Shown in pieces: positions 1 through 34,702 of a stretch of DNA of 34,702 bases. Positions within the stretch are counted from its first letter, which is position 1. Every line of letters starts with the position of its first letter. A program made the translations under genes and the position numbers. Source of the DNA: a bacterium (GTDB taxonomy: Bacteria; RBG-13-66-14; B26-G2; WVWN01); contig DATKVX010000046.1 in the NCBI GenBank assembly GCA_035529855.1, positions 1 to 34,702 on the forward strand. Direction: 5' to 3'. The notes below the pieces were generated by a model. It was not told the DNA's origin. It did no database searches and saw nothing but the letters and a program-made list of their open reading frames with translations.

Positions 1-1
1 G

Positions 2-910
2 GCCTCGCCGCCCCGGTACGTCTACGAGGGGCAGTGGGGTACGGAAGGCTCCGGCCAGGGTCAGTTCATATTCCCGACCGGCGTGGCCGTCGGCGCCGGC
101 GACGTCGTCTACGTCGTCGACTCCGGCAACAACCGCGTCCAGCACTTCACGGCGACCGGAAGCTACCGCGGCGAGTGGGGCACGGCCGGGGCCGGCGACG
201 GCGAGTTTAAGAACCCGCTCGGCATCGCCGCCGCCCCGAGCGGGAACCTCTACGTCGTCGACTCGTTCAACCACCGCGTCCAATACTTCACCTCCAGCGG
301 CAGCTTCCTCGGCAAGTGGGGCGCGGAGGGGACCGCCGACGGTCGGTTCAGATATCCCGAGGGGGTGGCCGTCGCGCCGAACGGGACCGTCTACGTGGTC
401 GACGCCGGCAACAACCGCGTCCAGCGCTTCAACGCCGCGGGGAGCTTTCTGGCCAAATGGGGCTCCACCGGGACCGGCGACGGCAAGTTCCTCTTTCCGC
501 GGGGCGTCGCCGTCGCCCCCAACGGCCGCGTCTACGTCGCGGACAGCACCAACCGCCGCGTCCAGTACTTCACCGCGGCCGGCAGCTTCCTCGGGAAGTG
601 GGGTTCGTACGGGACCGCCGCGGGCCAGTTCACGCTGCCGGTGGGGATAGCGGTCTCGCCGCGGCCGTACGTCTTCGTAACGGACCGCCACCGCATGCAG
701 TTCTTCACGCCGACCGGGAGTTACGTGGGCGAGTGGGGACAGCGGGGCGAGGGCCCGGGCGAGTTCACGGACCCGGTGGCCGCGGCGTTCCCCTCGGACG
801 CGCGGGTTTACGTCGCGGACCTCCGTAATGCCCGCGTCCAGTACTTCGAATGTGGTAACCCGGCGGTGGTCCCGGCGTCGTTGGGGAGGGTTAAGGCGTT
901 GTTCCGATAA
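2..910 (+). CDS. Secreted six-bladed NHL-repeat beta-propeller protein, 5' end cut by window edge
   Basis: The frame is open from base 2, so the true start lies outside the window. The visible 302 residues hold six repeats of about 47 residues. Each has a W-G turn, a GxF motif (e.g. GDGEF), a P-x-G-hAV strand, a YVVD-S/A-GNNRVQ-hF strand and a GS-x-x-G turn, which is the NHL consensus. Six blades make one full NHL propeller, so probably only the signal peptide is missing. NHL propellers usually bind ligands or proteins; no enzymatic residues can be inferred. The protein ends in VPASLGRVKALFR, the tail found on seven other products here, so it is probably exported and displayed. A hairpin terminator follows 20 bp downstream. 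The NHL identity is firm; the role is unknown. Confidence 0.9.
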   Translation, partial: ASPPRYVYEGQWGTEGSGQGQFIFPTGVAVGAGDVVYVVDSGNNRVQHFTATGSYRGEWGTAGAGDGEFKNPLGIAAAPSGNLYVVDSFNHRVQYFTSSGSFLGKWGAEGTADGRFRYPEGVAVAPNGTVYVVDAGNNRVQRFNAAGSFLAKWGSTGTGDGKFLFPRGVAVAPNGRVYVADSTNRRVQYFTAAGSFLGKWGSYGTAAGQFTLPVGIAVSPRPYVFVTDRHRMQFFTPTGSYVGEWGQRGEGPGEFTDPVAAAFPSDARVYVADLRNARVQYFECGNPAVVPASLGRVKALFR

Positions 911-930
911 TCGTCGGCGCGAGAATATAA

Positions 931-954
931 AAGGCCGCCCTTCCGGGCGGCCTT
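931..954. terminator. Bidirectional intrinsic terminator
   Basis: A perfect 10-bp stem (AAGGCCGCCC with its complement) surrounds a TTCC loop between two convergent genes. On the minus strand the stem is followed by a TTTTATATT tract, a good terminator for the thioredoxin-like gene. On the plus strand the tail is poorer (CGTTCA). Confidence 0.8.
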
Positions 955-976
955 CGTTCAGGAGGGAGAAAGGAGA

Positions 977-2059
977 TTAAGGGTTCGCGACACAAGACCC
1001 GAACGTGAAAGCGTACAAAGAGACGCCCGGCCGCGTCGGATGCAGCGATAACTCGCCGGCGTCGTACTTCTCGGCGTCGAGCAGCCGGTACATCTTGCCC
1101 ACGGAGACGTCGACGTACGCCCGGCCGTCGTCGAAGGCGACGTCGGCGCCGGCATCGCTTTCCGCGAGCGGCTCGCCGTCCCTGTATACGTAGACGCGCG
1201 CCGTTTCGCCCGGCGGCGCCGCCATAACGGCGTTTATCTCGTTGGCTTTATAAGGTAACAAGAGGTAATTCTCGGCCGGCGCGTTATTTTCGCCTTCGAA
1301 CGTCGCCTGTTCTTCGCCCAGGCGCCATTTCCCGCTTAGGTATAGCCGACCTTCGACGTGTTCGTCCTCGTCGGCGTACGAGCGCGCTTCGTCCCGCGCG
1401 ACCGGCTCCACGTTCCCGTACCGGCCGCGGCCGTAGCCGCAGTAAAGCTCGGGCGTGCGGGGGTAGCAGAGGGCGCCCGGCGCGTCCGCGGCTCGAGCCG
1501 GCGCCATTACCGGCGGCAGCTCCGCGTCCGGGTACTCCTCGCGAACGAGTTTTTGCAGGAGCTCCTCGGTCTCGGCGTAGCCGCCCTCGCCGACGTGGTT
1601 GTAGATGATTTTACCGTCGCGGCTTACGATATATTTGCGAGGCCAATAGCTGTTGGTGTACGCGCGCCAAATTTCGTAGTCGCTGTCGAGGACGACCGGA
1701 TACTCGATGCCGGACTCCTCCACCGCCCGGGCGACGTTGGCGCGGTCCCGGCCGAAGGAGAACTCCGGGGTATGCACGCCGACGATTACGACGCCGTAGT
1801 CGGCGTACCGCCGATGCCACTCCGTGACGTACGGCAGCGTGCGTACGCAGTTGACGCAGGTATATTCCCAAAAGTCGACGACGACGACGCGGCCGCGCAG
1901 CTCTTCCATCGTCAGCGGCGGCGAGTTGAGCCACCGCTCCGCGCCGTACGCCGGGAACTCCGGCGCGTATACGCCTCCGCCTTTATCCAGCGCCATATCG
2001 CCCCCTTTGCACGCGCCGACGGCCCAGAGCAAAAGGAGCGGTATTAAGGTTTTTCTCAT
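977..2059 (-). CDS. TlpA/ResA-like thioredoxin lipoprotein with C-terminal DipZ-type domain
   Basis: The predicted product has 360 residues. The start is ATG at 2059; an upstream in-frame ATG at 2104 falls inside the promoter -35 box, so it is rejected. The N-terminus MRKTLIPLLLLWAVGAC is a lipoprotein signal with Cys17 as the acylated residue. A thioredoxin fold follows with the active site YTCVNC (Cys68 and Cys71) after a VVVDFWEY strand, then VVIVGVHTPEF, ALDSDY-like and SYWPRKYIV (cis-Pro) motifs. These are typical of redoxins linked to a DipZ C-terminal beta domain, which here fills roughly residues 205-350. Such proteins reduce or isomerise disulfides in exported proteins. It is probably inner-leaflet or periplasmic and may serve the cysteine-bearing secreted proteins nearby, which is inference. 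It is monocistronic, with its own promoter and terminator. Confidence 0.85.
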   Translation of the reverse strand: MRKTLIPLLLLWAVGACKGGDMALDKGGGVYAPEFPAYGAERWLNSPPLTMEELRGRVVVVDFWEYTCVNCVRTLPYVTEWHRRYADYGVVIVGVHTPEFSFGRDRANVARAVEESGIEYPVVLDSDYEIWRAYTNSYWPRKYIVSRDGKIIYNHVGEGGYAETEELLQKLVREEYPDAELPPVMAPARAADAPGALCYPRTPELYCGYGRGRYGNVEPVARDEARSYADEDEHVEGRLYLSGKWRLGEEQATFEGENNAPAENYLLLPYKANEINAVMAAPPGETARVYVYRDGEPLAESDAGADVAFDDGRAYVDVSVGKMYRLLDAEKYDAGELSLHPTRPGVSLYAFTFGSCVANP

Positions 2060-2075
2060 AAAAGCCCACTTTTTA

Positions 2076-2104
2076 ATTATATTATATATGATATATAAAG
2101 TCAA
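2076..2104 (-). promoter_or_regulatory. Sigma-70 promoter of the thioredoxin lipoprotein gene
   Basis: Read on the minus strand: TTGACT at 2104-2099, a 17-bp spacer, then TATAAT at 2081-2076. The predicted transcript start is near 2069, which leaves a leader of only about 10 nt before the ATG at 2059. The surrounding 2060-2378 stretch is AT-rich, divergent regulatory DNA with no supported gene. Confidence 0.8.
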
Positions 2105-2294
2105 GTATATTACGAAGTAATTTTCGGTTTTTTCGGGATTATTTCGTCGGGGGGATTTAAATTTTGTAGGATAGAGGGTTTTGTTATGGGCGTACTATTA
2201 ACAGGCGGTTTTGATTTGCGAGCACAAAGACGGTTCTCTGTAAAGATGTGGTCCGATTAAATTATAGTGAAACGCTGAGCCGCGGCCTTTTCGT

Positions 2295-2325
2295 TTGCCT
2301 CGGCGGCTACAATGTGATATATAAT
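2295..2325 (+). promoter_or_regulatory. Possible promoter of the NHL gene at 2379
   Basis: A TATAAT at 2320-2325 lies 53 bp before the ATG. The best -35 is TTGCCT at 2295-2300 with a long 19-bp spacer, so the -35 is weak. The leader would carry the GGAGG at 2368-2372. Confidence 0.4.
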
Positions 2326-2456
2326 ATAAAGAAAGTGCCATAATTTTGGGCCACGCAACGTCACCTCGGAGGTTAGTTATGAAGGCTAAGGGACTAATAC
2401 TGATTACCGCGGCGTTTTTCCTCGCCGGCGCCGCCGGCGCGGCGTACGAATACGCG

Positions 2457-3219
2457 GGTAAGTGGGGCTCGAGCGGCTCCGGCAACGGCCAATTTACTAT
2501 GCCCCACGGCGTCGGGGTTGCGTCGAGCGGTAACGTCTACGTCGCCGATACTGGCAACTACCGCATCCAATACTTCACTTCGACAGGCTCGTTCCTCGGC
2601 AAGTGGGGCTCGAGCGGCTCGGGCAACGGTCAATTTAACGCGCCGTTGGGCGTCGCAGTTAACCCGAATACCAATCACGTCTACGTCGCCGATAGTGGCA
2701 ACAACCGCGTCCAATACTTCACCCCGACAGGCTCCTTCCTCGGCAAGTGGGGCTCGGGCGGCTCGGGCAACGGCCAATTCATAAGCTCCACCTGCGTTGC
2801 GGTCGCTTCGAACGGTAACGCATACGTGACCGACATGGGCAACCACCGCGTCCAGTAAGTACTTCACCTCGAGCGGGAGCTACCTCGGCAAGTGGGGCTC
2901 GGCCGGCTCGGGCGACGGCCAATTTAATATGCCCTGGGGCATCGCAGTTACCCCCTCGAGCGGTAACGTATACGTAGTCGATAGTGACAACCACCGCATC
3001 CAATACTTCACCTTGACGGGCTCCTTCCTGGGCAAGTGGGGCTCGTTAGGCTCGGGCGACGGCCAATTTAATATGCCCTGGGGCATCGCAGTTACCCCCT
3101 CGAGCGGTAACGTCTTCGTCGCCGACCGTAACAACTTCCGCATTCAATACTTCGCCTCGAGCGGGAGCTTCCTCGGCAAGTGGGGCTCGTACGGCTCGGG
3201 CAACGGCCAATTTAATGGC
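2457..3219 (+). repeat. In-frame tandem DNA repeats of about 141-144 bp encoding NHL blades
   Basis: The blade-coding units are strongly alike at the DNA level. The clearest pair lies 144 bp apart, with the GGCTCGGGCGACGGCCAA block at 2906 recurring at 3050 and identity running on through the following strand as far as the GGTAACGT motif. These repeats can support slippage or blade gain and loss. Confidence 0.75.
2854..2861 (+). repeat. AGTA tandem duplication causing a frameshift
   Basis: The sequence reads C-AGTA-AGTA-CTTC where sister blades read C-AGTA-CTTC (codons for V-Q-Y-F). The extra four bases create an immediate TAA. Confidence 0.85.
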
Positions 3220-3356
3220 CTCGCGGGCGTCGCAGTTACGCCGGACGGCGCGTACGTTTACACTGTCGAATATGTATACGCCCGCATCCAATATTTCTAC
3301 GACCGATACGTCGGCGTAGCGCCCGCCTCCCTCGGCCGCGTGAAGGCGTTGTTTAG

Positions 3357-3380
3357 GTAGGGGCGAGGGGCCAGTCGCCC
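3357..3380. repeat. Diverged copy of a palindromic element also found at 15378
   Basis: Twenty-two of 24 positions match 15378-15401: GTAGGGGCGA, two mismatches, then GGCCAGTCGCCC. The copy starts one base before the stop codon of the broken NHL gene and supplies that TAG. The right arm end is lost. Confidence 0.6.
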
Positions 3381-3384
3381 ACGG

Positions 3385-3404
3385 CAAGGGGCTTAAGCCC
3401 CTTG
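3385..3404. repeat. Perfect 20-bp palindrome
   Basis: CAAGGGGCTT followed by its exact reverse complement. It lies between the NHL stop codon and the terminator. With no loop and no T-tract it is more like a REP-type remnant than a terminator. Confidence 0.6.
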
Positions 3405-3419
3405 TCCGCGAATAAAAGT

Positions 3420-3450
3420 ACGGGCCGGCCTTCAGGTCGGCCCGTTTTAT
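3420..3450 (+). terminator. Intrinsic terminator of the broken NHL gene
   Basis: An 11-bp stem with one G-T mismatch (ACGGGCCGGCC, loop TTCA, GGTCGGCCCGT) runs into TTTTATTA. Confidence 0.8.
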
Positions 3451-3458
3451 TACGAACG

Positions 3459-3620
3459 GGCGGCGGCCAGTTTAAAAATCCCGACGGAATCGCTATCGCT
3501 TCTAGCGGTCGCGTTTACGTTGCCGATCAGTTAAGAAATGACCGGGTGCAGTACTTCCGCGAAGCTAACCCGGCCGTGACGCCCGCCTCCCTCGGTAAGG
3601 TTAAGGCGTTGTTTCAATAA
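3459..3620 (+). pseudogene. Orphan 3' end of an NHL-repeat gene
   Basis: The frame encodes GGGQFKNPDGIAIASSGRVY and continues as VADQLRNDRVQYF, a single NHL blade that begins abruptly at the GQF motif, then the shared tail in the form TPASLGKVKALFQ before TAA. Homology starts just after the preceding terminator. The frame is open back to an ATG at 3402, but that stretch encodes the hairpin rather than protein-like sequence, and there is no Shine-Dalgarno. I read it as the surviving end of a deleted or recombined NHL gene. It differs from the 2379-3360 copy (Gln instead of Arg at the last position), so it is not a simple fresh duplication of it. Confidence 0.7.
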
Positions 3621-3659
3621 CTAAAATTCGGGTGAAACGTAAGGCCGCGGCCTTTGACC

Positions 3660-3688
3660 TTTACGGAGCCGCGGCTTTATTGTATACT
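3660..3688 (+). promoter_or_regulatory. Promoter of the lptF operon
   Basis: TTTACG at 3660-3665, a 17-bp spacer, then TATACT at 3683-3688. The predicted start is near 3695, about 14 nt ahead of the lptF ATG. A GC-rich inverted repeat (GCCGCGGC near 3644 and 3669) overlaps it and may act as a weak terminator for the upstream remnant. Confidence 0.65.
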
Positions 3689-3708
3689 TCGCCGATTAGG
3701 CGCCGTTT

Positions 3709-5016
3709 ATGAAAATCCTCCATCGATACGTTCTGGCCGAGCACGTCGGGCCTTTCGTCTTCGCCGTCTTTACGGCGACGTTCGTCTTGCTCCTCGCGCG
3801 CATCTTCAAGATGATGGAGCTCATCATCTCGAAGGGCGTGGACGTGTTGACGGTGGGCGAGCTCTTCTCCTACTTTTTACCGTCGCTTTTGGCGATGACG
3901 ATCCCGATGGCGGTGATGGTGGCGTCGCTTATGGCCTTCGGCCGCCTGTCCTCCGACAACGAGATAACGGCCCTCAAGAGCGCCGGCGTGAGCCTCTATC
4001 GGCTTGTCTGGCCGGTACTCATCGCGGGCCTCGCGATGGCGGTGGGGATGTACCTCTTCATCGACCGCGTCGTCCCCGCCTCCAATCTGCGCTTCAAGGA
4101 CCTCATGCTCTCCATCGGGATGAAGCGTCCCGACCTCGAGCTCAAGGAGCGCGTCTTCATCCAGGACTTCCCCGGCTACGAGCTGTACATCGAGAAGATG
4201 GACGACCGGACGGGCGAGATGCGCAACGTCACCATATTCCAGATGGAGGGGGGCCGCCTTAAAAGCACGATCGTGGCCGACCGCGGCCGCGTCGCCTCCC
4301 GCAACGTGCGCGGCCTCGTCGTCCTGGAGCTCTACGACGGCGAGATGCACGAGGTCTCGTCCGACGCCCCCGATACCTACCGGCGACTCCGGTTCGACAA
4401 GCAGGTCGTCAACCTGGAGTTCGAGTCGGAGCTGGTCCGCACCGCCCACGCCGCCAAGGGCGACCGCGAGATGACGACGACCGAGATGCGCGCCGCGGTA
4501 AACAAGCTGGCCGAGGGGATCGCGATGACGCGCGCGGAGGGGACGGCTACGTTCGTCGAGGAAAAATACCAGCTGCAGCAGATGGAGTTGCTCGAGCGCC
4601 GCAGGAACGAGTACCTGGTCGAGATCTACAAGAAGACCGCCATACCGTTCGCGTGCGCGGCGTTGGTCCTGGTGGGGGCGCCGATGGGCGTAATCATCCG
4701 TCGCGGCGGCAAGGGCGCGGGGTTCAGCTTTTCCATCGGCTTCTTCCTCTTGTATTACATTATGCTCCTCGCCGGCGAGGCCTTCGGCGACCGGGGCATG
4801 ATGCCGCCCTTCCTGGCGATGTGGCTCCCCAACATCCTGCTCACGGCGTTCGGCGCCTGGCTCTTGACGCGCGCGGTCCGCGGTATGGTGTCGTTCGCGT
4901 TCCTCCGATTCCTCGACGTCCGGCGGTGGCCCGTGGTCCGAAGGGTTTTGAAAAAGCGGCGGCCGCGCTGGGCGCGCGAGGATGAAGCCCGCTCCGCGCC
5001 GGAGGGTAGCCGGTGA
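3709..5016 (+). CDS. lptF: LptF/LptG-family lipopolysaccharide export permease (first copy, LptF-like)
   Basis: The product has 435 residues. Three N-terminal membrane segments (about 14-31, 54-77, 98-118), a long periplasmic beta-jellyroll region, and three C-terminal segments form the YjgP/YjgQ architecture. The family signature region GRLSSDNEITALKSAGVS (about 78-95) is the cytoplasmic coupling helix that contacts the LptB ATPase. LptF and LptG form the inner-membrane LptB2FG exporter, which extracts LPS and passes it to LptC/LptA. The protein is longer than the usual 350-390 residues because of a charged helical insert (about 250-305) before the fourth membrane segment. It is first in an operon; the next gene starts on a GTG overlapping its TGA. 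No lptB, lptA or lptC is in the window. Confidence 0.88.
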   Translation: MKILHRYVLAEHVGPFVFAVFTATFVLLLARIFKMMELIISKGVDVLTVGELFSYFLPSLLAMTIPMAVMVASLMAFGRLSSDNEITALKSAGVSLYRLVWPVLIAGLAMAVGMYLFIDRVVPASNLRFKDLMLSIGMKRPDLELKERVFIQDFPGYELYIEKMDDRTGEMRNVTIFQMEGGRLKSTIVADRGRVASRNVRGLVVLELYDGEMHEVSSDAPDTYRRLRFDKQVVNLEFESELVRTAHAAKGDREMTTTEMRAAVNKLAEGIAMTRAEGTATFVEEKYQLQQMELLERRRNEYLVEIYKKTAIPFACAALVLVGAPMGVIIRRGGKGAGFSFSIGFFLLYYIMLLAGEAFGDRGMMPPFLAMWLPNILLTAFGAWLLTRAVRGMVSFAFLRFLDVRRWPVVRRVLKKRRPRWAREDEARSAPEGSR

Positions 5017-6104
5017 AGATAGGGCCCCGCATACTCGACCGCTACCTGTCGCTCGAATTCTTTCGGATGTGGTTCACCGCGCTGCTGGCCTTCGTCGTGA
5101 TCTTCCTGGTCGTGAACCTCTTCGAGAAGGTCTCGAGGTTCCTCGAGTACGACGTGCCTATGGGCGTCGTCGTTAAATACTACCTCTTCATGATACCGTA
5201 CATCGTTAAATGGATGAACCCCATCGCGGTCCTGCTGGGGGTCCTGTTTTCGTTGGGGACGCTGTCGCGCAACCTCGAAATCACGGCTATGACCGCCGCG
5301 GGGCTCAGCCTGCGGCGGATAATATTACCGGTTATCGTGCTCGGCCTGGCCATAAGCGGGGCGGTATTCGTCTTCGGCGAAACCGTGGTGCCGTACGCCG
5401 ATACCCGTAAAGAGGAGATCGAAACCGTTTACGTGAAGAGGTTGCCGTTGTTGAAAACCATCCGCCGCATCAACCTGGCCTACCGCGGCAAGGAGGGGCG
5501 CTTTTATTACGTCCGCGTCTTCGACGGCATACGCAGCCAGATGCGCGACATCCGCATCATCGAGAAGTCGGAGGCGGGGGAGCTCCGCCGCCTAATCGTC
5601 GCCCGGGAGGCGGTGTGGCGGGGCGACCGGTGGCAGTTCCGCAACGGCTCGGTGCGCACTTTCCGGGCAACGGGCGACATTTCCATATCGTATTTCGACA
5701 AGGAGTATTTCGACGTCCCGGAGACGCCGGCCGACTTCATGCGCGAAGAAAAAAGCCCCGAAGCGATGAAGTTTAAGGAGCTCACAACGTACATCTCCAA
5801 CTTGGAGTCGTCGGGCGTAGGCGCTACGAAGGAGCGGGTCGAACTCTATTTAAAAATATCGGTCCCCTTGGCAAACTTCATCGTCATCTTCCTGGGGGCG
5901 CCGCTGGCGCTGCAGAGCCATCGCGCCGGCCTGGCGTACGGCTTCGGCCTGGCGATCCTCCTTGGTTTTATGTTGTGGGGCGCGCTGGCGGTAGGCCGGG
6001 CCTTCGGCCAGAACGGGACGCTGCCGCCCTTCCTGGCGGCCTTCCTCCCCGACGCCATATTCGGCGTGATTGGTTTGGGGATGCTCTACCGGGCGCGGAC
6101 GTAA
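5013..6104 (+). CDS. lptG: LptF/LptG-family lipopolysaccharide export permease (second copy, LptG-like)
   Basis: The GTG start at 5013 overlaps the lptF stop (GTGA), implying translational coupling. The product has 363 residues with the same fold: membrane segments at about 19-37, 53-84 and 102-122, a periplasmic domain to about residue 275, then three more segments to the C-terminus. The coupling-helix motif is LSRNLEITAMTAAGLSLRRI (about 84-103). As partner of the upstream gene it should complete the heterodimer of the LptB2FG transporter. Which copy is functionally F and which G is assigned by gene order and similarity of motifs only, so the symbols could be swapped. Confidence 0.87.
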   Translation: MKIGPRILDRYLSLEFFRMWFTALLAFVVIFLVVNLFEKVSRFLEYDVPMGVVVKYYLFMIPYIVKWMNPIAVLLGVLFSLGTLSRNLEITAMTAAGLSLRRIILPVIVLGLAISGAVFVFGETVVPYADTRKEEIETVYVKRLPLLKTIRRINLAYRGKEGRFYYVRVFDGIRSQMRDIRIIEKSEAGELRRLIVAREAVWRGDRWQFRNGSVRTFRATGDISISYFDKEYFDVPETPADFMREEKSPEAMKFKELTTYISNLESSGVGATKERVELYLKISVPLANFIVIFLGAPLALQSHRAGLAYGFGLAILLGFMLWGALAVGRAFGQNGTLPPFLAAFLPDAIFGVIGLGMLYRART

Positions 6105-6107
6105 CTT

Positions 6108-6932
6108 ATGACGCACGTGCGGGAAATCGCGACCGTTATCGGCAACGACGCCGACGGCGACGCCCGTCTCCTTCGTCTCGGCGCGCCCCGCATAGCCGCC
6201 GCCGCGCGGCCTTTCCAGTTCGTCCTAGCCAAGGTCCCGGCCGCGGGATTCCTACTGCGTAGGCCGCTCTCGGTCTTCGACGCCGGCGGCGACGAGATCG
6301 AATTATTAATAAGGCCCGTCGGCGAAGGGACCGGGCGGCTTTGCTGCCTGGCCCCGGGCGAGGGTTGCGACCTTGCGGGCCCGTTCGGCCGCGGGTTCGA
6401 CGCCCCCGGGGGTTCCGTCTTCGTCGCGGGCGGGATAGGCATCGCGGGGTTGTTCTTCGCGTTGGCGACGGCGGCGCGGTCGGGGCGCAAGGCCGAGCTG
6501 GTATACGGCGCGCGGACCGCGGCTCAATTGCACGCGAAGCGCCAAATCGGCGAGTTGAACGTCGATGCGACCTTCGTAACCGAGGACGGCTCCGGCGGCC
6601 TGAAAGGTTTGGCAATCGAGTACATCCCGGGAGTCCCCTCGACGGGAACGAAATTGCTGTCGAGGGCGTTGGAAGAGGATTTACCTCGCTACGCTAAGGC
6701 CGTGATAGCCTGCGGCCCCCGGGCGATGTACGCCGCCCTCCGCAAGGTGCTCGGCGACGACGCGCAGTGGTACGCCCTTATGGAAGAGCGGATGGCGTGC
6801 GGCGTCGGTGCGTGCCGTTCTTGCGTCGTACCCGCCCGCGAGCCGGCCGGCTCGTACGTGGCCGTCTGCGAGGAGGGGCCCCTCGTCGACGCGACCGCGG
6901 TCGACTGGGACCGCCTCGGAGACGAAATTTGA
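6108..6932 (+). CDS. pyrK: Dihydroorotate dehydrogenase electron-transfer subunit PyrK
   Basis: The product has 274 residues, matching the ferredoxin-reductase-like PyrK family. The FAD-binding motif RRPLSV is at 51-56. An AGGIGIAGL motif near 107-115 begins the NAD-binding half, and a CGPRAMYAAL motif lies near 202. Near the C-terminus Cys231, Cys236, Cys239 and Cys254 (CGVGACRSC plus VAVC) form the [2Fe-2S] site typical of PyrK. The protein passes electrons from dihydroorotate oxidation in PyrD to NAD+. It starts 3 bp after lptG and shares TTGA with pyrD, so expression is tightly linked to both. Confidence 0.95.
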   Translation: MTHVREIATVIGNDADGDARLLRLGAPRIAAAARPFQFVLAKVPAAGFLLRRPLSVFDAGGDEIELLIRPVGEGTGRLCCLAPGEGCDLAGPFGRGFDAPGGSVFVAGGIGIAGLFFALATAARSGRKAELVYGARTAAQLHAKRQIGELNVDATFVTEDGSGGLKGLAIEYIPGVPSTGTKLLSRALEEDLPRYAKAVIACGPRAMYAALRKVLGDDAQWYALMEERMACGVGACRSCVVPAREPAGSYVAVCEEGPLVDATAVDWDRLGDEI

Positions 6933-7852
6933 GCGCCGATATCCGAATCGAAGCCGGCGGCCTCGAGCTCGCGACGCCCGTCATCCTCGCGTCGGGTTGC
7001 GCCGGTTACGGCGACGAGTGGCTCGGGCTCGTAGACCTCGACGCCGTGGGCGCCGTGGTATTGAAGGGCGTTTCGCTCGAGCCCTGGCCGGGCAACGCGC
7101 CGCCGCGCGTGGCGGAGGCGCCGGCCGGCGTAATCAACGCCGTGGGGTTGGAGAACGTCGGCCTCGGCGCCTTGGTTCGCGAAAAGCTCCCGGCCCTCGG
7201 CGGCCTTCCGTGCAAGGTCGTCGCCAACGTCGTGGGCAGGGACCGGGACGAGTACCGCGACGTCTGCGCGGCGCTGGCGGCCGAGAAGCGCGTCGACGCG
7301 CTCGAGCTGAACGTGTCTTGTCCCAACGTCGGCGCCGGGGGGATGGCGTTCTGCGCCGACGCGGAAGGGCTCCGCGAGCTGGTGCGCGATTGCCGCGACG
7401 TCGCGGGGAAGCCGCTGTGGGTCAAGCTCGCGCCGATGGTAACCGATATAGTCGCCGTCGCCCGGGCCGTGCTCGACGGCGGCGCGGACGCCCTCACCAT
7501 AGCCAATACCGTCCCGGCGATGGCGGTGGACGTGGACCGGCGTCGCGCCGTCCTGGGGAACGTCTACGGCGGCCTTTCCGGCCCGGCCGTCAGGCCCATA
7601 AACTTACGGCTCGTCCACCTCGTTTACGAGGAGACCGGCGCCGACATTATCGCCTCCGGCGGCGTCGACGGCTGGCGAGCGGCCGCGGCCTATATCCTCG
7701 CCGGCGCCCGGGCGGTCCAGGTGGGGACGGCGTTGTTCGACAACCCGGCGGCGCCCGCCGAAATAGCGGCCGGTTTGAAGGAATACGTCGAGCGTGAGAT
7801 GTTCGACGGCTTGAGCTTCCTGGTGGGGAAGTTGCGGGGAGACAGGAAGTAA
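6929..7852 (+). CDS. pyrD: Dihydroorotate dehydrogenase, class 1B catalytic subunit
   Basis: The start is TTG at 6929, overlapping the pyrK TGA. Reading further upstream would only extend the frame into pyrK. The 307-residue length is typical of class 1B enzymes. Motifs on the FMN TIM barrel include a VLKGVS substrate lysine (about 46), LNVSCPN with the class 1 catalytic Cys131, VKLAPM (about 165), the TIANT segment, and phosphate-binding IIASGGVDGWRAA and GARAVQVGTAL near the C-terminus. It makes orotate in pyrimidine synthesis. Together with pyrK it forms the NAD-dependent heterotetramer. Other pyr genes are absent from the window. Confidence 0.95.
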   Translation: MSADIRIEAGGLELATPVILASGCAGYGDEWLGLVDLDAVGAVVLKGVSLEPWPGNAPPRVAEAPAGVINAVGLENVGLGALVREKLPALGGLPCKVVANVVGRDRDEYRDVCAALAAEKRVDALELNVSCPNVGAGGMAFCADAEGLRELVRDCRDVAGKPLWVKLAPMVTDIVAVARAVLDGGADALTIANTVPAMAVDVDRRRAVLGNVYGGLSGPAVRPINLRLVHLVYEETGADIIASGGVDGWRAAAAYILAGARAVQVGTALFDNPAAPAEIAAGLKEYVEREMFDGLSFLVGKLRGDRK

Positions 7853-8689
7853 ATGCCCGAACTCCCCGAAGCCGAGACCATCGCCCGCGGCCTCGAGTCG
7901 TTGATACGAGGCCGGCGTCTGCTGGGCGCGCGGAGTTTTACGAAAGGTATATGCGAACGGCGGGGGAAGTACCCCGTCGGCGCGCGCGTAGCCGCCGTAG
8001 GCCGCCGGGGCAAGAAGGTCCTCGTCCACTTCGACGACGGGACCACGTTCTTGGTATCGCTCGGGATGAGCGGCCAACTTCGCCGCCGCCCGAACGGCCC
8101 TATGCCGAAGCATGCTCACATTATTTTAAAATTCGAAGGATTGGACTTGCTTTACGTTGACCCGCGGCGGCTGGGGCGCCTGACGCCTTCCCGCGTCGCG
8201 ACGACGATGCTCGCGCCCGCGGCCGAGGTCGCGCGCTGGTGCGACGGCAGGTTGGGACCCGACGCCCTCGACGTTTCCTGGCCCGAGTTCCGCGCGCGCC
8301 TCGCGTTGCGCCGCGGCGCTTTCAAGCCGTTGTTGTTGAACCAGAGGGTAATCGCCGGCGTCGGCAACATCTACGCGGACGAGGTCCTCCACCGCGCCGG
8401 CGTCAACCCCAAAGCGAGGCCGGTCGACCTCTCGGCCGAACGGTTGCGCCGCGTGCACCGCGCCACGCAAAGCGTACTCAAGAAAGCAGTAAAGGCTTGC
8501 GGTACTAGCTTTCGCGACTACGTCACGCCGACGGGGGCGAGCGGCGATTTCGGCAACTCCCTCGCCGTCTACGGCCGCGAGGGTCGGCCCTGCCGTAAAT
8601 GCGGCTCGCCGATTAAACGGTTGCGCTGGCCTCCCGGCCGGAGCACATATTATTGCCCGTCGTGTCAACCGGAGCCGGACGCGAGATGA
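7853..8689 (+). CDS. mutM: Formamidopyrimidine-DNA glycosylase (Fpg/MutM)
   Basis: The ATG directly follows the pyrD TAA. The N-terminus PELPEAETI carries the catalytic Pro (position 2 before Met removal) and Glu3. The conserved lysine is in RRGKKVLVHF (about 51-60), and LGMSGQL provides the lesion-binding Met loop. The helix-two-turn-helix region has NQRVIAGVGNIYADEVLH, and the zinc finger is CRKCGSPIKR, then CPSC, near the C-terminus. At 278 residues it is full length. It excises oxidised purines and nicks the abasic site. It sits inside an otherwise membrane and pyrimidine operon, and the next gene overlaps its stop by ATGA. Confidence 0.96.
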   Translation: MPELPEAETIARGLESLIRGRRLLGARSFTKGICERRGKYPVGARVAAVGRRGKKVLVHFDDGTTFLVSLGMSGQLRRRPNGPMPKHAHIILKFEGLDLLYVDPRRLGRLTPSRVATTMLAPAAEVARWCDGRLGPDALDVSWPEFRARLALRRGAFKPLLLNQRVIAGVGNIYADEVLHRAGVNPKARPVDLSAERLRRVHRATQSVLKKAVKACGTSFRDYVTPTGASGDFGNSLAVYGREGRPCRKCGSPIKRLRWPPGRSTYYCPSCQPEPDAR

Positions 8690-11088
8690 ACCGTTACGCG
8701 TACGTCGCCGCCGTATCGTCGGCGTGCCTATTGGCCGGCTGCGCCCGCGTCGGCGTCCCGCCCGGTCGCGAGCGCGTCGGGGACGACGAGCCGCCGCGGC
8801 TCAAGAAGGTCGAAACCGTGGACGCCAACCACCTCGAGATTTACTTCTCCGAGGGGATGGATGCGACGACGGTGCGGGAATCCGGCAATTATTCCGTCGT
8901 GGACGAGGCCGGCGGGGCGCTGGACGTGGAGGCCGCGGTCGTAACCCGGGCCGACCTGGTAACGTTGATTACCGCCGACCAGCAGGCCGGCGTTAAGTAT
9001 ACGCTGGTCGCGCGTAACGTCGCCGACGCCTCGGGCGGCAACCGCATCGAACGCTACAACAGGAAAACTTTTAAAGGGTCGGAAAGAAAAGACGATAAGC
9101 CTCCGGCCGTGGCGGCGACTTTCCCGGCGGACGGCGCCGAACAAGTGGGCCTGTTTCCCGAGATAACGGTCGAGTTCACCGACGTTATGGCGCCCGTGGC
9201 CGACGTCGCCGACGCGCTGGAGCTCTACGACGACCTGGGCGCGGAGCTCTCCGGCGAGGGGGGCTTCGAGGAACAACTCCTCCGCTTCCGGCCCGGGCGC
9301 CGGCTCGACTACGCGACGCGCTATACCGTGGTCGCCAAGGACAACGCGACCGACCTCGCCGGCAACACGCTCTACCGCGAGAGCCGGTTCACGTTCGTTA
9401 CGCTCGAGGATACGGAGGAGGCGTTAATTTCGGGCCGTGTCAGCATCCTCGAGGAGGGCGTTTCGCCGGCCGGCGTCGAGGTCAGGCTGTCGCTTTCGCC
9501 GGACCCGGTCGCGGAGGGCGCGCGGCTCGTCGGCTATGCCCGGGCGGGCGAAGACGGCGATTTCGTTATGCGCGGCGTGCCGCCGAATTCGGAATCGCAG
9601 GCGAGTTATTATTTGGTCGCCGCAACCGACGAAGACGGCGACGGCGTCGCCGAGTTCGTCGGCGGTTACGGCTTCTCGGCCGGGAAGGCCGCGGCCTTGC
9701 CGACTATTCTCGGCGGTGAAAAGCTCGAGAACTTGGAAGTCGTGCTTAGCCGCGCCGACGTAGAGGGCCCCGAGGTGACGGAGGCGCTTCTGTCGCCGGA
9801 CCCGACGGGAGGCCAACCGGCGTGCTACGTTCGCGCGTCCTTCGCCGACGCGGCGGGCTCGTTCGTCGCCGGCGCCGAAGTCTTCTTCGACGAGATATGG
9901 TCCGACGGGACCGGCGTTGCGTTGTACGCCTTGGGCGCCGACTGGAATACGAGCCCGGTTGCGACGGGCGAGCGCTACGTGTCCGACCTCCCCCGGGCGG
10001 GCGTTAAGAAGAAGGGAAGGCACGTCGCGTACGTCCAAGCTAGAGACGCCGCCGGTAACTGGGGGGACTTCTTCGAGTTGCCGTTCGAAGTAACGGACCC
10101 GCCCAAACCCGCGCGCACCATCGAGGGTACGGTTGGGTTCGAGATGTTGCCGGCGGAGGGGGCGTTATTAACCGCCACCGTAGAAAACGGAGACGCGCCC
10201 CGTGCCATCGCCGTCGCCGATAAGACCGGGCGGTTCAAGTTGGAGGACCTGGCCGCCGGGAGGTACGTCGTCGCGGCCACCCTCGACGAGGACGAGAACG
10301 GCCGGTGGCGGAAGGGCGAGCCGGGGGGCGTGGGCGCCGGTATCGTCGACGTTTCGACGGCTTCGGCTCGAGACGTCGATATCCGGCTGACGTACGGGCC
10401 GTCGTTGTCGTCGGCCAACGCGCGCCTCCACAACTTCGCCGCGGGCCCGGGGGGCGAGGCGCGCGCGGTGCTCACGATATCCGCGGCGGCGCGCGACCGG
10501 GACTTGGACCTGGAGCGCGTATGGGCCGTACTCCCGGGAGGCGAGGAGGTCGAGCTCGCCGACGACGGCGGGCCGCCGGACGCCGCCGCGGGCGACGGCG
10601 TCTTCACCTTCAGCCGCGAATACGTCGGCGACGAGCTCCCCGCGCTGGCGGGAGGCGAAGTGACGGTTTGGGCGGAAGACCGCCGGGGCAACCGCGTTCG
10701 GGTGACGGCGGCGGAGTCGCCCGGGTTGGCGCTCCGGAAGCTCGAGCCGCCCCCGGCCTTGGTGCTCGATACCGGCGTCGACGCGCTCGAGGTGTCCTGG
10801 GAACCGGTGGAAGGCGCCGCGGGCGGGTGCGTCGTGTTCCTCGTTCCCGCCGACCGGGTGGACCGCTTTACGGCGCCGGGCACCGGCGAAGTCTATTCGA
10901 ATTTCCGGAACCCGGTGTACGGTACGACGTTGAGGATCCCGTACGGCGCTATAGAGGATTGGTGGGCGTACCCGGCCAAATCGCGCTTCGTCATATTCCT
11001 GGTCGCGAGCGCGGGCGACGGCGACAGCTATCAAGCCTCGGACAAGGCGCTAAGTAGCATAACGTGGTACAAACCGGTGCCCCGGTGA
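8686..11088 (+). CDS. Large lipoprotein with SbsA-type Ig-like and carboxypeptidase-regulatory-like domains
   Basis: ATG at 8686 overlaps the mutM TGA, and a lipobox LLAGC (Cys near residue 18) ends the signal. The 800-residue product begins with two Ig-like repeats resembling Big_5/SbsA domains: the first around YFSEGMDATTVRESGNYSV and the second starting PPAVAATFPADGAEQVGLFP. Two carboxypeptidase-regulatory-like beta domains follow (ISGRVSILEEGVSPAGVEV and a later EGTVGFEMLPAEGALLTATV segment), each with an acidic D-x-D-x-D-G loop that could bind calcium. A fibronectin-like segment is near the C-terminus. It lacks the shared VKALFR tail, as expected for a lipid-anchored protein. The role is unknown; it may be a surface or cell-envelope scaffold. 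It is last in the operon, and no good terminator is seen after it. Confidence 0.8.
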   Translation: MNRYAYVAAVSSACLLAGCARVGVPPGRERVGDDEPPRLKKVETVDANHLEIYFSEGMDATTVRESGNYSVVDEAGGALDVEAAVVTRADLVTLITADQQAGVKYTLVARNVADASGGNRIERYNRKTFKGSERKDDKPPAVAATFPADGAEQVGLFPEITVEFTDVMAPVADVADALELYDDLGAELSGEGGFEEQLLRFRPGRRLDYATRYTVVAKDNATDLAGNTLYRESRFTFVTLEDTEEALISGRVSILEEGVSPAGVEVRLSLSPDPVAEGARLVGYARAGEDGDFVMRGVPPNSESQASYYLVAATDEDGDGVAEFVGGYGFSAGKAAALPTILGGEKLENLEVVLSRADVEGPEVTEALLSPDPTGGQPACYVRASFADAAGSFVAGAEVFFDEIWSDGTGVALYALGADWNTSPVATGERYVSDLPRAGVKKKGRHVAYVQARDAAGNWGDFFELPFEVTDPPKPARTIEGTVGFEMLPAEGALLTATVENGDAPRAIAVADKTGRFKLEDLAAGRYVVAATLDEDENGRWRKGEPGGVGAGIVDVSTASARDVDIRLTYGPSLSSANARLHNFAAGPGGEARAVLTISAAARDRDLDLERVWAVLPGGEEVELADDGGPPDAAAGDGVFTFSREYVGDELPALAGGEVTVWAEDRRGNRVRVTAAESPGLALRKLEPPPALVLDTGVDALEVSWEPVEGAAGGCVVFLVPADRVDRFTAPGTGEVYSNFRNPVYGTTLRIPYGAIEDWWAYPAKSRFVIFLVASAGDGDSYQASDKALSSITWYKPVPR

Positions 11089-11258
11089 AACTTGTTGGCG
11101 GCAAAAGCTCTTATTTAAGGTGCTTTATGTAATGCCGAATTTAGGGATTTATTTTTTTTATTAGTGAAGGCAAAAAAGCCTTGATTTCGAATTGAGACTA
11201 TGTTATGTAAAAAAGGAAAAGGTCTTTACGCAATGATTTTTGTATAAGGAGGCATAAA
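11089..11258 (+). other. AT-rich intergenic region with no supported gene
   Basis: The 170-bp spacer is visibly richer in A and T than its neighbours. It has a small AAGGC/GCCTT hairpin near 11167-11182 without a T-tract and a possible TTGATT -35 just after it with a poor -10. A clear AAGGAGG Shine-Dalgarno lies near 11247 for the next gene. Confidence 0.4.
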
Positions 11259-12338
11259 GTGAACGGGATTATTAAAAATTGGGTTATAGGCGCGTCAATA
11301 ACCGCCGGGCTTTTATTCATATCTTGCGGAGACGAAAACGGGGAAGGACCTGGCGGCCCGGGCGGCGGCGTAGGGCCGGCTTACTTCGTCGTGGGTTACT
11401 GGAACGATTTATTAATTTATGACGAACAATTCCGGGAGAAACAGTCCGTTGAACTCGACGTGTTTAAAATAACAGTACTCGAGTTCGATAGAGAAAACCG
11501 TTTGATTTGGGTTTTAGGTTGGTGCAAAAATGATAAGTATAAAGTTTATACTTTTGATTTGAACCTCAGCAAAATAGCGGAAGTAAGTTTTACGGACGAT
11601 ATGATCTCGGACCTCAGTTGTACCCCTTATGGCGGAGGGCGGGCGTGGGTCACGAGTTCGTCGCGTGCCGGGTCCAAAGTTCGGCTGCTTAATTCTAAAT
11701 GTAAAATATTAACGACCGTCGCTCTTCCTGAACTGGGTTACCTTTTTTGCGACGCTTTAAGTAAACCTACGAGCGCTAACGCGGACGGTTCTCTTTGGGT
11801 CCAGGTAGAGGAGAAGAGCGGTTGGTATCATAATAAGGGTATAAGGTTGTCTGAATCCGGGAAGATACTCGCGGAGACGCCTATTTTCGGTAGCTGGGGT
11901 TCGACCCTCCCGGCCCAAGACCTTGCCCCGGGAGGCGGTAAAAACTTGTGGGTTAATTGGCAAAGTGGGACCGTATGGAAGTTCGACGGGGCCGGTAAAC
12001 GGGTCCTCGAAGTCGGCGAGAAATTCTACCCCACCGTGCATTTGACGGCTGACGCTTCGGGCGGCGTGGGAGGAACGCCTCATTCGGAGTATTTTTATTA
12101 TTGCTCGGCTTCGGGTAGTATTTCCAAATCTAAAAAACTCTCGAATAATATAGACGGCGTCGTTACTTACGACCCTAACGACGATGCTTTCTACGGCTTT
12201 TGTAGAGTGGAAAACGAGGAGACTAAATACTATTACTATAAATTTGATTCCAAATGTAAGGTTATGGCCGAGGGCTACGTCAATACCGATTTCCGATACC
12301 CAGGCGAAGGTTACCAAATTTTTATATTGGATTATTAA
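11259..12338 (+). CDS. Lipoprotein of unknown function, probable beta-propeller
   Basis: The GTG start lies about 6 nt after a strong GGAGG. The 359-residue protein has a lipoprotein-like signal ending LLFISC, then a flexible Gly/Pro-rich linker (GEGPGGPGGGVGP). The body has repeated W-V/L and F-D-x-x-x-K motifs, such as LIWVLGW, YTFDLNLSK, LWVQVEEKSG and YKFDSKCK, spaced about 40-50 residues. This suggests a WD40/YVTN-like propeller that I cannot assign to a family. Its codons are clearly AT-richer than neighbouring genes, which hints at different ancestry or relaxed selection. It lacks the VKALFR tail and is instead lipid-anchored. It appears monocistronic. Confidence 0.7.
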   Translation: MNGIIKNWVIGASITAGLLFISCGDENGEGPGGPGGGVGPAYFVVGYWNDLLIYDEQFREKQSVELDVFKITVLEFDRENRLIWVLGWCKNDKYKVYTFDLNLSKIAEVSFTDDMISDLSCTPYGGGRAWVTSSSRAGSKVRLLNSKCKILTTVALPELGYLFCDALSKPTSANADGSLWVQVEEKSGWYHNKGIRLSESGKILAETPIFGSWGSTLPAQDLAPGGGKNLWVNWQSGTVWKFDGAGKRVLEVGEKFYPTVHLTADASGGVGGTPHSEYFYYCSASGSISKSKKLSNNIDGVVTYDPNDDAFYGFCRVENEETKYYYYKFDSKCKVMAEGYVNTDFRYPGEGYQIFILDY

Positions 12339-12430
12339 CGGCCGATTATTATTGCTAATAGGGGAATACTTAAGAGCCTGGGAAAATCGTATAACAAGCT
12401 TAATGTCGACGGGTTTAAATTACCGTCTTG

Positions 12431-12457
12431 GCCCCGCGTTTAAAGTGGGGCTTTTTT
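12431..12457 (+). terminator. Intrinsic terminator after the low-GC lipoprotein gene
   Basis: A GCCCCGC/GTGGGGC stem (one G-T pair) with a 7-nt loop is followed by TTTTTT. Confidence 0.85.
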
Positions 12458-12566
12458 ATATGAGTTATATATAAACCGCTTTAGGTTATGCGGGTATGAC
12501 GCGAAATTCTCTTGGCGTACCCTTTGCAGTTATGCAGCAAGAAAATGCCGGGCCGTTCTTTTGGCC

Positions 12567-12595
12567 TTGCGGCGCCCCGGTTAATATATTATTGT
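12567..12595 (+). promoter_or_regulatory. Putative promoter of the double-GNAT gene
   Basis: TTGCGG at 12567-12572, a 17-bp spacer and TATTGT at 12590-12595. The start would be near 12602, 34 nt before the ATG. The rest of 12339-12635 holds only the terminator and no supported gene. Confidence 0.5.
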
Positions 12596-12635
12596 ATCCT
12601 GATTTAAATAGTGGGCATCAAAAGCGAGGCTGGCT

Positions 12636-13523
12636 ATGGAAGCGGTCAACGTCAGGCCAATGGAGCAGAGCGACCTCCGCGCCGTTTGGCAGCTGGTCCA
12701 AAATAACAGACCCGAGTCCGCGCCCCCCGGGTGGCCGGCCGGCAGCCTCGAGCTCCAGCGCATGGCGTTCCTTCACCCGCGCGCGTGCCGAGAGGGCTCG
12801 TCGGTGGCGGAAGTGGGGGCCGAAGTCCGCGGCTCGCTCGTCTTCCATAATTACCGGGAGGAGGGAAGCGCGACGATTTGCCTTATCGCCGTAGATGAGC
12901 GCGCGCAAGGCGTCGGCGTCGGGCGGGCGTTGTTGGAGGCTTGGGAAGCGAACGCCCGGGCGCTGGGCCTTAAGCGGCTTTACGCGCCGGAAATGCCGGA
13001 AGAGGACGCGCGGTTTATCCGGTTCGCCAAAGACTTCGGCTTGAAGGAAGTGGGTAGGACCGTGTCGTGGGTGCGGGGCGACGAGCCGATGGAGGCGCCC
13101 GAAGACGAACATATCGTCCCGCTTGTCAACGTGCCGCTGAGCGAAGTTACGGGCGCTTTCAACGAGTGTTTCCCCGAGATGCCGCGCACGCAGGACGACC
13201 TGCACGCGCTCGTCACGCAGTCCCAGTGGGGCCCGTGGGCTTCTTTGGCCTATGCGGAAAACAACCGCATACTGGCGTTCCTGTTCACGACCGACCGCGA
13301 GGGCAATCCCTATATGCAGCACGTCGGGACGCGGCCCGAAGCCCGCCGCCGCGGCCTGGCGCTGAAGCTTTTAAAGCATGCGCTGCACGTCTTGCGGGAG
13401 GGGGGCGCCCGCGTAGTCGAGTGCGAGGTCCCAGAAGAGAACGTGGCCGCGGCCGAACTGGCTGCTTCGTTCGGCATGAAGCCGGGGCGTCGGCGCGTGG
13501 CGTTGGCGAAAGAATTGGTCTGA
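12636..13523 (+). CDS. Tandem GNAT-family N-acetyltransferase (two GNAT domains)
   Basis: The product has 295 residues and two GNAT folds. The first (about 1-145) has the acetyl-CoA loop QGVGVGRALLEAW after the strand ATICLIAVDE. The second (about 155-295) has the equivalent loop EARRRGLALKLLKHAL after MQHVGTRP. Both keep a Q/R-x-x-G-x-G/A-type pyrophosphate-binding turn, although the second is less canonical. Tandem GNATs of this kind resemble mycothiol-synthase-like or aminoglycoside-acetyltransferase-like enzymes, in which often one half is catalytic and the other structural. The substrate cannot be deduced. The gene stands alone, with its own putative promoter. Confidence 0.82.
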   Translation: MEAVNVRPMEQSDLRAVWQLVQNNRPESAPPGWPAGSLELQRMAFLHPRACREGSSVAEVGAEVRGSLVFHNYREEGSATICLIAVDERAQGVGVGRALLEAWEANARALGLKRLYAPEMPEEDARFIRFAKDFGLKEVGRTVSWVRGDEPMEAPEDEHIVPLVNVPLSEVTGAFNECFPEMPRTQDDLHALVTQSQWGPWASLAYAENNRILAFLFTTDREGNPYMQHVGTRPEARRRGLALKLLKHALHVLREGGARVVECEVPEENVAAAELAASFGMKPGRRRVALAKELV

Positions 13524-13642
13524 ATTTAACGCCTTTTAGCGGGCGATATGTAAGCGAAAATCCGACGCTGAAAGGTGGTCGTCAAATCTAAAAAAAGGAC
13601 GCCGCACGGAATACGTATTACTTCAACGCGGGAGCGTACGCT

Positions 13643-14155
13643 ATGGACTATCGGGACGAAGTGGCCGGGAAGCGCCGGGGCATAATCGATTGGATGATGA
13701 AGTACGTCCCGGGGTATCGCGGCTACGCCGAAAAGGAGACCAGGCGCGAGGCCGACAAGCTCTTGCGCGAACACCTCGCCGGCCGGTTGCGGGGCGGCCG
13801 CGACAAGCTCCGCGACGTCCGCGACAGGCTCGTCGACGAGGCGAAGCTGGATAACCTCGACGACGTCGACCGCGTCGACCTCATCTTCGAGACCGTCGTA
13901 GACCGGTTGGCGTTCGCGTCGTACGGCTACGCCGGCTTCTTCGACGCCGCGCGCGTGGACGAGGAGGCCCTCGACCGCCTTTACGAGTACGACGAGGAGC
14001 TGGCGAAGGCCGTCGACGGCATCCTGGCGAAGGCCGAGGCCGTCGCGGCCGCGGGCGACGACGTCAAAAAACCCCTCGACGAGCTCAAAGCGGAGCTCCG
14101 CGCGTTCGAGGATAAACTGGACAAGCGCAAAGATACCATCCTGGGGGTGAGCTAA
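13643..14155 (+). CDS. Small alpha-helical protein coupled to the SPFH gene
   Basis: The 170-residue protein is rich in charged heptad-like helices (for example READKLLREHLAGRLRGG and ELKAELRAFEDKLDKRK). It has no signal peptide or membrane segment, so it is probably cytoplasmic and coiled-coil forming. A GGGAG lies about 9 nt before the ATG. Its TAA abuts the GTG of the SPFH gene, so the two are almost certainly cotranslated and may form a complex. I do not recognise a named family. The 119-bp gap before it has no clear promoter. Confidence 0.7.
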   Translation: MDYRDEVAGKRRGIIDWMMKYVPGYRGYAEKETRREADKLLREHLAGRLRGGRDKLRDVRDRLVDEAKLDNLDDVDRVDLIFETVVDRLAFASYGYAGFFDAARVDEEALDRLYEYDEELAKAVDGILAKAEAVAAAGDDVKKPLDELKAELRAFEDKLDKRKDTILGVS

Positions 14156-15262
14156 GTGGCCATATTCGACGTTATCGAGTCTATGGACATGGGCCCCGAC
14201 GCCATCGTGCAGCGTTGGCCCGCGGTCGGCTCGGGCGAGATCAAACTCGGCAGCCAGCTCGTCGTGCGCGAAAACCAGTGGGCCGTATTCTTCCGCGACG
14301 GCAAGGGCTACGACGTCTTCGACGCCGGCCGCCACACCCTCACCACCGGCAACGTTCCGCTGCTCATCGACTTCGTCGGTAAGCACATCACCGACGGCAG
14401 CCCCTTCAAGACCGAGGTATATTTCGTAAATAAGCGTCCCATCCGCGACCTGAAATGGGGCACCGCGGAGCCCATCATCTTCCGCGACAAGGACCTGGCG
14501 ATGGTCCGCCTCCGCTCCTTCGGCATCTTCTCCATCCGCGTTACGGATCCGATGTTCTTCGTCAATAAGGTCGTGGGTACCGAGGGCCGGCTGGAGACGC
14601 GCGACGTCGAGGGGTTCCTCCGCGCGATGATCGTCTCGCGCATGCAGGACGTGCTGGGCGAGGTCCTGACGACGGTGCTCGACCTCGCTTCCAAGTACGA
14701 CGAACTGGGCGCCGCGATGAAGAGCCGCGTCCGCGACGACTTCGGCAAGTACGGCCTGGAAATCACGGACTTCTACGTCAACGCCATAACGCCGCCCCCC
14801 GAGGTCCAGAAGGTAATCGACGAGCGGACCGGCATGGCCGCGGTCGGCGACCTCAACCAGTACTATCGCTTCAAAGCCGCGCGGGCGGTGGAGAAGGCCG
14901 CGGAGCAGACCGGCGGCGGCGCCGGCGAGGGTATGGGTATGGGCGTGGGCCTGGGCATGGGCATGTCCATGGCGCAGATGATGGGAGGCGCGATGCGCAC
15001 CACCACCGAGCAGCCCTGCCCCAAGTGCAACCAGCCGATGCCGACCGGTTCCAACTTCTGCCCGAGCTGCGGCAATAAAATCGGCCTGCCCGATGAGACG
15101 CTCATCATCTGCCCGGAGTGCCGGGCGGACAACCCGGCGAAGGCCACGTTCTGCGCCTCGTGCGGCAAGGAGCTGCCGGTTTCGGGTCACTGCCCGAAGT
15201 GCGGCGAGGCCATGGACGAAGCGGACAAGTTCTGCCCCGAATGCGGCGAGAAGATGAAATAG
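14156..15262 (+). CDS. SPFH-domain protein with C-terminal triple zinc ribbon
   Basis: The GTG start directly follows the upstream TAA. Residues about 1-250 form an SPFH (stomatin/prohibitin/flotillin) domain of the YdjI/virion-core-like cytosolic subgroup. Motifs include VVRENQWAVFFRDGK near the start and IRVTDPMFFVNKVVG, with the C-terminal helix LEITDFYVNAITPPPEVQ. A Gly-Met-rich low-complexity linker (GMGMGVGLGMGMSM) follows. Three zinc ribbons come next: CPKC/CPSC, CPEC/CASC and CPKC/CPEC within the last 90 residues, ending CGEKMK. Such proteins scaffold membranes or large assemblies. Partner binding through the ribbons is inference. The 368-residue length fits the family. A strong terminator follows. 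Confidence 0.85.
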   Translation: MAIFDVIESMDMGPDAIVQRWPAVGSGEIKLGSQLVVRENQWAVFFRDGKGYDVFDAGRHTLTTGNVPLLIDFVGKHITDGSPFKTEVYFVNKRPIRDLKWGTAEPIIFRDKDLAMVRLRSFGIFSIRVTDPMFFVNKVVGTEGRLETRDVEGFLRAMIVSRMQDVLGEVLTTVLDLASKYDELGAAMKSRVRDDFGKYGLEITDFYVNAITPPPEVQKVIDERTGMAAVGDLNQYYRFKAARAVEKAAEQTGGGAGEGMGMGVGLGMGMSMAQMMGGAMRTTTEQPCPKCNQPMPTGSNFCPSCGNKIGLPDETLIICPECRADNPAKATFCASCGKELPVSGHCPKCGEAMDEADKFCPECGEKMK

Positions 15263-15283
15263 GGTAAACCGTTTTCGAGTTTT

Positions 15284-15315
15284 AAAGGCCGCCCGCGGGG
15301 GTGGCCTTTCTTTTT
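15284..15315 (+). terminator. Intrinsic terminator after the SPFH gene
   Basis: AAAGGCC pairs with GGCCTTT across a GC-rich loop and is followed by CTTTTT. Confidence 0.8.
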
Positions 15316-15377
15316 AAATAAACCCCTTGAGGGGTAGTATTATATGGGCATATTATTCGGGGTAGGCAACGAGGATG

Positions 15378-15405
15378 GTAGGGGCGACTGGCCAGTCGCC
15401 CCTAC
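15378..15405. repeat. Perfect 28-bp palindromic element
   Basis: Half-site GTAGGGGCGACTGG followed by its exact reverse complement. A partly decayed copy is at 3357-3380. It resembles REP-like dispersed palindromes found outside genes; no ORF or transposase is attached. Confidence 0.7.
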
Positions 15406-15409
15406 TTCG

Positions 15410-15432
15410 GCCGCCCGCTCGGGCGGCTTTTT
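15410..15432 (+). terminator. Second intrinsic terminator before the propeller array
   Basis: GCCGCCC, loop GCTC, GGGCGGC, then TTTTT. It insulates the array from upstream transcription. Confidence 0.85.
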
Positions 15433-15449
15433 CACGTTGAAAAATTCCC

Positions 15450-15479
15450 TTGACAAGGAAGGCCGTTTAGGTATATTAT
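15450..15479 (+). promoter_or_regulatory. Promoter 1 of the paralog array
   Basis: A consensus TTGACA at 15450-15455 precedes TATATT (16-bp spacer) or TATTAT (18-bp spacer, 15474-15479). It would transcribe the two small ORFs and then the five-gene array. Confidence 0.7.
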
Positions 15480-15505
15480 TTAATTGAGGTAACGAGGAGG
15501 GTAGT

Positions 15506-15574
15506 ATGGCATATCGGGAATTAAATCCAACCGGCGCGCCGTTCGCGGCAGCGGCGGTTTTATATTTTCCGTAA
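15506..15574 (+). CDS. 22-residue small ORF at the head of the array transcript
   Basis: An ATG lies about 5 nt after a good Shine-Dalgarno (GAGGAGGG) and reads MAYRELNPTGAPFAAAAVL to a TAA at 15572. It sits between promoter 1 and the next small ORF. It could be a leader peptide or a small protein, or chance; there is no family to compare. Confidence 0.3.
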   Translation: MAYRELNPTGAPFAAAAVLYFP

Positions 15575-15587
15575 AGAGGTGTAGGTC

Positions 15588-15779
15588 ATGACTAAGAAAA
15601 TAGGCTACGCGGTGCTGGCGGTTTTGGTTATCGTGCCGTATTACGGCTTCGGTTGGACGTTGTCGTCGTCGCTGGCCGGCGGCGCGGCCGGCTTTTCGGT
15701 TATGCGCCTTGACGGCCCGAGCGGAAGGGGTTATAATTTAATGAAACCTATGGAGAACGTTACCGTTCGTGCGATATAA
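15588..15779 (+). CDS. 63-residue small hydrophobic protein upstream of the array
   Basis: The ATG follows AGAGGTG by 7 nt. The N-terminus MTKKIGYAVLAVLVIVPYYG is a signal peptide or single membrane helix, followed by a Gly/Ser-rich stretch without the shared tail. Its TAA (15777-15779) overlaps the AAGGAG of the next gene, suggesting coupling. However, a near-perfect internal promoter (15709-15737) lies within its 3' third, so part of this sequence is regulatory and the ORF may be incidental or the decayed front end of an array paralog. Confidence 0.4.
   Translation: MTKKIGYAVLAVLVIVPYYGFGWTLSSSLAGGAAGFSVMRLDGPSGRGYNLMKPMENVTVRAI
15709..15737 (+). promoter_or_regulatory. Promoter 2 of the paralog array
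   Basis: TTGACG at 15709-15714, exactly 17 bp, then TATAAT at 15732-15737. The start would be near 15744, giving a 46-nt leader with AAGGAG at 15778-15783 before the ATG at 15790. Confidence 0.8.
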
Positions 15780-15789
15780 GGAGTTCGTT

Positions 15790-16596
15790 ATGAACGCACG
15801 ATTTAAATGGGGTATTTACGCCGTCGCGGCGCTGGCCGCGGCGCTTACGTCGCAGGCGGCCGCGGCGTCCGTCGTCAGTTCGTTCAGGATGACGGGCGCC
15901 GGAACGCCGGAGGCGACCGGGATATATCGCGATTGGACGTACGTATACGGCATCTTGTATTCCGCCGGCGCGGATTATCTGGTGACCTATACGCCGGCCG
16001 GTTCGGTGGTGCGTTCGGCGACGTTGCCGCGGTCGGATGCGCCGCGCGACGCGGACCACAGCACGTTGGGCGGCGGCTACGTCGACGTCTTCGATTTCGG
16101 AAAGAAGATGCTCGTGACGTACAAGAAGAACGCCGAATTCGTGAGTGAGAAGCCGCTGCCGTCGGATACGACGGCCTACGCTTACATTCCGGGTTCGTCC
16201 AAGTACTTCATAGCCCGTGACGAGATGGTCTTCCGTTATACCACCAACGACGTACTCGTCAACAAATTCTACGCGGGCGGGTACATCGGCGGCCTGGCCG
16301 CCGCGCCCGTATACGACGGCAAGAACGGCGAGTACGTAATTATCGGCCGGTCCGGCGCGGGCGGCTATTCGTACGTTTACACCGGCGGCGGCTCGCTGGT
16401 GGATTCGTTCGTCGTACCGGGTTCGGGTACGTACGCCTCGGTGGTAGGCCGGGCCGAGCCGAAGGAATCCCAAAGGGCGTACTGGTGCATCCAACGAATC
16501 GGTACCGGCCGGTGGGCTTACCAGGTCGACGTCGGCGGTACCGCGCCGGCCGTCGCGCCGGCGTCGATGGGGAAGGTCAAAGCCATCTATCGTTAA
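15790..16596 (+). CDS. Secreted array protein 1, beta-propeller-like, with VKAxYR tail
   Basis: ATG at 15790 is chosen over an in-frame ATG at 15769 because AAGGAG lies 6 nt before it. A signal peptide ends near AAAASVVSSF. The 268-residue protein shares with the next four genes an N-terminal VVSSFRM block, a YRDWTYVYGI strand, a DADHS motif (about residue 90), a GGLAAAPVYDGKNGEYVIIG block (about 173-192), GGSLVDSF repeats, a YWC motif and the tail VAPASMGKVKAIYR. Recurrent G-S-L-V-x-S-F strands suggest a small propeller, but I recognise no named family. This is the most divergent member near the C-terminus, lacking the paired Cys of CVCGPGYP. Confidence 0.8.
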   Translation: MNARFKWGIYAVAALAAALTSQAAAASVVSSFRMTGAGTPEATGIYRDWTYVYGILYSAGADYLVTYTPAGSVVRSATLPRSDAPRDADHSTLGGGYVDVFDFGKKMLVTYKKNAEFVSEKPLPSDTTAYAYIPGSSKYFIARDEMVFRYTTNDVLVNKFYAGGYIGGLAAAPVYDGKNGEYVIIGRSGAGGYSYVYTGGGSLVDSFVVPGSGTYASVVGRAEPKESQRAYWCIQRIGTGRWAYQVDVGGTAPAVAPASMGKVKAIYR

Positions 16597-16642
16597 CGCG
16601 TCGAAATCGACGCCGGGTATCCGGAATTAAGGGGTTGAGGTG

Positions 16643-17413
16643 ATGACGAGGAAGGCGGGTATAGTGGTCGCGGCGGCGGCTTGCGCCGCGGCGTCGGCGT
16701 TCGGTGCGGTCGGCGACGTTATCAGCTCTTTCCCCTGGCCGAACGCCCGCGACGCTTATCGCGACGGCGATTACGTCTATTGCGTCGTCGGAACCAATAC
16801 GCTGCGGCGGTACGCCGTCGGCGGCTCTCTCGTGGGGACCGTGCCGCTCGGCGGCCTGACCGCCGCGGGCGACGCGGACCACTGCGTCGCCGGCGCGGGT
16901 CGCATGACCGTACTGGGCGGGAGCAACCGCATATTCGAATACCACCTTTCCAACGGCTCGTTGATAAGGTCGTACGCTGCGCCGCCCAGTACTACCGGGT
17001 TCGCGTATTGCCCCGGCGTCGCCTATTACTACGTACACAGCGGCGCGGACGTCCGCCGTTATACGACGGCGGGGAGTCTGGTAAGCAGCTTTACGGTTAG
17101 TTATTCCGACGGGCCCATCGCGGCTACGGACCGCTTCCGGGACCGGGCCGGCGACTACGTCGTCGTGGGCTCAAGGCTCTCTTTCTACGCCACGGTCTAT
17201 ACCGGTACCGGTTCTCTGGTGCGGAGTTTCGTTTTACCGGCGGTGACGTACGGCTGCGTCTGCGGCCCGGGCGCGCCCTCCACCCGCGGTACGACCTATT
17301 GGTGTAACTTGCGTATGGGGACCGATTTCTACGCCTACCAGATCGACCTCGGCAATACGAACGTGGCGCTCGAGCCGGTGTCTATAGGGAAAATTAAAAC
17401 CCTCTACCGTTAG
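16643..17413 (+). CDS. Secreted array protein 2, beta-propeller-like, with VKALYR-type tail
   Basis: The start is ATG at 16643, 8 nt after AAGGGG; a GTG directly before it (16640) is a possible alternative. The signal peptide runs to about FGAVGDV. The mature part has VISSFPWPNARDAYRDGDYV, GDADHC, GPIAATDRF, an AGDYVVVG strand and CVCGPGAPSTRGTTYWC. It ends EPVSIGKIKTLYR, the most diverged tail of the set. It is very like array protein 3 along its whole length, so the pair is a recent tandem duplication. The 46-bp gap before it contains no terminator, which supports an operon. Function unknown; probably cell-surface or secreted. Confidence 0.8.
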   Translation: MTRKAGIVVAAAACAAASAFGAVGDVISSFPWPNARDAYRDGDYVYCVVGTNTLRRYAVGGSLVGTVPLGGLTAAGDADHCVAGAGRMTVLGGSNRIFEYHLSNGSLIRSYAAPPSTTGFAYCPGVAYYYVHSGADVRRYTTAGSLVSSFTVSYSDGPIAATDRFRDRAGDYVVVGSRLSFYATVYTGTGSLVRSFVLPAVTYGCVCGPGAPSTRGTTYWCNLRMGTDFYAYQIDLGNTNVALEPVSIGKIKTLYR

Positions 17414-17464
17414 CCTTTAATAGATGACCCCGTTCAAACCGCTGAACCGTAAGGGATGCGGGAG

Positions 17465-18235
17465 ATGAAAAAGGGAATTTTTGCGGTTATTGCGGCCGGC
17501 GCGGCCTTGAGCGCTTCCCCGGCCGCCGCCGCCGTTGGCGACGTCATAAGCTCGTTCGCCTGGTCGGGCGCCCGCAACGTCTATCGCGACGCCGGCTACG
17601 TTTACTGCGTGGCCGGCGTTAATACGTTTCGGACCTATACGGTCGGCGGGTCCTTGGTCCGCACGGTGTCTCTGAGCGGGTTGACGGACGCCGGCGACGC
17701 GGACCATAGTCCGGCGGGGACCGGCTACTTCGCCGTTATTGAGCGCTCGAGCGTCATATACGAATACGCGGTTTCGAGCGGTTCGTTCGTGAGGTCCATC
17801 GCCGCGGGCCCCGGTACGCTGGGCGGCGGTTACTTCCCGGGAAGCGCGTACGTCTACGTACATATAAACCCGTTCGTACTCCGTTTAACGACCGCGGGGA
17901 GTTTGGTGGGCTCGTTCGTGGTGAGCTATTCCGCGGGGCCGCTCGCGGCGACGAATCGGTTCGACGGCCGGGCCGGCGACTACGTAATAGTAGGGGCGCG
18001 GACGTCCGGCAATACTATGGTCTATACCGGCGCGGGCTCCGTGGTGACCACTTTCAACGTTCCGGGGACGACGTACGGCTGCGTCTGCGGCCCGGGCTAC
18101 CCGTCCACCCGCGGTACGACGTACTGGTGTAATATCGGCGTGGGCTCGAGCCGGTACGCTTACCAGGTCGACCTCGGCAACGCGACGGCCGTCGCGCCGG
18201 CGTCGGTGGGGAAGGTTAAGGCTTTGTATCGCTGA
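17465..18235 (+). CDS. Secreted array protein 3, beta-propeller-like, with VKALYR tail
   Basis: ATG at 17465 lies 8 nt after AAGGGA and begins MKKGIFAVIAAGAALSASP, a clear signal peptide; an ATG at 17456 overlaps the Shine-Dalgarno and is less likely. The mature protein has AVGDVISSFAWSGARNVYRD, GDADHS, GPLAATNRFDGRAGDYVIVG and CVCGPGYPSTRGTTYWC. The tail is VAPASVGKVKALYR. Two cysteines flank the GPGYP loop, a candidate disulfide in the exported protein. It is the closest relative of array protein 2. Confidence 0.8.
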   Translation: MKKGIFAVIAAGAALSASPAAAAVGDVISSFAWSGARNVYRDAGYVYCVAGVNTFRTYTVGGSLVRTVSLSGLTDAGDADHSPAGTGYFAVIERSSVIYEYAVSSGSFVRSIAAGPGTLGGGYFPGSAYVYVHINPFVLRLTTAGSLVGSFVVSYSAGPLAATNRFDGRAGDYVIVGARTSGNTMVYTGAGSVVTTFNVPGTTYGCVCGPGYPSTRGTTYWCNIGVGSSRYAYQVDLGNATAVAPASVGKVKALYR

Positions 18236-18269
18236 GTTCACATTAATATGAATATAAGGGGGTAGAGAG

Positions 18270-19094
18270 ATGATTGCGGTACGTTTATTTTTTTACGGCG
18301 CGGCGTTAATTTTAGTCGGGGCCGTACCCGCGTTTTGCTCGTTGGGATCGGTGATAAGTTCTTTCAAGGTAGCCGACAATAGGTTCGTCGACGCATACAG
18401 CGTAGGCCGGGACGCGACGTACGTTTATTACATTACGAAAGACCGCCCAACGCCTGGCTACAGGTTGACCTACCGTTACCCGGGTGGCGGCGGCGGTAGG
18501 TCGTTATGGATCTACGGTTTTCCCGCGAGCCACGGCGACGCCGACCGCAGCGTCTTGGGTTTCGGTTACATAGCCGACATCTACCAAGAAGGTAGCGGCC
18601 CCCAGACTGTTACGGACTTCGACATTAGGACCGGCTCGGCCGTGGCGTCATGGGCGCCGTTGAGTAGCATGCAGGGTTACGCGTACAACCCCGCCCGCCG
18701 CATCCGGTACGTTGGGATTAGCAACTACGTGTACCGGTATAATATGCGGGGGAGTTTGCTCAGTTCTTTCGGGGCACCCATAGGTATATCGGGCCTTGCC
18801 GCTCCGCAGGAGTTCGCAGGAAAGCCGGGCGAATACATAATCGTTACTAGAGGCAATTATTGGTACGCGTTTACCGGTCAAGGAGTCGAAGTCGCCCGGG
18901 TCCTGTTTCCTTGGGAGTTTTCCGGTATCTCTACCAGCGCTTGCGGCCCCGGTTACCCGCCGGCGTACGGAAATACGCTGTGGTGCTTGGCGACGGTTAA
19001 ATTGGCGGACGTCTACGTATGCCAGTTATACCTCGGCAACGCCACGGCCGTAGCGCCGGCGTCGGTGGGGAGGATAAAGGCGTTGTATCGTTAG
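18270..19094 (+). CDS. Secreted array protein 4, beta-propeller-like, with IKALYR tail
   Basis: The ATG follows GGGGTAGAGAG. A signal peptide ends near AVPAFCSLGS. The 274-residue product keeps the family landmarks in altered form: LGSVISSFKV, RDATYVYYI, GDADRS instead of DADHS, GLAAPQEFAGKPGEYIIV, CGPGYPPAYGNTLWC, and VAPASVGRIKALYR at the end. It has an extra Gly-rich loop (PGGGGGRS). Codon choice is AT-richer than in proteins 1-3, suggesting an older duplication or a separate source. Confidence 0.8.
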   Translation: MIAVRLFFYGAALILVGAVPAFCSLGSVISSFKVADNRFVDAYSVGRDATYVYYITKDRPTPGYRLTYRYPGGGGGRSLWIYGFPASHGDADRSVLGFGYIADIYQEGSGPQTVTDFDIRTGSAVASWAPLSSMQGYAYNPARRIRYVGISNYVYRYNMRGSLLSSFGAPIGISGLAAPQEFAGKPGEYIIVTRGNYWYAFTGQGVEVARVLFPWEFSGISTSACGPGYPPAYGNTLWCLATVKLADVYVCQLYLGNATAVAPASVGRIKALYR

Positions 19095-19128
19095 CTTCGC
19101 ATAGCGTAACGTTAACAGGGGTTCCAAA

Positions 19129-19986
19129 ATGAGAAGGCCGAGGTTTGGCTTAGTCGTAGTACTTATAGTTCTAACCGCAGCGGCCGCTAACGCCGGCGTG
19201 GGCTCGGTGATAAGTTCGTTTCGTATGAGCGGGGATAACGAACCGTATGCAGTCGCCGTCTACCGGGATGCGAACTTCGTTTATGGCGTTTTACAATACG
19301 GCCCTTCCGGCGAACACGAGTTCGAACTATCTACGTACGCTCCGGATGGTTCGGCCTTGGGCTCTATCCCGTTGAGTTGTACGCCGGGATGGGCCAATTG
19401 CCGCCTTGATTGGCTCAACGACGCGGACCACAGCGTATTAGGCGACGGGTATTTTGGGATAATCGGCGTGGGTAAATCTTTTCCCCCTTTCGGTTTAGAT
19501 TTTAATATTAAAACCGGTTCTATCGTGGGGAGTTTCCCGACGTCTCCGTACGCTAGGGCTTACGCGCATATTCCTGGTGGAGCATATATTTACGTAGGTC
19601 AATCCTATCCAAGCAATATTTTCCGCTTAACGACGTCCGGGAGCCTCGTTAGTTCGTTTAATCCACGTGACGTATGCGACCTTTTGGCGGCGACGGATTA
19701 CTTCAAAGGCCTAAACGGCGCGTACCTTATATCATACGGCGGCGGCAGCGGGTTGTACCACCACGTTTATACTGACGCCGGGTCATTGGTAGGCTCTTTC
19801 TGGTTAGGGCCTTTCAGTATGACTTTCGCCGGCGTTTGTGGCCCGGGTTACCCGTCGTACTACGGCACAACGTATTGGTGCATTAGTTGGGGGAGCGGCG
19901 GCTTATGGTGTTACCAGATAGACCTCGCCAACCGCGTCGCTGTCGCGCCCGCTTCGGTGGGGAAGGTTAAGGCCCTTTTCAGGTAA
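19129..19986 (+). CDS. Secreted array protein 5, beta-propeller-like, with VKALFR tail
   Basis: ATG at 19129 starts MRRPRFGLVVVLIVLTAAAA, a signal peptide. The 285-residue product is the longest array member. Landmarks are VGSVISSFRMSG, VYRDANFVYGV, NDADHSVLGDGYF, LLAATDYFKGLNGAYLI, VCGPGYPSYYGTTYWC and the tail VAVAPASVGKVKALFR. Extra cysteines occur in a loop (SCTPGWANCR). Its last residues match those of the NHL proteins (KALFR) more than its array siblings (KALYR). A strong terminator follows, closing the operon. Confidence 0.8.
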   Translation: MRRPRFGLVVVLIVLTAAAANAGVGSVISSFRMSGDNEPYAVAVYRDANFVYGVLQYGPSGEHEFELSTYAPDGSALGSIPLSCTPGWANCRLDWLNDADHSVLGDGYFGIIGVGKSFPPFGLDFNIKTGSIVGSFPTSPYARAYAHIPGGAYIYVGQSYPSNIFRLTTSGSLVSSFNPRDVCDLLAATDYFKGLNGAYLISYGGGSGLYHHVYTDAGSLVGSFWLGPFSMTFAGVCGPGYPSYYGTTYWCISWGSGGLWCYQIDLANRVAVAPASVGKVKALFR

Positions 19987-20007
19987 ATTATCCGGTTAAA
20001 TAAGCAG

Positions 20008-20029
20008 CCGGCCTTCGGGCCGGTTTTTT
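20008..20029 (+). terminator. Intrinsic terminator of the paralog array
   Basis: CCGGCC, loop TTCG, GGCCGG, then TTTTTT. Confidence 0.9.
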
Positions 20030-20105
20030 CGCAACTATTTTCAATATATACCTGTATTTATGAATATAGTATTAATAATATGAAGATTTATATGAAATAC
20101 ATTCA

Positions 20106-20134
20106 TTTTGATATTGACTTATGGAAGTTATTAT
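20106..20134 (+). promoter_or_regulatory. Possible promoter of the DUF2089 operon
   Basis: In a very AT-rich stretch, TATTAT at 20129-20134 is preceded 17 bp upstream by a poor TTTTGA. A TTGATA with a 15-bp spacer is an alternative. The start near 20141 fits the Shine-Dalgarno at 20154-20160. Confidence 0.35.
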
Positions 20135-20168
20135 GTTAACGTTATACCAGAATAAGGAGGTGACCGGT

Positions 20169-20549
20169 TTGCCGACGTTACCCGAGAATTGTCCGTTTTG
20201 CGGGGGCGCCATAGACGTTACGGCGTTCGCGTGCCGCGATTGCGACGCCGCGGTCGAGGGCCGCTTCGCACCCAACAAGCTGGCCGCGCTCGACGGCGCG
20301 CAGGCCGAGTTCGTCCTGGCGTTCGTACGCAACCGCGGCAACATCAAGACGCTCGAGCGCGAGCTGGGCGTCTCGTACCCCACGGTGCGCGCCCGCCTCG
20401 ACGACGTTATCCGCGCGCTGGGCTTCCGGGTCGCGGAGGACGCCGCCGCGGCGGAGGAGACGCGTGCCCGGCGCGCCGACGTGTTGGCGGCGGTCGAAAA
20501 GGGCGAGATGACCGCAGCCGAGGCCGCCGACGCGCTCAAGAAGCTCTAA
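20169..20549 (+). CDS. DUF2089-family zinc-ribbon/HTH regulator
   Basis: The start is TTG at 20169, 8 nt after AAGGAGG; upstream in-frame ATGs (20121, 20133) fall in or before the presumed -10 region. The 126-residue product has a zinc ribbon, CPFCGG then CRDC (about 8-28), followed by the DUF2089 core: FVLAFVRNRGNIKTLEREL and GVSYPTVRARLDDVIRALG, a helix-turn-helix-like segment. The C-terminus VLAAVEKGEMTAAEAADAL is a two-helix module that also opens the two downstream proteins. DUF2089 proteins are presumed transcription regulators. It probably controls its own operon; that is inference. Confidence 0.85.
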   Translation: MPTLPENCPFCGGAIDVTAFACRDCDAAVEGRFAPNKLAALDGAQAEFVLAFVRNRGNIKTLERELGVSYPTVRARLDDVIRALGFRVAEDAAAAEETRARRADVLAAVEKGEMTAAEAADALKKL

Positions 20550-20571
20550 TCGTAGAATCCCAGGAGGAACG

Positions 20572-21507
20572 ATGGCCGAAGACGAGAGGATGGAGATCCT
20601 AAAAAAACTCGAGAAGGGCGAGATTAGCGCCGCCCGGGCCGAGGAGATGCTCGAGGCGCTGGACGCCGGCGTCGACGTCGAACCGCCGGAGGCCAAGGCC
20701 GAGGGCAAGGTGGTAACTGATATTACGGAGTGGTCGCCCGAAGGCCCCATCAGCGAGCTGAAGCTCAGCAGTTTCATCGGCGACGTCGTCGCCCGGGCGG
20801 GCGAGCAGACGTTGGTGGTCGCGACCGTCAAAGCGCGGGCGAAGAAGGCGGAGGAAGCCAAGAAGCTCTTCGAAAAGGTCGAGCTGTCGTTCGACGAGAA
20901 GGATGGGAAAGCTTATGTCAAGGTCGACATGACGAAGAGCATCCTCGAGCTCTTCCGCGGCGCCAAGGTGTGGGTCGACTTCGACGTCACCGTTCCGGCG
21001 GACGTCGCGTTCGTCGCCTCGTACGGTACCGGCAAACTTACCACCGAGGGCATCGCGCGCGTGGGGGCCAACGGCGGGAACGGCAAAGTCGAGACCGACG
21101 CCGCGTACGTCGACGTCAATCTGGGCAACGGCAAGGTCCTCAGTCGCGGGGCCCGCGAGCTCGACGTCAACGGCGGCAACTTAAAGGTGTCCGTCGACGC
21201 CGCCGACGCCCTTGAGAAGTTCCGTTTCAACGTCGGCAACGGCGCGGTGGACCTGAAGCTGGAACGTTTGCCGGAGAACGCCGACTACGCCATGAACTTC
21301 GGCAACGGCAAGGTGTCGGCCCGGTTCGGCCGCAAGCCGACCGACTGTTTAATCAAAATCGAGTCGGTGGCCGGCAAGCTGGATACGGACCTGCCCTTCG
21401 ATAAGAAGGGGACGACGATGGTCTACGCCGACGGCGAGGCCCGGGCCAACGTGAGAATCAACGCCGCCCATAGCAAGGTCGAGATAAAGGTCAAGGAGGA
21501 TAAATAA
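20572..21507 (+). CDS. DUF4097-type adhesin-like beta-strand protein with N-terminal SHOCT-like module
   Basis: An AGGAGG precedes the ATG. Residues about 5-30 (RMEILKKLEKGEISAARAEE) form a short two-helix SHOCT/YvlB-N-like module. The remaining ~260 residues are repeated short beta-strands with G-N-G-K turns (GANGGNGKVETD, LGNGKVLSRG, NFGNGKVSARFG), as in the DUF4097 beta-helix family. There is no signal peptide, so it is cytoplasmic or loosely membrane-associated. In Firmicutes, related YvlB-type proteins lie with envelope-stress genes. It sits between a DUF2089 regulator and another SHOCT-like protein. Whether it acts as a sensor or a structural partner is unknown. Confidence 0.8.
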   Translation: MAEDERMEILKKLEKGEISAARAEEMLEALDAGVDVEPPEAKAEGKVVTDITEWSPEGPISELKLSSFIGDVVARAGEQTLVVATVKARAKKAEEAKKLFEKVELSFDEKDGKAYVKVDMTKSILELFRGAKVWVDFDVTVPADVAFVASYGTGKLTTEGIARVGANGGNGKVETDAAYVDVNLGNGKVLSRGARELDVNGGNLKVSVDAADALEKFRFNVGNGAVDLKLERLPENADYAMNFGNGKVSARFGRKPTDCLIKIESVAGKLDTDLPFDKKGTTMVYADGEARANVRINAAHSKVEIKVKEDK

Positions 21508-21887
21508 TGGTAACCGCGGAGCGTTTGAAAATATTGAGGATGCTCGAGGAAGGTAAGATAAAAGCCGACGAGGCGGCGCGGCTCCTGGAGGCCGTGGGAG
21601 AAAGCGGCGCGGAAGCCGAGGCGGCCGCGGCGACCAAAGGCCGCGGCAGGACGCTCCACGTCCGCGTCTTTCGCGGCGACAGTGAACGCCCCAACGTGGA
21701 CGTCAACATCCCGCTCAGCCTCGCGAAGTGGGCGTTGAAGTTCGTCCCCGCGGACGCCAAGGCGCGTATGGGCGATAAGGAGGTAGACCTCGACGAACTC
21801 GGTACGCTCCTCGACGAGGGCGTCGGCGAGATAATAACGGTCCACGACGAAGATAAGGACGAACGCGTCGAGATCTCGATAAAATAA
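21507..21887 (+). CDS. Small SHOCT-like-module protein, third gene of the DUF2089 operon
   Basis: The ATG overlaps the previous TAA (TAATG), so translation is coupled. The 126-residue product opens with ERLKILRMLEEGKIKADEAA, the same two-helix module as its neighbours. An Ala-rich linker follows, then a beta/alpha domain (VRVFRGDSERPNVDVNIPLS and WALKFVPADA) of the type often found after YvlB/SHOCT-like modules in DUF4097 operons. No signal peptide or membrane segment is visible. A strong terminator follows. Confidence 0.75.
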   Translation: MVTAERLKILRMLEEGKIKADEAARLLEAVGESGAEAEAAAATKGRGRTLHVRVFRGDSERPNVDVNIPLSLAKWALKFVPADAKARMGDKEVDLDELGTLLDEGVGEIITVHDEDKDERVEISIK

Positions 21888-21913
21888 CTAAGGAGGGGTG
21901 CCGCGAAAGAAAC

Positions 21914-21937
21914 CCCGGCCGCGAGGCCGGGTTTTTT
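21914..21937. terminator. Terminator between convergent genes
   Basis: CCCGGCC, loop GCGA, GGCCGGG, then TTTTTT on the plus strand. On the minus strand the stem is followed by GTTTCTTT, so it may also serve the gene ending at 21950. Confidence 0.85.
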
Positions 21938-21949
21938 ACGGCTGCGATT

Positions 21950-23596
21950 TTATCGCACTATTACCATCCGCTTGGCGGCCTCGTCGTCGCCGGCCTCGAG
22001 TTTGTAAACGTAGACGCCGGGGGCGAAGTCGAACGCGAGCTCGAGCACGTGTTTGCCGGCGCTATAGTCGCCCCGCGTCCGGTATACTTCGCGGCCGGCG
22101 AGGTCGTAGACGCGGAAGGACGCCGTGCCGGCGCGCGCCAGCGCGAACGCGACCGCGGTCCGGCCGTACGTCGCCGGGTTGGGGTAGTTCTGGCCCAGCG
22201 CGAACGTGGCCTTGACCGCGCCGGCGGTGCGCTCCACCGGTCCGGTAATCCGGTAGTGGCCGCTCGGACTTAACGCCTCCAGCCAGTAGCGGTACGTCGT
22301 CGCCGGGACGACGTCCGTATCCGCAAAGGCGTACGGCGGGTCGCCCGTGAGCGGGGTATCGGTTATTTTCGCTCGTCCGGGCAGGCCTTTCGTCTCACGG
22401 TACAGGTTGTAGGCGGCGGCGTGGGTTTCGAACGCGGGGTCCCAGCTCAGGACGAGCCTACCGGGCTCCGCGGCCGCGGCGAAGTTCGTCACGCTCAAAT
22501 CGCGGATAATGCGGTCCATCCCCATCATGCACAGGTACGACGTGACCCAGGTATGGTCGCCTGTTTCGCTGCCGGCTTGCGAGGGGGGGATGCCGCCGTC
22601 GTCGTCCGTATCCTGGGCGACGAGGTTAGACGCGATTTTATCGAATTTAGACCAGTACGAGTCGTCGCCCGTCGCGTGGTAGCAGCTGTGGTGGCCGAAC
22701 ATATACCACGCGTTCCACGCGTTGTCCCACGAGCCGGCGCTGGGTTCCACCAGCGTTTTGAGGTACGGCCCGTGTTTTACCATCCAGGACCGCTCGTCGC
22801 CCGGGTGCTCTTGGAAGTAAGAGTTGTGGAGGCCCCATATCGCGGCGCCGCCCGACATGGCCCAGCTATTATACCCGATGCACCAACCCGGCGCTTCCTC
22901 CGCCAGCGATTTAACCTTCGACGCCAGCGACAGCGCTACGACCTTCAGGTCGGCGTCGCCCACGTCCTCCGCGTATTCGTAGAGGTTGCCGACGGCCCAC
23001 GCCGTGCATAAGTAGTTGGTCAGGTACGAAATATTCTCGATTTCGATGGGGTTCTCGGCGACGAAGCGCGCGCACGTAAGGCCGTAGTTTTTACGGGATT
23101 CGTCGCCGGTCGCCCGTCGGTACATCATCTCGGCGCGCATGCCCCAACCGCAATTGTAGATCCGGTAATATTTAGAGGCCGGGTTTTCCCAACCTTCCTC
23201 TTCCCACGCCGGGTTTTTGTTTATATAAATCCAGGAGCGCGCGACGGCGTCGTCGTACTTGCGGCTGCCGGTGAGCTGACGCCACCGCGACCACACCCAA
23301 ACCGACTCTTGGGTGTTATCGGTCTGGATGATTTCGGGCATGTTCTCGCCCTCGCGGATGCCGCCGTAGTTCGGGTCGTTGGGGTCTTTGACCTGCCAGT
23401 ACTCGATGAAGGCGCACGCCTTTCCGAAAACCGCTTCGGCGTCGTATTCTTCGGCGCGGGCGTCGTAGCCCAGGCGCGGCTGGAGCGGCGGCCCGGGCGG
23501 CCGGGCCAACTCCTCCGCGGTCCAAAATTCGGTGGCGAACGCGGCCGTCCCGACCGCGACCGCGGTTAGCGTTATTGCCAGGTTGTTTTTAAACAT
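21950..23596 (-). CDS. Secreted alpha/alpha-barrel-like protein with FN3 and T9SS-type C-terminal domain
   Basis: ATG at 23596 follows GGGAGGAA and starts MFKNNLAITLTAVAVGTAAF, a signal peptide. The 548-residue product has an alpha-helical region (about 25-395) with repeated W/Y-rich helices (QESVWVWSRWRQLTG, SWDNAWNAWYMFGHHSCY), as in alpha/alpha-toroid glycosidases or lyases. Catalytic residues cannot be identified. A fibronectin-type segment (about 400-465) comes next. Then GAVKATF leads directly into ALGQNYPNPATYGRTAV, the classic start of a FlgD-like/Por-secretion tail domain that ends VYVYKLEAGDDEAAKRMVIVR-like. This domain directs type IX secretion in Bacteroidota; the route here is unproven. 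No T9SS machinery gene is visible. Confidence 0.8.
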   Translation of the reverse strand: MFKNNLAITLTAVAVGTAAFATEFWTAEELARPPGPPLQPRLGYDARAEEYDAEAVFGKACAFIEYWQVKDPNDPNYGGIREGENMPEIIQTDNTQESVWVWSRWRQLTGSRKYDDAVARSWIYINKNPAWEEEGWENPASKYYRIYNCGWGMRAEMMYRRATGDESRKNYGLTCARFVAENPIEIENISYLTNYLCTAWAVGNLYEYAEDVGDADLKVVALSLASKVKSLAEEAPGWCIGYNSWAMSGGAAIWGLHNSYFQEHPGDERSWMVKHGPYLKTLVEPSAGSWDNAWNAWYMFGHHSCYHATGDDSYWSKFDKIASNLVAQDTDDDGGIPPSQAGSETGDHTWVTSYLCMMGMDRIIRDLSVTNFAAAAEPGRLVLSWDPAFETHAAAYNLYRETKGLPGRAKITDTPLTGDPPYAFADTDVVPATTYRYWLEALSPSGHYRITGPVERTAGAVKATFALGQNYPNPATYGRTAVAFALARAGTASFRVYDLAGREVYRTRGDYSAGKHVLELAFDFAPGVYVYKLEAGDDEAAKRMVIVR

Positions 23597-23628
23597 AACG
23601 GGTTCCTCCCGGCGGCTTATTTTTGCGT

Positions 23629-25652
23629 TTACGGTTTTTCGGGGACGAACGCGAAGTTCTGGTCGTCCCAAACGTACTCATCGACGAATATCGTTTCGCT
23701 TTCCGCGGTCTTAATCGTCCCGCCGGCCGTCATGATAAGCCGGGGCGTGGCCTCGAGCGAAAGCGTCGCTTCGTACTCGTACGCGGGTTCGGCGTCCCGC
23801 GTCTCTTCGGTTTTGACGCGGCCTACCTCGCGCATGACCGAGCCGTCGTAGCGGTAGAGGAGCTCGTGCGCGACGCGGCCGCCCTCGGCGTCCAACGTTT
23901 CGCGGCAGGACAGCAGCGCCGGGCCGGCGTCGAAGACGTCCCAAACCTCGAGCAGCCACAGCGAAGGCCGTCCTTGCGTCAGGAATTCACCCACGAATTC
24001 GTCGCCCGTCCGGAGGAAGTAATATAGCTCGTCCGGTTCTCCGTCCTTTTGCACGAGAACCGCGGCGTCGGCGGACCCCTCGCCGTCGAGGTCGCCGGTT
24101 TCCAACGTCAGGTAATCGTAGCCGCCGCGCTCGTCGAGGTAGTCGAGGAAGTGGCGGCGTTTGCTCCCTTCCCGGACCGCGGCGTAGCCTATCACCGCGT
24201 CGGCGGCGTCGTCGCTCCACCAATCGGCGAGGTCCGCGCATTCCACGTAGTACCCTACCGCCGCGCCGTGGTCGCCGGCCGCGGCGGCGCAATCGCCCAA
24301 CCTCAAATAATCGTAGCCTTCGAATACGCCGTGGGGAAATTCGGCCAGCGAGTTTTCGTACAATCGCGCCGCGGTCTTGAATTCGCCGACGTGGTAAAAG
24401 CAATCCGCTAAATGGGTCAGCGTCTGCGCGCGTTCTTCGGCGTCGGGAGCGCGTTTTAGGTAGCTTTTTAGGTCCTTCTTAAACCGGTTCAGCTCTTGCT
24501 TGCTCAGGCCGACGCTCTCCTCGTAGTTCACGTCGTACAGCGCTTCGCGCACCGCGTACGCGTACGCCTGCGGCCAACGGGGATGGTGGGGCGGTTATTT
24601 TTTAAAAAGGCCGTCAGCTCGTCGAACGTGCCGATTTCGATTGCCGCTTCCGCCGCGGCCGCGGACTCGGGGTACCGGTCGATTAACTCCCGGCGCTCGT
24701 CGCTGCCGCCGCGGTAGAAAAGCCGTATCGCCTCTGCGGGGTCGTTTTTTAGTCGCCTTAGGAACTCCCGGCGTCGTTCTGCCGCCGCTTCGAGCGAGGG
24801 GTCGAGCGCCGCGGCCTGTGTAAGGTATTCCAAGGCCGCCGCGACGTTACCCTCCTCGAGCAGCGCCGCGCCGGCGAGTACGAGCTTAGAGGCGGGGGAA
24901 TCGTCCCGTTCCAGGAATTCGCGGAATTTATCGACGTCCGAGGCGGCGAAGTTGCCGGAGCCGTCCGCGGCGTATAATGCGGCCTCGACGTACGTGAACG
25001 GGCCTTCTTCGGCCGGGCGTTCGCGCGTGAAAGTCCAAAGCTCGAGCGCGCCGTCGCCGTCTACGTCGTCGAAGGTAAATTCGGTCGTCCGCTCGACGTA
25101 GGCGCCGTACTCCCAGGCCGAGGAGTCGTCGCCGCCGTACCAGCGCGAGTAATAATCCTCGCGCGAGCCTGTTTCGCCCTCGAAAGCCTTGAGGAGCTTT
25201 TCGCCGTCCACCCGGTACAATATGAAGTAGTCGTATTCGGTTCCCATGCCCGAGCCGTACGACGCCTCGGTGCAGGTGAAGGCGTAGTACGTCCGCGGCC
25301 CCGGTTGGACCTTGGCGACGGTCCCCTCGTCGCCGCCGAAGTCGGGCACGTAGTTAACGGGCCCGTCGAAGTCGGCTACGCGCCAGGCGTCGCCGTCCCG
25401 GACGAAAAGCGCCAGGTACACCTCCGTATAGTAGCCGTACGCCACCCGGGCCGCGGCGAGCCCCTGGTCCGGCGTTTCGCCCTCGACGAACGCGCCGGTC
25501 GTTACCCCTTCCGGTTCGCCGTACCCTTCGCCGATTTGCTCGAGCAATATCTTCTCCGCCGTCGCCGCGTCCGGGAACGCGGCTCGAGCCGAAGCCGCCG
25601 CGACGAGCGCGACGAACGTAACCCAACCTAACTTCTTCCAGGTAGCGTACAC
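23629..25652 (-). pseudogene. Exported TPR-like repeat protein split by a one-base frameshift
   Basis: A GTG at 25652 starts MYATWKKLGWVTFVALVAAA, a signal peptide. The first frame has beta-rich sequence, a DVDGDGALELW calcium-loop-like motif and TPR-like helices (AALEYLTQAAALDPSLEAA), then runs into a basic nonsense tail after FLKNN and stops near 24528. A second frame continues naturally through WPQAYAYAVREALYDVNYEE, more TPR helices (HLADCFYHVGEFKTAARLYE) and another DLDGEGSAD loop, to TAA at 23629. Adding one base near the GGGG runs at 24588-24591 or 24579-24582 gives 2025 bp, 675 codons. The second half has no Shine-Dalgarno at its nominal GTG (24552). It is either a real lesion or a homopolymer error. 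Function unknown. Confidence 0.75.
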
Positions 25653-25653
25653 G

Positions 25654-26742
25654 TTAATCCTCGGGTATGCCGCCGGCGTCCATATCGGGAGGCGGCTTTT
25701 CCTCGACGCCGGGTTCCTTTTCTTCTTGTTCCAGTTTACCGAGGAAAGGCCGCCAAGTATACGGGTCGACGCCCAGGTACCGCAGCGCGTCGGCGAGGGA
25801 GGTGGTGACTTTGGCGCGCGCGGTGGCGGTAGCGCGGTAGGCGACGTAACCTTCGTCTTCGTACTGTTCGACCGTTATCTCCTCTTTTTCGGAAGCCTCC
25901 ATTATCCGGCCGGCGTATATCGTGAGCTCGGGGATACCGACCGGTTTTTTAAGGCAGAATTTGAAACCTTCCAGGTTGTAGGTGGTTTGGATTTCGCGGG
26001 CGACGGCGCCGGGGAGCATCTTACGCGCGCGGTCCCGGACGCTGCCGCGGACGTCGTCGAAGGCCCGCGCCTTCGTCGACTTGGGCATGCTCACGTCGCG
26101 GAAGAAGGCCTGGTACGTCCGTTTTTCGTCTAAAGCCGCTTTAACCGCGGCCTTCGCGTCGGCCCCGGCGGCCTTGTCGTATTCGCGGATGAGGAAGACG
26201 AGGTTGACGGACCACCGTAAGTCGTATTTCGTGACCTGCGGTTCCGCGGCGCCGGTGTTGGCGGTGGGGGAGTCGTAGCGGGAAATGGTCCTGGCGCCCG
26301 GGACGGCGCCCGGGCCGTACGCCGTCCCCAACGCGGCCGTCGCCTCCCGCGAGATAACCGCCAGCCGCGCCGGGTCATCTTCCGTGGGCGGCGCGCCGGT
26401 AGCGTCGACCCGCTTCTTTTCTTCGCGGTAAAGGTCCCGGAAGGCCAGGTAAGCCTCCTTGTGCCCAACGGCGAAGTATTTAGTATGGCCTGCCAGGGCG
26501 CGGGCCTCGAGCGCCATCCCGGCGGGGGCGGCGCCCGCCAGTAGCGTCGCGACGTCGTTGGCGCGGCCGTACTCCCGTTGTTTGAGGAGATACCTCGCCC
26601 GGGCCGCGAGCCACTCGGCGTCCCCCGGTACGAAGGCACCGCCTTCCAGGCGGAGTTGGCGTCCCTCGACCGTCAGCGCGTGGGCCGCGGCCGCCAGGGA
26701 GGCGAGGACGATAACCCCGGCGACGGTGCTCGCTCGTATCAC
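25654..26742 (-). CDS. Exported protein of unknown function
   Basis: The product has 362 residues from a GTG at 26742, beginning MIRASTVAGVIVLASLAAAA with cleavage likely near AHALTVEG. No Shine-Dalgarno precedes the GTG, and the promoter places the transcript start only 2-4 nt away, so translation is probably leaderless. The N-terminal half has helical repeats (WLAARARYLLKQREYGRAN, YLAFRDLYREEKKR) reminiscent of TPRs. The C-terminal half is alpha/beta, then an acidic Pro-rich tail (EKEPGVEEKPPPDMD). I recognise no family. The next gene begins 2 bp after its stop, so the two form an operon. Confidence 0.7.
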   Translation of the reverse strand: MIRASTVAGVIVLASLAAAAHALTVEGRQLRLEGGAFVPGDAEWLAARARYLLKQREYGRANDVATLLAGAAPAGMALEARALAGHTKYFAVGHKEAYLAFRDLYREEKKRVDATGAPPTEDDPARLAVISREATAALGTAYGPGAVPGARTISRYDSPTANTGAAEPQVTKYDLRWSVNLVFLIREYDKAAGADAKAAVKAALDEKRTYQAFFRDVSMPKSTKARAFDDVRGSVRDRARKMLPGAVAREIQTTYNLEGFKFCLKKPVGIPELTIYAGRIMEASEKEEITVEQYEDEGYVAYRATATARAKVTTSLADALRYLGVDPYTWRPFLGKLEQEEKEPGVEEKPPPDMDAGGIPED

Positions 26743-26751
26743 GACGAGACG

Positions 26752-26780
26752 ATATTAGCACATGCCTTACGAGTCGTCAA
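26752..26780 (-). promoter_or_regulatory. Promoter for the minus-strand operon, predicted leaderless
   Basis: On the minus strand: TTGACG (26780-26775), a 17-bp spacer, TAATAT (26757-26752). Nine bases separate the -10 from the GTG at 26742, so the transcript should begin at or within a few bases of the codon. Confidence 0.65.
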
Positions 26781-26795
26781 TAAATGGCGTTGCGC

Positions 26796-26824
26796 TTGAC
26801 AGCCTACCAGCGCGCTGTTATTAT
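26796..26824 (+). promoter_or_regulatory. Divergent promoter for the YqfO-like gene, predicted leaderless
   Basis: Consensus TTGACA (26796-26801), a 17-bp spacer, TATTAT (26819-26824). Only 8 bp separate it from the ATG at 26833, and there is no Shine-Dalgarno. Confidence 0.8.
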
Positions 26825-26832
26825 GCGGCGCG

Positions 26833-27162
26833 ATGGGGGACAGGAAGCAGCGGTATAAGGTCGTCGTCTTCGTGCCGTGGGAAGCGCTCGACGCCGTGCG
26901 CGCGGCGACGGCTCGAGCCGGCGCCGGCGTCATCGGCGCGTACGACTGGTGCTCGTTCGCGACCAAGGGCCGGGGGACCTTCCGCGGCGGCGAGGGCGCG
27001 TCACCCACGGTGGGCCGCGCAGGCCGGCTTGAGGAAGTGCCCGAGTGGCGGCTGGAGATGGTCGCTCAAGGCGACGTCATCGAGGCCGTCGTCGCGGCGA
27101 TGAAGGCGGCCCACCCCTACGAAGAAGTGGCGTACGACGTATACCGCCTCGAGGATTTCTAA
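26833..27162 (+). CDS. Stand-alone YqfO/Nif3-insert-like (CutA-fold) protein
   Basis: The 109-residue product matches the domain inserted in Nif3-family proteins such as Bacillus YqfO, here free-standing. Motifs in order are YKVVVFVPWEALDAVRAA (about 8-25), GAGVIGAYDWCSFATKGRGT, the glycine-rich EGASPTVG turn, LEEVPEWRLEMV and the C-terminal AHPYEEVAYDVYRLE. The fold is a PII/CutA-like ferredoxin trimer unit, often proposed to bind metal or small ligands; biochemical function is unsettled. It begins a plus-strand cluster, with the next gene 9 bp away. Confidence 0.88.
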   Translation: MGDRKQRYKVVVFVPWEALDAVRAATARAGAGVIGAYDWCSFATKGRGTFRGGEGASPTVGRAGRLEEVPEWRLEMVAQGDVIEAVVAAMKAAHPYEEVAYDVYRLEDF

Positions 27163-27171
27163 CGGGGGAAG

Positions 27172-27735
27172 ATGCACAAAGTAGAATTCGAGCCGGCGTT
27201 TTTTTACAGGTTTCTTAACTGCGGCCCCGCGGTCCTGGCCGTGGCGCAGCACGGCGGCCCGCCCAACATCATTACGCTGGCCTGGGTAGCGCCGGTGAGC
27301 CACGACCCGCCGCTGGTGATGTTATCGGTGTCGCCGCGGCGCTACAGTCACAACTTGATAAGGGACGGCCGCGAGGTAACCGTCAACGTCCCGCCGTGGT
27401 CGCTCTTGGAGGAGGTCGCGTTCTGCGGCCGCGTCTCGGGCCGCGACGTGGACAAGTTCGCGGAGACGGCGTTGACGCCCGTGCCGTCCGAGCGGGTAAA
27501 GCCGCCGGGCATAGAACAATGCCTGGCGACGTTGGAATGCGTGTGGGAAAAGAGTGTCGGAGCCGGCGACCACACGGCGTTCATAATGCGCGTCGTTCAC
27601 GTCGTCGCGGACGAGGAGGCGGCGATGAACCGCTTCGGCCCGGGGCCCGGCGAGCCGACGACGATACATCACCTCACGGGCAATTTCTACGCGCCCCTCG
27701 GCGGGCCGGCAAGCGAGGCAGGTAAGCCCGAATGA
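27172..27735 (+). CDS. Flavin reductase family (flavoredoxin-like) FMN-binding protein
   Basis: A GGGGGAAG precedes the ATG. The 187-residue split-barrel protein has the family motifs GPPNIITLAWVAPVSHDPPL (FMN phosphate contact, about 28-47), SPRRYSHNLIRDGREVTVNV, and FCGRVSGRDVDKFAETALTP (about 83-102). These match flavoredoxin and flavin-reductase-like domain proteins, which carry FMN and reduce flavins or act in electron transfer. The physiological partner is unknown. It overlaps the next gene by ATGA, so the two are coupled. Confidence 0.88.
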   Translation: MHKVEFEPAFFYRFLNCGPAVLAVAQHGGPPNIITLAWVAPVSHDPPLVMLSVSPRRYSHNLIRDGREVTVNVPPWSLLEEVAFCGRVSGRDVDKFAETALTPVPSERVKPPGIEQCLATLECVWEKSVGAGDHTAFIMRVVHVVADEEAAMNRFGPGPGEPTTIHHLTGNFYAPLGGPASEAGKPE

Positions 27736-28541
27736 CGAGTGCTCGAGCCCGGGAAGCCATCATAACGCTCACCAGCGACTTCGGCGTCTCGGACGGGTAC
27801 GTGGCCAGTATGAGGGGCGTACTGCTGAACCTTTGCCCGAGCGCCCGGTTGGTCGACATCAGCCACGACGTTCCGCGGCACGAGATCTTGCCGACGGCGC
27901 TGATAATCGAGGCCACGGCGCCGTATTTCCCCCGGGGGACCATTCACCTCGTCGTTGTCGACCCGGGCGTGGGCTCGAGGCGGCGGGCGCTCGCGCTGGC
28001 CGCGGCGGGGCACTACTTCGTCGGCCCCGACAACGGCGTCTTCACGCCCTTCTTGCAGGACGAAGTGCCGGCCGGCGCGGTCGCGATCGAGGAGGAACGC
28101 TTCCGCCTTAGGCCGTTCTCGAGCACCTTCCACGGCCGCGACCTCTTCGCGCCCGCGGCGGCGCATATCGCGCGCGGCTCCGACTACCGCTCGCTGGGGC
28201 CGCCGCTCGAGGACCCGGTCAAGTTCCCTTGGCCTCGCGCCTCGCTGGACGGCGACGAGCTCGCCGGCGTTGTCCTGCACGTCGACCACTTCGGCAACTG
28301 CATAACGTCCATAAAAGAAGAGGACCTCCCGACGTGGGAGGCCTACTACGTGCGGTGTTGTAACGTGGATTTCGGGCCGCTGAAGCGGCACTACGCCGAG
28401 GTCGTCTCCGGCGCGCCGCTGGCGCTCATCAACTCCATGGGGAGGCTCGAGCTCGCCATCGCCCAGGGCAACGCCGCCGTCGCGCTGGGCATAAAGGCCG
28501 GCGACGACGTACGGGTGGCGGCGACGAAGTGGACCGACTAG
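27732..28541 (+). CDS. S-adenosyl-L-methionine hydrolase (DUF62/SAM hydroxide adenosyltransferase)
   Basis: The 269-residue protein is a full-length DUF62 member. Motifs: LTSDFGVSDGYVASMRGVL near the N-terminus, HLVVVDPGVGSRRR (about 76-89), FVGPDNGVFTPFL, FSSTFHGRDLFAPAAAHIA, and the C-domain DHFGNCITSI. The D/H/R set in DPGVGS-x-R and HGRD matches the water-activating residues of adenosine-forming SAM hydrolases related to fluorinase and chlorinase. The chlorinase/fluorinase insertion loop is not evident, so halogenation is unlikely. It cleaves SAM to adenosine and methionine. Coupled to the flavin reductase; convergent with the next gene, 3 bp apart. Confidence 0.92.
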   Translation: MTSARAREAIITLTSDFGVSDGYVASMRGVLLNLCPSARLVDISHDVPRHEILPTALIIEATAPYFPRGTIHLVVVDPGVGSRRRALALAAAGHYFVGPDNGVFTPFLQDEVPAGAVAIEEERFRLRPFSSTFHGRDLFAPAAAHIARGSDYRSLGPPLEDPVKFPWPRASLDGDELAGVVLHVDHFGNCITSIKEEDLPTWEAYYVRCCNVDFGPLKRHYAEVVSGAPLALINSMGRLELAIAQGNAAVALGIKAGDDVRVAATKWTD

Positions 28542-28544
28542 CGT

Positions 28545-28985
28545 TCACTTCCGGCCCGATAATTTGGCCCACAACGATTTCTTCTTTTCTTGTTTAGGGG
28601 GGAGGTCGACGTCGTCGGCGTAAAGGCGGCGGTAGAGTTTGACGTGGCCCTGGCCCGCGCGCGCGGCCTCGACTTTCAGCTTGCCGTCCGGCCCGGGCGT
28701 CGCGGCCGCGGCCATAACCCAGACGTGGTACGACTTGCCCGGCTCGACCTCGACGTTGTCGGCCAGCATGTCGTGATAGATTACGCGTTCGGCCCCGTCG
28801 GCGGCGACTTCGGCGACGAGGTGGCTCTTGTACGTGCGGCTGAAGTATTGGTGGCGGTCGAACCATAGGAGGGTGCGGCCGTCGGCCTCGGGTTGCCACC
28901 CCTCGGCGCGGACGACGACGTCGGGTTCGCGCGTCGTAAGGTGGCCTACGCATTCGAAGTGGGGGTCTGTTTTGAAGTCGTACAA
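28545..28985 (-). CDS. Small protein of unknown function, beta-rich
   Basis: The start is TTG at 28985, 7 nt after GGAGG (28993-28997 on the minus strand); the frame stays open to 29093 but that extension would run into the nitrilase gene and has no ribosome site. The 146-residue product begins MYDFKTDPHFECVGHL. It has beta-strand segments with aromatic residues (RTLLWFDRHQYFSRTY, KSYHVWVMAAAATPG), and ends in a basic tail (KQEKKKSLWAKLSGRK). No signal peptide is visible. I recognise no family. It lies divergent from the nitrilase, with a 37-bp gap too short for two full promoters. Confidence 0.6.
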   Translation of the reverse strand: MYDFKTDPHFECVGHLTTREPDVVVRAEGWQPEADGRTLLWFDRHQYFSRTYKSHLVAEVAADGAERVIYHDMLADNVEVEPGKSYHVWVMAAAATPGPDGKLKVEAARAGQGHVKLYRRLYADDVDLPPKQEKKKSLWAKLSGRK

Positions 28986-29022
28986 TTTCTTACCTCCGCG
29001 CAAACGGCTGGAATAGGCATTT

Positions 29023-29826
29023 ATGAGGCTGGCGTTCGTACAATTCTCGCCTTCTTTCGGCGACGTTTCCGGAAATATTACCCAGGCGTTCACGCTGGCG
29101 GACGGCGTCGAGGCGGAGGTGTACGTATTCCCGGAGCTCTTCGCGAGCGGCTACCAGTTTAAGAACCGCGACGAGCTGAAGGAGTTGGCCGAGCCGGCCA
29201 CCGGCGGCCCTACGGTGAAGCGGCTGGCGGAATGGTGCCGGCGCCGCGGCGCTTTCGCCTGCGCCGGTATCCCGGAGGCCGACGGCGACGCCCTCTATAA
29301 TAGCGCGGTTCTCATAGGCCCCGACGGCCTACGCGGCGTCTACCGGAAGGTCCACCTTTTCTGGCGCGAGAAGGACGTCTTCGACGCCGGCCGCGAGGAC
29401 GCGTTCGAGGTTTACGACGTCGGCTTCGCCCGGGTGGGCATGATGGTCTGCTTCGATTGGATATTCCCCGAGGTCGTCCGCATCCTGGCACTGCGCGGCG
29501 CGCAGGTAATCCTGCATCCCGCCAATCTGGTTTTACCGAACTGCCCGGCGGCGATGGTCACGCGCTGCCTCGAGAACCGCGTCTTCGCCGTTACCGCGAA
29601 CCGCGTGGGAGAAGAGAGCCGCTGGGACGAGCCGATGACGTTCATAGGCCAGAGTCAGATCGTGAACCCGCGCGGCGAGGTTTTGCTGCGCCTCGACGAC
29701 GAAGAGGCCGCGGTCTCCATCGACGTCAACCAGGCCGAAGCCGACGATAAATTCGTAACCCCCCAAAACGACGTTATGGCCGACCGCCGCGTCGAGCTTT
29801 ACAGCGAGCTGCTCAGGCCGAAATAG
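29023..29826 (+). CDS. Nitrilase-superfamily carbon-nitrogen hydrolase
   Basis: The 267-residue product has the full catalytic set: Glu in FPELFASGY (about 37-45), Lys in YRKVHLF (about 106-112), and Cys in MVCFDWIFPE (about 141-150), the cysteine nucleophile. The chain continues with the family motifs ILHPANLVLPNC and CLENRVFAVTANRVGEE, which suits an aliphatic amidase, omega-amidase or N-carbamoyl-type hydrolase. The substrate is not deducible. There is no convincing Shine-Dalgarno before the ATG. A terminator follows directly. Confidence 0.9.
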   Translation: MRLAFVQFSPSFGDVSGNITQAFTLADGVEAEVYVFPELFASGYQFKNRDELKELAEPATGGPTVKRLAEWCRRRGAFACAGIPEADGDALYNSAVLIGPDGLRGVYRKVHLFWREKDVFDAGREDAFEVYDVGFARVGMMVCFDWIFPEVVRILALRGAQVILHPANLVLPNCPAAMVTRCLENRVFAVTANRVGEESRWDEPMTFIGQSQIVNPRGEVLLRLDDEEAAVSIDVNQAEADDKFVTPQNDVMADRRVELYSELLRPK

Positions 29827-29846
29827 CCGCCGCCCGGCTCCCACCC

Positions 29847-29872
29847 GGCCCGCGTCGCGGGCCTTATTTTTT
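29847..29872 (+). terminator. Intrinsic terminator of the nitrilase gene
   Basis: GGCCCGC, loop GTC, GCGGGCC, then TTATTTTTT. It overlaps the stop of the converging gene at 29864. Confidence 0.85.
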
Positions 29873-30529
29873 ACCCCGGCCGGCCATCGCGACGAGCTCG
29901 TCGCACGTGAGGACGTACGCGAAACCGTACGCCAGGTTCAGGAGCGAGCTCCGGTGAAAATCGAGGCTCGGCGCCGCGGTGCCGTCGGCGGCGAAGAAGA
30001 CGCGGAAGTCGCGCATGAACGCGTCGCGCGCGGTGCTCTCGCAGCACAGGTTGGTCATGACGCCCGTTATCGCCAGGTCCTTTACGCCCGCCTCCCGCAG
30101 CCTTTGCTCGAGGTCCGTCGCGACGAACGCGTTGTACCTGATTTTGGGAATAACGACGTCGCCCGGCCGGGGCGCGAGGCCTTCGAATATCGCCGCCTCC
30201 CACGTCCCCTCCTTGGGGGACGAGTCCTCCCACCACAAGGCCATCAAGCCGGCATTACCGCCCGCCGGGTCTTCCGCGTGGCGGGTGTAGAAGACGGGGC
30301 GGCCCGCGGCGCGGAAGGCGTGCGCCACCGTGGCTACGGCGTCCACGATCGCCGCGCCGGCCGGCAGGTATATCGGGCCGTCCGGGTGAAGGAAGGCGTT
30401 CTGCATGTCGACGACGAGGAGGGCCGCGGCCGGCACGTCCAGCTTCATCTGGTGGACGTTGTACGGCGCGAGCTCCTTCAGGAGTCGCGGCGCCTCGGCG
30501 ACGGGGTCGTACGCCAACTTTTCTACCAT
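29864..30529 (-). CDS. Isochorismatase-like cysteine hydrolase
   Basis: The ATG at 30529 overlaps the previous stop (TAATG), which decides the start over a longer frame running into the M23 gene. The 221-residue product has the isochorismatase-family catalytic residues: Asp in VVDMQNAF (about 42-49), Lys in VIPKIRYNAF, and the cysteine nucleophile in GVMTNLCCESTARDAF. It ends ELVAMAGRGKK. Family members include nicotinamidases, ureidoacrylate amidases and other cysteine hydrolases; the double Cys motif fits the general cysteine hydrolase clade. Substrate is not predictable. Last gene of the minus-strand cluster. Confidence 0.88.
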   Translation of the reverse strand: MVEKLAYDPVAEAPRLLKELAPYNVHQMKLDVPAAALLVVDMQNAFLHPDGPIYLPAGAAIVDAVATVAHAFRAAGRPVFYTRHAEDPAGGNAGLMALWWEDSSPKEGTWEAAIFEGLAPRPGDVVIPKIRYNAFVATDLEQRLREAGVKDLAITGVMTNLCCESTARDAFMRDFRVFFAADGTAAPSLDFHRSSLLNLAYGFAYVLTCDELVAMAGRGKK

Positions 30530-31944
30530 TAATCCGCGCCCTCCGGGTCGGGTATAAGCTCGCCGGCCTCGAGGTGGCCGCCGGCCGTATCTTTGGCCTC
30601 CGGCGGCGCCGCCGCCAACGCGGCCTCGTAGCCGCGCTCCACCTCCTGCAGCGCTTTGCCCTCTTCCTCGGACGGGCGGTACGTAAACGTCGTCTCCATC
30701 CACTGCATCGGGTCCACCACCCACTTGAAGACCCTCATCTCCCAGTGGACGTGGGAGCCGGTGGCGAGGCCGCTCGAGCCCATGTAGCCGATTACCTGCC
30801 CCTTGTCGACCGGTTGGCCCGGCTCGACGGCGACGCTCGAGAGGTGGTTGTAGATGGAGAAGACGCCGCGGCCGTGGTCCAGTATGACCGCATTACCGCG
30901 CACGATGAGCTCTTCGGCCAGCATGACCTCGCCGCGGTTGGAAGCCCGGATGAGGGTCCCTTCCTTGTTGGCGATGTCGACGCCGAGGTGGCGCTCCTCG
31001 CCGCCGGTACTGAAGGTGCGGTACGTGCCGAAGGGCGACGTTGTGCGGCCTTCCGCCGGCGGCGCGAAGGTGCCGGCCCATAGCTGCTCGTCGCGGCGGC
31101 GCGTGATGATGCCCTGGACCTTGCGGTACTCGAGCATCTTCTTCTCCTCGAGCGCGGGGTCGAAGATCTTCTTCTTGTCCGGCGCGGCGATTACGACCTT
31201 TTCCTTGATGTAGCCGCCGTCGGCTACCTTTACCGTGCCCTTAAGCTCGACCGCCTCGTCGTAGGCGTCGTAACCGGCGACGACTACCGGGTAATCCCCG
31301 GGCGGGCAGGACGCGCGAACGCCGACGATGCTCGTAAAGCCGTCGGCCGTTTTGTAGAACGGGAATTTTTGGTCCCAGAGCTTACCTTCTAAATCGTAGA
31401 GTTTTTTATTCGCGTTGAGTTTCACGATGAGGACTCGGCCCTGGTCGACGCGGTTCGGTTCGAACGCGAGCTCGACGACGGTGGCGTGGTTTTCGACGTA
31501 AAACGTTACCCGGGTGCCGGCGCGGTTGCCGCGCGCGTCCGCGGCGGCGACGGCCAGCTCGTGCCGGCCGTCCGCCAGCAACCCGGTGTCGAGTTTGAAG
31601 CGGAACTTGACGGTTCGCCTGTTGCCCAACTCGAGCGCGGGGGTGCAATCGGCGCCGTCGAGGACCAGCGAGAACTCGCTCAATTTCGACTCGTCCGCGA
31701 CGCTGCCGGTGACTTCGACGACGCCCTGGTACTTCGCGCCCTCGGCGGGGGCGTCGAGCGCGACGCGGGGGGCCGTCTCGTCTTTGCCGAAGATGCCGCC
31801 CCAGGCCGCGAGGCCGAAGAAAGCCGCGGCCGCGGCCGCAAGAGCTACGACGACTACCACCGCGAGCCGGCCGCCGCCGAAGCGGCGCCGCGGTATTACG
31901 ATCTCGTCGCGGGGCGTGGGTATGGGGACTTTATGCGGCGTCAT
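30529..31944 (-). CDS. Membrane-anchored M23 peptidoglycan metallopeptidase with Ig-like domain
   Basis: ATG at 31944 lies about 7 nt after GGGAG; a GTG at 31962 is less likely. The 471-residue product has one membrane segment (about 27-48). An Ig-like beta domain follows (VALDAPAEGAKYQGVVEVTG), then a second beta region. The C-terminal LytM/M23 domain carries SPFGTYRTF, RHLGVDIANKEGTLI with the zinc His and Asp, HGRGVFSIYNHLSSV, and the GSHVHWEMRV zinc-site His pair. Intact zinc residues suggest an active endopeptidase on peptidoglycan crosslinks in the periplasm. Its place between a TPR/SH3b lipoprotein and a hydrolase suits cell-wall turnover. Confidence 0.9.
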   Translation of the reverse strand: MTPHKVPIPTPRDEIVIPRRRFGGGRLAVVVVVALAAAAAAFFGLAAWGGIFGKDETAPRVALDAPAEGAKYQGVVEVTGSVADESKLSEFSLVLDGADCTPALELGNRRTVKFRFKLDTGLLADGRHELAVAAADARGNRAGTRVTFYVENHATVVELAFEPNRVDQGRVLIVKLNANKKLYDLEGKLWDQKFPFYKTADGFTSIVGVRASCPPGDYPVVVAGYDAYDEAVELKGTVKVADGGYIKEKVVIAAPDKKKIFDPALEEKKMLEYRKVQGIITRRRDEQLWAGTFAPPAEGRTTSPFGTYRTFSTGGEERHLGVDIANKEGTLIRASNRGEVMLAEELIVRGNAVILDHGRGVFSIYNHLSSVAVEPGQPVDKGQVIGYMGSSGLATGSHVHWEMRVFKWVVDPMQWMETTFTYRPSEEEGKALQEVERGYEAALAAAPPEAKDTAGGHLEAGELIPDPEGAD

Positions 31945-32001
31945 ATTCGGCTCCCGGACCAACGCGGACTCAGGCGAAGGCCGGTGTTCCGTCCGGGGAC
32001 G

Positions 32002-32865
32002 TTAACGTAAGGCCGCGGCCTTATCCGGTTGGCCGTTCAGCTCGTACGCCGCGGCCAGGTTCGCGCGGGCGATGTCCTTGGCGGCGGCCGGGTCCATAGG
32101 CCCTTTGGGCTGGAGCGTTAGCGCTTTCTCTAGGACCTCGACGGCGCGGCGGGGTCGCCGGGCGCGGATGCAGGCGAGGCCGAGATTATTGTGGACCCAG
32201 AAGTCGTCCGGCACAAGGACGACGGCGCGCTCGTACGCCGTCGCGGCCTCGGCGTGGCGGCCCAGCTCCTGGAGCGCAAGGCCGAAGTCGAACCAGTACG
32301 GGCCGGTTTGCGGCGAGCGCTCCGTCGCCGCTTTATAGTAGAACAACGCCTCGCCGTAATCTTTGGCCGCGGCCAGCTCTTTCCCCCGTTCGAAGTAGTT
32401 GCTCGCCTTCCACCCGGGGACGTCGGCCACGGCGGTGACGTTGATGGTCGTGAGAGGCGCGTCCGCGGCGGCTTCGGCCGTGCCCGCCGGCGCCGGCGAT
32501 TCCTCGGCGCCCACGTCCAGGTACGAGCCGAAGGCCCAACCGCGTTTCTTGTCGACCGTTTCGACGTCGTACCAGTACGCGGCCTTGCCGTCGATGGTCT
32601 CGGCGGCGTCGCTCTTGCCGTGGACGATGACTTTCTCCCCCTGGCTCAAGCGGCCTACGACGGCGCCTTTCAGGCCGGGTTTATCGCGCAAGTTCAACGG
32701 CCCGGCGGTCACGCGAGCCGTCTCGGGCGTGGGTGCGGCCTTTTCGCCCGCCTTTTCCGCCGAAGGCGCCGGCGGGACCGCTTCGCCCGCTTTCCCCTTT
32801 TTGCCGCAACCGGCGACGGCCGCGACTACCAGCAGTGCGCACAGTATAACGATATGCTTTTTCAT
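32002..32865 (-). CDS. Lipoprotein with SH3b-like domain and TPR repeats
   Basis: ATG at 32865 starts MKKHIVILCALLVVAAVAGC, a lipoprotein signal with lipobox VAGC. The 287-residue product has an Ala/Pro-rich linker, an SH3b-like domain (LNLRDKPGLKGAVVGRLSQG to RGWAFGSYLDV, about 55-115) and three or more TPR helices (ASNYFERGKELAAAKDYGEA, YWFDFGLALQELGRHAEAAT, FWVHNNLGLACIRARRPRRA). Bacterial SH3 domains often bind peptidoglycan peptides, which fits the downstream M23 peptidase. It is likely an envelope adaptor. It ends 57 bp before the M23 start and probably belongs to the same operon. Confidence 0.85.
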   Translation of the reverse strand: MKKHIVILCALLVVAAVAGCGKKGKAGEAVPPAPSAEKAGEKAAPTPETARVTAGPLNLRDKPGLKGAVVGRLSQGEKVIVHGKSDAAETIDGKAAYWYDVETVDKKRGWAFGSYLDVGAEESPAPAGTAEAAADAPLTTINVTAVADVPGWKASNYFERGKELAAAKDYGEALFYYKAATERSPQTGPYWFDFGLALQELGRHAEAATAYERAVVLVPDDFWVHNNLGLACIRARRPRRAVEVLEKALTLQPKGPMDPAAAKDIARANLAAAYELNGQPDKAAALR

Positions 32866-32909
32866 GAAATTACCCCGCGCGTTTGGGTTACGTCCTCCGC
32901 AACGTTCTA

Positions 32910-33320
32910 TCATAAATCTACGTACCTGCTCGTTCGCACGTAATCCTCTTTCAGCAGCGGCGACGATATCAAGAAGTCGGCGGTGGAGCGGTTGCAGGCG
33001 GTCGGTACGTTGTAGAGCACCGAGACGCGCAGGAGCGCCTTTACGTCTACGTCGTGGGGGTGGGGCGTCATCGGGTCCCAGAAGAAGACGAGGACGTCGA
33101 GCTCGTTCTCGGCGATGGCGGCGCCGAGCTGCATGTCGCCGCCCAGCGGGCCGGAGCGGAAGCGGTGGACGTCGAGGCCCGTCTCTTCGGCGATGACGTT
33201 GCCGGTGGTCCCGGTGGCGTAGAGCTCGTGCTCGCGAAGCGTCCCGACGTTGAACTTAACCCACTCCAAGAGGTCCTGCTTGCGGCCGTCGTGCGCGACG
33301 AGCGCGATTTTCTTTTTCAA
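32910..33320 (-). CDS. mgsA: Methylglyoxal synthase
   Basis: The start is TTG at 33320, 5 nt after GGAGG. The 136-residue product matches MgsA along its length: IALVAHDGRKQDLLEW (N-terminal), the phosphate loop ATGTTGNVIAEETGL, SGPLGGDMQLGAAIAE with the catalytic Asp, DVLVFFWDPMTPHPHD, VDVKALLR and the C-terminal NVPTACNRSTADFLISSP. It converts dihydroxyacetone phosphate to methylglyoxal plus phosphate, a glycolytic bypass under phosphate limitation. GGDMQ replaces E. coli GGDQQ, a variation seen in other homologs. It sits 19 bp after the FemAB-like gene and 44 bp before the SH3b lipoprotein. Confidence 0.95.
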   Translation of the reverse strand: MKKKIALVAHDGRKQDLLEWVKFNVGTLREHELYATGTTGNVIAEETGLDVHRFRSGPLGGDMQLGAAIAENELDVLVFFWDPMTPHPHDVDVKALLRVSVLYNVPTACNRSTADFLISSPLLKEDYVRTSRYVDL

Positions 33321-33339
33321 TTCGGCCTCCGTATAAAAA

Positions 33340-34395
33340 TTAGTTGCCCATCGGGTCCCGGAGCGTGCCGCGGGCGCGTACGTTGCGCCACGCGCCCTGT
33401 AACGCGAGCGCCGCGTTCAACAGGCGGTATTTTACGGGTTTAAACGGTAAATCGTACGGCGGCGCGAACTCCACCGTTTCGCCGCCGAAGCCTTTCTTGA
33501 AGGTGTAGACGCCGTGCAGCGGGTTACCCGGCGAGGGGGCGCGGGGGATACCCCAGAAGTCGAAGATTTCGAAGCCGGCGCCTTTGGCCCAGCGGACCGC
33601 CTCCCACACGACCTTGTTCGCGGCCTTGAGCTCGCGGCGCGTCGCCGCCGACGCGGCGTGGGCGTAGTATGCGTACTTGCCGAAGCCGAGGACGAACGCC
33701 GCGGCCAGCGGTTCGCCTTGATGTTCGGCGACCAATACGGCGCTCGTCGGACCGAATAGCTCGAGTACCTTCCGGTAATAGGCCGGGTTGTGGACGAGGA
33801 AGTGCTTGCGTTCGATCGTGGCCTCGAGGAGGCCGTAGAAGACGAGAAGGTCCTCTGTTTTATTGCCGGCCCGCACGACGACGCCCTTGCGGCCGGCGAG
33901 TTTAACGTTGTACCGCGTTCGCCGGTCCATACCGGCCAGGAGGTCGTCCTCGTCGCGGGATAAATCCAGGTAGAGCGTGTGCCGCGGTTGGACGCCGCGG
34001 CTGCGCCGCACGTATCCCAACGCCTCGAGCGCGCTCAGGTCGGCGTCGGGCCGGGCCATCGGTTCTATCTTGAGGACGACGGCGCCCCGTTTTTGGGCCG
34101 GCTCGAGCAGCGCCGCCGTCAGCTCGCGCAGCAAGTCGGCGTCGCCGTAGTCGACGAGGAATCCGCGCGGCGCGTACCACAGCTCGCCGCCCACGACGGG
34201 GACGGGCCGGCTCAATATTTGCGCCCCGGCCCGCGGCCGGCCGTCCTCCGATAAAATATAGCGACGCGGCCGCCAACCGAACGCGCCCTTCAGCTCGCCC
34301 CAGCCGAAGCTGTGGGTTATCGAATACTCCGCCCGGGCGAGGACGAACTCATCCCACCGCGAGGCGTCGTCTATTTCCTCCAGGCGCCGCGCCAC
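33340..34395 (-). CDS. FemAB/FemX-like GNAT peptidyltransferase
   Basis: The start is GTG at 34395; a longer frame to an ATG at 34473 would run through the promoter. TATAAT lies only 7 bp upstream, so the mRNA is probably leaderless. The product has 351 residues in two GNAT folds, as in FemABX and related lipid II:glycine glycyltransferases. Motifs include ITHSFGWGELKGAFGW (about 25-40), LDLSRDEDDLLAGMDRRTRY, a family-typical RYNVKLAGRKGV, and the second-fold YYAHAASAATRRELKAAN and FDFWGIPRA. Such enzymes add amino acids to peptidoglycan or related substrates from aminoacyl-tRNA, although many in Gram-negatives have unknown targets. Confidence 0.85.
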   Translation of the reverse strand: MARRLEEIDDASRWDEFVLARAEYSITHSFGWGELKGAFGWRPRRYILSEDGRPRAGAQILSRPVPVVGGELWYAPRGFLVDYGDADLLRELTAALLEPAQKRGAVVLKIEPMARPDADLSALEALGYVRRSRGVQPRHTLYLDLSRDEDDLLAGMDRRTRYNVKLAGRKGVVVRAGNKTEDLLVFYGLLEATIERKHFLVHNPAYYRKVLELFGPTSAVLVAEHQGEPLAAAFVLGFGKYAYYAHAASAATRRELKAANKVVWEAVRWAKGAGFEIFDFWGIPRAPSPGNPLHGVYTFKKGFGGETVEFAPPYDLPFKPVKYRLLNAALALQGAWRNVRARGTLRDPMGN

Positions 34396-34402
34396 GCGGG
34401 CG

Positions 34403-34431
34403 ATTATAGCAAACCGCAGGCCGTTTTTAAA
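34403..34431 (-). promoter_or_regulatory. Promoter of the FemAB-like operon, predicted leaderless
   Basis: On the minus strand: TTTAAA (34431-34426), a 17-bp spacer, TATAAT (34408-34403), then 7 bp to the GTG at 34395. Confidence 0.7.
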
Positions 34432-34466
34432 CGGCAAACGGTTGCGTATCGATGGCCTTTGTTTCC

Positions 34467-34495
34467 TTGACACCGGCGTAATTCCGTGGTAGCTT
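34467..34495 (+). promoter_or_regulatory. Putative promoter of the beta-helix gene
   Basis: TTGACA at 34467-34472 and a weak TAGCTT at 34490-34495 with a 17-bp spacer. A better-looking TATAGA at 34503 has too long a spacer. Confidence 0.4.
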
Positions 34496-34531
34496 CCTTT
34501 GGTATAGATGCGCTCAAAAGGGGGAAGCGCC

Positions 34532-34702
34532 GTGGGTAGATTAATAATTTTGGCAATAATGGTCGCCGCGCTCGGCTCAGCCGAGGCGGCGACGTACTAC
34601 GTCGACAGCGACGACGGCCACGACGACGCGACGCGCAACGGCGGCCTCCTCGAGCCTTGGCGCACGATTACCTACGCCCTCTCGCGCGTAAGCGGCGAGA
34701 AC
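34532..34702 (+). CDS. Secreted right-handed beta-helix (DUF1565-like) protein, N-terminus only
   Basis: GTG at 34532 follows AAGGGGG by about 7 nt. Fifty-seven codons are visible before the window ends. MGRLIILAIMVAALGSAEAA is a signal peptide. The mature start TYYVDSDDGHDDATRNGG, then LEPWRTITYAL, is the typical opening of DUF1565/pectate-lyase-like parallel beta-helix proteins (Y-V-x-x-x-G-D-D...PW-x-T-I-x-x-A). The rest, including any catalytic site or C-terminal tail, lies outside the window. Confidence 0.8.
   Translation, partial: MGRLIILAIMVAALGSAEAATYYVDSDDGHDDATRNGGLLEPWRTITYALSRVSGEN

Follow-up and report, generated by a model that had tools for sequence, protein, structure and literature searches.

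The stretch of DNA analysed here (hereafter the window; 34,702 nucleotides) makes up an entire contig of a Candidatus Coatesbacteria MAG of 2.62 Mb. Between positions 15790 and 19986 it carries five intact ORFs in tandem on the + strand, as an earlier note on this DNA had described: gene 1 (15790..16596; 268 aa), gene 2 (16643..17413; 256 aa), gene 3 (17465..18235; 256 aa), gene 4 (18270..19094; 274 aa) and gene 5 (19129..19986; 285 aa). An alternative ATG start 9 bp upstream is possible for gene 3. All five products begin with a signal-type hydrophobic N-terminus, as called by hydropathy, in agreement with their proposed secretion. The motifs by which the genes had been grouped are present in the array, with exceptions: the VISSF block reads VVSSF in gene 1, YRDxxYVY becomes GRDATYVY in gene 4 and YRDANFVY in gene 5, and the CGPGYP...WC loop is altered to CGPGAP in gene 2 and absent from gene 1, while DADH/DADR and LAA...Y-[VIL]-I motifs are common to the array genes. 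The proteins are 36-61% identical to one another; genes 2 and 3 are indeed the closest pair, but their description as close duplicates was overstated, the two sharing 61% of their residues (63% in the body). The higher AT content reported for the last two genes is borne out by both overall GC (0.57 in gene 4 and 0.54 in gene 5 vs 0.63-0.65 in genes 1-3) and GC3 (0.68 and 0.59 vs 0.79-0.80). Consistent with an undescribed family, no Pfam, NCBIfam or PHROGs family is matched above its cut-off by the array proteins, and the NHL, WD40 and Vgb_lyase families of Pfam all stay below their gathering thresholds for genes 1-5.

Each of the five genes ends in a short tail with the consensus V-x-P-x-S-[LVF]-G-[RK]-[VI]-K-A-L-[FY]-[RK]-stop, encoded on the + strand at 16552..16593 (VAPASMGKVKAIYR), 17369..17410 (LEPVSIGKIKTLYR), 18191..18232 (VAPASVGKVKALYR), 19050..19091 (VAPASVGRIKALYR) and 19942..19983 (VAPASVGKVKALFR), respectively. 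Three relatives in the same window had previously been passed over, all of them on the + strand and tail-bearing: an NHL-repeat propeller at 83..910, whose frame is open to the contig start and whose tail is VVPASLGRVKALFR, an NHL propeller at 2379..3360 with a frameshift near position 2855 (a decayed gene or an assembly error), and an NHL gene remnant at 3402..3620. On the - strand, 2 kb away from the array, lies a classical T9SS cargo, a 573-aa protein with a type A sorting domain (21950..23671; TIGR04183 39.3 bits, cut-off 23).

The array is a small part of a large lineage-specific expansion. Profile searches, in which 42 candidates were scored per genome and a single gene sometimes yielded several matches as separate pieces, recovered at least 35 family matches in the source genome and at least 29-32 in each of three congeners, namely G001 (JAUWLW), G002 (Candidatus Coatesbacteria bin961, CP070633) and G003 (WVWN). 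The JAUWLW and WVWN MAGs are labelled Zixiibacteriota. Outside the genus the same searches found four matches in a genome of the same order, one or none in genomes of the same class and essentially none in other phyla, so that copy number among the relatives is high and variable. Several contigs of the draft genome stop in or near array-family genes. The array locus is syntenic with contig C76 of G001, where the flanking proteins are 81-94% identical at the amino acid level, and genes 1 and 2 have G001 orthologues of 88% and 87% identity. This synteny, the divergence of the orthologues and the presence of paralogues on other contigs rule out both chance and a duplication created by the assembly. 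Genes 3, 4 and 5 have no orthologue in G001 (best matches of 63, 40 and 42%), which instead has two other family members where they would sit; thus, the distal end of the array turns over among close relatives. For genes 4 and 5, the lower GC3 would be compatible with a recent arrival.

An AlphaFold model of gene 3, computed with an alignment of 91 paralogues, is all-beta (pLDDT 90.4, pTM 0.85) with the exception of the tail, which is disordered (pLDDT below 60). It has 19 strands of at least three residues, to which we add short strands at 36-41 as the A strand of blade 1. Based on five outer-strand motifs (GDVISSF at model position 25, GSLVRTV at 62, GSFVRSI at 106, GSLVGSF at 145 and GSVVTTF at 191) and on strand order, we read the model as a ring-closed propeller of five four-stranded blades, the blade count being our own assignment. 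In this arrangement the GS[LFV]V signature would mark the outer strands of blades 1-4, and the N-terminal VISSF strand would supply the outer strand of blade 5, closing the predicted propeller as a "velcro" strand. The best TM-scores among the Foldseek matches listed belong to the glutaminyl cyclases 3nol and 3nok (TMq 0.59 and 0.58; TMt 0.64 and 0.63), which are five-bladed as well. Likewise, a profile search of structures recovered a WD-40 repeat structure at 9e-39 in addition to NHL and virginiamycin lyase structures, so that the propeller suspected at the outset is recovered by both prediction and profile comparison. The array proteins thus resemble the NHL, WD40, SGL and Vgb-lyase propellers, along with 3nol and 3nok, in fold, blade repeats and velcro closure, but differ from them in being only about 10% identical and in having five short blades whose outer strand reads GS[LV]V.

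Given these neighbors, one might suppose that the array encodes soluble periplasmic or extracellular propeller enzymes akin to glutaminyl cyclases or virginiamycin lyases, and a few of the 91 paralogues do weakly match the Vgb_lyase or SGL models. However, identity to the nearest structures is 10-11%, genes 1-5 themselves match no such family, and the sole invariant column across the 91 paralogues, a glycine, lies in the tail, all of which makes an enzymatic role quite improbable. The distribution of variation points elsewhere. In the usual propeller geometry the BC and DA loops lie on one face. Among the paralogues these loops carry 0.73 and 0.96 bits, respectively, with a summed insertion frequency of 0.5-1.0 in most of them, as opposed to 1.12 and 1.96 bits and 0-0.36 in the AB and CD loops. 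Hence, if the model is right, variation in both sequence and length is concentrated on a single face, as would be expected of a diversifying binding surface. This supports the diversifying surface function put forward in the earlier note as far as the variation itself is concerned, with recognition as its probable rather than observed consequence. The connection drawn there to phage fares worse. A tandem, divergent array that turns over might suggest a phage-related recognition or defense locus; nevertheless, the array proteins have no match in PHROGs, a single-protein scan of IMG/VR returned no relative and no phage gene was recognized among the window ORFs scanned, leaving this explanation, already disfavored, with barely any credibility.

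The most conserved part of the family is the tail rather than the propeller: over the 91 paralogues its 14 columns average 2.96 bits, compared with 1.43 per column in the body. Although it had been listed as a trait of the array family, the same tail is found on unrelated secreted proteins throughout the genome, so that a role as a sorting signal suits it better than one within the fold. A scan with a pattern for DNA encoding the last eight tail residues and the stop codon found 99 places in the source genome and 112-142 in the congeners, with 0 and 0-1 matches, respectively, for the reversed pattern used as a control. Elsewhere in the phylum, the next relatives have 24 and 15 such places and the rest 0-3; in G006, a further member of the class, the one tail-bearing ORF (L116) also reads like the array family. 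The 99 places comprise 58 ORFs with a signal-type N-terminus, 14 cut by the stretch examined and 27 others, made up of remnants and of genes carrying a frameshift or an in-frame TGA. There is also a probable selenoprotein family among the tail bearers. As the set of 58 was chosen for its N-termini, we made an unselected comparison over the same stretches, in which 91% of the tail-bearing ORFs vs 42% of other ORFs have a signal-like N-terminus.

That these matches are real is evident from residues not covered by the search pattern, which are likewise fixed, with serine at -10 in 58/58 and proline at -12 in 56/58 of the tail proteins, and in 30/30 and 28/30 of those that do not belong to the array family. 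Occurrences are terminal in 63 cases and internal in four, and a lipobox is present in two of the 58 proteins. A simple sorting divides the 58 into 28 array-family propellers, 10 NHL propellers and 20 further proteins, among them a PD40 protein, a cupredoxin and the members of a beta-sandwich family, and the tail is disordered in the predicted models of two unrelated proteins. Similar tails are also encountered far from the Coatesbacteria: in the class of G038, which belongs to another phylum, 144 occurrences of the pattern across 58 genomes stand against 16 control matches (both summed), with four of the five stop-containing tail loci that were read appearing to be secreted, and a Krumholzibacteriia MAG carries the tail, too. 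In other genomes, pattern matches that fell on DnaJ or on very short ORFs were regarded as false. In the literature on such a tail or on secretion in Coatesbacteria we found no description of it.

At the level of DNA, third codon positions of the tail diverge by 0.58 and second positions by 0.18, an approximately threefold difference showing that selection acts on the encoded peptide; the 21 tails reading GRVKALFR are encoded by 15 different DNA sequences. This synonymous divergence disfavors a mobile repeat acting at the DNA level. It also bears on the idea that the tail is a terminal relic of little function that gene conversion and the duplication of gene ends have spread. In favor of the latter, orphan tail DNA downstream of unrelated genes (L048, ending at 3651; L288, ending at 5520; L290, ending at 2237) attests to rapid gene birth and loss, and a palindromic repeat follows some of the tails; but neither the codon-position contrast and the diversity of DNA versions nor the same-pattern tails in other phyla are readily accommodated by a relic, to which we accordingly assign a very small likelihood.

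What might read such a tail? The source genome encodes a SprA homolog (PF14349 35 bits, cut-off 27), whose ORF is truncated by the contig end and consequently matches TIGR04189 at 1e-36 but below the full-length cut-off of 200; two TolQ/ExbB homologs follow it. There are also 10 PorV-family matches (NF033709 208 bits, cut-off 90) and 23 matches to type A CTDs. Judged on the SprA translocon, the PorV family and type A cargo, the genome thus appears to possess a T9SS. Beyond this phylum, secreted tail proteins were verified in three genomes (G014, G020 and G038), all of which are SprA-positive vs 10/47 overall (p = 0.007), an association resting on three positive genomes and possibly reflecting phylogeny. 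Conversely, SprA, PorV-family proteins and type A CTDs are all present in family f5, which belongs to the same phylum, yet tails are almost absent there, which establishes that SprA is not sufficient for their presence. SprA was not matched in the tail-rich G002, nor in G004, and an inverse relation between tail and type A CTD counts across 14 genomes is not significant (rho -0.26, p 0.37). These three observations weaken the link of the tail to a T9SS.

Known T9SS signals are the type A (PF18962/TIGR04183), type B (TIGR04131) and type C (cl41395) domains (PMC10202324), and T9SS shuttles differ by signal type (PMC12618676, PMC9143113). The C-terminal end of the CTD is needed for export, and the signal of HBP35 has been mapped to its last 22 residues (PMC11285876). 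The short CTDs of Prevotella intermedia, with 43-55 residues, keep motifs B (Gly, Tyr) and D (GxY) upstream of the basic motif E (PMC11969387). The tail resembles these CTDs in its C-terminal position on many unrelated Sec-exported proteins, in occurring where SprA and PorV homologs are also encoded and in finishing, like motif E, in a basic, hydrophobic stretch. In contrast, it has 14-16 residues as opposed to about 43-100, lacks motifs B and D, and forms neither a beta-sandwich nor a three-stranded sheet; moreover, no CTD model of Pfam or NCBIfam matches it, the five array proteins giving no match to the type A domain (PF18962/TIGR04183) even at E<=10, and classical type A CTDs exist beside it in this genome. 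Since at most motif E is resembled, we do not class the tail as a T9SS CTD of any known type, the short CTDs included, while it may work like one. With PEP-CTERM and other CTERM signals it shares the property of being a short C-terminal element common to many secreted proteins. However, its shortness and basic character do not allow a transmembrane helix, and the source genome has no match to the exosortase PF09721, which rules out an identity with the PEP-CTERM/exosortase system.

A different way of placing proteins at the surface has to be weighed against sorting by SprA and PorV. The tail could be an anchoring or docking peptide that replaces lipidation by binding a common scaffold, such as an S-layer-like protein, LPS or an outer-membrane barrel, once a different pathway, e.g., type II secretion, has exported the protein. 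The NHL propellers of tail-poor relatives in the phylum are apparent lipoproteins without the tail, and the tail-bearing ones lack a lipobox, suggesting that the tail may stand in for another localization signal. Its shortness and disorder would suit docking, as would the failure of SprA alone to predict it. On the other hand, the tail co-occurs with SprA and PorV, and no candidate scaffold was found; we regard docking as unlikely, if a serious contender.

We therefore favor, with a probability of a little under 60%, the reading in which the tail serves as a general C-terminal sorting signal directing proteins to or beyond the cell surface, most plausibly via a type IX-like SprA/PorV route. 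Under this proposal, the array proteins would be exported by Sec as five-bladed propellers, whose BC and DA loops, by varying in sequence and length, would offer a set of binding surfaces for ligands at the cell surface. The free tail of 14-16 residues that follows the propeller (VxPxSxGxxKxx[FY][RK]) would then be read by an outer-membrane system, of which the SprA/PorV machinery of this genome is the most plausible candidate, and the array proteins, together with many other secreted proteins, would be placed on or beyond the surface. More tentatively, and at odds clearly below even, this tail of about 14 residues, encoded around 100 times per genome within a single Coatesbacteria genus and at low copy number in other SprA-positive groups, might represent an unrecognized type IX-like outer-membrane signal outside Bacteroidota, by far the shortest of its kind, with the array propellers as its most expanded cargo.

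Should the tail indeed act as a sorting signal, a short motif would suffice to read off much of the Coatesbacteria secretome, as well as a portion of the secreted proteins of Krumholzibacteriia and further uncultured groups, and the question of how a secretion signal is recognized would come down to a peptide amenable to synthesis and testing. Such a role would, in addition, account for array proteins that combine C-termini that stay alike with a face that diverges: the delivery would be fixed, while the recognition is free to vary.

Among the secreted proteins bearing the tail, i.e. the conserved C-terminal peptide proposed to be a sorting signal, a family of about 210 aa displays an in-frame TGA at a single conserved position, within the motif YP[FW]xGC-TGA-xxxxxRxQDLVL. 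This TGA is present in at least 13 members from the genome of the window (G000) and its relatives, including those at loci L305 (G000 contig C82), L307, L144 and L162, with relatives at L165, L184 and L253. A tRNA-Sec scored above the cut-off in G000, and we regard this as probably a new selenoprotein family with a putative Cys-Sec pair. Its predicted structure is a beta-sandwich, for which the CBM/PHR-like matches are weak. In the congener bin961, locus L242 codes for two proteins (ends 5427 and 6483) that read as PD40-propeller-like and have an in-frame TGA directly after a Cys; the context in both is N-T-x-x-x-D-C-TGA-PVLTSD, and this might be another putative Cys-Sec pair.

At window 2379-3360, an NHL gene with the tail is frameshifted by a small insertion, and downstream of it lies a remnant of a second such gene (3402-3620); these are either decayed genes or assembly errors. 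Tail-coding DNA is also found without its gene, 3' of unrelated genes, at L048 (end 3651), L288 (end 5520) and L290 (end 2237), as though entire genes had been lost except for their final codons. A palindrome, GGGGCGACTGGCCAGTCGCCC, is repeated; it lies between genes at window ~15380-15402, occurs at L052, L297, L300, L301 and L310, and in some loci sits directly 3' of a tail gene. An AT-rich gene at window 11259-12338 (GC ~0.46-0.47) weakly matches the profile of the five-bladed propeller array family and is devoid of the tail.

Small secreted proteins ending in TWGSIKAMFR occur at L108 (G014) and L111 (G020), both in genomes outside the phylum, and at L130; their bodies are alike and possibly fibronectin-like. 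The genomes JAUWLW (CSMAG_2382) and WVWN (A-C077) were deposited as Zixiibacteriota, yet they are placed in the genus of the window's Coatesbacteria genome, and this label is probably wrong.

Finally, two TolQ/ExbB-type channel proteins are encoded after the T9SS translocon protein SprA in G000 (L334, C87), and the order and sizes of the ORFs appear the same in the congener G001 (L335, C76). This pair possibly represents a different motor for a T9SS-like system.
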